A DNA stretch of 64,000 nt from assembly GCA_028280815.1 (NCBI GenBank), contig JANQLC010000030.1, positions 1 to 64,000 of the forward strand, read 5' to 3'. The notes below the pieces were generated by a model. The model saw only the letters and a program-made list of their open reading frames with translations. It ran no database searches and was not told the origin of the DNA. Position numbers and translations under genes: made by a program. The first letter of the stretch is position 1. Every line of letters begins with the position of its first letter. The stretch is from Flavobacteriales bacterium. Its GTDB lineage: Bacteria > Bacteroidota > Bacteroidia > Flavobacteriales > JANQLC01. This document shows, one piece after another, positions 1-64,000 of the stretch.

Positions 1-264
1 CATCGCGCATACAGCTCGTGATAAGTCCGATCCACCCCAAGAGCAGGCACCACGGGCCGATTTCGGATAACTTTCGATTGGACATCGATTGAGGATTTAG
101 CTCGCTGCCTGCTAAGTTAAAAAAATTACCGATAGAAGCAAAACCCAAGCACCTATATAGCCGGAAAGACAAAACACGCCCATTTCAAGTGTTTAAAAAG
201 GGCACCAAAGGCACACGGGCAGACAATCCACCTCGGCCTGCGACAAGCCCCAAGGGTCCGCTCC

Positions 265-2013
265 ATGCGGAGGGCTTATTTCTGTAACTTTACCCAAATT
301 TCGCGCGCAGTGGCCGATCCGAAAAGACGTACGGTAACCGCAGCCCTCCCCTATGCCAACGGGCCGATCCACATCGGACACTTGGCCGGTGTGTATATAC
401 CGGCAGACATTTACGTCCGCTATTGGCGCAACAAGAAAAGAGACGTGCTGTTCATCTGCGGTTCGGACGAGCACGGGGTAGCCATCACCATAAAGGCCAA
501 AAAGGCGGGTCAAACGCCCCAGGAAGTCGTGGATACCTACCACGCCAGCATCCAAGCGTCCTTGGCGGACTTCGGCATCTCTTTCGACCATTACACGCGC
601 ACCTCTGCGCCCATTCACCGCCAAACCGCATCGGATTTCTTCTCGAATCTATATGAGAAAGGCGTGTTTAAGACAAAGACTTCTAAACAATACTTCGATG
701 AGGAAGCACAGCAATTTCTCGCCGACCGCTACATCGTGGGGACTTGCCCCCATTGTGGCTCTGCCCATGCGTATGGGGATCAATGCGAAAATTGTGGCAG
801 CTCGCTCAGTCCGGAAGAATTGATCAACCCGCGCTCAGCGCTCAGCGGTGCCACACCCGTGCGCAAAACCACCCAGCATCATTACCTGCCGTTAGAACGC
901 TACGCGGACTGGCTGCGAAAATGGGTTTTGGAAGAACACGCGGATTGGAAGACCAATGTATCTGCACAAGTGAAATCCTGGTTGGATACCGGACTAAAGC
1001 CACGCGCCGTCACCCGGGATTTGGATTGGGGCATTCCCGTCCCCTTGCCCGGTTTGGAAAACAAGGTGCTCTACGTCTGGTTTGAGGCCCCGATTGGCTA
1101 CATCTCTGCCACCAAAGAATGGGCGAAAAAAACGGGAAGAGACTGGACACCTTACTGGTGCGATACAGATACGGAGCTAACCCACTTTTTGGCGAAGGAC
1201 AACATCGTCTTTCACTGCATCATCTTTCCGAGCATGCTCAAGGCGCATGGGGGGTTCATCTTGCCAGCCCAGGTGCCGGCCAATGAATTTTTAACCCTGG
1301 AAAACCAAAAGATATCGACCTCGAAGAACTGGGCGGTCTGGCTGCCGGACTACCTGCGCGACTTTCCAGGGCAGCGAGATGCATTGCGCTATGCGCTCAC
1401 GGCCAACATGCCCGAAACCAAAGACAACAACTTTAGCTGGAAGGATTTTCAAACCAAAAACAACGCCGAGTTGGTAGGGATATTGGGGAATTTCATCAAC
1501 CGGGTCGTCGCGCTCACGCACCAGTATTGTCGAGGTATTGCACCTGGGGTTACGAGCCGATTCAGCGAACTCGACCGTTTGAAATTGCTCCCAAAAGAAA
1601 TCGGAGGTTTTATCGAACGCTTTGAATTTCGAAATGCACTGCGGTCATTTATGGAACTGCCGCGCATGGGAAACGCATTTCTACAGGAACAAGAACCCTG
1701 GAAAAAGATAAAAACACAGCCCGAAGCGGTTGAAGACAGCATTTACGTAGCCCTGCAAATCGCAGCGGCAATCGCCTATTTAAGCGAACCCTTTTTACCC
1801 CATACAGCTGAGAAATTAAAGGACATACTCCATTTAAAAGCGCTGAGCTGGGATGAGGTGGCTGCGGCCGATTTGATCCCCAAAGGGCGCCCCATCGACA
1901 AGGCGCAGCTGCTCTTTCGGAAAATAACAGTTTCGGAAATCGACGCCCAAATGGAAAAGTTGATGGGAACCCAGCGGGAAAATACCACTACCCCCCTCAG
2001 AGCGGAGCGATAA
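265..2013 (+). CDS. metG: Methionyl-tRNA synthetase; true start probably downstream of 265
   Basis: Class I aaRS motifs: ALPYANGPIHIGHLAG, CGSDEHG, zinc-site CPHCGS/CENCGS, KISTSKNWAVW. Confidence 0.95.
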   Translation: MRRAYFCNFTQISRAVADPKRRTVTAALPYANGPIHIGHLAGVYIPADIYVRYWRNKKRDVLFICGSDEHGVAITIKAKKAGQTPQEVVDTYHASIQASLADFGISFDHYTRTSAPIHRQTASDFFSNLYEKGVFKTKTSKQYFDEEAQQFLADRYIVGTCPHCGSAHAYGDQCENCGSSLSPEELINPRSALSGATPVRKTTQHHYLPLERYADWLRKWVLEEHADWKTNVSAQVKSWLDTGLKPRAVTRDLDWGIPVPLPGLENKVLYVWFEAPIGYISATKEWAKKTGRDWTPYWCDTDTELTHFLAKDNIVFHCIIFPSMLKAHGGFILPAQVPANEFLTLENQKISTSKNWAVWLPDYLRDFPGQRDALRYALTANMPETKDNNFSWKDFQTKNNAELVGILGNFINRVVALTHQYCRGIAPGVTSRFSELDRLKLLPKEIGGFIERFEFRNALRSFMELPRMGNAFLQEQEPWKKIKTQPEAVEDSIYVALQIAAAIAYLSEPFLPHTAEKLKDILHLKALSWDEVAAADLIPKGRPIDKAQLLFRKITVSEIDAQMEKLMGTQRENTTTPLRAER

Positions 2014-2057
2014 AACCACAACTTCGATCGGCGTTAACCCATAGCGCGTTTTTGCCA

Positions 2058-2699
2058 CTATGTAATTTCACTCGAATCGCGGATTTCTACCCCATGGGCT
2101 AGCAAATCGTCTAGGGCTTTTTCAAGGCCGGTCTCAGCTATGGATCGAGTTAAATCCAAAAGATAATGGGTTTTAAAGCCCAATCTATTGGCATCCAATG
2201 CCGTGTAATAGACACAATAATCCCCTGACAAACCACAAACGCACACCTCAGCAATGTCCAAGCCTTTCAAGTAACCATCTAAGCCGGTCTGGCTTTTGTG
2301 CTCGTTATCAAAAAACCCACTGTAGCTATCGACTTCAAGGTGCATGCCCTTCCTGAAAATCGCATGGATTCGCTTTTGGTTTAACTTGGTTGAAAAGCGT
2401 GCGCCAAAGCTGCCCTGAACACAGTGATCAGGCCAGAGGACTTGTGTTCGATCACCCCAGGGGATCACGTCAAGGGGCTTCTGGCCCTCGTGCTGGGAGG
2501 CGAAGCTCTTGTGATTATACGGATGCCAATCCTGCGTAGCTACCACGCAATCAAATCCCTTCATGGCCCGGTTGACCCCCCTGATGATTCTGTCGCCCTT
2601 CGCAACGGCAAGCGAACCACCTGGCAAGAAATCATTCTGAATGTCCAAGACGATTAAAGCTCTTTTCACAACTGAGAATTTACCACCTGTACGCAACAA
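2058..2699 (-). CDS. pncA: Nicotinamidase/pyrazinamidase (isochorismatase-like); likely starts near 2669
   Basis: VLDIQNDFLPGGSLAV, TQDWHP, CVCGLSGDYCV catalytic motif. Confidence 0.9.
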   Translation of the reverse strand: MLRTGGKFSVVKRALIVLDIQNDFLPGGSLAVAKGDRIIRGVNRAMKGFDCVVATQDWHPYNHKSFASQHEGQKPLDVIPWGDRTQVLWPDHCVQGSFGARFSTKLNQKRIHAIFRKGMHLEVDSYSGFFDNEHKSQTGLDGYLKGLDIAEVCVCGLSGDYCVYYTALDANRLGFKTHYLLDLTRSIAETGLEKALDDLLAHGVEIRDSSEIT

Positions 2700-3007
2700 A
2701 TATAGGAACCCCTTCCTCGGCGCTCACCCATTTTATAGGCAATCCCTTCCCGATATTTTCCATCGAGAAATAACACCGTTGTAGCCGGTGTCATCGGGGT
2801 CCTACCGCTCGCAAATATAAGGATTTAATATCGCTTCACCTCCGTTCATTCGGGTTTTCGCTTTTGGCTTGACGAGAGGCGTATGAACCGCCCCAGCTTG
2901 GAGGGCTAACCATACAGCTCTCGAGCAGCGGGATAAATGTCGGACCAAACACCAATAGCGGTTGCACAGCCGATAGGGCTAAAGTAAAAATCCACTACAT
3001 TTGTGAC

Positions 3008-3805
3008 ATGGCTACCACGCGCTCAGCAGAATCCAGACGGCGGAGATATGCTTGGGCAATCGCCTTGGGCGCACACCTGGTCCTTTTGATCCTCTTGGCT
3101 TTTGTCGGTTTCTCCAGTCGTCCCACCGCCCAGCCGCATCCCATCGCCATCGCATTCCCCCAGCCCAAAGCGATCGAAAAGCCCGTGGAAAAAGTCGAAA
3201 AACCCATGGAGAAAAAGAAAGGGGAAAAAACCAAAACACCCAAAGCGATAGAAGCGGTAAAAACCCATCGCCCTTCCAAGGAGGGAATTAAAACCGTCGA
3301 GCAATTGTTAGAAGAGACCCCACCGGTCAAAGCGAGTCCTATCAAGGAGCCGAAGGCGACCGCCTCCGATGCGAAGAATGACAACACCACCGCCGGCACC
3401 CAACCGGGACGCACTGCGAAGAAGGCTTTTGGAAAAGGCAATGCCAAGCCCGTGCACCCCAGCGCGTATTCGGGCAAAAGCACCGTGTCTTATCTCTTGC
3501 CAAACCGAACGGCTATCCGCATTGCCAACCCGGTTTACACCTGCATTCGGGGTGGCGTGGTCGTGATCGACATCCGGGTCAACCGGGGTGGGGCGGTTAC
3601 CCATGCAGCCATCGACAAAAGCCGAAGCCATACCACCGACCGCTGTCTTTGGGACGCCGCATTGGCTTATGCCAAGCGATCGCGGTTCAACGCCAATCCC
3701 AAGGCGCGCCGTTCACAACCGGGATACATCACCTACCAGTTCCAGCCGAACGGGTCTGCTGATCGGACTTCCTCGCTTTCAACGCCGCTTGAGAAGTCAA
3801 GGTAA
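3008..3805 (+). CDS. Energy transducer TonB family protein
   Basis: N-terminal TM helix, P/E/K-rich linker, C-terminal TonB-like domain (GGVVVIDIRVNRGGAVTHAAI...YITYQF). Confidence 0.7.
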   Translation: MATTRSAESRRRRYAWAIALGAHLVLLILLAFVGFSSRPTAQPHPIAIAFPQPKAIEKPVEKVEKPMEKKKGEKTKTPKAIEAVKTHRPSKEGIKTVEQLLEETPPVKASPIKEPKATASDAKNDNTTAGTQPGRTAKKAFGKGNAKPVHPSAYSGKSTVSYLLPNRTAIRIANPVYTCIRGGVVVIDIRVNRGGAVTHAAIDKSRSHTTDRCLWDAALAYAKRSRFNANPKARRSQPGYITYQFQPNGSADRTSSLSTPLEKSR

Positions 3806-4388
3806 TCGAGTCAAAAAAGCGACTCGCATTTCGCAGGTCAAATAAGCGATCCCCATTGGAATAGACGGCGGCCAAATACATTCGGTTGTCTACAAAAAAA
3901 GCCTCGGCGCGCATCGTCAAACTGAGGGGCGCCGCGCGCGCATAGTAATCGGCTACCATGGCCGGATAGGGCAGTGAGTCCACGCTGTAAAAATTTTTGA
4001 ACACCGCTGTAACCGCCTGAGGCTTGTCAAAAATATAGTTGAGCGAAACGGCTATTTCAGCTATGCCCTGGATCAAGGCACTGGTGCGTACGGTTTTATC
4101 ACCCAATTGGGCGGTATCGCTCACGCGGATTAAGAACAGGTAATTCATCCGGTAATCCCGATATTCCATCTGAACGGTTCGGGTTTTTCCCCTGTCGAGA
4201 TGCTTGTGCGCCTCGATGAAGGGTTTGGCTGGAAACTGTATTTGATACGAGCTATCCCGTACCGTATACCAATGATCCTGGCTAAAACCCAGGCGGGCAA
4301 AAAGCGATAGGAACAGAAACAAAAGCGCTTTCACAACTTTAAAATACGCGCCTTTCACGCCGAGGAAAAACGCATTTAAACCGGACAC
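3729..4388 (-). CDS. Hypothetical secreted protein
   Basis: ORF with signal peptide-like N-terminus (LLFLFLSLFARLGFSQ); overlaps tsaB by a few bases. Confidence 0.6.
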   Translation of the reverse strand: MSGLNAFFLGVKGAYFKVVKALLFLFLSLFARLGFSQDHWYTVRDSSYQIQFPAKPFIEAHKHLDRGKTRTVQMEYRDYRMNYLFLIRVSDTAQLGDKTVRTSALIQGIAEIAVSLNYIFDKPQAVTAVFKNFYSVDSLPYPAMVADYYARAAPLSLTMRAEAFFVDNRMYLAAVYSNGDRLFDLRNASRFFDSITLTSQAALKARKSDQQTRSAGTGR

Positions 4389-5056
4389 TTGAGCGGAATA
4401 GCCACAAAATCCTTGAGGTAATAGGGTTCGAAGTAAGCGAGGTCTTCAAACGAATCATTTACAAATCTGTCGTATGCCAGGGTGACCATATGTGCCGCAG
4501 AGGGGTATGGAATGTCCAAAAAATGCGCCTGTGGCATTTGAATCACCCCCCGGGCCTTGGCCACGCCATCCCCCAAAAAATAAAGGGGTCGGTGAAATTC
4601 AGAAAAGCTATCCGGCCGCAAGACGACTGCCTTTGTCTCTGTGCGGGCTGTGAGATCCGGGTTGTAAACCCGCGCATATACCTCTGCCCGACGGGCATCG
4701 AGCAAGGGGATGATCGAAGCACGGGAATCCGATATACCGCTCGCAGCCCGTGCCAAAACCGTCAAGGTAGGGATGGCGATGAGTGGCATGTCGAGCGCAT
4801 AGCAAAGCCCTTTGGCAGCTGCCACGCCTATGCGCAAGCCCGTATAAGAGCCCGGTCCCTGGCTCACTGCAACCGCCGATAGGTCTCGAAAAGCCAAGCC
4901 GTGGGTGCCCATAAGCGCTTTGATAAAAATGTGCAAGCGTTCATCGTGTACGTATTTTTCGCCCGCCCATTCCTCCGTTCCGAGGAGCACGCCATCCCGG
5001 GCCAGACTGACGGAGCAATTTCGAGTCGCGGTTTCCAAATGCAGGAGTAAAGCCAT
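4376..5056 (-). CDS. tsaB: tRNA threonylcarbamoyladenosine biosynthesis protein TsaB
   Basis: LLLHLETATRNCSVSLARDG, VSQGPGSYTGLRIGVAAAKGLCYAL. Confidence 0.92.
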   Translation of the reverse strand: MALLLHLETATRNCSVSLARDGVLLGTEEWAGEKYVHDERLHIFIKALMGTHGLAFRDLSAVAVSQGPGSYTGLRIGVAAAKGLCYALDMPLIAIPTLTVLARAASGISDSRASIIPLLDARRAEVYARVYNPDLTARTETKAVVLRPDSFSEFHRPLYFLGDGVAKARGVIQMPQAHFLDIPYPSAAHMVTLAYDRFVNDSFEDLAYFEPYYLKDFVAIPLKCPV

Positions 5057-5063
5057 GCTCGTA

Positions 5064-6464
5064 TCAATTCAAAGGGATGCCTGCATAAAAGTCTAAGATT
5101 TTCAATTTAAAAAAGCAATCGTATCTCGAGCGCACCCCATCAGCTCTCGCTTTCACCCATTTGTTCTTTGCCTGATTGAAATCAAAACTGCTCACAGCCC
5201 CTACCGCAAAGCGCTTCCTCTCGTATTCAAAGGCTTGCTGAGCAGCTACTTCTGTTTTTTGTGCCGCCTGGTAAGCCCTATAAGCCGCCTTGGCTTCCGT
5301 ATAGGCCTTCTCAATGTCCTGGCGCAGGTCATTCTCGGTTTGCTGCAAATCCAATTCCGCCCGTAACGCCTCTATCTCAGCACGCCCTACAGCTTCCTTC
5401 GTCTGCAATCGGTTGAATAGGGGAATGGCGAGTGAAAGGCTTACCCCATAAGACTTGTTATCGCCCAGCTGACTGAGAAAGTCCGTATCCCTAGCGCTTC
5501 CCGCTCTAACCCCCTTTCCCAAGACATCGGAATAAAAAGAAGAAAGCCCTAATTCTGCAGTAAGGCTAGGCATATAAGCCGCCTTCGCGATTTCTATGCC
5601 CTTTTGCGCGCTTCGCACCTGGAGTCTCTTACTCTTGACTTCAGGCCAACCAACCGAAGCTTTCCTATAGATTTTTTTGGGGTCATACACCGATAGGACA
5701 TCATCGGGAATCGCAAATTCCATATCGGCCAACTGAAAATCAGCTGCATCATCGAGCTGCAAGAATTGCGCCAGGCTTAACCGACTGATGTCATAACCAT
5801 TTTGAGCCTCGGTTAGGTGTTGCGAATCGACTGCCAAATCGCTTTGCACATCGTACACAGCACTGGACGGCAGATCATCGGCCGCAACCCGTTTTTCCAC
5901 CTGACTGAGCTGATCCCTGTCGATCTGCAACTGGGCTTCGTCGATCTGAATCAAGGCCTTGTTATATAAGATCTGCAAATAGGCGTCGGTTATGGAAAGC
6001 GCTATATCGTCTCGGGTCGCATCCGCGTCAAACTCGCTCACCTCTTTATTGATATTCGCCCTTCTCAGCGCTTTGACATTTCTAAGCCCATCGAAGAGCG
6101 TTACCGAAGCACCGATATCGAGATTTATACTTTGGACGTTATGGCTCACCCGGTTATCGGTCTTGAGGTCGATGGATGTGCCAAAGCTATACCCATTTGA
6201 TGCTGTTGCATGCAAACTGGGAAGGAAGTTACCGAGTGCTTCTCTCCTATACGATTCTTGCGTTTCAGTATGCAAACGCGCCTTTTTGACCACTGTGTTG
6301 TTCGCATAGGCGTAGTCTATGCAGTCGGACAAGGTCCACCTCTTCTGTGCGTGAACCACGGGGGAAAAAAAGAGGAGCCAAGCCGCAAAGGCGAGGGCAG
6401 TCGTGGAACACCTCGTCTTCATCTCAACGATGACACATACACCGAGCCGGGCTGAAAGGCGCAA
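5064..6464 (-). CDS. TolC family outer membrane efflux protein
   Basis: Signal peptide, WTLSDCIDYAYANN start typical of TolC family, long coiled-coil with heptads. Confidence 0.88.
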   Translation of the reverse strand: MRLSARLGVCVIVEMKTRCSTTALAFAAWLLFFSPVVHAQKRWTLSDCIDYAYANNTVVKKARLHTETQESYRREALGNFLPSLHATASNGYSFGTSIDLKTDNRVSHNVQSINLDIGASVTLFDGLRNVKALRRANINKEVSEFDADATRDDIALSITDAYLQILYNKALIQIDEAQLQIDRDQLSQVEKRVAADDLPSSAVYDVQSDLAVDSQHLTEAQNGYDISRLSLAQFLQLDDAADFQLADMEFAIPDDVLSVYDPKKIYRKASVGWPEVKSKRLQVRSAQKGIEIAKAAYMPSLTAELGLSSFYSDVLGKGVRAGSARDTDFLSQLGDNKSYGVSLSLAIPLFNRLQTKEAVGRAEIEALRAELDLQQTENDLRQDIEKAYTEAKAAYRAYQAAQKTEVAAQQAFEYERKRFAVGAVSSFDFNQAKNKWVKARADGVRSRYDCFFKLKILDFYAGIPLN

Positions 6465-6482
6465 AATGGGTCAGCATGCGAA

Positions 6483-6710
6483 TCAAGTCCTTTGATTTTT
6501 ATGATGGCGATACCAGATAAAGGCTGCCATGCCCATGGCGATATAAGGAAAGGCCATCAGGTAAACGATGCCGGTATTCAGGCCACCGGCCATGGCATTC
6601 CCGCTGCGCAGGGCAGACTCGGCAGTCGCTCGACACATGGCACACTGGGCTGTCAGACGCATGGAAAAGCCCAGTAGGAGTACAAAAAATGCCCACCCTT
6701 TCTCTCTCAC
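6483..6710 (-). CDS. Small membrane protein adjacent to the cytochrome oxidase cluster
   Basis: 75 aa ORF with signal peptide, CAMC motif and one TM helix. Confidence 0.55.
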   Translation of the reverse strand: MREKGWAFFVLLLGFSMRLTAQCAMCRATAESALRSGNAMAGGLNTGIVYLMAFPYIAMGMAAFIWYRHHKNQRT

Positions 6711-6740
6711 CCCACAAAGGTATGAAATACCGGCAACACG

Positions 6741-7427
6741 CTAGTAATAGGGACGCATAAACAGATATACCAGCACGCCCGTAACCGCCACGTACAGCCA
6801 AATGGGAAGTGCAATTCGAGCGATTTTCCGATGCCTTACATATTCCTTGCTCAGGGCTCGATACATGCTAAACAGGGCGAGGGGCACGACAAAAGCAGCT
6901 AAGACGATATGGGTGGCCAAGATGAAGAAATAGGCGTACCGCACCCAACCCCTACCGCCAAAATGGGCGGGTTCCGCACCGAGCTTTGAGATGACATAGG
7001 ACACCAAAAACACAACCGAAAGCGCAAAGGCCAGCAGCATACTGACTTTATGCGCATTTGGCCTCCCATTCTTGATAAAAGCATAACCCAAGGTGAGCAA
7101 AACCGCCGTGCTCCCGTTTAAGACCGCGTGAAAAAGCGGTAGAACACCGAGCAGTTTCCCCACTGGGTTATACCGCTCGGGCAAATACATCAAAGCCACC
7201 ACCAAAAGGGGTACTACAAGGGCTAAGCCCATGATAATCGGTATGAAAATCCGGTCGCGTTTGGAGCGGTCGGGCTCACGCATCGAACAGGGTTTGAATA
7301 TCCCTTTCCAAGCGGGCGATATCCTCGGGCTCCATGCCATCGTAAAGCACCGGGTTGCCCAGGGCATCTCGGGTCGCGCGCATATTTCCCTTTTTATCGA
7401 TGAGGATAAGGTATTGTGTATGCACAA
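6741..7427 (-). CDS. DUF420 family membrane protein; start probably near 7282
   Basis: Multiple TM helices with LPLFHAVLNGSTAVLL, HKVSMLLAFALS, HIVLAAFVVPLAL; located next to SCO1. Confidence 0.8.
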   Translation of the reverse strand: MCIHNTLSSSIKREICARPEMPWATRCFTMAWSPRISPAWKGIFKPCSMREPDRSKRDRIFIPIIMGLALVVPLLVVALMYLPERYNPVGKLLGVLPLFHAVLNGSTAVLLTLGYAFIKNGRPNAHKVSMLLAFALSVVFLVSYVISKLGAEPAHFGGRGWVRYAYFFILATHIVLAAFVVPLALFSMYRALSKEYVRHRKIARIALPIWLYVAVTGVLVYLFMRPYY

Positions 7428-7875
7428 AGCCGCCCGGCGCCGAGGTGTCCGGTTGGGCGGCTACAAAATAACCCTTCGTAGCCAAGTCGTATATCGCCTT
7501 AGACGCACCGGTCAGGAAATTCCAGTTTTTGGATGTGACACCCAGATTTTGTGCATAGCGATGCAGCACGGCTGGTGTATCGGTCTTGGGATCCACCGTA
7601 AAGGAGGCAATGCCAAAGTCGGCACGGCCCTTAAACCGATTTTGAACGCCGACCATATGCCTGTTCAAGACCGGACATATCGTTGGGCAGCTGCTAAAGA
7701 AAAATTCCACCACATAGACCTTATCCTTGTAAAACTCATCTGTGATGGTTTTTCCCGACTGGTTTGTAAAGCGAAAAGAAGGGGCCTCACCCAAGACCAT
7801 CAAATCAGCGCTCCGCTTGGCGCAAGCCAAGGGGAGGAACAACAGGACGGCTGTGATTAAAATGCTGTGTTTCAT
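7276..7875 (-). CDS. SCO1/SenC family copper chaperone
   Basis: FFFSSCPTICPVLNRHM CxxxC motif, FTVDPKTDTPAVL, thioredoxin-like fold signature. Confidence 0.92.
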   Translation of the reverse strand: MKHSILITAVLLFLPLACAKRSADLMVLGEAPSFRFTNQSGKTITDEFYKDKVYVVEFFFSSCPTICPVLNRHMVGVQNRFKGRADFGIASFTVDPKTDTPAVLHRYAQNLGVTSKNWNFLTGASKAIYDLATKGYFVAAQPDTSAPGGFVHTQYLILIDKKGNMRATRDALGNPVLYDGMEPEDIARLERDIQTLFDA

Positions 7876-8576
7876 GGCTCTTTCAATTTATACTTGTTAT
7901 ACTTGTCGTTTTTCTTGAGTTTCAACCGGTATTCGGCCAACAATATGTGTATATCATCTTTTAGTTCGCTGCTCAGCATAGACACGTTGGAAGCGTCATA
8001 GGCTTGAATCGAGCCGTATTTTTCATCTTTGACCCTGCCGCGCAGGGCTAAATCCTCGTCGAGAAGCAAGACGAAGTGGCTTCCGCAGCCCGGGTTCATC
8101 GCCAAAGGGGGGGGCAAACGCTTTAAATCAGCGCTTAGCTGCACACAGGGTTTCACATAGACCGGCCAGTTGTCCGGTGGCTCTCCATGGAGGGTTACCA
8201 AGTCTTTTTGCAGCCTTTCCTTTGCTGAATCACTGGTGACAAAGCTCACCATTTGAAAGCTCTTCACCCGTCTATAGGGGTGGTACACCTTGTCGTACAG
8301 CCCAGCCATTATGCGCCGGTTTTCAGCATCCGCATTGCCGTTGAATACCAATACGCTCACCTTATTCCTGAAATCGGATTCCGAAAAGCCAGGGCCGGTC
8401 AAGCGCAGCCCAGGATTGGGATCGACCACCGGCAGGGTGGTGATTCGGTTTTTGTCTTTTGAAATGATGAGCAGTGCAAAATAAAGCAAGAAGGGGAGCA
8501 GCAAGATGCTGAACAATATACCCCGTTGTTTTATCGACTTCCACATGGAACTACAAGCCCAGGATTTCTCGTACAT
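7872..8576 (-). CDS. Hypothetical membrane-anchored protein in cox cluster; start probably near 8544
   Basis: Coupled ORF between SCO1 and subunit IV; N-terminal TM helix (GILFSILLLPFLLYFALLII). Confidence 0.6.
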   Translation of the reverse strand: MYEKSWACSSMWKSIKQRGILFSILLLPFLLYFALLIISKDKNRITTLPVVDPNPGLRLTGPGFSESDFRNKVSVLVFNGNADAENRRIMAGLYDKVYHPYRRVKSFQMVSFVTSDSAKERLQKDLVTLHGEPPDNWPVYVKPCVQLSADLKRLPPPLAMNPGCGSHFVLLLDEDLALRGRVKDEKYGSIQAYDASNVSMLSSELKDDIHILLAEYRLKLKKNDKYNKYKLKEP

Positions 8577-8874
8577 GGCTGGATTCCACCAACAAGATGA
8601 AGATCAAGTAAGGCAACAGGATGTACAAGGGCAAGGTAATGGTCAGCCTCAAATTGCTGTACTCGTACTTCACATGCATAAAGAACCAGACGATGCAATA
8701 GGCTTTGTAAAGCGTCAAGAGAATAAAGGTCAAATTCAGCAGACTGATCAGCCCCGAAAACAGTTTCAGCTCCAAAAATTCAGGCCGGTAAATCCCCAGG
8801 AGTACCTCGGCTAGGGTGACGATGCTCAGTGTGATAAACACTTTCCAAATTGCCGTTATCGTCTGGTCCGCCAT
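8551..8874 (-). CDS. Cytochrome c oxidase subunit IV-like protein
   Basis: Three TM helices, WKVFITLSIVTLAEVLLGIY...FFMHVKYE; gene context. Confidence 0.8.
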   Translation of the reverse strand: MADQTITAIWKVFITLSIVTLAEVLLGIYRPEFLELKLFSGLISLLNLTFILLTLYKAYCIVWFFMHVKYEYSNLRLTITLPLYILLPYLIFILLVESSHVREILGL

Positions 8875-8893
8875 AAGCCATTCACTAAAAAGG

Positions 8894-9805
8894 TCAAATC
8901 AGATAAAAGAAGGTAAAGACAAACACCCAAACCAAATCCACAAAGTGCCAATACAAACCCACTTTTTCAAGCATTTCGTAATGTCCGCGCCGCTCATAAG
9001 TGCCGAGCAAGACATTGAGAAAAACGATGAGGTTGAGCAGCACACCGGTAAAGACGTGAAAGCCGTGAAAGCCCGTGATAAAGAAGAAGAAATCAGCAAA
9101 CTGAGGCAATCCATATTCATTTTCCACCAAGTTGGCGCCCCGCACGACCGCCTTCGCCTGGGCGAAAACCGCATCCCCTTGGCTGTGGGGCAAGACACTT
9201 CGGTTCAAGATGCGCAATTGCACCCCTGGGTTTGCCTCAAAGGCGCGCTTCAGTTGGGGAAGGGTCGGGGTGGCCGCTCGGCCTTCTCCAACGAGGGAAA
9301 CCTTTTCATACACCGGCCCGCCATTCCGCATGCCCTTCGGTTTAACGAAATGGACGATGGAACCGTCTTTCAACTGTAGTGCACCGGCTTCGCCTTTTAT
9401 GAAGTGGTACCACTCCCAGGTTTGGGAGCTCAAGAATACCCCGCCGCCGAGAATCGTCAAAAAGAGGTAGAGCACCACTTTATTTTTCAACATCTTGCGT
9501 CCGGCATCCACGGCCAGCACCATGGTAACGGATGAAAAGATCAGGACAAAAGTCATAAACGCCACGTAAATCATGGGGTATCCACCACCCAAAAGCGGAA
9601 CATGTGAAAAGACCTCATCGGGTTCAGGCCAGGAATCGGCAAATTCAAACCTCGAAAAACCATATGCCGTGAGAAAACCGGAAAAGGTAAGCGCATCGGA
9701 CAGGATGAAAATCCACATCATCAATTTGCCGTAGCTGACGCCCATCGGGCGCCGGCCTCCGCGCCATAAGGTCCTGATCGAGATCGCTTGGGTATGGGCT
9801 TGCAT
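8894..9805 (-). CDS. Cytochrome c oxidase subunit III
   Basis: KLMMWIFILSDALTFSGFLTAYG, TGFHGFHVFTGVLLNLIV, YWHFVDLVWVFVF. Confidence 0.93.
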   Translation of the reverse strand: MQAHTQAISIRTLWRGGRRPMGVSYGKLMMWIFILSDALTFSGFLTAYGFSRFEFADSWPEPDEVFSHVPLLGGGYPMIYVAFMTFVLIFSSVTMVLAVDAGRKMLKNKVVLYLFLTILGGGVFLSSQTWEWYHFIKGEAGALQLKDGSIVHFVKPKGMRNGGPVYEKVSLVGEGRAATPTLPQLKRAFEANPGVQLRILNRSVLPHSQGDAVFAQAKAVVRGANLVENEYGLPQFADFFFFITGFHGFHVFTGVLLNLIVFLNVLLGTYERRGHYEMLEKVGLYWHFVDLVWVFVFTFFYLI

Positions 9806-9842
9806 AGGGAAAGAGTCAGCGCGGTCTAATCACGCGCCAAAT

Positions 9843-10415
9843 TTAGCGAACAAAATATAAAAACAGGCACAAAAACATCCACAGGCCTGCCAAAAAATGC
9901 CAGAATAGCAAGCCGAGCTCAAAGCCCAGGGTTTTACCCGGTTCGTACTGGTGACGCCAGGTCTTTATCGTTATAAAAGTCAATGCGATAATACCGCCCA
10001 CCACATGGGCGAGATGGGCTACGACCAACACATACATAAAGGATCCGGCGATGTTGCTCTGGGCGCCGGTAAAGTAAATGCCCGATCGAATCAACTGTGC
10101 AAAGCCGAGAAATTGGGAATACATGAAACCCAGGCCCAAGAAAAGCGCTGCAGTCACATATAGTCCACCGCGCATATCGCGCCCCCTCTTTAAAGCTGCA
10201 TAAGCGAGCTGCAAACTCACACTGCTCAGCAGGATCAGCGAGCTGCTGACAAATAGCTGTGGGGGAAAGGGGATGCGCTGCCAGTCCCTGCCGGCCATGC
10301 GCACCAAATAGCCGCTCGTCAGCCCGGAAAAAAACATGAAAATACTGACCATGCCCGCATAGAGCAGGGGTTTCTTTTGCCGCTGTGCCTGGGTTAGTTC
10401 GCGCATCTGACCCAT
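9843..10415 (-). CDS. Cytochrome c oxidase subunit III family protein (second copy)
   Basis: TM-rich, GYLVRMAGRDW, LLFWHFLAGLWMFLCLFLYF. Confidence 0.85.
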   Translation of the reverse strand: MGQMRELTQAQRQKKPLLYAGMVSIFMFFSGLTSGYLVRMAGRDWQRIPFPPQLFVSSSLILLSSVSLQLAYAALKRGRDMRGGLYVTAALFLGLGFMYSQFLGFAQLIRSGIYFTGAQSNIAGSFMYVLVVAHLAHVVGGIIALTFITIKTWRHQYEPGKTLGFELGLLFWHFLAGLWMFLCLFLYFVR

Positions 10416-11347
10416 TTATCGACCACATAGATGAGCTGCACGACCGGCAGGTAAACCACACTCGCCAGCAAGAGGTTTCGGGCAGACTTCGAGTCCCTTC
10501 GCTGGAGCAGACGCAGCGAAAAGCCGAAGAAAATCGCACCGCAAACGATCAGCCAAAGCGCAGCCTGAGCCGATAGGTGCAAACGCCCCGTCCATCCCAG
10601 CGCAGGCCAAACGGATACCGGAATCACGCTAAAGCTATAAAGGGCGATCTGCCTAGCGGTAGCCCGATCCCGGCTGCCGGAAGGCAGCAAACGATAGCCG
10701 GCTCGCTCGTAATCGGCAAAGGCTAGCCAGCCTATCGCCCAAAAGTGGGGAAATTGCCATAAAAACTGTATTAAAAATAAGGCGCCCGGTTCAACACTGA
10801 ACGAATGGCTAGCCGCTACCCACCCCAACATATAGGGAATGGCACCGGTAAAAGCACCGACAAAAACAGACCAGGGCGTCACCGCTTTTAGGGGTGTATA
10901 GGCAAAGACGTATAAGATGATGCTGACAAAGGCCCAAATGGCCGCCTGAAAGCTGAGGCAGAGCAACAGGGACAAACCCGCAAGGGTCAGGAGCAGACCG
11001 AGATAAAAAGCCGCGGTAACCGACACGCGGTTAGTGGGCAAAGGGCGATTTCGGGTGCGGTGCATCAGCCCATCCCTATCGCACTCGATGATCTGATTGA
11101 AGACATTGGAAGCTCCCACCATTAAATAACCGCCTGAGAGGAGGAGGAAGAGGTTTTCAACACCCACTGAATCAACGGCGAGCAAATAGCCGGCTACAGC
11201 GGAAAAAACGACGCTTATGGACAGACGCGCCTTGGTGAGTTGCCCAAAATCACGCCAAATAGCGTGCACAACGGTATGACCTGCAACCGATTTTTGCCCT
11301 GCCCTTTGCCGGGGTTTACAAGGTTCCATTCGAATCGGGGTTGGCAT
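10394..11347 (-). CDS. ctaB: Protoheme IX farnesyltransferase
   Basis: UbiA-family motifs NVFNQIIECDRDGLMHRTRNRPLP and WQFPHFWAIGWLAFADYERAGYRLLP. Confidence 0.93.
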   Translation of the reverse strand: MPTPIRMEPCKPRQRAGQKSVAGHTVVHAIWRDFGQLTKARLSISVVFSAVAGYLLAVDSVGVENLFLLLSGGYLMVGASNVFNQIIECDRDGLMHRTRNRPLPTNRVSVTAAFYLGLLLTLAGLSLLLCLSFQAAIWAFVSIILYVFAYTPLKAVTPWSVFVGAFTGAIPYMLGWVAASHSFSVEPGALFLIQFLWQFPHFWAIGWLAFADYERAGYRLLPSGSRDRATARQIALYSFSVIPVSVWPALGWTGRLHLSAQAALWLIVCGAIFFGFSLRLLQRRDSKSARNLLLASVVYLPVVQLIYVVDKWVRCAN

Positions 11348-11504
11348 ACGGAGCAGAAAACGGGATTAGCACAATATTATGCTATTTTAGTTTAAAAATG
11401 ATATATCATGTGATTTGCTGTCCAATTTTAGACCCATTGCTTTCACACGCGCAGTTTCCGATTCTATGAACACAGGGTTGAGCGGTCAAATGCAAGGCGC
11501 AGCA

Positions 11505-12263
11505 TTACTTCTCTTTTGCCTCTTCTTTTCCTCTTATCCCTTCTCTCGCGAGCATGGCTGCAGCTGAAGAAGTGCCGATACGCTGTACGCCCAACTCGAC
11601 ATAGCGCTCGGCATCCTTTCGGCTTCGAATCCCCCCCGAGGCTTTTACCCCGAGGGGACCGCTGTTTTCGACCAAGATCGCTACCCCGCCCAGCGTAGCT
11701 CCGTTGGGCATCCCCGCTGGGGTTTCATAGCAACCGGTAGAAGATTTTACAAAGACCTGCGCAGCTCGGTTTCGGCCAAAGTTGGATACGACCACATCGC
11801 GAATCACGAGCGTGAGGTTTTTGATTTGCGACTTGGAGAGCGCAGCGATTTCGACGATCCACTTACAGGTCTTACCCGCGTTTAGACAGATTCGGGTGCC
11901 TTGGTAAACCTCTTCCTTGACCTTGTCGTGATGGCCTGCTTTATACGCCTTGTAATCGATGACAAAGTCCAACTCATCCACGCCTATTTGGATCAATCGC
12001 TTCGCCTCATCGAGCTTTTTGGCGATCGACGCCGTGCCTCTGGGGAAATCAACTACCGAGACGACGCGTACGGCAGACTTGGATTCATCCACCATTCTAC
12101 GCGCCAAACCGACGTGTTTCGGACGCAGTACAACAGCTTTAAACCCTGTTTTTACGGCCTCTTGAACCAAGCTCGCAGCGGCTTCTCTATCGGCTTTTAC
12201 GGAAATCCCCGCCTCCTGGGGCAGCTTCAAATACGTGCTGTCGATAAAAGGTCTGAGATCCAT
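11505..12263 (-). CDS. deoC: Deoxyribose-phosphate aldolase
   Basis: FIDSTYLK, VVSVVDFPRG, VDELDFVIDY, FVKSSTGC, GVKASGGIR. Confidence 0.93.
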   Translation of the reverse strand: MDLRPFIDSTYLKLPQEAGISVKADREAAASLVQEAVKTGFKAVVLRPKHVGLARRMVDESKSAVRVVSVVDFPRGTASIAKKLDEAKRLIQIGVDELDFVIDYKAYKAGHHDKVKEEVYQGTRICLNAGKTCKWIVEIAALSKSQIKNLTLVIRDVVVSNFGRNRAAQVFVKSSTGCYETPAGMPNGATLGGVAILVENSGPLGVKASGGIRSRKDAERYVELGVQRIGTSSAAAMLAREGIRGKEEAKEK

Positions 12264-12352
12264 AAGCCGATTCTAGGCTGCAAAGGTAAAAATCAAAGAG
12301 ATACCCTGTGCCGCTTACATGAACCGGCGTTCGCTCCACACCCCCCATCATT

Positions 12353-13513
12353 TCAAATACGGCTTTTAAATGGAAAGCGCATCCGGTAAATCGCTTTCAC
12401 TTCTCTATACAACAGCGCCTCAAGCGCAGCTATATTTTGCTTTTCACGAGCGGAAACAAATACCGATGGCGCTTGCAGGCGTCCCATCCAGCTGCGATTC
12501 CAATCGGCTGTTGCCAACCCTTCATCTCGCGCTACACGCTTGCAATCATCGATCTTATTAAAAACCCCAATCACGGGTTTATCCGCCGCATTTACCTCGG
12601 CCAAGGTCGTGTTCACCGCTGTGATCTGCGCTTCAAAATCGGGGTGCGAGATGTCTATCACATGGAGGAGCAAATCCGATTCGCGCAGCTCGTCCAAGGT
12701 GGATTTAAACGACTCGATCAACTGTGTGGGCAGCTTTCGGATAAAACCCACGGTATCGCTGAGTAAAAAGGCCAGGTCTTTGATCACCACCCTGCGCACG
12801 GTGGTATCGAGGGTGGCAAAGAGGGCGTCTTCGGTAAAAACCGAAGTGTCAGCAACAGAATTCATAAGGGTGGATTTCCCCACATTGGTATAACCCACGA
12901 GGGCGACGCGGACGAGCTTAGACCGATTCTTTCGCTGTGCGATTAGTTGCCGATCTATGGATTGCAATCTCTTCTTTAAGCCAGCGATTTTATCGCGGAT
13001 GACACGGCGGTCTGTCTCTATCTCGGTTTCTCCCGGGCCACGCATCCCGATACCGCCGCACTGGCGTTCTAAGTGCGTCCACATCCTCGTAAGCCGCGGC
13101 AATAGGCATTCGTACTGCGCCAATGCGACTTGGGCGCGCGCATACGAGGTGCGCGCGTGCTGCGCAAAGATGTCGAGTATCAGGCCCCTGCGATCCAGCA
13201 CTTTAACATCGAGATATGTCTCTATATTTCGAAACTGGCTCGGTGAGAGCGCATCGTCAAAAACGGCTGTGTCGACGCGGTGAAGACGGATGAATTGACG
13301 CAGTTCATCCAACTTACCCCTGCCGATAAAAGTCTTGGGATCAGGGCGATTCAACTTTTGGGTAAACCGCCCCCATACGCTTGCCCCGGCCGTCCCGCAC
13401 AAAAACGCCAACTCATCCAAATATTCTCTGGATTTATCGACCCCTTGCTGCTGTGTAATAAGCCCGACCAATACCGCTCTCTCGTCGTACTTCTCGCCCT
13501 TTTGCAAAACCAT
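12353..13513 (-). CDS. hflX: GTPase HflX
   Basis: RRGLILDIFAQHARTSYARAQVALAQ, GPGETEIETDRR, GYTNVGKSTLMN, DTVGFIRKLP, NKID. Confidence 0.95.
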   Translation of the reverse strand: MVLQKGEKYDERAVLVGLITQQQGVDKSREYLDELAFLCGTAGASVWGRFTQKLNRPDPKTFIGRGKLDELRQFIRLHRVDTAVFDDALSPSQFRNIETYLDVKVLDRRGLILDIFAQHARTSYARAQVALAQYECLLPRLTRMWTHLERQCGGIGMRGPGETEIETDRRVIRDKIAGLKKRLQSIDRQLIAQRKNRSKLVRVALVGYTNVGKSTLMNSVADTSVFTEDALFATLDTTVRRVVIKDLAFLLSDTVGFIRKLPTQLIESFKSTLDELRESDLLLHVIDISHPDFEAQITAVNTTLAEVNAADKPVIGVFNKIDDCKRVARDEGLATADWNRSWMGRLQAPSVFVSAREKQNIAALEALLYREVKAIYRMRFPFKSRI

Positions 13514-13613
13514 ATCCCCGTGCGCTAAACTATGAGATGAGCGACCGGCTTAGCATTCCGCATGCATGGCAAACGCCCGTGAAACAGAGGACTACGAGAT
13601 CCGTCGAACTGCG

Positions 13614-16600
13614 CTATTTCAACGCTTTCAGCAAGGCTGTAACGGCCGCCTCCAACTGGGTGTCTCTGCCGTTTAAAAAGGCTGCATAGGGTAAGGGAAC
13701 CCGAATATCCGGCTCCAATTCTAGATTTTCTGTCGGTCGGCCCTGCTCGCCTATGGTGGCAACCATGGGGATACCAAACAAGAGGGTCGGATCGATTTGC
13801 CACTCCCACCATACCGCTGTTCCGGTACCCGCCACCGGCATGCCCACCAATTTGCCAATGCCGTTTTGCTTATATACATAAGGAAAGAGAAAAGCGTCGC
13901 TGTAATTGCCTTCACTCATGAGGACAATGCTCGGCTTGGTCCAGCGATAGGAGGGTTCTCCGCCTTTTAACACATGACCCTGCGGCGCCCATTTCAAATA
14001 TCGCTTACCGCTCAAAAAGGTATTTAAATCATCGTGCAGGTTACCGCCACTGTTAAAACGCGTATCGACAACCAATGCTTTTCTATCTCTGTTTTTCCCC
14101 AAAGCATTTTCATAAACATCTCTAAAACTGCGGTCATTCATCTCGTGAACGTGGACATAGCCGATCTGACCGCCGCTCAAAGAATCGACCATTTTTGCCA
14201 TGGTCTGCGTCCATCGCTTATACATCAGATTCCGCTCCGTTCCCATGGAAACGGGCTTAACGGTGACTGCAAAGCGCGAACCGCCACGCTTAATCGTCAA
14301 CAGGACGTTTTTACCTTCTATGTTATTCAAGTATTTATTCGGGTTTTCATCGGCTTTAATGGTCTTTCCATCGATCTTTGTGATGATGTCGCCCGCTTTT
14401 ATCTCGCTTCCGGCCTTGTCGAGCGGACCACCGTGTATGACTTCGCTTATCCGAATGCCCGGGCCGGTATAGCGCTCATCGTATAACAAGCCGAGCGAAG
14501 CAGTCCGATCACCGTGATGACTGCTCGGATAATAACGAGCGCCGGTATGGGAGACGTTGAGCTCGCCCAACATCTCGCTCAACAACACTTGAAAGTCGTA
14601 ATTGTTTTTGATATGTGGCAAAAACGCTGCATAAGCATCGCGATACATCTTCCAATCGATGCCATGCAGGCTGGGGTCGTAGACCTTTTTGACCACCTGC
14701 CTCCAAATGTGGTCGAAGATGTATTTGCGTTCCGCAGCGGCATCGACTACCATATTCCCGCCTAAATCTATATTTTCAACCCTACCACTTTGGGCATTGA
14801 CTCGAACCAGCCTACCGTGGTTGCTCAAAAATAAGGTCTTCCCGTCATCGCTGATCTGAATGCCGCTCGGGGAGCCGCCGAGTTTGGCCAGGATTTTAGT
14901 CCTTCTCGTCCTCGGCTCGGTTACCCAAAGGTCAAATCCCTTTTCAAAGGCAGATAGGTAATAGACTTTACTCGCATCTCTGTTTAAAACGTAATCGCTG
15001 ATATCGGAACTGTTGATGGTCAGCCTGATTTTGCGGGCGTTGAGGTTTTTCAAATCAAAAACCAATCGCTTTGCTTTTTTTGCTTCCTCCTTGGATTTTT
15101 TATCCGCCTGATGTGCATCTTTTTTGTCTTTCTTCCCTTTCTTTTCCCGCTCTTTCAAAAGCGCAAAATCCGCCTTGCTCAATCTATAGCGATCATAAGC
15201 CTCACGGTTGAAAAACACCGCATAAACATCTGATTGGCTACCTCCATTTTCGGCGAGCGATCGCTCACCGTTGCGACTGGTCAAATAGGTCATCACCTTC
15301 CCGTCCAGGGCCCATTTGGCATCGCGCTCCCCAAACCCGCCGTTTACGGGATAGATGATCGCTCCGCTACCGTCGGCTTTGATCAACGCGGTATTCTCAA
15401 ACGAATCGTATCCCTTTTCATCGTCGACCAACAGCCATCTGCTGTCCGGACTCCACGCAAAACCCCAGTCACCATCGCGGTAAGAGTAATTATGCCCTGC
15501 TGGTAAAACCGTTTTCGTCTGCTCGGTATGGAGGGTTAAAACCTTTAGGATATTTCGCTCATAGACAAAGGCAACTTTTTTGCCATCCGGCGAATAGCGC
15601 GGCTGAAATTCTTCCGCATCGGTTGCGATAAGGGGCTCTATATGCAAAACCGTCGAAGCGTAAAAATACTTTTCTTTTGGTCGGGCTAAGGTGACTTTAT
15701 AAATGTTCCAGCTCCCGTCGCGTTCGCCGGAAAACAAGAGGGTTTTGCCATCCGGCGACCAATCGATCATGCGCTCTTGTTCGGGCGTATGGGTGATGCG
15801 TTTGGTTCTGGAATCAGATACGCCGGTGACGAATACCTCTCCTCTGCTGACAAAAGCCAGTTCCTCACCGTTGGGGCTTACAGCAAATTTGGTTAGGGTT
15901 TTGACCTTTGCGTGTTTTCTGGGGTAAAGGGCAGCATCCATTACGCTTACCGAAAGTTTTTGAGGTTTGTTTCCAGCGCTAAGCGTGTACAAGTCTCCTT
16001 TCCAGGTAAAGGCCAAGGTATTATCCCTTGAAACACTCAAATAGCGAACTGGGAAATCGGTAAATGCGGTGAGTTGCTGCTCAGCGCCATCCGTTAGATC
16101 GCGCCTATACAGGTTTTGGGTACCGTCTTTTTCGCTTAAATAGTATACGTGCCGATCATCCGAATCGAATACGGGCTCTCTGTCCTCGCCCTTGAAATCG
16201 CTTATCCGCTTATACGTATTGGCTTGGATATCATACAGCCAAATATCTCGCGTGACGGAGGAGGTATGGTGTTTTCTCCAGGGATCTTCATATCCCTTTC
16301 TGTCTTCAAAAACAACTTTGGATCCGGTCGCATTATAGTGCGCTTCTTCAGCCCCAGCAGCGCTCAGCAAAAGGGGTTGCCCCCCCCTTACGGGTACGGT
16401 ATATAGATTGTGAAAGAGATGCGTACTCGGAAATCGCACGCTCTTCGCGGGTGCTGCCCGGCCGCTGCCGAAGAGTACGCGACTGTCATCTAAGGTAAAA
16501 TCAAAGGGGTAATCCGCTGCGCTGTGGTAGGTGATCCGCACTGGGGTGCCGCCCGCAGATGGCAGGGTATACACATCGAAATTGCCGCATCGATCACTGG

Positions 16601-16919
16601 CGAAAGCCAGGGTTTTGCCGTCGTGACTCCAAACCGGACGCATGTCATACGCATCGCCCGTGGTAAGGGCAACAGCGGTTCCGCCCTTGGCGCTGACGCG
16701 GTATAAATTACCCTTATAACCGAAAACAATGGTTTTCCCATCTGGAGAAATGGCGGGATGACAAATCCACCGCGCCTTCTCTTGTGCCCGTAACGATAGG
16801 GCGGAAAAAAAACACATCGCAGCGATCCAAACGCATTTTTTCATGGGTCTAAGTTTTGTTACATCAAATGGACTCGGTCGCAATCTCAGATGCGGGGCAA
16901 AGGTACACAATGTATGCAT
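13614..16919 (-). CDS. Tricorn-like protease (WD40/beta-propeller + PDZ + S41 peptidase); start likely near 16842
   Basis: Repeated SPDGKTIVF/SHDGKTLAFASDR propeller motifs, PDZ (AGDIITKIDGKTI), S41 core (VVDTRFNSGGNLHDDL, MSEGNYSDAFLFPY). Confidence 0.92.
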   Translation of the reverse strand: MHTLCTFAPHLRLRPSPFDVTKLRPMKKCVWIAAMCFFSALSLRAQEKARWICHPAISPDGKTIVFGYKGNLYRVSAKGGTAVALTTGDAYDMRPVWSHDGKTLAFASDRCGNFDVYTLPSAGGTPVRITYHSAADYPFDFTLDDSRVLFGSGRAAPAKSVRFPSTHLFHNLYTVPVRGGQPLLLSAAGAEEAHYNATGSKVVFEDRKGYEDPWRKHHTSSVTRDIWLYDIQANTYKRISDFKGEDREPVFDSDDRHVYYLSEKDGTQNLYRRDLTDGAEQQLTAFTDFPVRYLSVSRDNTLAFTWKGDLYTLSAGNKPQKLSVSVMDAALYPRKHAKVKTLTKFAVSPNGEELAFVSRGEVFVTGVSDSRTKRITHTPEQERMIDWSPDGKTLLFSGERDGSWNIYKVTLARPKEKYFYASTVLHIEPLIATDAEEFQPRYSPDGKKVAFVYERNILKVLTLHTEQTKTVLPAGHNYSYRDGDWGFAWSPDSRWLLVDDEKGYDSFENTALIKADGSGAIIYPVNGGFGERDAKWALDGKVMTYLTSRNGERSLAENGGSQSDVYAVFFNREAYDRYRLSKADFALLKEREKKGKKDKKDAHQADKKSKEEAKKAKRLVFDLKNLNARKIRLTINSSDISDYVLNRDASKVYYLSAFEKGFDLWVTEPRTRRTKILAKLGGSPSGIQISDDGKTLFLSNHGRLVRVNAQSGRVENIDLGGNMVVDAAAERKYIFDHIWRQVVKKVYDPSLHGIDWKMYRDAYAAFLPHIKNNYDFQVLLSEMLGELNVSHTGARYYPSSHHGDRTASLGLLYDERYTGPGIRISEVIHGGPLDKAGSEIKAGDIITKIDGKTIKADENPNKYLNNIEGKNVLLTIKRGGSRFAVTVKPVSMGTERNLMYKRWTQTMAKMVDSLSGGQIGYVHVHEMNDRSFRDVYENALGKNRDRKALVVDTRFNSGGNLHDDLNTFLSGKRYLKWAPQGHVLKGGEPSYRWTKPSIVLMSEGNYSDAFLFPYVYKQNGIGKLVGMPVAGTGTAVWWEWQIDPTLLFGIPMVATIGEQGRPTENLELEPDIRVPLPYAAFLNGRDTQLEAAVTALLKALK

Positions 16920-17335
16920 CCAGACTCTGCGCCTCGCGGATGTTTACTCCCCATGGCGTTGAGCCAAAACTGAAAGCCTGTCAAATTTGGTGCCATCCGA
17001 TAGACAAATACCAGCTCCCGCCAGGCACGCACAACCATTCCGCTCTTACTATAGAGCGCGCGCTCAGGCCGCTGTGACTAACCGGTAAATACAAGGTTTC
17101 GATAGCCGTTCACAACAAAATAGCGCACGGGGCTACACAACGGGTAAAGGAAAACCTAAGCTTTAACTATATGACGCATTTGAAAAACAGCCATCATGCG
17201 CGCGGTGCAAGCCGCTGTAAATACCCTGGCCAAAGGGACAACCGGCTTTTGTATATTGAAAAACTGCGATTTTAACCGCCTGCTATGCGTCCGCCGGTCG
17301 TTCTCGTTTGGGCTGCAGGCCCCTGAGCAAGGGGG

Positions 17336-18127
17336 TTAAGTCTGCTCTCGCGATGTCAATACGGCATGCCCGTATTCGCGATTCATCCGTGCGATGTGTT
17401 TCAAAGCGATTCCCTTGGGGCACTCGACTTCACAGGCACCCGTCACAGAGCAATTCCCAAAGCCCTCTGCATCCATTTGGCGCACCATATGTTGGACCCG
17501 GCGTTTCCGCTCGATCTGTCCTTGGGGCAAATGCGCGAGGTGGGACACTTTGGCCGCTGTGAAAAGCATGGCGGAACTGTTTTTACAAGTGGCTACACAA
17601 GCACCGCAGCCGATGCAGCTCGCCGCATCAAAGGCCTGGTCTGCATCCTGCTTATTGACCGGAATGCTATCCGCATCCTGGGTATTTCCAGAGGTGTTTA
17701 CGGAGATGAACCCCCCCGCCTGCAACACGCGGTCCAAGGCGCTCCGATCGACGATTAAATCCTTGATGACTGGAAAGGCACGCGAACGCCAGGGCTCGAC
17801 GTAAATGGTATCCCCATCGCGAAAGCTGCGCATGTGCAATTGACAAGTCGTAATGCCGCGCGAGGGGCCGTGTGCCCGGCCGTTGATATACAAGGAGCAG
17901 ATGCCACAGATGCCTTCCCGACAATCGTGGTCAAAGGCTACGGGTTCTCTTCCGGCTTCGATCAAATTCTCGTTCAACACATCGAGCATCTCGAGGAAGG
18001 AACTGGCGGTAGAAATGCCCTTTACGCGATGGGTTTCAAATCTGCCCCGGGCTTTGGCGTGTTTCTGCCGCCAAATTTTTAGGGTTAACGACAGACTTTT
18101 TCTAGCTGCCATAGTCGTCTTTCTCAT
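17336..18127 (-). CDS. sdhB: Succinate dehydrogenase/fumarate reductase iron-sulfur subunit
   Basis: [38 protein letters not shown]; adjacent to sdhA/sdhC. Confidence 0.95.
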
Positions 18128-18132
18128 AGTCT

Positions 18133-20154
18133 TTATTTGTAGGAGCGCGTCTTCAGTTCTACATTTTCAAATGCGAGCGGTTCCTTGTGCAGCGCTTCCC
18201 GATTGATGTCGGCACCCTGGTAGGCCCAGGCAGACACATAGGCGTAGTCCCCATCGTTGCGCAGCGCTTCGCCTCCAGGCGTCTGGTGTTCTACGCGAAA
18301 GTGTCCCCCACAGGATTCGTCTCGGTCTAAGGCATCGATAGCCATCAACTGTCCCAGCTCCAAAAAATCGGCTACCCGGCCTGCTTTTTCCAACTCGGGG
18401 TTTAAGTCATCGGCCGAACCCGGCACGCACACCGATTTCCAGAAGGATTCGCGAAGCTGTTGAATCTCGGCAATCGCTTCGCGCAGGCCCGCCGCGCTGC
18501 GCGCCATGCCCACCTTATTCCACATGACCTCACCCAATTTTTTGTGAAAGTAATCCACGGTATGCGCGCCTTTATTGGATAGCCATCTTTCGATTCGCTC
18601 GCGTACCCCGCACGACGCCTCATCGAATTCGGGGGTGTCCGTCGGAATGGGTCCGGTGCGGATGTCGTCAGCCAGGTAGTTCGGCAGCGTATAGGGCAAG
18701 ATGAAGTAGCCGTCTGCCAAGCCTTGCATCAGTGCCGATGCGCCCAAGCGGTTGGCACCGTGATCGGAGAAGTTGGCCTCACCGATGACAAAGCAGCCGG
18801 GTATGCTGGACATCAAGTCGTAATCCACCCACAAGCCGCCCATGGTGTAGTGGACAGCCGGATAGATCTTCATGGGTGTTTCATAAGGGTCTGCGCCGGT
18901 GATCTGCCGATACATATCGAACAGATTCCCATATTTGTCGGCTATCCACTTTTTACCGAGCGCCCTGATTTGCACTGCCGAAGGGTTCTCCATGCCCGCC
19001 TCGTAGGCGCGCTCTGTGCCCCGCCGCTGAATCTCGGTAGAGAAATCCAAAAATACCCCTTCTTTCGCATCGTTGTCTTCAATGCCATAGCCCGCATCAC
19101 AGCGCTCTTTGGCCGCACGTGAGGCCACATCTCGAGGGGCGAGATTGCCAAAGGCCGGGTATCGCCGCTCGAGGTAGTAATCGCGGTCTGCCTCTTGGAT
19201 ATCCGCAGGCTGGCATCTGCCTTCGCGGGTGGCCTGGGCATCGGATCGCTTTTTGGGCACCCAGATCCTACCGGAGTTTCGCAGCGACTCGGACATCAGG
19301 GTTAGTTTGGACTGAAATGGGCCGTGCACCGGGATGCAGGTCGGGTGAATCTGTACGAAACCGGGATTGGCAAAATAAGCACCCCTCTTGTGCACCTTCC
19401 AGATGGCCGAACAATTGGAGCCCATCGCATAGGTGGAGAGGAAATAGACATTGCCATAGCCCCCCGAGGCGAGGACTACCGCATGGGCGGCATGGCGTTC
19501 GATGGCCCCGGTCACCAGATTTCTCGCTACAATGCCCCGAGCCTTGCCGCCCACCAAGACGAGGTCCAACATCTCGTGGCGGTTGTACATCGAGACGCGT
19601 CCCTTGGCGATTTGCCGGGACAGGGCTTGATAGGCGCCCAAGAGCAGTTGTTGGCCGGTTTGACCCTTGGCGTAAAAGGTGCGCTTCACCTGTACGCCCC
19701 CAAAGGAGCGGTTGTCCAGCAGGCCCCCGTACTCGCGCGCAAAAGGGACGCCCTGGGCCACGCATTGGTCGATGATCTGTCCCGATAACTGTGCCAATCG
19801 ATACACATTGGCCTCTCGAGAGCGGTAATCCCCGCCCTTTATCGTATCGTAAAACAAGCGATAGACCGAATCGTTGTCCCCCTGATAATTTTTGGCTGCA
19901 TTGATCCCGCCCTGGGCGGCGATGGAATGGGCACGGCGCGGGGAATCCTGATAGCAAAACGATTTGACTCGGTAACCCAATTCCGCGAGCGTAGCAGCCG
20001 CCGAAGCCCCGGCCAAGCCGGTGCCGACTACGACGATGTCGATTCGATCGCGGTTGTTGGGCGCTACCAACCGATAACCGGCTTTGGCGCGATCCCACTT
20101 TTCAGCGAGCGCGCCCTCGGGCAGATGTGGATCAAAATGGGGCATGCGATGCAT
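18133..20154 (-). CDS. sdhA: Succinate dehydrogenase/fumarate reductase flavoprotein subunit
   Basis: [23 protein letters not shown]-binding motif, [52 protein letters not shown]. Confidence 0.97.
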
Positions 20155-20979
20155 TTATATCTGGTCGAGCACAAAGCGAATGTACAGCGGAATGAAAGCG
20201 AAGAGCAAGGGTACGACCACGGCAAAGGCGGCCCCGAGGCGCTTGATCAGTCCATCATACCTGGGGTGGCTCAGACCCAAGGATTGAAAAGCTGCGGCAA
20301 AACCATGTGAGAGGTGGAAGGCGAGAATGAGCATGGAAAAGGCGTAAAAGAGCACCAACCACAATCCGTATTGGGCATCTTGAAAGGTTTGGATGGTAAC
20401 GGTGTACAGGTCTTGAATCCGCTCCGCATGGTTGGCAATAATGTAGGTTTCTATGGGCCCGAAATGCACCTTCGCCCAAAAATTGATCAGGTGAATGACG
20501 ATAAATGCCCCGATGAGCGTCCCCAACAGCGCCATGTTTCGCGAAGACCAGCTGCTATTGGCCGCGGGTTTGTTTTTCGCATAGCGCACTTTACCCCTTG
20601 CCCTTCGGTTTTGAATCGTTAAGACAATCCCGTCGATGATGTGTAAGAGAATGCTGGTGTAGGTGAGGTAGGATAGGATTTTTACGACCGGGCTGTGGGT
20701 CATAAATGCAGCGTACAGGTTAAATCGGTCTTTTGCCCTTTGACCCAACGGCAGCAGAAGCTGTAGATTGCCGGCGAGATGACCGATGAGGAACAGGATT
20801 AAAAACAAGCCCGTAGCAGCCATCCAGTACTTTTTCGCCAGAGAGGACTTTCCCATACCCATCCAAACGCTTTTTGATACATTGCAAATATAAGGCTTAC
20901 AGCCGTTCCCAAGCGGGATGATAGCACCTGTACAGCTATTTAAACCCGATCTAAATCGAGAAGGATCCGACTCTGTCAC
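20155..20979 (-). CDS. sdhC: Succinate dehydrogenase cytochrome b subunit; start probably near 20857
   Basis: KYWMAATGLFLILFLIGHLAGNLQLL, five TM helices, LILAFHLSHGFAAAFQSLG; adjacent to sdhA. Confidence 0.92.
   Translation of the reverse strand: MTESDPSRFRSGLNSCTGAIIPLGNGCKPYICNVSKSVWMGMGKSSLAKKYWMAATGLFLILFLIGHLAGNLQLLLPLGQRAKDRFNLYAAFMTHSPVVKILSYLTYTSILLHIIDGIVLTIQNRRARGKVRYAKNKPAANSSWSSRNMALLGTLIGAFIVIHLINFWAKVHFGPIETYIIANHAERIQDLYTVTIQTFQDAQYGLWLVLFYAFSMLILAFHLSHGFAAAFQSLGLSHPRYDGLIKRLGAAFAVVVPLLFAFIPLYIRFVLDQI
20885..20892 (-). promoter_or_regulatory. Bacteroidetes-type -7 element TATATTTG upstream of sdhC
   Basis: Reverse complement of CAAATATA; matches TAnnTTTG about 30 bp upstream of the sdhC coding region. 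Confidence 0.6.
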
Positions 20980-21194
20980 ACATTCCTCCTCTTGTTTTTA
21001 ACCCTTATAGGGTGATTCCAGAGTTACGATATACGCATGAGAAATGATGCGTAAATTCCCTGTTGTGCCGCAAGAGCGATTCGTTCGACTTATTCTGAAC
21101 ATTATTTGTATATTGCAACACAGTGAGGGCCAGCAGAAGCTGAGTCACAAAGAGCAGCCGAGAAAAATAAGGAGAAAGTAAATCTCGAAAAAGG

Positions 21195-23957
21195 ATGCAA
21201 GCTTCGGTGAAACCCTTGTTTGTAAAAGACAATGGGGCAACGCGTGCTATCAAATATCGAAGCGATAGCGCAATCTTTGCCCATGCGCAAAAGTACACTG
21301 CATTGAAAGGTGCGCTCTGCTTAATAACGGTATTATTTTCATTAAATGCATTTGCACAAGATTACTACATTACTACTTCCGACCTCAATCTAAGAGCAGG
21401 AGCAGGAGTAAATTACAAATCTTCGACTGTTATTTCAAAAGGTGACACAGTGAGATCACTTGAAGGCACCAGTGGCTATTGGGTGAGAATTCAGCACCAT
21501 GGAAACGTAGGGTACTCAGCAAAACAATACCTACAAAAGATACAAATCGATAAAGCCGGACAAGAAAGAGAAATCGAGGAAGAATCGGAAAGCGGTTCTT
21601 TTTCGCTATTTTTAATCGGGGCAGCGATTTTTGTCATAGGTGTCTTAATCCAAGTAGGTAGAAATTACAAGCGCATTAAAAGACAAAAGAGAAAGAGGGT
21701 CAAACAACCCATATATCAGAGAGAGAAATGGCAGGCGATAAAAAATTATGCCCGAGCTGGAAGTCAAATCCACTTAATCGTAGAAAGGAAAAATTTCGAC
21801 CGCATCCAAAACCAGCTGAGCATGGCGGGTTGCCATAACATCACTCCGATAAGTGACAAGAGAATCAACCAGGATATCCCTTATTTGGATTCTTGGATTA
21901 AAAGCGAATACAATACCGAGTGGGAAACATACCTCGTCCCCTACCTGTACAATCTCGATTACTACTTGAAACTAATCCGCTTAAGAGGAAAGGTCAAAGT
22001 GCTTTGTTACAGTCAGATAGAATCTCACGAGCATGTGACACACGACAATCATAAAAATACCAGTTCAGACGAAACCCTTATCGATGTGAATTCGGAAAAG
22101 CTCGACTTAACCATAAAACCTTCAATCCAAAATGATGAAACACAGTTAGAGCCTCCGCCTCGCGAGCATGTGACACACGACAATCATAAAAATACCAGTT
22201 CAGACGAAACCCTTATCGATGTGGATTCGGAAAAGCTCGACTTAACCATAAAACCTTTAATCCAAAATGATGAAACACAGTTAGAGCCTCCGTATTGGAG
22301 CCACACTTATGTTCACTCATACGATGAGATAAATCGTGCTTCAAAAGCACAAAAGGAATTCTATTTTCACCTTAGAGAAAACGTTCTCAATGGTGAATTC
22401 GTAGATATTAGAGGCAATACAAACTATGCATTCATCCTGTACTTCGATTTATTAAATCAGTATGAAACCCATCAGGATATCGAGTTACTTGAAGAACAAT
22501 TTAAACTTTTGGGGCAGGTTTGCCCTAAAACAAAAAGCTATTCTTCGATGTCCTTGCAGGGCTTATTACGAAAGAGAACGGATTCACATTCGATAGATAA
22601 ATTAAACGCCCTACAAAAGCCGAGCTATCAACTTGAGCACGGACACTCAGATTACGACCCAGATGCTTACAAATTAGGAAAACATTACAAAGATAAGCTG
22701 GGATTAAGCAAACAAGAGGCTGCATGGCTAAATAAGTTTTGGAATCATTCAAATATTTTCACATCTATTGAAGGGTGTTGTATTGCCACCATAAAACAGT
22801 ACATACTGATATTGAAAAGATTAAATAAAGAGCTCGAGCTTCAAAACACATCAATTGCCAAAGAAGTGGATTATTTTAAAGAAAAAATATTTGAAGTAAA
22901 AGAATTTGCAGACCCATATTACGGTAAATCATATATGAAGCGACGAGTTGAATCCGAAATATACTTAACCATCTTTAAACGAGTAGAAAACGCTGTAAGG
23001 GAATTCTATGGACACAAACGCAAAGTAGGACGTAATCCACACTATGAATTTGATGGCCAGTTTGAGGGTCGCATTGGAAATCGTGTTGACGAGTTAATAA
23101 CCCAATATCAAGGAGAGATTCTACCACCAGACATCGAAACACAAATAGAACTAAACGCAGAAAATGTCAATCGTTGGAAGATTGAATTTACAGCGCTAAA
23201 AAATCAATTTCAAAAAGAGGAAAAAAGTAAGTTCATCGATGGGATTAGAAATATAGAAAAAACGAACCAAAAGAATCGCAATATTGAAAATATCTTTATC
23301 GAAGCTTCAAAACTCATTGCAAAGTATGACAGAGTTCAATCTTTAAAATACTATGCGCAATACATATATTACGATCTAAAATCGAATAAGTTTGACAACA
23401 AGCCATTGACCCAAGCCGTACAAAAATCCTTGTTTAAAACGCAAGGACAAATCGATGATTTCAAAAGGATTATCGCTGAATTAATCCAAACATCAGATAT
23501 CGATAAAGCCTTGCATGAAATTGCCCGGATTTATATGCCGAAGAGAAAGAAAATTGTACTCGACAAGTCGGCGATAAAAGAAGCTGAGCAAAAGTACGAT
23601 GACACAGTTGAATTGTTAAACGAATACCTCGATGTTGAATCAGAGAAAACGAACATCGGAAATTTAGAAAATGAAGAAGTTGAAGTTGTACCCATGGCAA
23701 ATAACTCTATTTTAATTTCTGAGATTAGACTTGGAAAACCGCAAGAAGAATTAATAAAGAAGATTACAACCCACTCATTTGAAATCCTTCAGGGTGAAGT
23801 AGATCGATTCGCTATTGAAAATAGAATGTTTAAGAACCAACTGATCGATAGTATAAATGAAGCTTGTGAGGCGTTTCTGGATGGCGAAGCGTTAATTGAG
23901 GAAGACGGTGAAAATTATGTAATCGAAGAATCTTATTATAAAGCAATAGCAGTGTAA
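21195..23957 (+). CDS. TerB-domain protein of a Shango-like defence module (SngA-like) with N-terminal signal peptide, bacterial SH3 and TM segment; start may be TTG at 21303
   Basis: SH3 (YYITTSDLNLRAGAGVNYKSSTVISKGDTV), TM (FSLFLIGAAIFVIGVLIQV), TerB-N-like block (YWSHTYVHSYDEINRASKAQKEFYFHLRENVLNGEFVDI...NYAFILYFDLL), TerB-C-like end; overlaps into ATPase+helicase operon. Confidence 0.8.
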   Translation: MQASVKPLFVKDNGATRAIKYRSDSAIFAHAQKYTALKGALCLITVLFSLNAFAQDYYITTSDLNLRAGAGVNYKSSTVISKGDTVRSLEGTSGYWVRIQHHGNVGYSAKQYLQKIQIDKAGQEREIEEESESGSFSLFLIGAAIFVIGVLIQVGRNYKRIKRQKRKRVKQPIYQREKWQAIKNYARAGSQIHLIVERKNFDRIQNQLSMAGCHNITPISDKRINQDIPYLDSWIKSEYNTEWETYLVPYLYNLDYYLKLIRLRGKVKVLCYSQIESHEHVTHDNHKNTSSDETLIDVNSEKLDLTIKPSIQNDETQLEPPPREHVTHDNHKNTSSDETLIDVDSEKLDLTIKPLIQNDETQLEPPYWSHTYVHSYDEINRASKAQKEFYFHLRENVLNGEFVDIRGNTNYAFILYFDLLNQYETHQDIELLEEQFKLLGQVCPKTKSYSSMSLQGLLRKRTDSHSIDKLNALQKPSYQLEHGHSDYDPDAYKLGKHYKDKLGLSKQEAAWLNKFWNHSNIFTSIEGCCIATIKQYILILKRLNKELELQNTSIAKEVDYFKEKIFEVKEFADPYYGKSYMKRRVESEIYLTIFKRVENAVREFYGHKRKVGRNPHYEFDGQFEGRIGNRVDELITQYQGEILPPDIETQIELNAENVNRWKIEFTALKNQFQKEEKSKFIDGIRNIEKTNQKNRNIENIFIEASKLIAKYDRVQSLKYYAQYIYYDLKSNKFDNKPLTQAVQKSLFKTQGQIDDFKRIIAELIQTSDIDKALHEIARIYMPKRKKIVLDKSAIKEAEQKYDDTVELLNEYLDVESEKTNIGNLENEEVEVVPMANNSILISEIRLGKPQEELIKKITTHSFEILQGEVDRFAIENRMFKNQLIDSINEACEAFLDGEALIEEDGENYVIEESYYKAIAV
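22029..22298 (+). repeat. Near-perfect 2 x 135-bp tandem in-frame duplication within the TerB-domain gene
   Basis: EHVTHDNHKNTSSDETLIDV(N/D)SEKLDLTIKP(S/L)IQNDETQLEPP encoded twice; gagcatgtgacacacgac at 22029 and 22164. Confidence 0.95.
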
Positions 23958-23960
23958 GTT

Positions 23961-25274
23961 ATGGCAGTGAGAATAAAAGCAAAAGAAGCAACGGCAATTA
24001 TTAATTCCCTTTCGGGTGGCGTAGTGCCAAGGATTGGTGTGCAGCATATCGCTGTCGGTAGAAAGCTGGAAATCGAAGCATTCACATCAGCGCTCGACGA
24101 TGTTAAAAGCGGGCATAGTATGGTTAAGTTTTGGATTGGAGATTTTGGTTCAGGGAAATCGTTTATGCTTCATCTGCTAAATTGCATTGCTACAAAACAA
24201 AAATTTGTCGTTGCAAATGCTGATTTCACACCGGATAACAGGCTTTATTCGAATGATGGGAAAGCAGTTGCATTGTACAGCGCTATAATGGATCATGTCG
24301 CCATTCCAATCAAACCAGAAGGAGGCGCATTACCTACTTTACTCGACAAATGGATTGAACGAGCAGTTTCTAAAACAGCACAGCGGAACAACATCTCGAT
24401 TACTGAAATCAGGGAAGAGAGATACTTGAATCTCATTCGGGAAAATATCATGCAAACCGTAAGAGAATTTACAGAGACTGGCGGACTTGATTTTGGAGTA
24501 GTCGTGATTAAGTATTATGAAGGTTATATCAAGGATGATGCGTATTTAAGACGAAGTGCTCTAAAATGGTTAAAAGGGGAATACAGGACAAAAACAGAAG
24601 CGAGACAAGATTTAGGGGTGCGAGAAATAGTGAATGATTGGAACTATTACGATATGCTCAAAAATTTTTGCAGGTTGTTTGTCAGTATGGGATATAGTGG
24701 CTTTATGATCAATCTCGATGAAGCGATTAACCTTTATAAAATATCGACAGCCAATATGAGGGCGAAAAACTACGAAAAGATTTTAACCCTATTCAATGAT
24801 TGCTTTCAAGGTAAGGTTCCAAACTTGTTTCTAAACTTTGCCGGCACAAAGGAATTTTTAAAAAATGAAAGAAGGGGCCTATTCAGTTACGACGCCCTTA
24901 AAACCCGCTTAGAAACAAATAAATTTGAAACCGCTCAATACCGTGATTTGGCACAGCCGGTAATTGAGTTGGTTCCCTTAAATCACAATGAGATATTTGT
25001 TTTATTAAATAAACTAAAAAATATTTTTGATACAAATTTCAATGTAGATATCCATATCACTGATGTAGACATTCGGATGTTTATGGAAGCCATGTTTAAC
25101 AAACCAGGCGCAGATGAGTTTTTGACCCCGAGGGAGGTTATTCGTGAGTTCTTAGGTATCCTTAGCATACTGAGACAACATCCGGAAGCCGATAAGTCAA
25201 CACTGATCTCGGACATTGAAATATCGGATGAACGACCAGCGGAAACCGATCTCGATTCCATCGAAGAATTCTAA
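23961..25274 (+). CDS. P-loop ATPase, DUF2791/BrxD-like (Shango SngB-like)
   Basis: Walker A FWIGDFGSGKSFMLHLL, MINLDEAINLYKIS Walker B-like, PVIELVPLNHNEIFVLLNKL; position between TerB protein and helicase. Confidence 0.85.
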   Translation: MAVRIKAKEATAIINSLSGGVVPRIGVQHIAVGRKLEIEAFTSALDDVKSGHSMVKFWIGDFGSGKSFMLHLLNCIATKQKFVVANADFTPDNRLYSNDGKAVALYSAIMDHVAIPIKPEGGALPTLLDKWIERAVSKTAQRNNISITEIREERYLNLIRENIMQTVREFTETGGLDFGVVVIKYYEGYIKDDAYLRRSALKWLKGEYRTKTEARQDLGVREIVNDWNYYDMLKNFCRLFVSMGYSGFMINLDEAINLYKISTANMRAKNYEKILTLFNDCFQGKVPNLFLNFAGTKEFLKNERRGLFSYDALKTRLETNKFETAQYRDLAQPVIELVPLNHNEIFVLLNKLKNIFDTNFNVDIHITDVDIRMFMEAMFNKPGADEFLTPREVIREFLGILSILRQHPEADKSTLISDIEISDERPAETDLDSIEEF

Positions 25275-27436
25275 TGTCGTATAAACTCCTATCGGAACCC
25301 ATAAGGAAATACATCCGCGATAAGCATTGGAAATCCTTACGCCGGATTCAGGCTGCAGCAATAGAAAAAATAATTACCACTGACAACAATTATATACTCG
25401 CATCCCGAACCGCATCAGGAAAAACAGAAGCCGCATTTTTGCCCATTCTTTCAAAAGCAGATTTTAATCAAGCAGGTGTTCAAGTTCTCTATATTTCCCC
25501 ATTAATCGCACTGATAAACGATCAGTTTTTTAGAATAGCGGATTTGTGTAAAGACCTCGAAATAAAGATCACTAAATGGCATGGAGAAGCAAAAAAATCA
25601 TTAAAAATAAGACTTATAAAAAATCCCAACGGCATGGTTCTGATTACTCCTGAATCATTGGAAGCCATGTTTGTAAATGCGCCTTATAATGTTTCTACCC
25701 TTTTTGGAAACCTCAAGTATATCGTGATTGACGAATTACACTCGTTTTTGGGTACAGACAGAGGTTTGCAATTGATGTCTTTGTTGTCGCGGATTCAGCA
25801 GGTAAATAAATCACAAATTACCACCATTGGATTGTCAGCGACGATTGGGGATGAGAATTATATGGAAGCGAAGAGATTAACTGGAAATATTTCAAAAACA
25901 AAAGTTTTACTTGACAGGGCAAAAAAAGAGACAGAAGCCCAATTCAAATACTTCAAAAATGTTACCGCTGAATTGCCTCTCAATTTACTCAAAGATCTGT
26001 ACAGGGAGACGCGTTTAAACAAAACCCTCATCTTTCCAAATAGCCGGGGAAGAGCTGAAGAAATAGCTGTAAAACTTCGTAAAATATCGGATAAAGCAAA
26101 CGGACATAAGTATTATTACTCGCATCATTCTTCAGTAGATAAAGAGATTAGGGAGCATATAGAACACTTTGTCAAAAGCGACGAGCGATTCAATTTTTGT
26201 ATTTCGTGTACTTCTACTCTGGAACTCGGTATAGACATTGGTATGGTAGATAAAATCGTTCAGATAGATTCTACACGTTCCGTTTCTTCATTTGTCCAAA
26301 GAATTGGTCGCAGCGGTAGAAGGGAAGGAGAAAAAAGCGTTGTAACCATTTATGCAACCGATAAATGGAGTTTGCTACAATCCTTAGCGTGCTGGGTTTT
26401 GTACAAAAAGGGATTTGTCGAGTCAATCAAAACAGCGGAAAAGCATTATGACATTTTATTACACCAGCTTTTATCAATAGTAAAACAGCTTTCCGGCTGC
26501 TTCAAGGCTGATTTAATTAAAAGATTAAAAATGAATTTTGCTTTTCAAACCATTGAAGAACAGGAGCTGAGTACAATAATTGACGAAGCGATTCAATCGG
26601 ATTATTTAGAAATTGTTCAACGTGAAGTAATCTTGGGTATCGAAGGAGAAAACATCGTTAACTCAAGGGAGTTTTACAGTGTATTTAAGCCTGAGTCAAA
26701 CTTTAAAGTGATCTTCTCAGGGAAAAAAATCGGAGATATCCCTTTATCTACACAGGTGAAAATTGATGAAAATATTTTCCTCGCAGCAAAAATATGGAAG
26801 ATTAAAGACATCCATGCAAAAGGCAGAAAGATCAGCGTAATTCCGGCAAAGGACGGTAAAAAGCCAAGATTTTATGGCGAGGGTGGAAATATCCATCCGA
26901 GAATACGGGAAGAGATGCTTCGGATATTGAAAAGCGACGAGTCCTTTTCAGAACTCGATAGCAATACCAATTCTGCCTTGGAAGAGCTGAGGTTTGATTT
27001 CAAAGGATTTCAAATTGATGATTTTGAGTATGACAAACCCACTATAAACAAAGGCGATAAGATACTCATTTATACATTTACCGGGACTAGAGTAAACGAG
27101 AGTTTACGCTTTTTAATTAATCTAACCGGACACAAGGAGGCTTCGCTGCATGATCGTGGGAATTCTTTGGAGCTGTATATCAATATTTCTGATTTCAAGG
27201 AATTGGTAGAAAAAGTAAACAAAGCGTATGATGAAATCGATGATCATTTGAAATTAGCGGTCGAAGAAAACGAATCATTGTGGAGATTACATTTGCCCAA
27301 GTGGGGATCGTATTTGTCAACGAGATATAAATGTGAAATTTTAAAAGAGAGATATTTTGATTTTGAAACAGCCATTGACCTGATCAACAACATCAAATTA
27401 GTTGAGCGTGAAAAAATCAACCATTTATCTGATTAA
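25274..27436 (+). CDS. DEAD/DEAH-box helicase, Lhr/BrxHI-like (Shango SngC-like)
   Basis: ASRTASGKTEAAFLPIL, VIDELHSFLG (DELH), [20 protein letters not shown] motif VI. Confidence 0.9.
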   Translation: MSYKLLSEPIRKYIRDKHWKSLRRIQAAAIEKIITTDNNYILASRTASGKTEAAFLPILSKADFNQAGVQVLYISPLIALINDQFFRIADLCKDLEIKITKWHGEAKKSLKIRLIKNPNGMVLITPESLEAMFVNAPYNVSTLFGNLKYIVIDELHSFLGTDRGLQLMSLLSRIQQVNKSQITTIGLSATIGDENYMEAKRLTGNISKTKVLLDRAKKETEAQFKYFKNVTAELPLNLLKDLYRETRLNKTLIFPNSRGRAEEIAVKLRKISDKANGHKYYYSHHSSVDKEIREHIEHFVKSDERFNFCISCTSTLELGIDIGMVDKIVQIDSTRSVSSFVQRIGRSGRREGEKSVVTIYATDKWSLLQSLACWVLYKKGFVESIKTAEKHYDILLHQLLSIVKQLSGCFKADLIKRLKMNFAFQTIEEQELSTIIDEAIQSDYLEIVQREVILGIEGENIVNSREFYSVFKPESNFKVIFSGKKIGDIPLSTQVKIDENIFLAAKIWKIKDIHAKGRKISVIPAKDGKKPRFYGEGGNIHPRIREEMLRILKSDESFSELDSNTNSALEELRFDFKGFQIDDFEYDKPTINKGDKILIYTFTGTRVNESLRFLINLTGHKEASLHDRGNSLELYINISDFKELVEKVNKAYDEIDDHLKLAVEENESLWRLHLPKWGSYLSTRYKCEILKERYFDFETAIDLINNIKLVEREKINHLSD

Positions 27437-27620
27437 AATGGGAGCTGTGTTTTTCATCACCACTGGTCAGCTGCTATCGGCCCAAAACCAGGCCGAGGTG
27501 ATAAGGGGAAGGGTTACGGATGAGAAACACAAACCGCTTGCATTTGCAGATATTGTGATCACAAATACGTTGGGGGCACTGGTCACAGGTAAAGAAATCA
27601 ATCACATTGACAAGTGGTAG
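27402..27620 (+). pseudogene. 5' fragment of a TonB-dependent receptor / CarboxypepD-reg-like gene
   Basis: Signal peptide then AEVIRGRVTDEKHKPLAFADIVITNTLGALVTG; stops right after. Confidence 0.55.
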
Positions 27621-27750
27621 CTTGCTCGTCATGTCAGGCACCACCCAGCGACACTAGAAGCACCGACTGCCCGAGCAAAAAAGCTGTCGAGGCGCGCGTA
27701 TCAACCTGAGTTTCCGCCAGATCAAGGCGCTTCAATAGGTTGGCTTTAAG

Positions 27751-28152
27751 ATGAAAACAACGTTTGAAACAAAGCGCGTTTTATCCACTTTCAACACGCA
27801 TGCTGACGGATGGGATCAAAAGAGCGCTTATATTGCCGAAAAAGTAGGAGAGAGCCGCAGGCTTTTCCGATTGCTAGACAGACTGGTGAAAGATCGGGAT
27901 CGCATTTTGGATATGGGTTGCGGCACGGGAAAGCTGGGTACTCATCTGAAACAAATCGCAGCCAATACGAGATTGGTATCCGCTGACACATTTCGATTGG
28001 GATGCTCAGAAGGGCACAGCAGAAGGGGCATGCTCAGAAAGCTATTCAAATTGGAAGCTATAGTGCTTTGTTGCAATGCGATGCAAATGGACGGGAACCG
28101 TTGTGAATGGCTACCGGAATCTTATATTTGCTTAACAGTCATAGTTGATTGA
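27751..28152 (+). pseudogene. Truncated class I SAM-dependent methyltransferase whose C-terminus is encoded by a CRISPR-repeat-like sequence
   Basis: ILDMGCGTGKLGTHL motif I; homology-like sequence fades after about residue 80; last ~16 residues come from the 28100-28145 repeat-like element. Confidence 0.6.
28100..28145 (+). repeat. Solitary CRISPR-repeat-like 46-mer, gap-free alignment to the array repeat
   Basis: gttgtgaatggctaccggaatcttatatttgcttaacagtcatagt; 39/46 identical to array repeat by eye. Confidence 0.85.
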
Positions 28153-28239
28153 TAAAGATAGGGTCAAAGAAATGTATAAAACCTTTCGGTATAAGTCCAA
28201 TATCAAATAAAATAATGTATCTTTAGAAAAATTTGTAAG

Positions 28240-29250
28240 ATGAAGCGATCTGCACTTATTCCGATCCTTTTTTTAGCGGCCTTATCCTGTAATCGTAAAG
28301 AGTCGAATCCAAGTCAAAATACGATGAAACTACACCACGGAAAGAACGAGGTTTATTACAAAAATCATGGCGAGAGAATTGCTGCGTTTTTATTTATTCC
28401 TGAAGACTTCAAGGAAGGTGAAAAGAGATCAGCAATCGTCATCAATCCACCTGCGACAGGTGTAAAAGAGCAAACTACGGGCGTTTACGCAGAGCGGCTG
28501 AGCAAAAAGGGCTTTATCACTTTGGCGTTTGACCCTAGGGGGTTTGGAGAGAGTGAGGGGCATCCACAATTACAAAACCCATACAAAATAGCCGACGATA
28601 TAAAAACATCGGTGAGTTACTTGAGAGCGCTAAAAGAAGTAGATAAAGACAATATATTCAGCCTGGGCATTTGTGCAGGATCCGGTTTTGCGGCATTTGC
28701 AACGGCTTTCGACTCCAGAATCAAGGCATTAGCCCTTGTCAGTCCGTTTTTAACGACATCTGAGGAATATCTCAAAATCTTTGGTGGTTCGGCCGGACTA
28801 CGTCAAAAGCTCTTTCCCGCTGCTGCTGCTGTCGAAGATTCGTACCATCAGAAAGGTGAAGACAAGACTGATAGGATAGTTCCCATAACCGAGCGGGAAA
28901 TAGCAACGGCAAGGCCCATCCCGCTGGGCATGAGAGATTACTATTTAGCAGGCAAACCCGGAGACGTCCCAAATTGGAAGAATGAGCTCAGTCTGTTATC
29001 ATTGGGGCCGACATTGAGCTTCTCGATATACAATTTCACGAATTTTTTCGACTCCGTCCCAGTTTATATGGTGTACGGAGAACTCGCCGCTTCGGCTGCC
29101 GGTGCACAACGCTTTTACAATGCGATAAAGGGGCCGAAAGAAAAACTCGTCATTAAGGGTGCCAGACATTTTGATTTGTATTGGAAGCCCGAATGCGTAA
29201 ATCCCGCCGTAGAAGGCATATCGAGATTTCTAAAGAACCAAGTGAGCTGA
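28240..29250 (+). CDS. Alpha/beta hydrolase, putative lipoprotein
   Basis: Lipobox AALSCN; LAFDPRGFGES, GICAGSGFAAF nucleophile elbow, GARHFDLYWKPE. Confidence 0.8.
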   Translation: MKRSALIPILFLAALSCNRKESNPSQNTMKLHHGKNEVYYKNHGERIAAFLFIPEDFKEGEKRSAIVINPPATGVKEQTTGVYAERLSKKGFITLAFDPRGFGESEGHPQLQNPYKIADDIKTSVSYLRALKEVDKDNIFSLGICAGSGFAAFATAFDSRIKALALVSPFLTTSEEYLKIFGGSAGLRQKLFPAAAAVEDSYHQKGEDKTDRIVPITEREIATARPIPLGMRDYYLAGKPGDVPNWKNELSLLSLGPTLSFSIYNFTNFFDSVPVYMVYGELAASAAGAQRFYNAIKGPKEKLVIKGARHFDLYWKPECVNPAVEGISRFLKNQVS

Positions 29251-29267
29251 AAGAGTGTCTCCTTCGG

Positions 29268-29360
29268 GTTGTAAATCGCCACCGGAAATGCGCAGCATTC
29301 GTGAATACAGCTGAAATTAGACGATGAATGAACAACGTTGATTTGTCTATCAGTCACAGG
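29268..29360 (+). repeat. Long-form CRISPR-repeat-like element (repeat interrupted by ~47 nt)
   Basis: gttgtaaatcgccaccggaa...atttgtctatcagtcacagg with internal atgcgcagcattcgtgaatacagctgaaattagacgatgaatgaacaacgttg. Confidence 0.75.
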
Positions 29361-29401
29361 TGTCATATCAGCCACACTTCATTTATTAGTCAGCAGCAGA
29401 A

Positions 29402-30214
29402 GTGCAAATTATGGGAACCGATTGGACTGAGGGTCATGTGGCTAACGGCTTTGAATCGTATGACGATACACTAGGGCAATTGTTGGGCTATCCCTATGTA
29501 TACAAGGCTCTGGGCCTATCTAATTCCGCAGCGGGAAGCGGGTTGGACTATGGATGTGGTCCGGGTAAAGTGGCGGTACGCTTTGCCAAAGCGAGTCAAA
29601 AACACTTTTATGCCGTTGACGAGTCCAGCCGCATGATCGACATGGCACGTAGCGCCCACGCACACCCCTTGGTCAGCTATCGGCTTATACAAAATGACGA
29701 TTTACCATTCGTTCCAAATAATGCGCTACAGGGAGCGATGCTGTGTTTCGTGATATTGAATCTAGGCCAACGGATAAAAGGCATTTTAGATAAAATATAT
29801 AAAAAGTTAGGTCCCGGCGCCCCTCGTGTCATATTAGATACGAATCCCATCACTACGGGACTGAGATTTACGACCTTTCAGTCCGGTTTGAGGAAGCGGT
29901 GCGCCGATGGCGATAAGAGACCGGCTTGGCTGTTCTTACCTGATGGTAAAGCGCTCGAACTAACGGGTTATTTTTGGTCTCGAGCAGCTCACATCAACAT
30001 GTTTGAAGAAAGCGGATATGAGGATATAAATCTGATGCCCCCCACTTTGGCGGATTTACCCGCTGCACCACTGCGAACCATAGGTCTGTACAGCGGAATC
30101 CGCCTCGAAGATACAACCGAGTGGTCACACCCCCCCTTTCCTAGTCATCAGCGCGCACAAACCAAATTAGGCCATGGGCTAAAGTGCAATACCCGTTTAA
30201 AAATGGGTAAATAA
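29402..30214 (+). CDS. Class I SAM-dependent methyltransferase; likely ATG at 29411
   Basis: GLDYGCGPGKVAVRFA motif I, FYAVDESSRMIDMAR. Confidence 0.75.
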   Translation: MQIMGTDWTEGHVANGFESYDDTLGQLLGYPYVYKALGLSNSAAGSGLDYGCGPGKVAVRFAKASQKHFYAVDESSRMIDMARSAHAHPLVSYRLIQNDDLPFVPNNALQGAMLCFVILNLGQRIKGILDKIYKKLGPGAPRVILDTNPITTGLRFTTFQSGLRKRCADGDKRPAWLFLPDGKALELTGYFWSRAAHINMFEESGYEDINLMPPTLADLPAAPLRTIGLYSGIRLEDTTEWSHPPFPSHQRAQTKLGHGLKCNTRLKMGK

Positions 30215-30667
30215 TCCTAGCTCACCGGTGATAGAAAAATGCATGCATAAACCCTGTAGGACCATTTTATCAAAGCCTTAGGATAATTTGCTCACGAACA
30301 AAAGAGAGTCGAAACCCCGCAAACAGCCTTAAACTTGGACAAAAACCGATTACCAACGACAAACCCGATGAGAAAACGAGCACTTCAACTGGTCAATCGA
30401 GTCACGTCCCCCTTTCCCAGTCATCAGCGCCTGCAAGCCAAACGGCTTGGACTAAAGCACAAGTCGCCCTGCTCGAGGGGAAAAACACAGGTTCGCCCCA
30501 GGCCCCACCGATCGGTGTGTTTCTCGCCCTTAGCAGTCTCTGAGTTCGCGCAGCTGTGCATGCGACGTACAACATTAGGCCTTACCTTTGGGGCGGCTTA
30601 TACCGATCTGAGTTCGTCAGGCGGCCTATGCTTGTGAATTTAATACTTTAGCAAAAAAATTCAATCC

Positions 30668-31993
30668 ATGAGATACGCGCCGATCGATCGCCAGCTCTTC
30701 GTCAAGAACAGGCGCAAATTCACCGAGCGCATGAAGCCGAAATCCCTGGCCGTCTTCCACTCCAACGACACCTATCCCATCAGTGCCGACAGCACCCTCC
30801 CCTTTCAGCAACACCGGGACCTCTTTTACCTGAGTGGCATCGACCAAGAAGAGAGCATTTTGGTACTCTTTCCCGATGCCCGGTCCGAGAAGCACAGGGA
30901 AATGCTCTTCCTGCGCCAGACCGATGCAAACCTCAGCGTCTGGGAAGGACAAAAGCTGAGCCGCACACGCGCTACTGAGCTAAGCGGTATCCAAACCGTG
31001 TATGGACTCGAAGATTTTGAAAAGCTGTTGCACAACTTGATGCCCGAGGTGGATCACCTATACCTAAACCGCAATGAGCACTACCGCGCAAGCGCCCCAA
31101 CGCAAACCCGCGAAGACCGATTTATCCAATGGGCGGAAAGGGAATACCCGCTCCACCACCGCGCGCGCAGCAACCCGATCTTGCAACACATCCGCTCGAT
31201 TAAAGAGCGAGAAGAGATCCAACTGATACAACAGGCCTGCGACATCACCGAAAAGGGGTTTCGCCGCGCGCTCCGCTTTATCCAACCCGGGGCATGGGAA
31301 TACGAAATCGAAGCCGAATACGCGCACGAATTTTTGTGCAACCGCGCTGAATTCGCCTACAGTCCGATCATAGGGAGCGGCCAAAACGCGACGGTTTTGC
31401 ACTACTTCAAAAACGATCAAGCCTGTCGAGCCGGGGACCTCGTCCTGATGGATGTCGGCTCTGCCTACGCCCACTACGCATCGGATATGACGCGATGTGT
31501 CCCAGTGAGCGGACGGTTTACAAAGCGGCAAAAAGCAGTGTACAACGCGGTTCTGCGCGTTAAGAAGGCGGCCGTCCAAATGCTGGTGCCCGGCACCGAT
31601 TGGAAGGCTTATCACCGGGAAGTCGGCCAGCTCATGACCGCGGAATTAATCGGCCTGCGATTGCTCGATCAAGCGGACGTAAAGAACGAAGACCCCGACT
31701 GGCCAGCCTACAAAAAATACTTTATGCATGGCACTTCACACCACCTCGGCTTGGATACCCACGACTACGGCCTGCTTTGGGAACCGATGGAAGCCCATAT
31801 GGTCTTCACCGTCGAACCGGGCATTTACATACCCGAAGAAAACTTGGGCATACGCTTAGAAGACGACTACGTGATTCAGGTTCATGGTGAACCCCGCAAC
31901 CTGATGCAAAACATTCCGATTGAAGCGGACGAAATCGAAGATTTGATGAACGCCAAAAGCGAAAGGGAAAAGCCACTTATCGCCAGCCGATAG
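30668..31993 (+). CDS. pepP: Xaa-Pro aminopeptidase (aminopeptidase P)
   Basis: HDYGLLWEPMEAHMVFTVEPGIYIPEENLGIRLEDDYVI, LMDVGSAYAHYASDMTR metal-binding motifs. Confidence 0.92.
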   Translation: MRYAPIDRQLFVKNRRKFTERMKPKSLAVFHSNDTYPISADSTLPFQQHRDLFYLSGIDQEESILVLFPDARSEKHREMLFLRQTDANLSVWEGQKLSRTRATELSGIQTVYGLEDFEKLLHNLMPEVDHLYLNRNEHYRASAPTQTREDRFIQWAEREYPLHHRARSNPILQHIRSIKEREEIQLIQQACDITEKGFRRALRFIQPGAWEYEIEAEYAHEFLCNRAEFAYSPIIGSGQNATVLHYFKNDQACRAGDLVLMDVGSAYAHYASDMTRCVPVSGRFTKRQKAVYNAVLRVKKAAVQMLVPGTDWKAYHREVGQLMTAELIGLRLLDQADVKNEDPDWPAYKKYFMHGTSHHLGLDTHDYGLLWEPMEAHMVFTVEPGIYIPEENLGIRLEDDYVIQVHGEPRNLMQNIPIEADEIEDLMNAKSEREKPLIASR

Positions 31994-32046
31994 ACCCCCA
32001 ATCAGGCCCCCTCGTTCCCGCTAGCCCGGCGGTAAGCCATTGCAAC

Positions 32047-34077
32047 ATGTCCAAAAAGAGAAGTGGAAACAGAAGCGGCGCTGCACAGCGCAAACGACAG
32101 CCGATCCACCGAGTCGAAAAAGGCAAATCCCATTCCAAGTCTCGACGGGACTACATCGTCGGCCAGGTAGACCTGACCGCTTCGGGTGCCGCTTACATCG
32201 TCAGTCCCGATCGGGCAGCAGACCTCTACGTTCCCAAGCATAAGACCAAGCATGCCTTAGCGGGGGATATCGTTTGCGCACGCATTTACAAAAGCGGCAA
32301 AAACGGAAAGTTCAAAGGCGAAATCACCCAAATCATCCAGCGCCGCCGGGAAGAATTTGTCGGCCTCTTCAAGGCATCCGGAAATGACGGTTGGGTCCAG
32401 GTGGAAAGCCGTGCCACAAAACTAAACATCCAGATCCCGAAAAGCGAACGCAACGGTGCTCGAGAGGGCCAAAAAGTCGTGGCAAAAATCACGCGATGGC
32501 CCGAGGAAGCCGAGACTCCCACCGGCCAAATCGTTCGGGTTTTGGGCAGGCCCGGCCTTCAGGCGGTCGAAATGCACGCCATCCTAACGGAGTACGGCTT
32601 GCCCTACCGATTTCCAGCGGCCGTCTTGCGTGAAGCCGAGGTGCTGCCGGCGGCAATCCCAACAGCAGAAATAGCCAAACGCCGCGATATGCGCGGGGCC
32701 CCCACCTTCACCATCGACCCCTCCGATGCGCAGGACTTCGACGATGCGGTTTCGTTTCGGCCCTTGGCAAATGGGAACTACGAAATCGGCGTTCACATCG
32801 CAGATGTATCGCACTACGTGAAAGCGGGTACGCGGTTGGATGCGGAAGCCTACCGCCGCGGCACTTCGGTCTACCTCGTGGACCGCGTGGTTCCCATGCT
32901 CCCCGAAGTACTGTCCAACGAGCTGTGCTCCCTGCGTCCCCAGGCGGAAAAGCTGTGCTTCTCCGCCATTTTTGAAATCACGGCCGATGCCGCGCTGATC
33001 GCTGAGTGGTTTGGGCGGACGGTCACATTTTCCAATCGGCGTTTTACCTATGAAGAAGCACAGGAAATCATAGAAACCGGCCGCGGCGACTGGGCCGATA
33101 CGCTCTTGACGCTCAATCGAATAGCTGGGGTATGGCGCGCGCAACGCATGCGCCAAGGGGCCTTGGAATTCGACAAAAAAGAGGTGAAATTCACCTTAGA
33201 CGATGCCGGCAACCCAACGGGGGTTCACCTCGAGGCCATGCAGGACGCCAACCGGCTGATCGAAGAGTTCATGCTGCTGGCCAACAGACGAGTCGCCCGC
33301 TTTGTAGGCCGGGAGAAGCGCGGCAAACCGAGTGGAAAAACCTTTGTCTATCGCGTTCACGAAGACCCCGATCCAGAAAAGATCGAGGCGCTCAAGCGCT
33401 TCGTCCGCACATTCGGCTATGCGCTGCAAACCAGCAACCGGCTCGCCCTATCCAAGAGCATGAACGAAATGCTACAACAGGTCAAGGACAAGCCCGAAGC
33501 CCATATGATTGAAACGCTGGCCATGCGCACCATGAACAAAGCGAAATACGATGTGGACAACCGGGTGGGACACTATGGTTTGGCTTTTGACTACTATACG
33601 CATTTCACCTCGCCGATTCGGCGCTACCCCGATATCATGGTACACCGCTTGTTGCAGCATTACCTAGCCCAAAAGGCATCCCCCCCGGCCACCGCTTATG
33701 CGGAAAAGTGCGCATACGCATCCCAAAGGGAAAAGCGAGCCAGCGATGCCGCGCGCGATTCGGTAAAATTCACACAGGTAAAATTCATGGCCAAGCACCT
33801 GGGCGAAAGCTTTACCGGTATCATATCGGGGGTTACCGACTGGGGGATTTACGTAGAGCTGCCCGATTCCCAGGCTGAAGGGCTCATCCGATTGCGCGAC
33901 ATGAAAGCCGATCGATATGTATATGACGAAGCGAATCACCGCATCAAAGGCTTGTCCTCCAAGCGGATATTTCAGCTCGGCGATCCCGTGCGCATCCGCC
34001 TTGTCAAGGCAGACCTGGCGCGCAAGCAACTGGACTTTGAAATGCTGGGCGAAACCGCCAAAGCAACACGGGCATAA
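32047..34077 (+). CDS. rnr: Ribonuclease R
   Basis: TIDPSDAQDFDDAVSF, IGVHIADVSHYVKAGTRLDAEAYRRGTSVYLVDRVVPMLPEVLSNELCSL, FTSPIRRYPDIMVHRLL, S1 domain. Confidence 0.96.
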   Translation: MSKKRSGNRSGAAQRKRQPIHRVEKGKSHSKSRRDYIVGQVDLTASGAAYIVSPDRAADLYVPKHKTKHALAGDIVCARIYKSGKNGKFKGEITQIIQRRREEFVGLFKASGNDGWVQVESRATKLNIQIPKSERNGAREGQKVVAKITRWPEEAETPTGQIVRVLGRPGLQAVEMHAILTEYGLPYRFPAAVLREAEVLPAAIPTAEIAKRRDMRGAPTFTIDPSDAQDFDDAVSFRPLANGNYEIGVHIADVSHYVKAGTRLDAEAYRRGTSVYLVDRVVPMLPEVLSNELCSLRPQAEKLCFSAIFEITADAALIAEWFGRTVTFSNRRFTYEEAQEIIETGRGDWADTLLTLNRIAGVWRAQRMRQGALEFDKKEVKFTLDDAGNPTGVHLEAMQDANRLIEEFMLLANRRVARFVGREKRGKPSGKTFVYRVHEDPDPEKIEALKRFVRTFGYALQTSNRLALSKSMNEMLQQVKDKPEAHMIETLAMRTMNKAKYDVDNRVGHYGLAFDYYTHFTSPIRRYPDIMVHRLLQHYLAQKASPPATAYAEKCAYASQREKRASDAARDSVKFTQVKFMAKHLGESFTGIISGVTDWGIYVELPDSQAEGLIRLRDMKADRYVYDEANHRIKGLSSKRIFQLGDPVRIRLVKADLARKQLDFEMLGETAKATRA

Positions 34078-34080
34078 GTC

Positions 34081-34710
34081 ATGTGGGAAATCGTCACGCT
34101 GGCCATACCATTCGGTTTTATCCTGAGCCTCCTCGTGGGGCCGATGTTTTTCCTGCTGATCGAAACGAGTATCAGCAAGGGTGTGGGCGCGGCCATCGCC
34201 TTGGATATAGGGGTCGTGCTCAGCGACGCATTTTACGTCCTGCTCGCGCTCTACAGCTCCAAAGACCTGATAGAAAAAATCGAAGGCAGCCCGATCCCAT
34301 TTGCCTTTGGGGGCATGGTCTTGATCGCCTACGGCTTGACCCAAGTCGCTCAAAAAGGAAGGCTAAAGCACTCGCGCTTCCGGCTGAAAAGGATAAACCA
34401 CCTCCAACTGGTCGCCAAGGGGTTCTCAGCGAATATCGCCAATATCAGCGTTTTCTTCTTTTGGCTGGGAACCGTGACCGTCGCGCACTCTCAATTCGAG
34501 CTAAATACCGACAAAACGCTGCTGTATTTCAGCATGGTGCTCGGCACCTATTTCAGCGTAGACCTGCTCAAAATCTCTCTCGCCAAAGCCGTCCAGAAGA
34601 AGCTCACCCTGCGTCGCATCATACAACTCAAACAAATCATCGGTTTGATCTTGATCGCCTTCGGCCTGGCTTTCATCGCAAAGGCGCTCGTGCCGGCAGT
34701 GGGTTTTTAG
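34081..34710 (+). CDS. LysE family transporter
   Basis: IPFGFILSLLVGPMFFLLIETSISKGVGAAIALDIGVVLSDAFYV, six TM pattern. Confidence 0.85.
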   Translation: MWEIVTLAIPFGFILSLLVGPMFFLLIETSISKGVGAAIALDIGVVLSDAFYVLLALYSSKDLIEKIEGSPIPFAFGGMVLIAYGLTQVAQKGRLKHSRFRLKRINHLQLVAKGFSANIANISVFFFWLGTVTVAHSQFELNTDKTLLYFSMVLGTYFSVDLLKISLAKAVQKKLTLRRIIQLKQIIGLILIAFGLAFIAKALVPAVGF

Positions 34711-35399
34711 CCCAAAATGCCAGCCGCTTTAAGCAATACGCACCCCACCTGGGGTTGCTCGGCCACCACGGTATTGCGGTGAAAACGGCGCAGGTATTCG
34801 GCTGTAGTAGGCCCGATGGCCACAGCGATTTGCCTTTCGCCGATGCGGTTTCGCTCCAAAAAGCTCTCCACGCCGCTCGGGCTGTAAAACAGGACGACAT
34901 CGAAAGGCTCCGCCACCCTTTGCGGTGTGCGCAGGGTTCGATACACCGCTACCTCAAACACGCGAATATTCGATGTGCTGAGCACAGCTGGGAGCTCGGG
35001 TCGGCGAAGCCGACCACAGAAATAATTCAGTGCAACCACATTCGCGAACCTGGCGATCTCCAACGCCAAATCCGCAGCAGTCGGGGCGACTAGGTCCGGA
35101 CTTATCCCCTGTTCCGCCAGGGCTAATGCCGTCTGCTCCCCTACGCAAAATACCCGTTTGAAATCGCCTGGGCGCAAGGCGATCAAGGGCGCTGTAGCCC
35201 AGACCGCATTTTGGCTGGAAAAGACAGCTGGCAGCCCAGCTGCTGCCAAGTGTTCAAAATCCGATACGGAATGGTGTATCACGCTTATGAAATCGTACTC
35301 GATAAGTCGGTGCCCCGGCAGCAATGCCCGTTGTGACGGGGTTAATATTTTAGTGGAAAGGACGGTGGCCAAGCGTGGGGGATGATGGGTTAACCGCAT
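34707..35399 (-). CDS. hemD: Uroporphyrinogen-III synthase
   Basis: VVLFYSPSGVESFLER, IAVAIGPTTAEYLR. Confidence 0.8.
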   Translation of the reverse strand: MRLTHHPPRLATVLSTKILTPSQRALLPGHRLIEYDFISVIHHSVSDFEHLAAAGLPAVFSSQNAVWATAPLIALRPGDFKRVFCVGEQTALALAEQGISPDLVAPTAADLALEIARFANVVALNYFCGRLRRPELPAVLSTSNIRVFEVAVYRTLRTPQRVAEPFDVVLFYSPSGVESFLERNRIGERQIAVAIGPTTAEYLRRFHRNTVVAEQPQVGCVLLKAAGILG

Positions 35400-35560
35400 T
35401 CAATTTACAAAAGGCTCGTATAAGCGCAAAAAACCATTCGATTTAGCGAGCGTTCTTCTCTACACCTGATCACCCAAAGCATCTCGTCAGCACGCTCAGA
35501 TAAAAATCGACCCCATCTGCATGAACACAGCAGAAATCTCCGCTAGATCCATAAGCTGGC

Positions 35561-36997
35561 TCAACCTATTTCAGTGATTCGAATCGTATTGACCATGCCT
35601 TTTTCGCGAACCGGCATCGCAGAGAGGTTTAAGATGTAGTCCCCCTTTTGTACAATGCCTTTTTTAACTGCGATTTGGTTTACCTCCCGAATGGTTTTAT
35701 CCGTCGTATGCCACTTATCGTAATAGAAGGCATAAACCCCCCAGAGCAAGTTGAGCATCCGCAATATATTTCGGTTGTCTGTAAAGGCCAAGGTATGACA
35801 AAAGGGCCGGTGCGAGCTGAGCTGAAAAGCCGTGTATCCTGAATGGGTAAGCGTCACGATGGCTTGTGCATCGATCTGAACAGCCATTTGCGCAGCATCA
35901 TAGCAAATCACGTTGGTCAGGTATCGCTTTTTTTCAGCTGGATCGGGGTTGTGATCGGGGCGCGAAATCAGTCTGGAATCCTCTACCCGTTTGATGATCT
36001 CGACCATGGATTTGATGACTGCAACCGGATATTTGCCCACAGCCGTCTCCCCGCTGAGCATGACGGCATCGGTACCATCCATCACGGAGTTCGCCACGTC
36101 GTTCACCTCGGCGCGTGTGGGGGTGAGGGAATCGGTCATGCTCTCCATCATCTGCGTTGCAATGATGACGGGCTTGCGCGCCACTTTGGCCTTTCGCACC
36201 AGCATCTTTTGGATTAAGGGCACCTCCTCGGCGGGCATCTCGACACCGAGATCGCCACGCGCCACCATAAGCCCGTCGGCATGTGAGAGGATGCCATCGA
36301 TATTTTTGACGGCTTCGGGCTTTTCTATCTTGGCGATGATGGGAATCCGGTGGTCGGCGTGCTCGTTCAACAAGGCGCGCAGGGCCATTAAATCGGCGGG
36401 GGTGCGGACAAAGGAGAGCGCCACCCAGTCCACGCCGAGCCCCACAGCAAAAATGGCGTCCCGCCTGTCCTTTTCGGTGAGCGCCGGCAGGGAAATCTTC
36501 GTCTGGGGCAAGTTCACCCCCTTTCTGCTCCGCATGGAGCCGCCTTGGACGACCCGAGCTCGAACGAGGTCCCTTCGATTGGTGTCCACCACTTCCATGA
36601 TCAACTTGCCGTCATCGAGCAAAACGGTTTCCCCCGGGTTCACATCGAGGGGGAAACGCGCGTAGGTCATATACACTTGGCGTCGGGTTCCGAGCCGCTG
36701 CTGATTCGTGAACGAGACCGGGTCCCCGACTTTGACAAAGACGCCGTCTTTCACTTCGCCCAGGCGGAGCTTAGGGCCTTGCAAATCGGCCAACACCGCT
36801 ACATTATACCCCTTCTCTTCATTGATTTCATGCACCATTTTGACCGCCTCTTCGACGGTTTCATAATCGGCATGAGAAAAATTAATGCGAAAGGCGTTTA
36901 CGCCGAGAGATATCATTTCGGCAATGACTTCGCGCCTGTGCGTAGCAGGCCCCAGGGTGGCTACCACCTTTGTCTTTTTTCTAAACATAGACATCAA
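35561..36997 (-). CDS. pyk: Pyruvate kinase
   Basis: KVVATLGPATHR, FRINFSHADYE, MVARGDLGVEMPAEEVPLIQK, MDGTDAVMLSGETAVGKYPV. Confidence 0.97.
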   Translation of the reverse strand: MMSMFRKKTKVVATLGPATHRREVIAEMISLGVNAFRINFSHADYETVEEAVKMVHEINEEKGYNVAVLADLQGPKLRLGEVKDGVFVKVGDPVSFTNQQRLGTRRQVYMTYARFPLDVNPGETVLLDDGKLIMEVVDTNRRDLVRARVVQGGSMRSRKGVNLPQTKISLPALTEKDRRDAIFAVGLGVDWVALSFVRTPADLMALRALLNEHADHRIPIIAKIEKPEAVKNIDGILSHADGLMVARGDLGVEMPAEEVPLIQKMLVRKAKVARKPVIIATQMMESMTDSLTPTRAEVNDVANSVMDGTDAVMLSGETAVGKYPVAVIKSMVEIIKRVEDSRLISRPDHNPDPAEKKRYLTNVICYDAAQMAVQIDAQAIVTLTHSGYTAFQLSSHRPFCHTLAFTDNRNILRMLNLLWGVYAFYYDKWHTTDKTIREVNQIAVKKGIVQKGDYILNLSAMPVREKGMVNTIRITEIG

Positions 36998-37455
36998 AAG
37001 ATTAAATTGCGCTTTGACTTCAACTGCTCGGCATCGATCTCAACGGCGAGCTGCAGGCCGCCCATGGATGCCATGCGGCTTAAAATCGCTCGACCCGCTG
37101 ACTCCTCAGCCTGTACGACCTTTAAAAAGCAGTCGATCTCCTTTCGCTCTGGGATCAAGTACACTTGGCATGCATCCGCTTCAAAAAGACCAGCCGCAGC
37201 GGCTTGCTGTATCCGTGCGCGGTTTTCGACCAGGGCCCAATGCCGGCACTGAACCTCATCAAAATAAGCGTAGCGCGGATAGCAGGCCTGGGCACCCCAA
37301 CCCTCGTGGTAACAATCCAAATCCATCGCCGCTCTTCTCAGTCGAATTTGCAAAGCCCGATTCAGGTGAAACGCCAGGCGAAACGATTCCCAGTTGGAAC
37401 GAAGACCAAAGAGCAAAAAGGGCTCTTCTTTCCATTCAAAGGAAACCTTTTTCAT
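36994..37455 (-). CDS. IPExxxVDY family protein
   Basis: 153 aa, YLIPERKEIDCFLKV motif, adjacent to pyk as in other Bacteroidetes. Confidence 0.75.
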   Translation of the reverse strand: MKKVSFEWKEEPFLLFGLRSNWESFRLAFHLNRALQIRLRRAAMDLDCYHEGWGAQACYPRYAYFDEVQCRHWALVENRARIQQAAAAGLFEADACQVYLIPERKEIDCFLKVVQAEESAGRAILSRMASMGGLQLAVEIDAEQLKSKRNLIF

Positions 37456-37494
37456 CCCGAGCGCGCAGTTGCTTTTCGAGCCCGTCTCGCATGG

Positions 37495-38745
37495 CTATAG
37501 GCGCTTGATCAAGATACACGCATTGTGACCGCCAAATCCAAAGGTATTGCTCATAGCGATATCCACCCTTCTTCGCTGTGCTTTGTTAAAGGTGAAGTTC
37601 AATCGGCTATCGATTTCTGCATCATCCGTAAAATGGTTGATGGTCGGCGGTATGATGCCGTGCGCCAAAGTCAGGATCAAAGCGATCAGCTCGACCGCAC
37701 CGGTAGCGCCCAACAGGTGGCCCGTCATGGATTTGGTCGAGTTGAGATTCATCTGATAAGCATGCTCAGGCCCAAAGACTTCTTCAATGGCTTTGACTTC
37801 TGTTTTATCGCCCAAAGGGGTAGAGGTGCCGTGCATATTTATGTGATCGACTTCCAAAGTGGAAACCCGCGCATCGGCTAGGGCATTTCTCATCACCGCT
37901 TTGAATCCCTCGCCTTGCGGATGGGGCGCGGTCACGTGGTGGGCATCCGCGGAAAGCCCACCGCCCACCATTTCACAATAGACTTTGGCGCCGCGCGCTT
38001 GGGCGTGTTCATACTCCTCCAAGACCAGACAGCCGGCACCTTCGCCCAGCACAAAGCCATCGCGATCCCTATCGAAGGGGCGCGATGCCGTCTCGGGGGC
38101 ATCGTTTCGCGTGGACAGCGCGCGCAGGGCATTGAATCCGCCGATTCCCGCCTCGGTTATCGCAGCTTCGGACCCCCCGCAAACAATGGCCTCGGCCTTT
38201 CCCAAACAGATGTAATTGTAGGAATCTATAATGGCATTGGCAGCAGAAGCGCAAGCTGAAACCGTGGTAAAGTTGGGGCCCTTAAACCCGTACTTCATAC
38301 TGATGTGTCCGGAGGCGATATCGGCGATCATCTTGGGGATGAAGTAGGGATTAAAACGCGGCGCCCCATCACCGCGGACAAAATCGCTGACCTCTTCCTG
38401 AAAGGTGAGCAAACCACCCACGCCGGAGCCCCAAATCACGCCGATGCGCTCTTTGTCCAGCTTGTCATCGAGCAGACCGGCGTCGGCTATGCCTTCCCGC
38501 GCAGCGACCATCGCATACTGTGAATACGGGTCTAAAGTTCTGATTTCCTTTCGCTCAAAGTGATCCGTCTCGTCAAAACCCTTTAGCTCGCAGGCAAACC
38601 GGGTTTTAAACCGAGAAGCGTCAAAACGCGTGATAGGCACAGCGCCGCTCACCCCCTGCACCAAAGCCTCCCAGTATGATCGCACGTCATTGCCTATGGG
38701 AGTCAATGCACCGAGCCCCGTCACTACCACTCGTTTCAATCTCAT
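37495..38745 (-). CDS. fabF: 3-oxoacyl-[acyl-carrier-protein] synthase II
   Basis: VVVTGLGALTPIGNDV, SACASAANAI, NMHGTSTPLGDKTEV, SMTGHLLGATGAVE, NTFGFGGHNA. Confidence 0.97.
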   Translation of the reverse strand: MRLKRVVVTGLGALTPIGNDVRSYWEALVQGVSGAVPITRFDASRFKTRFACELKGFDETDHFERKEIRTLDPYSQYAMVAAREGIADAGLLDDKLDKERIGVIWGSGVGGLLTFQEEVSDFVRGDGAPRFNPYFIPKMIADIASGHISMKYGFKGPNFTTVSACASAANAIIDSYNYICLGKAEAIVCGGSEAAITEAGIGGFNALRALSTRNDAPETASRPFDRDRDGFVLGEGAGCLVLEEYEHAQARGAKVYCEMVGGGLSADAHHVTAPHPQGEGFKAVMRNALADARVSTLEVDHINMHGTSTPLGDKTEVKAIEEVFGPEHAYQMNLNSTKSMTGHLLGATGAVELIALILTLAHGIIPPTINHFTDDAEIDSRLNFTFNKAQRRRVDIAMSNTFGFGGHNACILIKRL

Positions 38746-38746
38746 A

Positions 38747-38986
38747 CTACTTGTTCAATATTTTCTCTATATAACTGATGGCTTGGCCTACGGTAGCGAT
38801 TCGCTCGGCTTGGTCATCGGGGATCTGAATGTCGAATTCCTTTTCAAATTCCATGATTAACTCAACCGTATCAAGTGAGTCAGCACCCAAATCATTGGTA
38901 AAACTCGCTTCGGCGGTTACCTCATTTTCATCGACACCCAGCTTGTCGACGATAATGGCCTTTACCCTTGATGCAATATCAGACAT
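38747..38986 (-). CDS. acpP: Acyl carrier protein (start trimmed from supplied ORF 38747..39271)
   Basis: [51 protein letters not shown]. Confidence 0.97.
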
Positions 38987-39490
38987 GGCTTTCCAATTTT
39001 GATTAAATTCGCCTGCAAAAGTAGCAAAGTTATTCCAAACCAAAAGCGGCTCGCCGAGCCGCCCAGCACAACCGATCCCAGACCGAAAGAGCAACCCGAC
39101 CCAGCCGATTAGCGGAAGGACAAAGGTAAAATCCCAATGGGGCCATGCCCCATGCACCTGTGCACAAACGCGGCGGAACGACAGCCTACAATCCACAAAG
39201 CCCGCATACGCCAACCGTAGAAAAAACCACGTAAAGGACTCGACGAGGAACCACCGAGCTAATCCGATCAACGAAACAGGCCAGCCCGCTCATGCACCAG
39301 CCAAACAGCTCGCCAAAACACCGACGAAACCAAGCCTTTTTTAACAGCCAAATGGAAAAACAACCCCGAGCCTTCAAACAGACCCCAAAAGAACAAAGCC
39401 AAAAGACAGCTGCCGCTTCCAAACCCACACAAAAGAGCCAGGCCGGGATAACAAAAAACCAAGTCTCGTCCCTAACTTTGAGCCCCGAAT

Positions 39491-39961
39491 ATGAAGGTGA
39501 TCGCCTATACCGACGGTGCCGCACGCGGCAACCCAGGCCCCGGCGGCTATGGGGTCTACATGTTCGTCCCAGGCACCGAGCGATCTAAACGACTATCCCA
39601 AGGGTTTCGGTTCACCACCAACAACCGCATGGAGCTCATGGCCGTTATCGCAGCACTCGAACAGGTCGAGCATCCGCCCCAAGCGGTTGAATTGTACACC
39701 GACTCCAAGTACGTGAGCGATGCGATAAACCAGTCCTGGCTGTGGCGCTGGGCAGCGGGAAATTTCAAGGGCAAAAAAAACGCAGACCTCTGGAAGCGGT
39801 TTATCCCGCTTTACGAAAAACACCGGGTCCAGATCCATTGGATCAAAAGCCATGGGGAAAATCCCTACAACCAGCTCGTAGACAAATGGGCAGTTGCCGC
39901 TTCCCGAGGAGATGCCTTAGACGTAGATCGCCATTACGAGGAGAGCCATGGAGCTTCATGA
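39491..39961 (+). CDS. rnhA: Ribonuclease HI
   Basis: IAYTDGAARGNPGPGGYG, NRMELMAVIAALE, YTDSKYVSDAI, HWIKSHGENPYNQLVDKWA. Confidence 0.95.
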   Translation: MKVIAYTDGAARGNPGPGGYGVYMFVPGTERSKRLSQGFRFTTNNRMELMAVIAALEQVEHPPQAVELYTDSKYVSDAINQSWLWRWAAGNFKGKKNADLWKRFIPLYEKHRVQIHWIKSHGENPYNQLVDKWAVAASRGDALDVDRHYEESHGAS

Positions 39962-40608
39962 CGGGCTTAGAGAAAAACCGATTTTCAGGTCGAGCCCGCA
40001 GGGGCGAGGACAGGCCGCTCTTTTAGGTTGCTACACAGCGCAAAACAAAGGACGAGACCAATTTTCAACACCATTTTACATTTCTCACAGAGATAAATAC
40101 AGAAAGCCACCAGTGATTTTTCAGACTTTCGCCATTGGATTGACCTCGGAGTTGGGATTTTCAACAAATACAAGCCCTCTTTCTCAAACTGACACACAGG
40201 GCGAAAAGACAGCCCCAATCTTCAGGCATCAAACCTCCGAGACCTGATAAGACCCATTCAACCTGTCCCAACACAGTCTTTAATCAGACAACGAGCAGAT
40301 TTGAAAGGCCTATAAGCCTTTGCAATCCCCATTTACACGCCCATCCGTGAGCCCGTCATAAAACACCGCCCTAGCATAAAGTCCGCTTATCCCCCTGGTC
40401 TTCCAGCAGCCATGGGGATAGGCCATAGCGGGAAGCTGAGCTCACTGTAAACGATTCGCAAACCAACTCCGACCGATCAGTTCCCACCCAAGCGCGCTAG
40501 CCTTAACCCCATGGATTAGTCGCATGGCTATCCCATCGCCCTTTTTAACCCCATATAATCATTCGATAGACTTGCGAATCACTTCAGAGAAAGGGCTTGG
40601 TTTTAACG

Positions 40609-40616
40609 TATATTTG
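40609..40616 (+). promoter_or_regulatory. -7 element TATATTTG upstream of the Panacea TA operon
   Basis: TAnnTTTG 24 bp upstream of ATG 40640. Confidence 0.55.
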
Positions 40617-40639
40617 CACCAAGGGCAAGGTCCGAGCAG

Positions 40640-41107
40640 ATGACTGAAATCAAAACACATAATCTAAGCCCATTTGACGTCGCCAATTGGTTTACCTGTA
40701 CCATCGATAGAGAGGCGGGGGACTCCATTACCCATTTAAAGCTACAAAAGTTGCTCTATTACGCCCAGGCGTGGAGTTTAGTACTCAATGGGAAAAGCTT
40801 ATTTGCCGAAGATTTTGAAGCCTGGGCACATGGTCCGGTAATACCATCCATTTACGAGCGTTATAAAGAACATGGTTTTGATGCTTTACCGCCCTGTGAA
40901 TGCGAGAACGATATAGCGGGTGAAACAGAAGAGGTGCTAAAAGAGGTTAAACGGGTGTACGGCGAGCTCAGCGGCAAAAAGTTGGAGCGGCTCACCCATA
41001 GCGAAGCCCCTGGATTGAAGCGAGAAATGGACTCGCGCCCGAAGCGAGATGCAGTACGGTTATCCCAAGGAGCGCATGCAAAGCTAATACAAGCAATTGT
41101 TGCATGA
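40640..41107 (+). CDS. Panacea (DUF4065/SocA-like) domain antitoxin
   Basis: ITHLKLQKLLYYAQAWSLVLNGKSLFAEDFEAWAHGPVIPSIYERYKEHG. Confidence 0.9.
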   Translation: MTEIKTHNLSPFDVANWFTCTIDREAGDSITHLKLQKLLYYAQAWSLVLNGKSLFAEDFEAWAHGPVIPSIYERYKEHGFDALPPCECENDIAGETEEVLKEVKRVYGELSGKKLERLTHSEAPGLKREMDSRPKRDAVRLSQGAHAKLIQAIVA

Positions 41108-41571
41108 AGCGGAAGAAGAACATACCCGATAAAGTCTCAAAAGAATCACATATAGACCGTACTGGGAAACTGACACCCGTAGAGCGGCAAGTACTCGGAT
41201 TATCCAGCCCGAGAGATGAAAAACCAGATGTCAGTTTGAAACATTATGGCCCTAAATTTCAGTGCTTTAGAGAGTGGGATAAGAGAGAACTAAAATCCTT
41301 CTCCGCCTTTGTCAAAAAACTGCGCGTCGCAACCTGGACGGACATTCACAAGCGTTCCGGCAATAGTGGGGAAAAAGTAGGATTTGGGATGGCCTACCAC
41401 AAGAATATAAAAAATACACCATTAGCAGCAGTAGCTCAAAGAATAAGCCTAGATACCGCTCGTTTCTTTGAACTTCGGGTAGGTCAAAAGGCAAGGGTGC
41501 GCGGTTTTAGATGTGTTAGCGCATTCTTTCTCGTATGCTTGGATAGAAACCACGAGATACACCCGCAATAG
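41104..41571 (+). CDS. Putative toxin partner of Panacea antitoxin
   Basis: Starts inside the antitoxin stop (overlap 41104-41107); C-terminus ARFFELRVGQKARVRGFRCVSAFFLVCLDRNHEIHPQ typical of a small RelE/HigB-like partner. Confidence 0.65.
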   Translation: MKRKKNIPDKVSKESHIDRTGKLTPVERQVLGLSSPRDEKPDVSLKHYGPKFQCFREWDKRELKSFSAFVKKLRVATWTDIHKRSGNSGEKVGFGMAYHKNIKNTPLAAVAQRISLDTARFFELRVGQKARVRGFRCVSAFFLVCLDRNHEIHPQ

Positions 41572-41888
41572 GTCTCATATGTTGGAATAAAGTTTTCTTT
41601 TAGATATACGTGATGCACTGACGTACTTCATCAGCATGGTAATTGTGCTCAAACGCAAGCCATTCGCTTTCTTCGGGTTGTTTAGCCAGTTCTTCTAAGC
41701 GCTTCTATAATTCCATATGTCATAAAATAAAATCTCATTGATAATCAGATGTTTACGCTTTATTCCACGGTTTTCCACAGCTAGTCATTAAATGAGAATC
41801 GAGCTCGGTTTCCAAGTATTCCCGATAAGCCTCGAATCCGCATGGATCACAGGACATAGCCAAGGCACATCACAGCGATCATCGATGC

Positions 41889-42656
41889 TCAATCCCTGTT
41901 CAAAGCCCAGATGAGGCGTATGCCTTCGAGGGTGTGCAGTTTGTCAACCCGATCGAATCTGTCGGACAAATCCCGAAATACGTGGGACATGCCGCCCGTG
42001 AGGATCACCATATGGCGTCGCTGTCGCTCCGCGTTGATCCGATTGATCAGGCCTTCCACCATACTGAGGAATCCATATGCGATTCCGGACTGAATACAGC
42101 TCGTCGTATCGGTACCGATAACCTGGGACGGCACGGCGATATCGACATGGGGTAATTGGGCGGTGCTTTCCACCAAGGATTGAAGGGCTGCCTCCACGCC
42201 TGGTGCGATGACCACACCCTTGATATCGCCCCTTTTGTCGACCACCGTATGGGTGAGGGCGGTACCGAAGTCCACGATTATCGCATCCCTCTTATACAAT
42301 TGAAATGCCGCTTCTGCATTGGCGAGCAAGTCTGCACCGAGCGCTTCGCGAACGGGATTTCCAAGCGCAGTCAGACTCGTCTTGGAGCGCGTGGAGATGA
42401 CCAAGGGCTGTGTCTGGAACAAATGGTACAGTCCCGTCTGCAGGGTGGTGGTGAGCTGGGGTACGACACTCGCAATCGCTATGTGCTCGATCTGTGCGCG
42501 CTTCAAGCCGTTATGCGCCAGCATATGGCCCATCAAAACAGCGTATTCATAAGCCGATCGGTACGGAAGCGTACGGAGCGTCCAATCCGTTTCCCAGCCC
42601 GCCTTCCAAACCCCGAATCGAATATTGGAGTTTCCGATGTTTACAGCGAGTAGCAT
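41889..42656 (-). CDS. coaX: Type III pantothenate kinase
   Basis: LLAVNIGNSNIRFGVW, DFGTALTHTVVD, LTGGMSHVF. Confidence 0.93.
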   Translation of the reverse strand: MLLAVNIGNSNIRFGVWKAGWETDWTLRTLPYRSAYEYAVLMGHMLAHNGLKRAQIEHIAIASVVPQLTTTLQTGLYHLFQTQPLVISTRSKTSLTALGNPVREALGADLLANAEAAFQLYKRDAIIVDFGTALTHTVVDKRGDIKGVVIAPGVEAALQSLVESTAQLPHVDIAVPSQVIGTDTTSCIQSGIAYGFLSMVEGLINRINAERQRRHMVILTGGMSHVFRDLSDRFDRVDKLHTLEGIRLIWALNRD

Positions 42657-42691
42657 CTATCATCCGTTCTTTCAAAATTTTTCCCCACCAC

Positions 42692-43552
42692 TCAACCAAA
42701 GACCTCTTCAAAGGTATAGGTTTTATCCAAGCGCACCCCCTTTTCGGTCTGTTTGAGCATACAGACCTGCGTATGGGCATCGTGTTCAAAGAAGACGAGA
42801 TATCCGGCTTCAGCCGCTCGGTTCAAAAACTGCGCTTTTTCCCGTAGGGTTAACAGGGGGCGGGTATCGTAGCCCATCACATAGGGCAAGGGGATGTGTC
42901 CGGTAGTGGGCAGCAAATCGGCGGCGTAAACCAGGGTTTGACCCTGATAGCGGATATGTGGGATCATCTGTTTGTCCGTATGGCCGTCCACGAACAGGAT
43001 ATCGAATCCGAGGGGGGATGCGCTTAAAAAGCCCGACTCGGGCAGGGTGACGAATTCCAGCTGTCCGCTCTCCTGGATGGGTGAGATATTTTCTTTGAGA
43101 AAGGAGGCTTTTTCGCGGGCGTTGGGTTGGGTAGCCCAGCACCAATGGTCGGCATTGCTCCAAAATCGGGCGTTTTTAAAGGCCGGTTCACAAGCCGTTC
43201 GGTCGGCATTCCACCGAATCGCACCACCGCAGTGATCGAAGTGCAAGTGGGTGAGAAACACATCTGTGATATCCGCCCGAGAAAACCCCGCTTTCCGCAA
43301 CGACTTATCCAAGGAAGCATCGCCCCAGGGCGCGAAATAACCGAAGAATTTTTCACTTTGCTTGTCTCCCCACCCCGTATCGATCAAGACGAGTCGATCG
43401 CCATCCTCGATGAGCAAGCAACGCATGGCCAGCTCGATCCGATTGCAGCTGTCGGCCGGGTTGCTGCGCTGCCACAAGACTTTGGGAACCACACCGAACA
43501 TCGCCCCCCCATCCAACCTGAAAAAGCCCGCTTCTATGGGGATGAGTCGCAC
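42692..43552 (-). CDS. MBL-fold metallo-hydrolase
   Basis: FLTHLHFDHCGGAIRW, DTGWGDK, FVDGHTDKQMIP, FFEHDAH. Confidence 0.9.
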   Translation of the reverse strand: MRLIPIEAGFFRLDGGAMFGVVPKVLWQRSNPADSCNRIELAMRCLLIEDGDRLVLIDTGWGDKQSEKFFGYFAPWGDASLDKSLRKAGFSRADITDVFLTHLHFDHCGGAIRWNADRTACEPAFKNARFWSNADHWCWATQPNAREKASFLKENISPIQESGQLEFVTLPESGFLSASPLGFDILFVDGHTDKQMIPHIRYQGQTLVYAADLLPTTGHIPLPYVMGYDTRPLLTLREKAQFLNRAAEAGYLVFFEHDAHTQVCMLKQTEKGVRLDKTYTFEEVFG

Positions 43553-43585
43553 CTGCTATTTTTTGAGGCGAATTTATGAAATCCC

Positions 43586-43975
43586 GTGCTAAAGCAGGGT
43601 GGGCTGTGGTTTTCGCCTGATTTACCCTATCTTTGCAAACTGAGGGTTCAAGGGATGAAGCACGCGGAAATGCAGCGGATCGGAGACAAGGTCGTCGCGG
43701 TGTTGAAGACGATTTACGACCCGGAAATCCCCGTCGATATATTCGAGCTCGGCTTGGTGTACGACGTGCAACTGAGCGACCAAAAAGGGGCTAAAATACT
43801 GATGACCCTCACCTCGCCCAATTGCCCAGTGGCCGAGAGCCTACCGGCCGAGGTAGCGGAAAAGGTGGAAGCCTTAGACGAGATCGACCAGGCAACAGTA
43901 ACACTCACCTTTGACCCCCCCTGGTCGCAGGACATGATGAGTGAAGCGGCCAAATTGGAATTGGGGTTTTTGTGA
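43586..43975 (+). CDS. MIP18/DUF59 family iron-sulfur assembly protein (SufT-like); start probably 43655
   Basis: VLKTIYDPEIPVDIFELGLVYDVQLSD, MTLTSPNCPVAESLP. Confidence 0.88.
   Translation: MLKQGGLWFSPDLPYLCKLRVQGMKHAEMQRIGDKVVAVLKTIYDPEIPVDIFELGLVYDVQLSDQKGAKILMTLTSPNCPVAESLPAEVAEKVEALDEIDQATVTLTFDPPWSQDMMSEAAKLELGFL
43628..43635 (+). promoter_or_regulatory. -7 element TATCTTTG upstream of the MIP18/DUF59 gene
   Basis: TAnnTTTG 20 bp upstream of ATG 43655. Confidence 0.55.
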
Positions 43976-44493
43976 CCATGGCGACAGCAATCGTAAACAA
44001 AGTCGCACAAAGCGGACTGAAAATATTCGATTTGGAAGCCCTTTATCCCGATGGCAAGCGCATGCTTTTGGACATCAAAGCCTGGTTGGACGAAGGCATG
44101 GTACTGCGCGAAAGAGCATTTCGGCAACAGCTGCGCGATCACGATTGGAGCATATACCAAGGTGCCTACGTAGCCGTTTACAATTCGGCGGCTGCCCTGA
44201 TTCCCGCTTGGACCTATATGTTGGTCACCACCTTTCTGCAACCCCATGCCAAAGGCGTGGTACAAGGGGATTTAGAAGCATTGGAAAGCGCGCTCTGCTA
44301 TGCGGCGCTTCACGACTTGGACGTCTCCCCCTACCGGGACGCCCGGGTCATCATCAAGGGCTGTGCCCATAAACCCATACCGCAAGCCGCCTTTGTGGCC
44401 TTGATCCAAAAGCTACTGCCCATCAGCCAGTCCATCATGTACGGTGAAGCCTGCAGCACCGTACCGCTCTTCAAGCGAAAAAAATGCCCCTAG
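43972..44493 (+). CDS. DUF2480 family protein
   Basis: Overlaps DUF59 stop; ALYPDGKRMLLDIKAWLDEGMVLRERAFRQQLRDHDWSIYQGAYVAVYNSAAALIPAWTYML. Confidence 0.75.
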   Translation: MTMATAIVNKVAQSGLKIFDLEALYPDGKRMLLDIKAWLDEGMVLRERAFRQQLRDHDWSIYQGAYVAVYNSAAALIPAWTYMLVTTFLQPHAKGVVQGDLEALESALCYAALHDLDVSPYRDARVIIKGCAHKPIPQAAFVALIQKLLPISQSIMYGEACSTVPLFKRKKCP

Positions 44494-46762
44494 GCAACTC
44501 GGCGTTCAACCCCATCGTCAAAAAGATCAAAATCCCCACTTTCTCTATACTTTTTATATATTTGGCGAAACTCTAAAACCTGTACCTGTGAATTTCGCGA
44601 AGGAGGTCATCCTGTTATCCGTCACCTTCCTCTCGCTGCTCCCAGTCAGCCTCAAGGCCGATGAGGGCATGTGGTTGCTCGCCCTTATCAAGCGACTCAA
44701 CTACGTAGACATGCAAAGGGAAGGCCTACAACTCACGCCCGAGGAAATCTACAGCGTAAACCATTCCAGCCTGGCGTCTGCCATTGTCAACTTTAACGGC
44801 TACTGCACCGGTGAAGTCGTATCGCCCGAAGGGCTTATCTTTACCAACCACCACTGCGGCTACGAAGCCGTTGCCGAGCTCTCCACCCAACAAAACGACT
44901 ACCTAAAAAATGGCTTTTGGGCCTATGACAAAAAAGAAGAGCTAAAACCCACATCGCTATTCGTATCCTTCTTTATACGAATGGCAGACGTGACCGATCG
45001 CATACAAGCGGGTTTGACCGCCAATATGAGTGAACAAGCGCGCCGAGACAAGATTCGCGAGTTCAGCGACCAAATCATCCGTGAAAACAACGGGGGTGGA
45101 AAGTACGGCGTAGAGGTACAATCCTTTTTCAAGGGAAACGAGTTCTATATGTTCGTTTACGAATCCTATCCCGATGTTCGCTTGGCGGGTACCCCGCCTT
45201 CATCCATTGGAAAGTTCGGCGGTGACACCGACAACTGGGAATGGCCGCGCCACACCGGAGACTTTTCCATCTTTCGGGTATATGGGGACAAAGGCGGCAA
45301 GCCGGCAGCCTATTCAGCGGATAATGTACCCTTAAAACCCAAGTACTTTCTACCGATCGATATAGGCGGCGTGAAATCGGGTGATTTTGCCATGATTTTG
45401 GGCTACCCCGGCAGTACAGACCGCTACTTGCCTTCCTGGGGTGTCGACCAGTTGGTGCACATCAGCTATCCCGCTTGGGTAGAAGCGTCCAAAAGCGCTA
45501 TGGACGTCATGAGGCGCTATATGGACCAAAACCGAAAAACCCATATCGACTACGCTTCCAGCTATTCCCAGTTGGCCAACTACTGGAAAAACCGAGCCGA
45601 AATGATCAAATCGCTTACAGCACACCAAACAGCCCGGAAAAAGCGCAAAATCGAAAGGCGATTTGCGAGGTGGGCTCGAAAAAAAGACCATATCGCCCGA
45701 TACGGCCAGGCCCTCAACATGCTCAAAGATTTTTACACCGCCTCAAACGACCATGCCATTCAGCAAAGCTACTTGCGCGGGATCATTCAGCCCAGCGAGA
45801 TGATTAAGACAGTGCTCGGACGTCGGACGAAGGCATTTTTGAAGAATAAGAACTATATGCAACAACCTGAAGCAGTCCAAAAGGCCATAAGAGACCAGAT
45901 ATACGGGAGGCTCAGAGAGCTCTACGCCAAAATGGATATGACATTGGAAAAAGACCTCTTAAAAAAGCAAATTGCGCTGTACGCGAACAGGGTAAAGCCC
46001 GAATCCCAGTTTTCGCTCCTGAGGGAAATCCAAAAGGGCGGGGCTGGCAGCATTTCGTCATACATAGACGATGCATTTGCGCATTCTCTATTCAGTTCCT
46101 TAGATCGGCTCACCGCGTTCTTACAGCACCCCGATGCGGCTGAGCTAAATCGAGACGAGCTATTCGCCCTGGCACAAAACCTGTGGAAAAAATACCACAA
46201 CCCACCGAAATCATACGTCGATAAAAAGAAAGAACGGCGGAAGGGCTATCGATTGCTCTTAAGCGGATTGCGCAAGATGTATCCGCGCAAGAAATTCTAT
46301 CCCGACGCGAATTTTAGCCCGCGGCTGACTTATGGAAAGGTGAGGCGACTGCCGAGAGACAAGCGCAACGACGCCAAGAAGAACTATTACACCACCCTCA
46401 AAGGCGTCATAGCCAAGTACAAACCCGGGAATGAGGAGTTCGACCTGCCGGCCAAGCTGATCAAATTGTATAAGGCAAAGGATTACGGACGATATGTGGA
46501 TGCCGACGGCAGTTTGCACGTCGACTTCTTAACCGACAACGATATCACCGGTGGAAACTCAGGCTCGCCCGTCATCAACGGCAAAGGGCAGCTCATCGGC
46601 CTAGCCTTTGACGGAAACTCGGAGGCCATGAGCGGTGATGTGCAATTCGACAAGAGACGACAGCGCACCATTGCAACGGATATTCGCTATGTGCTCTTTG
46701 TCATCGACAAGTATGCGGGGGCGACCAATCTGATCAGAGAGATGAAGCTCGTAAACGAATAG
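44444..46762 (+). CDS. S46 family serine dipeptidyl-peptidase (DPP7/DPP11-like); likely starts near 44588
   Basis: GYCTGEVVSPEGLIFTNHHCGYEAV, GDTDNWEWPRHTGDFSIFRVY, DITGGNSGSPVINGKGQLIGLAFDGN. Confidence 0.95.
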   Translation: MKPAAPYRSSSEKNAPRQLGVQPHRQKDQNPHFLYTFYIFGETLKPVPVNFAKEVILLSVTFLSLLPVSLKADEGMWLLALIKRLNYVDMQREGLQLTPEEIYSVNHSSLASAIVNFNGYCTGEVVSPEGLIFTNHHCGYEAVAELSTQQNDYLKNGFWAYDKKEELKPTSLFVSFFIRMADVTDRIQAGLTANMSEQARRDKIREFSDQIIRENNGGGKYGVEVQSFFKGNEFYMFVYESYPDVRLAGTPPSSIGKFGGDTDNWEWPRHTGDFSIFRVYGDKGGKPAAYSADNVPLKPKYFLPIDIGGVKSGDFAMILGYPGSTDRYLPSWGVDQLVHISYPAWVEASKSAMDVMRRYMDQNRKTHIDYASSYSQLANYWKNRAEMIKSLTAHQTARKKRKIERRFARWARKKDHIARYGQALNMLKDFYTASNDHAIQQSYLRGIIQPSEMIKTVLGRRTKAFLKNKNYMQQPEAVQKAIRDQIYGRLRELYAKMDMTLEKDLLKKQIALYANRVKPESQFSLLREIQKGGAGSISSYIDDAFAHSLFSSLDRLTAFLQHPDAAELNRDELFALAQNLWKKYHNPPKSYVDKKKERRKGYRLLLSGLRKMYPRKKFYPDANFSPRLTYGKVRRLPRDKRNDAKKNYYTTLKGVIAKYKPGNEEFDLPAKLIKLYKAKDYGRYVDADGSLHVDFLTDNDITGGNSGSPVINGKGQLIGLAFDGNSEAMSGDVQFDKRRQRTIATDIRYVLFVIDKYAGATNLIREMKLVNE

Positions 46763-46783
46763 ATAATTATCAAGAACAAAGAT

Positions 46784-47305
46784 ATGCTAGGAATAAGCCG
46801 AAAAGCCAAAAGATTTACTTATATAGTTCTATTAAGCACACCTTTGTGTTTATTTACGAATTGTGCTACTATAGTTAGTAAGAGTAGATACCCCATTTCT
46901 ATCAACAGTTTCCCCTCTGGAGCAAAAATTACTATCACTGATAAAAGGGGTACTGTAGTTTATCATGGAAATACACCTTTAACTCTAAAATTAAGCGCTG
47001 CGAGTGGTTTTTTTTCAAAAGCTCGTTAGCAGGTAAAATTCGAAAAAGAAGGATATGATAGCAAAACTGTCCCGGTAGTATTTAAGTTAGATGCATGGTA
47101 TTTTGGAAATATTTTGTTTGGTGGTTTGATCGGGCTATTAATCGTTGACCCCGCAACAGGAGCAATGTATAAATTGGATACTGAATTTTTAAATGAAACT
47201 TTGGTTCAGTCAACTGCAAGTGTTCAAAAAGAAGAATTAAAAATTTATACTATAAATGAAATTCCAAATGAATGGAAGAGACATATGGTGGCAATAAGCA
47301 AATAA
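46784..47305 (+). pseudogene. PEGA-like lipoprotein gene interrupted by a single in-frame TAG at 47027-47029
   Basis: ORF 46784..47029 (...SGFFSKAR*) continues in the same frame as QVKFEKEGYDSKTVPVVFKLDAWYFGNILFGGLIGLLIVDPATGAMYKL to 47305. Confidence 0.8.
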
Positions 47306-47323
47306 GTAATATAATCGGACAAA

Positions 47324-48175
47324 ATGAAAAACCAGCTTGTACTCGCAATGGTGATGGGCTTAAAGCTAACCACTTATGCCCAATCTCTAAGGGTGAACAT
47401 CAAAGATGTCGAGGCTGAGGTCTCCGGCCGAATAGGCGTGTCAATATCCGATACGCAGCGCGTAATATGGAATTATCGAGGAGATGAGCGCTTTCCGATG
47501 ATGAGTACGTCCAAAACGCTAGTCTGTGCCAAGTTGCTCTCTGATTTCGACCATGGCCGACTAAGCGAGCGAGATAGCAGCAAAATAGAAAGACAAAATT
47601 TGATTATCTGGTCCCCGGTTACAAAAAAATATATCGGGCAGTTCATTTCACCTAAACAAGCCTGTGAGGCGGCTATGTTGAGCAGCGACAACACGGCTGC
47701 CAATCTGGTTTTAGAAAAAGCCGGCGGGCCAAGAGCCGCGACCCATTTTTTGCGCACTTTCGGCGATCATACCACTCGGTTGGATCGTTACGAGCCCGAC
47801 CTCAACGCTTGTAAAACGGGTGATCTGCGTGATACCACTACGCCTAACGCTATGGTTACGACACTGCGTAAACTGTTATTCGGAGAAGTATTGACGTCAA
47901 GGTCTAAAGATCAGCTCAAACAGTGGATGATACATGATAAAGTTGCTGATTCGCTATTGCGTTCGGTTTTACCTTCCGGCTGGTTGATAGCCGATCGTTC
48001 TGGCGCCGGTTCCGGTTCCAGAGGTATTACCGCTATCATTTGGTCTGAAAGACGTCAGCCATTGATAATTGCCATCTACTTGGCTGAAACAGAACGCGCT
48101 ATTGATGAACAAGACAAAATTATCGCTAGAATCGGTGAAGCGATTTTTGATTCCCATAACGTAGTGCCGTTTTGA
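47324..48175 (+). CDS. Class A beta-lactamase, CARB/PSE-like
   Basis: STSK (S70xxK), SSDN (SDN loop), RLDRYEPDLN (E166 omega loop), DLRDTTTPNAM, LLRSVLPSGWLIADRSGAG (RSG in place of KTG). Confidence 0.9.
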   Translation: MKNQLVLAMVMGLKLTTYAQSLRVNIKDVEAEVSGRIGVSISDTQRVIWNYRGDERFPMMSTSKTLVCAKLLSDFDHGRLSERDSSKIERQNLIIWSPVTKKYIGQFISPKQACEAAMLSSDNTAANLVLEKAGGPRAATHFLRTFGDHTTRLDRYEPDLNACKTGDLRDTTTPNAMVTTLRKLLFGEVLTSRSKDQLKQWMIHDKVADSLLRSVLPSGWLIADRSGAGSGSRGITAIIWSERRQPLIIAIYLAETERAIDEQDKIIARIGEAIFDSHNVVPF

Positions 48176-49506
48176 AAGCATGTCGCTAATGGTTTTTCTA
48201 CTTTAAAATATACTTACTCCAGCCATTTGTGATATTTTTCGCTCTGTGTATTTAATATTCGATACCGAAACCGGCGGATTACCACGAGGCTGCCATGCCG
48301 CTGACAGCGGATACGGATAAGCGGCCCCGCGCCATTCAAATCGCCTAGCAATTACGAGCAATTCGGAATAATACAAGACATTGCCAAAGCCTTGATACGC
48401 GCAAAAGGATCACTGCTTACCCCTACTCGTGTCGGAAAAACCGCAAACCCATGCCAAACCACTAGAGGATATAGGAGTCATTTGAAAACGCCTCATTTGA
48501 CGGGATTATAGCAACGCGTATTCAACCCAGCTCTTATGGAAGCCTCCACGCTAACGCCGACACCGAGACCAGCATCTGATGTTTTTTCGAGTCATGTGGA
48601 ACAACAGGAGCACAAACAAGCCTTGCTCCCACAATAAGGACCTGAGGTCATCAAGCGATTCAGTTTATCATCGGACAGATACGAAGGCAAAAAACAGCCG
48701 CACAAGGGGTAAGACTCAAAAAAGACAGGCTCGAAAAAGATAGGTCCACAAGAGATAGACCCACAAAAAACAGCCCTCTTTTCAAACCGACATACAGATA
48801 TAAAAAACAAATCCCGCCTTTTCAAACTGCCCCCAAGCGATTTATGCTGCGATAGGACTTTCACACAGTACAGGACAAAAAAGGAGGGGCCGTCTTTCAA
48901 GCCATCCCATAAAAACAAACGCAGCACAGCGTTGTGTCTAAGCACCGGAATCCAGTCAGAAAAAGCCTCGGTTCTCAGGTGCCGGAAAAGGATAAAACAA
49001 AAATACCCCTCGCCTTTCAGACTGCTCCAGATTAGAGCATGCGACAAAAGCCACAGCACTGACCCGACCGAATACCCATTTCTCACCCAAGCCGCACAGC
49101 GGTTCAGGATGATTGAACACGGGACAAAGTCAAAAACACAAGCCTCTTTTTCAAAATGCCATACAGAAACAAAAACTCCTTTTCAGGCCATTCCCAGGCT
49201 CTGCCACCTTTATTTCCTGTCTTTTTGTCCTTGTATTCATCGAAAATAATTTCTTTTGTATTGCCATCGAAGGATAGGTAAGCCTTTCTAAAGAAAATCC
49301 AATCATCACCTTAATACGACCCAAGCCAGTGTGATCAAAGACAAAAAAGAGGGAGAATCACCGGCTGCTGCCCACCACAGCGTTTGACTTACACCGCGAC
49401 AGGCTGGACACAGTACGGTAAAGACGTAAAAACAGATGACGCACCAAAAATATTGAGACATGGGCAAGCCCGACCCTAGGGAGGCCCGCAAATAAATCAC
49501 ATTTTT

Positions 49507-49998
49507 ATGTACCTTGGGGCAAAAAAGAAGGATGATATGCAAAGATCCGTTCTAATAGCCTTTTTGGCCTTGTTTATCCTCATACAATTCTTTAGGCCGG
49601 AAAAAAACACAGCCCAAGGACCCAGCCCCAACGACATCAGCACGGTACTCTCCGCGCCCAAATCGGTTTTAACCAAACTGGATGCCGCTTGTTTCAACTG
49701 TCATTCCAACCATACGCGCTACCCCTGGTACGCCGAAGTGGCGCCCATCAGCTGGTGGATGGCCGGTCATATCAGAGCCGGTAAAAAACACCTGAATTTT
49801 TCTGAATTCGCAACTTATCCGAGAAAGAGGCAGCTCCACAAGCTAGAAAAGATCGCCGAAGCCATTGAAGAGGGCTGGATGCCCTTAAAGAGCTACAAAA
49901 TCATGCACCCCGAATCCGTATTAAAAAAGGACGAGATCAAAGAAATCTCAGATTGGTTACAAGCAGCCCAAGCGGATCTGCAAAAACGGACATACTGA
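49507..49998 (+). CDS. Haem-binding domain (Haem_bd) protein; start probably ATG 49537
   Basis: CFNCHSNHTRYPWYAEVAPISWWMAGHIRAGKKHLNFSEF. Confidence 0.85.
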   Translation: MYLGAKKKDDMQRSVLIAFLALFILIQFFRPEKNTAQGPSPNDISTVLSAPKSVLTKLDAACFNCHSNHTRYPWYAEVAPISWWMAGHIRAGKKHLNFSEFATYPRKRQLHKLEKIAEAIEEGWMPLKSYKIMHPESVLKKDEIKEISDWLQAAQADLQKRTY

Positions 49999-50139
49999 GA
50001 CCCGAGAAGCCCGATAAAGCGCGGCGCACAGTTAACACCGAGATACTGATTTTTTTGAAACTATTTTAAACTTCCACCAAAACTTTTTGAATTAAATTTG
50101 ACTTATTGCTGTCTTATACCTAACTTAGCAATCTAAAAT

Positions 50140-50760
50140 CCACAAGTCATAAAGGCAGTAAAGCTACTTTTAACCATCGGATTGGTGTTTGCCCTGTCGT
50201 ATGCTTGCGCACCCGATGAGGGGGAAGGGCTCATTGCCAATAAAAACCCGTTACCGGAACAAAGCATCCACAGCAGTAAGGGAAATTCCCGCCGAGATTC
50301 CAATGGTACGACTATCTCCCTAAGCAAAAACCCTTTATCCCAAGAGCTGCTTCAATCTGTGGAAAAGATTCTCAACCGAGCTGCCAAAATTAACACCGAG
50401 GAATGTGAGTTCGTCCATTTTTTCATTATATGGGATAAGCAGCAGCAAAAAATATCGATGGAATACGTAGAAATCATCGATAATCCCTGGATATTTCCAT
50501 TCCTCGATAGCGTTAGGGGCGATGGCCTCGAAAATCTGGTCGCCAACGGCCAAAGCGTTTACATAGTGACCTGCGATAAAGGATGGGAAAAAGAAGTAAA
50601 GGGAAAATTGGCTGCTGGTAGGGCTGCCTTAAAATGCTTAGACGAAGGCGGTTGTGCCACGGTATGCAGAAAGGAGCCCGATAAAGAAGGGGGATCTCAG
50701 GTTAAAACCGAGGTGCTTTACATACCCGCCGCGTTCTTTAAAAATTTTTTAAAGGAATGA
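50140..50760 (+). CDS. Putative lipoprotein, paralogue of 53978..54634 (start uncertain)
   Basis: LSYACAPDEGEGL lipobox; shares APDEG, LPEQS(I/L)HSSKG(N/D)SRRDSNG, ILNRAA, CLDEGGCATVCRK, IPAAFFKNFLKE with paralogue. Confidence 0.6.
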   Translation, partial: PQVIKAVKLLLTIGLVFALSYACAPDEGEGLIANKNPLPEQSIHSSKGNSRRDSNGTTISLSKNPLSQELLQSVEKILNRAAKINTEECEFVHFFIIWDKQQQKISMEYVEIIDNPWIFPFLDSVRGDGLENLVANGQSVYIVTCDKGWEKEVKGKLAAGRAALKCLDEGGCATVCRKEPDKEGGSQVKTEVLYIPAAFFKNFLKE

Positions 50761-51235
50761 AGAATCCTGATAAAACAGCCAATCTCAAAATAAACAAGGC
50801 TGATTTTTCATACGAAAGTCACAAAACTTCTAAAACCAGACAAAAAGCAACACAGGACTCGCACTCCCAGCTCTAAACCGACAAAATCGTCAATACATCG
50901 ATTTCCATCCACATTACAAAAGGCGCTGCAACAGCCATCCCAGTACAACCATAGCCGCACAGCACTGAAACCTCATACTTCACCAATGAAAAGACAAATC
51001 ATCAATAATTCTCTTATTTCAGCACTTTAGTAGAGATAAGCCTCCATCGCACAACGCCACCGATCGCGTTACTGGGGGAGTAAAGTGAATTGTGTGAGAT
51101 GAGGCAAGGGTGAAAATAGATGGAAACCTAATGGAAACCTAGTAATGATAAGCAATACAGCCAAATAAGGCTGGAAACCCCAATAAAGACGAAATGCGCT
51201 AAAACCGTGTAATCTGAAATTAATTTGTGATTAAC

Positions 51236-51356
51236 CTACATTTTGAAGCGAGAAAGCAGCCGTTTTTACCTGTAAATCCAGCTACCATAGACGAACTGTC
51301 TCCGGCTCTTATAGCCTGCTAAGCGACAGATAGCAGCCCTGAGTAGGGGCTTTTTT
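51236..51356 (+). ncRNA. Candidate structured intergenic RNA ending in a Rho-independent terminator
   Basis: Nested hairpin CTGTC-TCC-GGCT-cttat-AGCC-...-GACAG followed by AGCCC/GGGCT stem and T6. Confidence 0.3.
51335..51356 (+). terminator. Rho-independent terminator-like hairpin
   Basis: AGCCC-TGAGTAG-GGGCT followed by TTTTTT. Confidence 0.6.
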
Positions 51357-52110
51357 GTGCCCGTTCTTCTCTCTCGGCTTTTTCGTCGTTAGGGTCTAAG
51401 GAGTGGGTTCAGTTTTTGCTTGTTCTTCTCCCCCGGTTTTCTCCTCTGTTTGAGCTTTGGCCTCAGCTATTGTTGTCGCTGGTTGGATAACGGCTTTTTT
51501 TGCCCGTATACCGAGATGACAGGCTTGCAGCCCAAAACCGCAAAATACCGCTTGGTCACCCATTTTGGTCACCCATATCGCAGCTGCTTTTGAGCAGTCG
51601 CGGAGTCGGGAAATGCCGCTCTTTTTTTGCTCCTATACCACCTCTCTTCTATAGTACTAAGGGAATCGCGTTTTCCCAAAAATCGGATTTTGTCTTTGAA
51701 ACGGGTCGGGATTCGTTTTTCGGATTATAGTTATAAAGAGCAGAGAAACCACAGAAGACCCAAACGGCCATAAAATAAAAGCCCATAGCATCGATCCATC
51801 AAAGGAATAACCCATGTGGTTTCGGAGCTTTATTTGAAATGGGTAGCGGATTTAAAACGGTAGCATTTAATATCATCGATAGCCATTGTCATTTTCCAGT
51901 CATGTGATCAAGACCAAAGTGGGAGCGCAAATAGTTGAGGGATAGCAAATGTAAAACTGATCTTGAAAATTTTCAATTAAACACACCCCCCTTGATCTGA
52001 GAAGGGAATGCGATGTCCCAATTTAACGAATTACTAGAAATGGACGGGGATTGCAACTGAAGCCATACCCAAGCCGGGCAGATACGGCGTTCATCTGTAA
52101 TCCTTAAAGG

Positions 52111-53631
52111 CTAATGCCGCACGACAAATGAGATCGCGCGTTGCAGGCGAGTCAAGCACTCTGCTCTACCGATTAATGCAGCGATTTCAAACAGACCTGG
52201 CCCTTGCAAGGCGCCCACCAGACTCAGTCGCAAAAGTGACTTTACCCTTCCCAAGCCCAGTCCTCGGGATCGGATCCAATTCTCAATCTGCTGTGCCAAG
52301 GCTTCGCGAGAGAACTCGCTCATCCGCGCAAATTCCCTTTCCAGAGACTGCAATATCGGTAGGGCTTCGGGCTTAAAGATGCGTTGTGCTGCCTTCTTTT
52401 CATAGGAATCCGGCGCAGCGAAAAAATAGATCCCCCCCTCAAACATATCCCTGACAAAATCCGCGCGCATGCGGGTCAAGGAAACGACCCGCTCGACAAA
52501 CCCCAGGGGCTTTTCCAGATTTTTTGTCTTCAAAATGGCCGCCAGGTCTCGCGCCAGGACAGCATCCGACTTCTCTTGCAGGTACTGGTGGTTAAACCAC
52601 ACGGCCTTACCGGGATCGAATGTGGCGCTGGACTTGTTCACCCGTTCCAATGAAAAAGCGGTTTCCAATTCTGCCAGCGAAAAGCGCTCTTGTGTCGTAC
52701 CCGGATTCCAGCCCAGCAGCGCCAATATATTGACCAGCGATTCAGGAAAATAACCGCTTTCCCGATAGCCTGCAGTCCGCTTTCCCGTTTGGGGGTCTTG
52801 CCACTCGAGCGGATAAACGGGAAAGCCGTATCGATCCCCATCGCGCTTGCTGAGTTTTCCCTGTCCGACGGGTTTTACAATTAAGGGCAGATGTGCAAAT
52901 TCGGGGGCCTTCCAACCGAAGGCTTCGTAGAGCAATTGGTGAAGCGATAGTGAGGGCAACCATTCCGCTCCGCGTATCACATGCGAGATCTGCATTAAAT
53001 GATCGTCTACGACATGGGCCAAATGGTAGGTTGGCATACCATCTGATTTGTATAAGATCTTGTCATCCAACAGGGCGCAGTCTATCTCGGATTTTCCCCG
53101 AATCAAATCACGCGTGACCACCGTGTTCCTTTCCGGCATTTTAAATCGGATCACATAAGGGTCGGTCTCTTTGCGCCGGGCCACTTCTGTAGCGCCGAGG
53201 CTCAGGCTGTTTTGCAGCTCCATCCGGTTTTTTACGCCATAGGTAAATGGTACAGCCTTCGACTCAACCGCTCGGCGCCGAGCGGTTAGCGCTTCCTGTG
53301 TATCAAAAGCGTAATACGCATAGCCGGCTACGACCAAGCGCTCGGCATAATCCGCGTACAAGTGCATGCGCTCGGACTGCCGATAGGGCTTGAAATCCCC
53401 GCCTTTCATCGGGCTTTCATCCGGTTGGATGCCACACCATTCCAAAGCCTCAGAGATGTGGTCTTCTGAACCGGGCACAAAGCGATTGCGATCCGTGTCC
53501 TCTATGCGAAGGACAAAGGCGCCGCGATTTTTTCTCGCAAAGAGATAGTTATACAGGGCGGTGCGCAGCCCACCGATATGGAGCGGCCCCGTAGGGCTAG
53601 GTGCAAAGCGAACGCGTACATCAGACATCAT
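52111..53631 (-). CDS. gltX: Glutamyl-tRNA synthetase
   Basis: VRFAPSPTGPLHIGGLRTALYNYLFAR, FVLRIEDTDRNR, KLSKRDG. Confidence 0.97.
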   Translation of the reverse strand: MMSDVRVRFAPSPTGPLHIGGLRTALYNYLFARKNRGAFVLRIEDTDRNRFVPGSEDHISEALEWCGIQPDESPMKGGDFKPYRQSERMHLYADYAERLVVAGYAYYAFDTQEALTARRRAVESKAVPFTYGVKNRMELQNSLSLGATEVARRKETDPYVIRFKMPERNTVVTRDLIRGKSEIDCALLDDKILYKSDGMPTYHLAHVVDDHLMQISHVIRGAEWLPSLSLHQLLYEAFGWKAPEFAHLPLIVKPVGQGKLSKRDGDRYGFPVYPLEWQDPQTGKRTAGYRESGYFPESLVNILALLGWNPGTTQERFSLAELETAFSLERVNKSSATFDPGKAVWFNHQYLQEKSDAVLARDLAAILKTKNLEKPLGFVERVVSLTRMRADFVRDMFEGGIYFFAAPDSYEKKAAQRIFKPEALPILQSLEREFARMSEFSREALAQQIENWIRSRGLGLGRVKSLLRLSLVGALQGPGLFEIAALIGRAECLTRLQRAISFVVRH

Positions 53632-53950
53632 TTGATTTTGAGCTCCAAAAATACGACTTCATTTCATTGAGGCTTGCGTATGGATACAGTGAAAAATCCA
53701 AACCACCCCAGAATAGCGCAGAACTGGTGAAAGATAGAAATCTCAAGTGCATTACGCTCCAGCCGATTCCAAGCCGCACATCAAAAATCAACAAGCCTTA
53801 TCTAAACTGATGGGGAGACAAAAAATGGTGTGGGCACAAATCCCCTTCGACAAAGGAGCGGGAAAAGGCGAATACTCAGCTAACACCGAGATCACATAGA
53901 TACCCATTACAGCATTTTAAATCGGATTTGATTTGTTGCTTTTTTTTACT

Positions 53951-53958
53951 TATCTTTG
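53951..53958 (+). promoter_or_regulatory. Bacteroidetes promoter TTG-N20-TATCTTTG (-7 box given) upstream of lipoprotein paralogue 2
   Basis: ttgatttgttgcttttttttacttatctttg; 19 bp upstream of GTG 53978. Confidence 0.65.
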
Positions 53959-53977
53959 TAATTTAAGGCTCAAAACC

Positions 53978-54634
53978 GTGAAATCCTTAAAGTTATTTTT
54001 AACCACCGCTTTGATATGCGCCCTGTCGTATGCTTGTGCACCCGATGAGGGACAAGGCCTCGCTGGGGATAAAGACCCTTTACCCGAACAAAGCCTCCAC
54101 AGCAGCAAAGGGGATTCCCGCAGAGATTCCAATGGGATTACCATCGCTGTAAGCCCAAAGCCCACATCCCAAGAATTGCTTCAAGCCATTGAAAAGATTT
54201 TGAACCGAGCGGCTGAAATTAAAACCAAGGGATACGAAATCGTTGATTTCAACATTGTATGGGATAAGCAACAGCAAAAAATATCAATGGAAGATGCAGC
54301 AATCCGTGACGACATCTGGGCGCTTTCATCTCTAGACATCGAGGCGGATTCCGATATCAAAGACTTGGTCGCTAAAGTTGAAAATTTAGACGCCAGCGGC
54401 AAAAGCCTTTACATCGTGACCTGCGATAAAGGATGGAAAAAAGAAGTAAAAGGAGAGTGGGCTGCCGTTCGAACCGCTAAAAAATGCTTAGATGAAGGCG
54501 GTTGTGCCACGGTATGCAGAAAGAAGCCCGATAAAGGAGAGGGATCTAAGGTCAAAACTGAGGTGCGCTGCATACCCGCCGCGTTTTTCAAAAACTTTTT
54601 AAAGGAATGGCAGGAAGAAACCCAAGACCTCTAA
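53978..54634 (+). CDS. Putative lipoprotein (start trimmed from ORF 53933 to GTG 53978)
   Basis: VKSLKLFLTTALICALSYACAPDEG signal peptide with lipobox directly after a consensus promoter. Confidence 0.7.
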   Translation: MKSLKLFLTTALICALSYACAPDEGQGLAGDKDPLPEQSLHSSKGDSRRDSNGITIAVSPKPTSQELLQAIEKILNRAAEIKTKGYEIVDFNIVWDKQQQKISMEDAAIRDDIWALSSLDIEADSDIKDLVAKVENLDASGKSLYIVTCDKGWKKEVKGEWAAVRTAKKCLDEGGCATVCRKKPDKGEGSKVKTEVRCIPAAFFKNFLKEWQEETQDL

Positions 54635-55479
54635 AATCTCACAAAGACAACAAAGCGACCAAATCATCAATACAAGAAGCTCCCATATTGCCCAATCCAA
54701 CACAGGCTGCATTACAAAAGAGGCCGCAGCAGCCATCCCATTACCCATAGCCGCACAAGCACCGAAATCTCATACCTTTTCATCACCCAGCAAAAGACAA
54801 ACCACCAACAAGACTCTTATTATCAACCGCTCAGTAAAGCAGACGGCATGTAAAGGGAAGCACACCTACTCTATCAGCCTCACGAGAAAATAATTTGCAG
54901 CTTTAAAAAAGTTTATACGATGCCATGCGAGCGTCCATCCCACAACGCTACCGATTGCGATGCGAAAAACAGAAAAACCGCAGAAAACCCAAACGGGTAC
55001 AAAATAAAAGAGCCCCCCCTGCATCCAGCCGCCTGAGGAGGCTCAGCCAACACAAAGAAAAGATCAAATGTGATTCCAAAACTTTATTGGAATTTTGAAA
55101 CCGGAACACAGTACGACAGAAACAAAAGAACAAGTCTCTTCCCTTTAAACCGTCAAACGGGAACAGAAAAGTAAAATACACTTTTAAACCACTTCCCTCT
55201 AGAACAAAAGCGAGAAAGAAATAATCCTCTTTCCAGGTGCACACCATATAATTGACCCTAGGGTACGGAAAAGCACAAAAATGCCCTCCTTCAAAGCACC
55301 GCGCAGAAACGAGAAGTTTCACTCAAACAGCAACGAGAAAAAATAAAATGGATATGCAATCGATAAACCAGAAGAGCGCATCCTTGAAAGAATGCTCAGT
55401 TATATGACATCAGCAGTTTTGGAGTGCACCGCAAACCCCAGAGGTAAAAAGCCCCGCTTGTGGTGCAGGGCTGGTCTCG

Positions 55480-55551
<72 letters not shown>

Positions 55552-55657
55552 ATATATGGGACGCAAATATACGACTATTTTCAATACCCAACTCCCTCAA
55601 CCTGTCCCCATCTCTTTAAGGGGCTCAACGCATCAAAATTGAAACCCAACTCGACGA

Positions 55658-55939
55658 ATGCCGAAACGGAGCGGACAATTCTCGGTAAAAATCAAACTTG
55701 CCTTTGCGGATGAAGGTCTCGCGGGTGTAAAAACAATTTACTCCGATTTTCAAAATCGCCATCCGGGAGCAGCTGAGTTTAAGGATGCAAAATCAATCTA
55801 TGAGAAAGTATATCAGCCGAAGAAGCAAAAAGAAAAATACGAACAATCTCATTTTACCCATTACAACAACAGGAATCTGGCCTCAATTTACATGGGAGCC
55901 GATGACAAATATCATTGGTTAAGACTAAAAAACAAATAA
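55658..55939 (+). CDS. Hypothetical protein
   Basis: 93 aa ORF, no recognised motif. Confidence 0.35.
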   Translation: MPKRSGQFSVKIKLAFADEGLAGVKTIYSDFQNRHPGAAEFKDAKSIYEKVYQPKKQKEKYEQSHFTHYNNRNLASIYMGADDKYHWLRLKNK

Positions 55940-56083
55940 AAAAATGATAGTGGCAAAGTCTGGGAATGGATTGAATGTCGCTAAAGACGTAGAAATGTTT
56001 TTGAGGGAATTTGCCTGATGGATACTGGGGTTCTTCTCCCTTCTATAAGACCGTTAGCCTTATATTTCTCTATACCTTTGAAC

Positions 56084-56133
56084 AAGATCAGACGACGGAC
56101 GAAAAACCTCTGTATTTGCCCATCAGTCACAGG
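56084..56133 (+). repeat. 3' half of a long-form CRISPR-repeat-like element
   Basis: aagatcagacgacggacgaaaaacctctgtatttgcccatcagtcacagg aligned to ...aaatcagacgatgaatgaacaaccttgacttttgcttagcggtcacagg. Confidence 0.55.
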
Positions 56134-56994
56134 TTGCTTGACAATAATAAGGCTATGATGATGTCGGCCATTAAGCCCAACCTCAGTGCCATTCCAGAAA
56201 CCATGTTATGGACATTACATAATCGTGCATACGAAGCACTAAGGGATGATGGCATTTTGGATGATCCGAAGTGTTTAGAAATTTATAAATCCATCGATTA
56301 TAACTACGATCGATCTTTTGGAAAGGCAGATGGTTCTCACGGGGTACGCTCATGGTTGTTTGATAATAAAATTCGTGAATACTTAGCAGTCTATCCAGAT
56401 GGTGTAATAGTCAACTTAGGTGAAGGCTTGGAAACACAGCGTTTTCGTATTGCTACCGAGAAAGTATTATGGCTCAGTATCGACTTAGCAGAAGCTATTG
56501 CTATTCGTGAACGTTTTATTCACCCCGATATGCGCAACATTTACACATCGGCGTTAGCGCCCTAGACACAGCTTGGTTTGATGTTGTACCTGCTGGTAAA
56601 CCCGTATTTATCAGTACTCAAGGGCTATTTATGTATTTCACTAAAGAACAAGTCAGCACATTGGTAAAAGCCATTGCTGATCGCCTTCCCGGAGCATGGT
56701 TGATGTTTGATTACATACCTTGTGGATTATCAAAAAAACATCGAGTGTCAAAGGCTGGACGAAAACACCACACTATCGCACGCCCCCTATGCCTTGGGGA
56801 GTTAATCGTTCAGATATAACACCTTCCTTTAGCCATTGGCTGAAAAAACCGGTAGAGGCAAACTGCGTACCCTATTTGTTTCCGCGTAGGTGGCGACGTT
56901 GGGCTGTATTACTCATTGAAAAAATTTCGTTTATCAAAAACAAGATGCCAGGAATTGCATTTATCATTCTGCCTTCACAGCAGGAGCCTCTATG
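56122..56994 (+). pseudogene. Frameshifted leucine carboxyl methyltransferase-like (LCMT/COG3315) gene
   Basis: DGSHGVRSWLFDNKIREYLAVYPDGVIVNLGEGLETQRFR, then shifted frames with ALDTAWFDVVPAGKPVFISTQGLFMYFTKEQVSTLVKAIADRLPGAWLMFD. Confidence 0.65.
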
Positions 56995-57002
56995 ATTAAT
57001 GT

Positions 57003-57067
57003 GTTGTGAATACCGCTGAAATTAGACGATGAATGAACAACCTTGATATTTGCCTAGCGGTCACAGG
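57003..57067 (+). repeat. Medium-form CRISPR-repeat-like element (long form with deletion between two GTGAAT boxes)
   Basis: gttgtgaataccgctgaaattagacgatgaatgaacaaccttgatatttgcctagcggtcacagg. Confidence 0.7.
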
Positions 57068-57104
57068 GTAGCTGCGGATAACCAAACAATAGACCTACAA
57101 CAGC

Positions 57105-57190
57105 GTTGTAATTGCTACCGGAAATGCGTAGCATTCGTGAATACCCTTGAAATCAGACGATGAATGAACAACCTTGACTTTCTCCCAAAG
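57105..57190 (+). repeat. Long-form CRISPR-repeat-like element running into the start of the next CDS
   Basis: gttgtaattgctaccggaaatgcgtagcattcgtgaatacccttgaaatcagacgatgaatgaacaaccttgacttt. Confidence 0.7.
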
Positions 57191-58153
57191 GGTGTGAATA
57201 TCCATCACCGTCTGGACTTCATTGATCGAAATTATTGTAAAATGACAACAAGCATCGGCGTGCAATATGTCTTTGAATCAAAAATCGATACTGAGCTCCT
57301 TAAGAAGTCACTCACTGAATTACTAAAAGAAATCCCAGCTTTGGCGGGGCGTGCCGATTTTACTGCGATGGAGGTGTCCCAGCAGAACAATGGGATGCCT
57401 TTTGTTGTGGTAAATAACCACCCTGGTACTGCAAGCGACTATGGTCAAGTCGGAAAGACTCAGCGGAACCGAACCGACTTCGTTATCGAGCCTAAAAGAG
57501 AAAAGATATATAAGTGTGCAGCGGCGTTGATGTGTGTAAAAATAAGCAACTTTGTTGCAGGTGGCTGTATTCTTGGTGTGACCGTCAGCCATGCGCTGAT
57601 GGATGCCTTCGGTTTTCATATCGTAGTTGCCCGCTGGAGCAAGATATTCAATGAGTTGAAGAAGAACGGCAGATATGTGCCGAATAACAACCACAGCAAA
57701 TTAATTTCTGGTCGCTCTCTGCTTTCCTTCGGTACCGACCGAGATAAAAAAAAGCTATTTAAAGATAGGGAAAAGGCCGGTATTCCTAAGCCCATTAACT
57801 TCAATGGAATTAGGGGTAAACTTTCCAAATATTTTTTGCTCAAAGCATTGGATCGTGTCAAACGCACAGATCGGGAACTGACCTATTTCAGTAAGGAACA
57901 GACAGGCCGCTTAAAACAGGTTGTGGCTAAGGAATCCGGTGGGCCGTGGGTTACAACCCAAGAGGCTCTCAGCGCACATCTTGCCAAAGTAATGTCAGAA
58001 CTGCGGTTTGGCGAAAAATACATCACCAAAATGCAGCTAATCAACCTCGTGAATATCCGTGGACGCGTTAATCTTGAAAACGAAGAAAAACATGCGCTGT
58101 TTGCAGGTAACGCGATGTTTGTGTACAGCACAATTGCTGATTTCAGTAATTGA
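57164..58153 (+). CDS. BAHD-like acyltransferase (HXXXD), probably truncated/decaying
   Basis: Core motif VSHALMDAFGF (HxxxD), MTTSIGVQYVFESKIDTELLKKSLTELLKEIPALAGR; short (329 aa) for the family. Confidence 0.6.
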   Translation: MNNLDFLPKGVNIHHRLDFIDRNYCKMTTSIGVQYVFESKIDTELLKKSLTELLKEIPALAGRADFTAMEVSQQNNGMPFVVVNNHPGTASDYGQVGKTQRNRTDFVIEPKREKIYKCAAALMCVKISNFVAGGCILGVTVSHALMDAFGFHIVVARWSKIFNELKKNGRYVPNNNHSKLISGRSLLSFGTDRDKKKLFKDREKAGIPKPINFNGIRGKLSKYFLLKALDRVKRTDRELTYFSKEQTGRLKQVVAKESGGPWVTTQEALSAHLAKVMSELRFGEKYITKMQLINLVNIRGRVNLENEEKHALFAGNAMFVYSTIADFSN

Positions 58154-58457
58154 GCCAAACGGTGCAAGCAGATGCATTCTCTACTTTAAATTCAGATTCA
58201 AGATGAGTGGACTATGGAAGATCGCCTCTCCATTCGCAACGATCGCTTATTCACTTTTTGCACGTCGAGCGCTTAACAAACTTTCCCGGCTTGTTCTTAC
58301 CACCCCATGATTTTTTGAGGGTTAAGTTTTTGGAAGCAAAGAGCTGGTCCCCGATGTCTGGACAGCTTGGCGGCATGAGCAAAGTGGAACCAGCGTTCGT
58401 ATCAACCCACCGTTCTCTTATTCCGGCTTAACCAAACCAGAGACCTATAACTAGGTT

Positions 58458-58579
58458 GTTGTAATTGGCCAACGAAATCTGATTTTTGATGAGCAGTCAC
58501 AGGTTTACCCCCTTCTTTAGTGAACTTAGCTGTGTTGTGAATTGCTACTGGAATCTTACATTTGCCTAGCAGTTACAGG
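58458..58579 (+). repeat. Relic CRISPR unit: degenerate 46-nt repeat, 30-nt spacer-length gap, second 46-nt repeat
   Basis: 58458-58503 gttgtaattggccaacgaaatctgatttttgatgagcagtcacagg; 30 nt; 58534-58579 gttgtgaattgctactggaatcttacatttgcctagcagttacagg. Confidence 0.75.
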
Positions 58580-58784
58580 GCAAGTGCTATGAAGCTACCG
58601 ATGGCTTCAAGAAACTGAAAAAGGCGTCCGAATACTCCGATTGCGAAGTTTATGATGTGATCCTCATTAAGTCGAATTCGAGTGCGTTGGTATAGAAGAT
58701 CAAAAATGATGAAACGTTCGGGGGTCGAATCCCTCTCTTCTCGCTGAATTTTATTCGATCGCCAAACGCATAAGCAGCTAAATT

Positions 58785-59318
58785 ATGAACAAATCGCAGC
58801 TGATACAATCCAAGATATATAATGTAAACGGGCATAAGGTGTTGTTAGACTTTGATTTATCGGCATTGTACGAGGTGGAGAATCGAATTTTAAAACAAGC
58901 GGTAAGACGAAACCTTAAGCGTTTTCCGCCTGATTTTATGTTTCAACTCTCTAAGGATGAGTGGAAGGAGCTTATCACAAATTGTGACAACCTTCCCGAT
59001 AAAGTCAAATACAGTCCCGTTGCGCCGTTTGCCTTTACAGAGCAAGGCGTAGCAATGCTATCTTCTGTGCTCAACAGCGACAAAGCAATCGAGGTCAATA
59101 TAGTCATTATGAGAGCTTTTGTAACGCTTCGCCGACACCTTACGGACTATGCTGGTCTCAAAGAGCGTGTAGCGCGGCTGGAAAAAGAAATGAACCTGAA
59201 GTTTAAAGGTCTATACCAAGCGTTAAACCACTTGCTTAAAAAAGAGAAAACAATTGTGGATCGACAAAAAAGAGCAAGAATAGGTTATAAAACCGGTAAT
59301 AAGAGAAAACAAGTCTAG
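58785..59318 (+). CDS. ORF6N domain-containing protein
   Basis: IYNVNGHKVLLDFDLSALYEVENRILKQAVRRNLKRFPPDFMFQLSKDEW, FAFTEQGVAMLSSVLNSDKAIEVNIVIMRAFV. Confidence 0.92.
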   Translation: MNKSQLIQSKIYNVNGHKVLLDFDLSALYEVENRILKQAVRRNLKRFPPDFMFQLSKDEWKELITNCDNLPDKVKYSPVAPFAFTEQGVAMLSSVLNSDKAIEVNIVIMRAFVTLRRHLTDYAGLKERVARLEKEMNLKFKGLYQALNHLLKKEKTIVDRQKRARIGYKTGNKRKQV

Positions 59319-59354
59319 TAACCGAATCAGAAGGCTTCTATATATGCGCCTAGT

Positions 59355-59449
59355 GTTGTGAATGGCTACCGGAAATGCGCAGCATTCGTGAATACCGCTA
59401 AGATCAGATAACGAATGAACAACCTTGACTTTTGCTTAGCGGTCACAGG
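59355..59449 (+). repeat. Long-form CRISPR-repeat-like element immediately outside the array
   Basis: gttgtgaatggctaccggaaatgcgcagcattcgtgaataccgctaagatcagataacgaatgaacaaccttgacttttgcttagcggtcacagg. Confidence 0.75.
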
Positions 59450-59478
59450 TCGAACTCAAACCCCGCTCTTTCAAGTCC

Positions 59479-60586
59479 GTTGTGAATTGCTACCGGAATC
59501 TTACATTTGTCTAGCGGTCACAGGCTAGCGGTGGTAAGCTTGTAGAAGGATGCGGTTGTGAATTGCTACCGGAATCTTACATTTGTCTAGCAGTCACAGG
59601 CAACTGGCCGAGGACAATTACGAAAAAGCAGTTGTGAATTGCTACCGGAATCTTACATTTGTCTAGCAGTCACAGGCGCCATCCTCATCCCATCCGTATG
59701 GCCACTGTTGTGAATTGCTACCGGAATCTTACATTTGTCTAGCAGTCACAGGCTGCGACGAGCAGATACTTATTTCTGTTGTGTTGTGAATTGCTACCGG
59801 AATCTTACATTTGTCTAGCAGTCACAGGCATCACTACACAGCGGAAGAAGAAGCGGCGGGTTGTGAATTGCTAACGGAATCTTACATTTGTCTAGCAGTC
59901 ACAGGACTACTGGGCTAACTGGTGCCGGGTATATCGTTGTGAATTGCTAACGGAATCTTACATTTGTCTAGCAGTCACAGGTAAGCCCTAGGCAGAATGT
60001 TTAACTCGGGGGTTGTGAATTGCTACCGGAATCTTACATTTGTCTAGCAGTCACAGGCTTTGTAAAAATCTTTTTTGAATAAATCTAGTTGTGAATTGCT
60101 ACCGGAATCTTACATTTGTCTAGCAGTCACAGGGCTACAATAAATAATTGGGAGTCTCTTCAGTTGTGAATTGCTACCGGAATCTTACATTTGTCTAGCA
60201 GTCACAGGTAAGAAAAGATTTGCAGTATGTTAGTGGTGTTGTGAATTGCTACCGGAATCTTACATTTGTCTAGCAGTCACAGGACAAGCAATAAAAGAAG
60301 GTGAGTCCAAAAGTTGTGAATTGCTACCGGAATCTTACATTTGTCTAGCAGTCACAGGATGAAGCAGAAGCGCCTTGCTCTAGTCTCTGTTGTGAATTGC
60401 TACCGGAATCTTACATTTGTCTAGCAGTCACAGGTACCTCTTGGTGCTCATCTGTGCCGCATTTGTTGTGAATTGCTACCGGAATCTTACATTTGTCTAG
60501 CAGTCACAGGGTGTACAAGGGATGAGAAAACAAGCCCCCGGTTGTGAATTGCTACCGGAATCTTACATTTGTCTAGCAGTCACAGG
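59479..60586 (+). CRISPR. CRISPR array: 15 repeats of 46 bp, 14 spacers of 29-31 nt
   Basis: Repeat GTTGTGAATTGCTACCGGAATCTTACATTTGTCTAGCAGTCACAGG; first repeat has CTAGCGG, repeats 6 and 7 have CTAACGG; strand assigned from embedded promoter orientation (inference). Confidence 0.97.
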
Positions 60587-60655
60587 ATAACTCGCATAAC
60601 AAGCTGTTATCCTGTCTGTTAGGCCTTTAGTTAGAATTAAAAAACAAGACACTTT

Positions 60656-61888
<1,233 letters not shown>

Positions 61889-61892
<4 letters not shown>

Positions 61893-62371
61893 GAGAACAC
61901 TTTAAAACCATTCCGATACAGATCGTTGGCATCATCTGCTCTCCCTTCATCTTTAATCATTTCGATAAGCCTATTGGAAGGAATGACCCCGGGCGCAAAA
62001 ACTGCGATCGCCAAAGCATTAAAGCAGGCTGCCGTTGGATCAATTTGGGAGACAAAGGCTTTTAAATCGACACCTGAGTCTAACAAGTTAGACAAGACAA
62101 CATTTTCATAGGCGGGTAAATAACCCAGCTTCTCACCCTGAAAGTAAACGGCCACTGCGAAGGCATCGTATTTATTTTGCTTCTCCCTGACCAACTGTAA
62201 AACCGCTCCCGTGCTAATATGGCTTTTCAATCTGTCAAATCGATAATACCTCAACCCCGCAACGTAGTTATCATAGATTTTAATCAGCCGATCCGCCAGC
62301 AGTGAGTTGACCGGCAGCCTGAAGCCGCCGATACTTATGCTGAGTGCTTGGATAAAATCTTTGCGTTTCAC
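61889..62371 (-). CDS. HIRAN-domain protein encoded between cas9 and cas1
   Basis: YVAGLRYYRFDRLKSHISTGAVLQLVREKQNKYDAFAVAVYFQGEKLGYLPAYENVVLSNLLDSGVDLKAFV matches the HIRAN pattern; abuts cas9 stop and shares ATGA with cas1. Confidence 0.8.
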
Positions 62372-64000
62372 CTATTGATATTCTCCCTTTTGAACAACTC
62401 GCCCCAAATGATCCATGCGGACTTTAACGACTCCCGCCAGATGTGCTGGGCTTGTAATACGACGATACGCTTTACCCGACAGCTGTTTTTTGTTTTTCTG
62501 CATATCATCACTTATGGCTTTTGTCTCCAAATGATGCGCAAACAAGTAGTCCTTTGTCGAGATTTTTTGCACGCGGAATAGGTGCGCGCTAATCACTTTC
62601 GCATTTTTTTCATCCGTTAAATCAATGTCGGAAGGATTGAAGTCTGCAGCCGGAAAAACAAACATTTCATTTCTCTTCAAGGTGAATAAAAACTGCCAAT
62701 CGGGATGTTTGGATAACTCCCTCTTGATGACGGCTTGGCCATGTATCGCCCGTCCAGTTGCTTTTATAAGTGAAACCACCCGCTCTTGCAATTTCCCTTT
62801 CTCATCGCGATAAATCGCCACGTGGTGATTGTTGCCCGCTTGCACAAAATCCACGTCCTGCCAATCGCCTTCTTCATCTGAGATCAAATGGCCGAAGTGA
62901 TCTCTTTTTTCGCGCAAAGGTGTAGCCTTATTAACATGTGCTTCGATGGTTACACGCTTTAGGGCAATTTTTTCCTTTTTATCGAGCCAAATCGGGTTCT
63001 TATCCAAATCGGAAAAGGCTTTTTTGGGGTCTCCACCAAATTCGGATAAGCGATTTCGCAAAACCGCCTTGATCCCCTCATCTAACACTTTATCAATCTT
63101 CAAATCAGGTGTAACCTCTTTTCTAATGGTGTAAATTTCCTCGAAGCACTGCACTTCCCTCAGTGGTTTTCCCCGATACAGCATCGGCTCTCTTTTCAGC
63201 GTCTTAGCGTCAAAAGCATCTACAGGCTTATCATTGAATTTTTTCAAATGATCTAGAACCCGCATTCGCTGTGTTTTTTCTGCAATCAGCCGGGCTTGTT
63301 TCAAAGTAAACCTTTTACTTAGCTTCGTCGGCTTATCCACCAAACGCTTAACCCTGCCGTATAGGGTCTCTTCATGGAGCTGCCCGCGCGGGGTTAATTC
63401 CATCTTTTCATTCCAGCCCTCTTTCTTTTTTGTCTTATTGACATTTGGGGTGACTACTTTGTTTCTCGCCTTAAACGAAATGAGGATATCCTCGATATGC
63501 TTTTTGGCTTCGCGCCTAAAGTTGGGCATCGGGGGGATAAACCTTCGTTCTTTTCTCCCATCCTTTTCGGTAATCTTTTCCCGCATGCTGAGGATGCGCT
63601 TGTGTAGCTTATATGCCTCAGCCCTCGCATGTTCTTTCCCGTGTTTTTTGATCAGTTCTTTGATCAGTGCGGGTAAAGCAGCTTCATACCCGGCATGTAA
63701 ATTATTTAAATATTGAACGTGGCTATGCGTGGTAAACGCAACGGTCAAAGCATCCATGGCGTGATGCCGGTGGTCACTTCGTTTTGTCCAGTCGATAATC
63801 TGTTCTACTCTATTACCGTCTTTTCGCTCCATCAGCTTGGTTAAGCCCAATTCCCTATACTTGGGCAGGTTTAGCTCTTTTATAACATCGGTTAGACCCC
63901 AGTCTTGACGCAGACGATCCGTCACCTTTCCCGTGGTGGTATGAACTGTAGGCACCACTTCTTCCAACAGCTGTTTGGCTTTTTTAGTTATATAACGAGT
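62372..64000 (-). CDS. cas9: Cas9 C-terminal part (RuvC-III plus PAM-interacting region); continues beyond window
   Basis: RYITKKAKQLLEEVVPTVHTTTGKVTDRLRQDWGL, SDHRHHAMDALTVAF RuvC-III motif; frame open to window end. Confidence 0.95.
   Translation of the reverse strand, partial: TRYITKKAKQLLEEVVPTVHTTTGKVTDRLRQDWGLTDVIKELNLPKYRELGLTKLMERKDGNRVEQIIDWTKRSDHRHHAMDALTVAFTTHSHVQYLNNLHAGYEAALPALIKELIKKHGKEHARAEAYKLHKRILSMREKITEKDGRKERRFIPPMPNFRREAKKHIEDILISFKARNKVVTPNVNKTKKKEGWNEKMELTPRGQLHEETLYGRVKRLVDKPTKLSKRFTLKQARLIAEKTQRMRVLDHLKKFNDKPVDAFDAKTLKREPMLYRGKPLREVQCFEEIYTIRKEVTPDLKIDKVLDEGIKAVLRNRLSEFGGDPKKAFSDLDKNPIWLDKKEKIALKRVTIEAHVNKATPLREKRDHFGHLISDEEGDWQDVDFVQAGNNHHVAIYRDEKGKLQERVVSLIKATGRAIHGQAVIKRELSKHPDWQFLFTLKRNEMFVFPAADFNPSDIDLTDEKNAKVISAHLFRVQKISTKDYLFAHHLETKAISDDMQKNKKQLSGKAYRRITSPAHLAGVVKVRMDHLGRVVQKGEYQ

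What the first reader, a model, noticed from the sequence alone, without database searches (positions are those of the whole stretch)
59479..60586. Each CRISPR repeat carries an embedded Bacteroidetes promoter (TTG-N19-TACATTTG)
Seen: within every full repeat, TTG at positions 2-4 is followed after 19 nt by TACATTTG at positions 24-31, matching the Bacteroidetes -33/-7 consensus (TTTG/TAnnTTTG). The same -7 box precedes several ordinary genes here (2996 TACATTTG, 40609 TATATTTG, 43628 TATCTTTG, 53951 TATCTTTG, 20885 minus TATATTTG). Established: Neisseria II-C arrays use repeat-embedded promoters that bypass RNase III. From memory, the Bacteroides fragilis II-C repeat (GTTGTGATTTGCTTTCAAATTAGTATCTTTG...) has TATCTTTG at the same offset; this should be verified. 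Inference: each crRNA starts from its own repeat, transcribed on the + strand, opposite to the cas genes.
Basis: partly seen in the sequence, partly recalled or inferred. Interest (0 to 1): 0.72.

Follow-up and report, generated by a model that had tools for sequence, protein, structure and literature searches.

The report
Promoter box inside CRISPR-Cas9 repeats
Each repeat of this bacterial CRISPR-Cas9 array contains the "start transcription here" signal typical of its phylum, and almost all long Cas9-type repeats sampled across that phylum contain it at the same place, so each guide RNA is probably switched on from its own repeat; similar in-repeat promoters are known in other bacteria, but this phylum-specific version had not been described in the open papers searched.

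Summary
All 15 repeats at 59479-60586 carry TTG-N19-TACATTTG (17 window hits against 0.9 expected; one is an isolated repeat at 58534, one a solo repeat at 28100). In a survey of Bacteroidota Cas9 loci, 54 of 61 distinct 44-49-nt repeats (16 of 18 clusters) hold TAnnTTTG with at most one mismatch at position 22-28. Shuffled repeats give about 10 of 61 and 3 of 18. The motif is absent there from five non-Bacteroidota II-C arrays and never exact in 11 Bacteroidota type-I repeats. It lies at or beyond the anti-repeat pairing segment. The tracrRNA genes of the same loci use the same box. Anti-repeat, leader position and a downstream terminator-like hairpin put transcription on the + strand, opposite to cas. 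Best reading: a sigma-ABfr-type -7 box inside each repeat drives its own crRNA. The TTG "-33" is a generic repeat start. The box predicts a start at repeat position ~36, about 11 nt before the spacer, unlike C. jejuni (5 nt into the spacer), so 5' trimming is probably still needed and RNase III bypass is unsupported. Repeat promoters were already proposed for two Flavobacterium species from TTG alone. No RNA data exist for this organism.

The parts
59479..60586 (+). Main CRISPR array: 15 repeats of 46 nt (GTTGTGAATTGCTACCGGAATCTTACATTTGTCTAGCAGTCACAGG), spacers about 30 nt; box TACATTTG at repeat positions 24-31
59502..59509 (+). -7 box of the first full repeat; the others start at 59578, 59654, 59730, 59806, 59883, 59959, 60035, 60111, 60186, 60261, 60336, 60412, 60488, 60564
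59514..59514 (+). Predicted crRNA start in the first repeat (repeat position 36, 12 nt after the box start); inferred, not measured
   Evidence: box at -12 to -5 in F. psychrophilum (PMC9723704)
59355..59449 (+). Two degenerate repeats (about 59355-59400 and 59404-59449) at the 5', oldest end of the array
58459..58579 (+). Remnant of two older repeats (58459-58504 degenerate, 58534-58579 near-intact with box TACATTTG), cut off from the main array by the ORF6N-gene stretch
28100..28145 (+). Solo diverged repeat; its box has become TATATTTG (change at a degenerate n position)
60587..60655 (+). Leader-like flank at the 3' end of the array transcript, almost identical to the flank of array 2 (C15:74463 side)
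60665..60679 (+). Terminator-like hairpin facing array transcripts (CTCCAGCTGCTGGGG, then CGGTTTTT), inside the 3' end of cas2
60656..61078 (-). cas2
   Evidence: Pfam PF09827
60996..61892 (-). cas1
   Evidence: Pfam PF01867
61889..62371 (-). HIRAN-domain ORF between cas9 and cas1
   Evidence: Pfam PF08797
62372..64000 (-). cas9, C-terminal part; the gene continues past the window to about C15:66652. The tracrRNA lies divergently upstream at about C15:66703-66793 (anti-repeat 66714-66728, box TACCTTTG 16 nt upstream of it)

Best explanation
This is a type II-C CRISPR-Cas9 locus of a Bacteroidota bacterium. Each 46-nt repeat has three parts. Positions 1 to about 15-24 pair with the tracrRNA anti-repeat. 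A -7 promoter box for the Bacteroidota primary sigma factor lies at 24-31. A 3' segment ends at the spacer. RNA polymerase probably starts at about position 36 of each repeat on the + strand and reads through about 11 nt of repeat, the spacer and the next repeat. tracrRNA pairing then defines the 3' end of the crRNA, and the 5' end is probably trimmed. New spacers enter at the 3', cas2-side leader, so a new spacer brings its own promoter with the duplicated repeat. Shown by sequence: box, position, strand, anti-repeat, leader placement, phylum-wide conservation. Inferred: sigma binding, start site, processing, acquisition end.
For:: 15 of 15 repeats, 17 hits against 0.87 expected; at most one mismatch at position 22-28 in 54 of 61 distinct long repeats (16 of 18 clusters; shuffles 10.3 and 3.2, 0 of 1000 shuffles reach the cluster value), exact in 17 of 61 against 0.8, and never exact on the other strand; anti-repeats pair with repeat positions 1 to about 15-28, so the box is at or beyond their end; in the window system 1-15; tracrRNA genes of the same loci have the box within 60 nt upstream of the anti-repeat, exact in 34 of 70 and at most one mismatch in 61 of 70 (no shuffle control); own tracrRNA TACCTTTG; three Bacteroidota plasmid arrays have it at position 24 (two exact, one with one mismatch); five non-Bacteroidota II-C arrays lack it there and two of them end in TACAAT, a sigma-70-like -10; 0 of 11 type-I repeats exact; leader conserved between two arrays, on the 3' side of + transcription; terminator-like hairpin on + just after the array. 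(PMC8092290): a few RNA-seq reads in F. columnare II-C run toward the leader.
Against: No RNA data for any box-bearing long-repeat locus were found. Many lineages have only 5 of 6 matches (TATCTTCG, TATTTTTA, TAATTTTA), and their host upstream regions do not show a matching variant dialect. One large 36-nt repeat group, ending GATATT, has no box. Within-array variants are too few to show special constraint on the box. Some repeats have a hairpin around the box, leaving another role possible.
Confidence: 0.76

Rival explanations
1. The mid-repeat motif is conserved for another reason, such as a recognition element for Cas1-Cas2 integration or an RNA hairpin used in processing, and resembles the -7 box without being used as one.
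For: Long repeats have imperfect terminal inverted repeats, and stems around the box are somewhat longer than in shuffled segments (5.07 against 4.26), mostly in repeats with GTATC-TTTG-GATAC.
Against: The TA..TT core is kept while flanks that would form the stem vary. The motif equals the phylum's promoter box, is strand-specific when exact, is shared with the tracrRNA upstream regions and is missing at this place from II-C repeats of other phyla.
Confidence: 0.13
2. The box is real but minor: crRNAs mainly come from a longer precursor started upstream of the array, and repeat promoters only add to it.
For: Boxes in many species are one mismatch from consensus; the predicted start leaves 11 nt of repeat and a full spacer to be trimmed, as for a precursor.
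Against: The conserved leader is at the downstream end of the array, and the upstream end holds degenerate repeats with no sigma-70-like site beyond chance, so no dedicated array promoter is evident there.
Confidence: 0.09
3. The match is inheritance plus A+T-rich composition: related repeats share a T-rich middle by descent, with no function.
For: Many sampled repeats come from a few families and share 75% or more identity.
Against: 16 of 18 repeat clusters keep the box while flanks and lengths change; shuffles with the same dinucleotides give 3.2 of 18.
Confidence: 0.02

Closest known systems
C. jejuni II-C array (PMC3656092)
   Same: cas9-cas1-cas2, tracrRNA, a promoter element in every repeat, transcription of each spacer from the repeat before it
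   Different: C. jejuni: extended -10 (GGTAAAAT) at the 3' end of the repeat, start 5 nt inside the spacer. Here: TAnnTTTG in mid-repeat of a 46-nt repeat, predicted start about 11 nt before the spacer.
N. meningitidis II-C array (Zhang et al. 2013, as cited in PMC5006608 and PMC10309648)
   Same: Promoter embedded in each repeat, no leader promoter
   Different: There RNase III is dispensable. Here the box position does not by itself give short mature crRNAs, and processing was not testable.
F. columnare and F. psychrophilum II-C arrays (PMC8092290, PMC10309648)
   Same: Same phylum; a repeat-encoded promoter was proposed, with transcription toward the leader
   Different: Those papers rest on a TTG 33-35 bp before the spacer, in 36-nt repeats for F. 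columnare; in the text read they do not report a TAnnTTTG box in the repeat. Here the -7 box is the evidence and TTG carries little weight.
Riemerella anatipestifer CRISPR1, 47-nt repeats (PMC5006608)
   Same: Long-repeat II-C; its anti-repeat TGAAAGCAATTCACAA implies a repeat starting TTGTGAATTGCTTTCA
   Different: The authors found no promoter in the repeats and favoured a leader promoter on the cas2 side, which is the downstream end in the present reading.

Membership tests
Type II-C CRISPR-Cas | Cas9 effector | tested here: met
   TIGR01865, 469 bits, over the cut-off; RuvC_III
Type II-C CRISPR-Cas | Only cas9, cas1, cas2 (no csn2, no cas4) | tested here: met
   cas1 and cas2 next to cas9; the one extra ORF between cas9 and cas1 is a HIRAN-domain protein, not csn2 or cas4. 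Genes upstream of cas9 outside the window were not scanned.
Type II-C CRISPR-Cas | tracrRNA with anti-repeat | tested here: met
   Anti-repeat at C15:66714-66728 upstream of cas9, strong fold (z -4.8) with a terminator-like 3' end
Type II-C CRISPR-Cas | Spacer gain at the 3' end of the transcribed array | tested here: inconclusive
   Degenerate repeats at the 5' end, conserved leader at the 3' end; acquisition itself not testable
Repeat-embedded promoter (N. meningitidis / C. jejuni kind) | Promoter element of the host's housekeeping sigma factor in every repeat | tested here: met
   Exact TAnnTTTG in all 15 repeats and TAnnTTTG enriched upstream of genes in the window, 10 sense against 2 antisense
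Repeat-embedded promoter (N. meningitidis / C. jejuni kind) | Primary transcripts start at each repeat | not testable with these tools
   Needs 5'-end RNA-seq
Repeat-embedded promoter (C. jejuni kind) | Start site inside the spacer, giving a ready-made 5' end | tested here: inconclusive
   Box position and PMC9723704 predict a start at repeat position ~36 of 46, outside the spacer; this is a prediction against the feature, not a measurement
Bacteroidota sigma-ABfr promoter | TAnnTTTG at -7 | tested here: met
   Sequence match only:
Bacteroidota sigma-ABfr promoter | TTTG or TTG at about -33 | tested here: inconclusive
   TTG is there, but GTTG also begins II-C repeats of other phyla, so it does not discriminate

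The most novel reading that the evidence does not exclude
The unusually long 46-48-nt repeats of Bacteroidota II-C systems are long because they fit a phylum-specific -7 box between the tracrRNA-pairing segment and the 3' segment. This moves the start site into the repeat, so primary crRNAs carry a repeat-derived 5' tag and need a trimming step that C. jejuni lacks. In-repeat promoters would then have changed their sequence dialect and position with the host's sigma factor.
Probability: 0.35. Interest if true: 0.65.

Novelty: new variant of a known kind. Interest (0 to 1): 0.5.

Why it matters
How Bacteroidota II-C arrays are transcribed is unsettled: one paper found no repeat promoter, two proposed one from TTG alone. 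A phylum-wide -7 box gives each array a testable start-site prediction, fixes the crRNA strand for designing guides for these Cas9s, and suggests that promoters inside CRISPR repeats follow the host's sigma factor.

Tried and rejected
Variant-dialect test: repeats with TTTA, TTCG or TTAG boxes do not come from loci whose gene-upstream regions favour that variant, so these are read as near-consensus boxes. Within-array polymorphism as a constraint test: too few variants among 1586 repeats to tell box from flanks. TTG as -33 evidence: dropped as generic. The 36-nt class as a whole: box at 22-28 in only 7 of 24 distinct repeats (5 of 12 clusters, 22 of 1000 shuffles as high), so the claim is limited to the long class. 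Rfam found no tracrRNA family in L018. The literature search covered open-licence papers only.

Full report
Observation. The window holds a 15-repeat array at 59479-60586 with 46-nt repeats and about 30-nt spacers. Every repeat has TTG at positions 2-4, 19 nt, then TACATTTG at 24-31. The exact pattern TTG-N19-TAnnTTTG occurs 17 times in the window against 0.87 expected. The two hits outside the main array are an isolated repeat at 58534 and a solo diverged repeat at 28100. A second five-repeat array with the same repeat lies beyond the window at C15:74463-74811.

The locus. Downstream of the array on the minus strand are cas2, cas1, a HIRAN-domain ORF and cas9. Divergent from cas9, just past the window, is a tracrRNA: box TACCTTTG, 16 nt, anti-repeat GTAGCAATTCACAAT (C15:66714-66728), then a stable fold ending in a terminator-like hairpin and T-run. 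The flank after the last repeat is almost identical between the two arrays, marking the leader at the 3' end of transcription, while degenerate repeats sit at the 5' end. This is the II-C polarity described in PMC12080349. A terminator-like hairpin on the + strand follows the array.

Survey. Cas9 loci were taken from two samples of Bacteroidota genomes, about 400 from the phylum and 400 from the window's order, plus genome contigs. Arrays were found by script and oriented by their 5' end. Among 61 distinct repeats of 44-49 nt, 54 have TAnnTTTG with at most one mismatch starting at position 22-28; dinucleotide shuffles give 10.3 (maximum 20). By cluster at 75% identity, 16 of 18 against 3.2 (0 of 1000 shuffles as high). 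Exact boxes: 17 of 61 against 0.8, and none on the other strand. Common forms are TATCTTTG, TATCTTCG, TATTTTTA and TAATTTTA. Among 36-nt repeats only 7 of 24 have it; one large group ending GATATT has none.

Why a promoter. First, the box is at or beyond the end of the anti-repeat pairing, which in most loci covers positions 1 to about 15-28. Second, the tracrRNA genes of the same loci carry the same box within 60 nt upstream of the anti-repeat, exact in 34 of 70 and within one mismatch in 61 of 70 (best match in 60 nt, no shuffle control). Third, five II-C arrays from other phyla lack it at this place, and two of them (Azospirillum, Ilyobacter) end in TACAAT instead, while three Bacteroidota plasmid arrays have it at position 24, Phocaeicola massiliensis and Prevotella nigrescens exactly and Persicobacter with one mismatch. 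Fourth, 11 type-I repeats of Bacteroidota have no exact box and 4 of 11 a one-mismatch box on either strand, against 18 and 59 of 61 long Cas9 repeats by the same measure. Fifth, TAnnTTTG is enriched upstream of genes in this window, 10 sense to 2 antisense.

GTTG opens most II-C repeats seen here, including some from other phyla, so TTG is poor evidence for a -33 box; PMC7366714 also notes that -33 could not be identified in F. johnsoniae. In F. psychrophilum the -7 box spans -12 to -5 (PMC9723704). Applied here it predicts a start at repeat position 36, leaving 11 nt of repeat before the spacer. In C. jejuni the start is 5 nt inside the spacer and RNase III still makes the 3' end (PMC3656092). 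So the crRNA 5' end would not be ready-made here, and the RNase III bypass has no support from sequence.

Prior work. PMC8092290 (F. columnare) proposed repeat-encoded promoters from TTG 33 bp before the spacer, with eight RNA-seq reads in the array. PMC10309648 repeated this for F. psychrophilum and reported array transcription. PMC5006608 (Riemerella, 47-nt repeats) found no repeat promoter. No paper in the open library searched reports the -7 box inside the repeats; subscription papers were not searched.

Limits. No transcription data were available. Genomes in the survey are unnamed and several families dominate. The hairpin and integration rivals are less likely but not excluded. The dialect test was negative and the within-array constraint test uninformative.

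Verdict. It is a new variant of the known repeat-embedded promoter, with a different box and a different predicted start.

Noticed in passing
28100-28145: A solo diverged copy of the CRISPR repeat about 95 bp upstream of an alpha/beta-hydrolase-like ORF (28240-29250); its box became TATATTTG, a change at a degenerate position only. It may be an array relic or a displaced promoter.
   Followed up: partly
61889-62371 (minus): A HIRAN-domain ORF sits between cas9 and cas1. Homologues lie directly after cas9 in L147 and L150 and about 0.5 kb after it in L101, so it may be a recurring II-C accessory gene in Bacteroidota.
   Followed up: partly
58459-59354: A two-repeat array remnant is separated from the main array by a stretch with an ORF6N-domain gene (58785-59318), suggesting an insertion into an older, longer array.
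   Followed up: partly
L018:18330-18812 (C15:about 74330-74811): The leader of array 2 is followed by a copy of the 3' end of cas2, so leader plus cas2 tail were probably duplicated together when the second array arose.
   Followed up: partly
L049, L050, L052, L053, L054, L057 (36-nt repeats): Six distinct 36-nt Bacteroidota repeats end in TACATT or TAGATT (TAnnTT), as if a partial -7 box sat at the repeat-spacer junction as in C. jejuni; the start would then fall inside the spacer.
   Followed up: no
G000:C20:8306-9343: The same small genome (1.59 Mb) also has a cas3 helicase hit, so a second, type-I CRISPR system is probably present.
   Followed up: no
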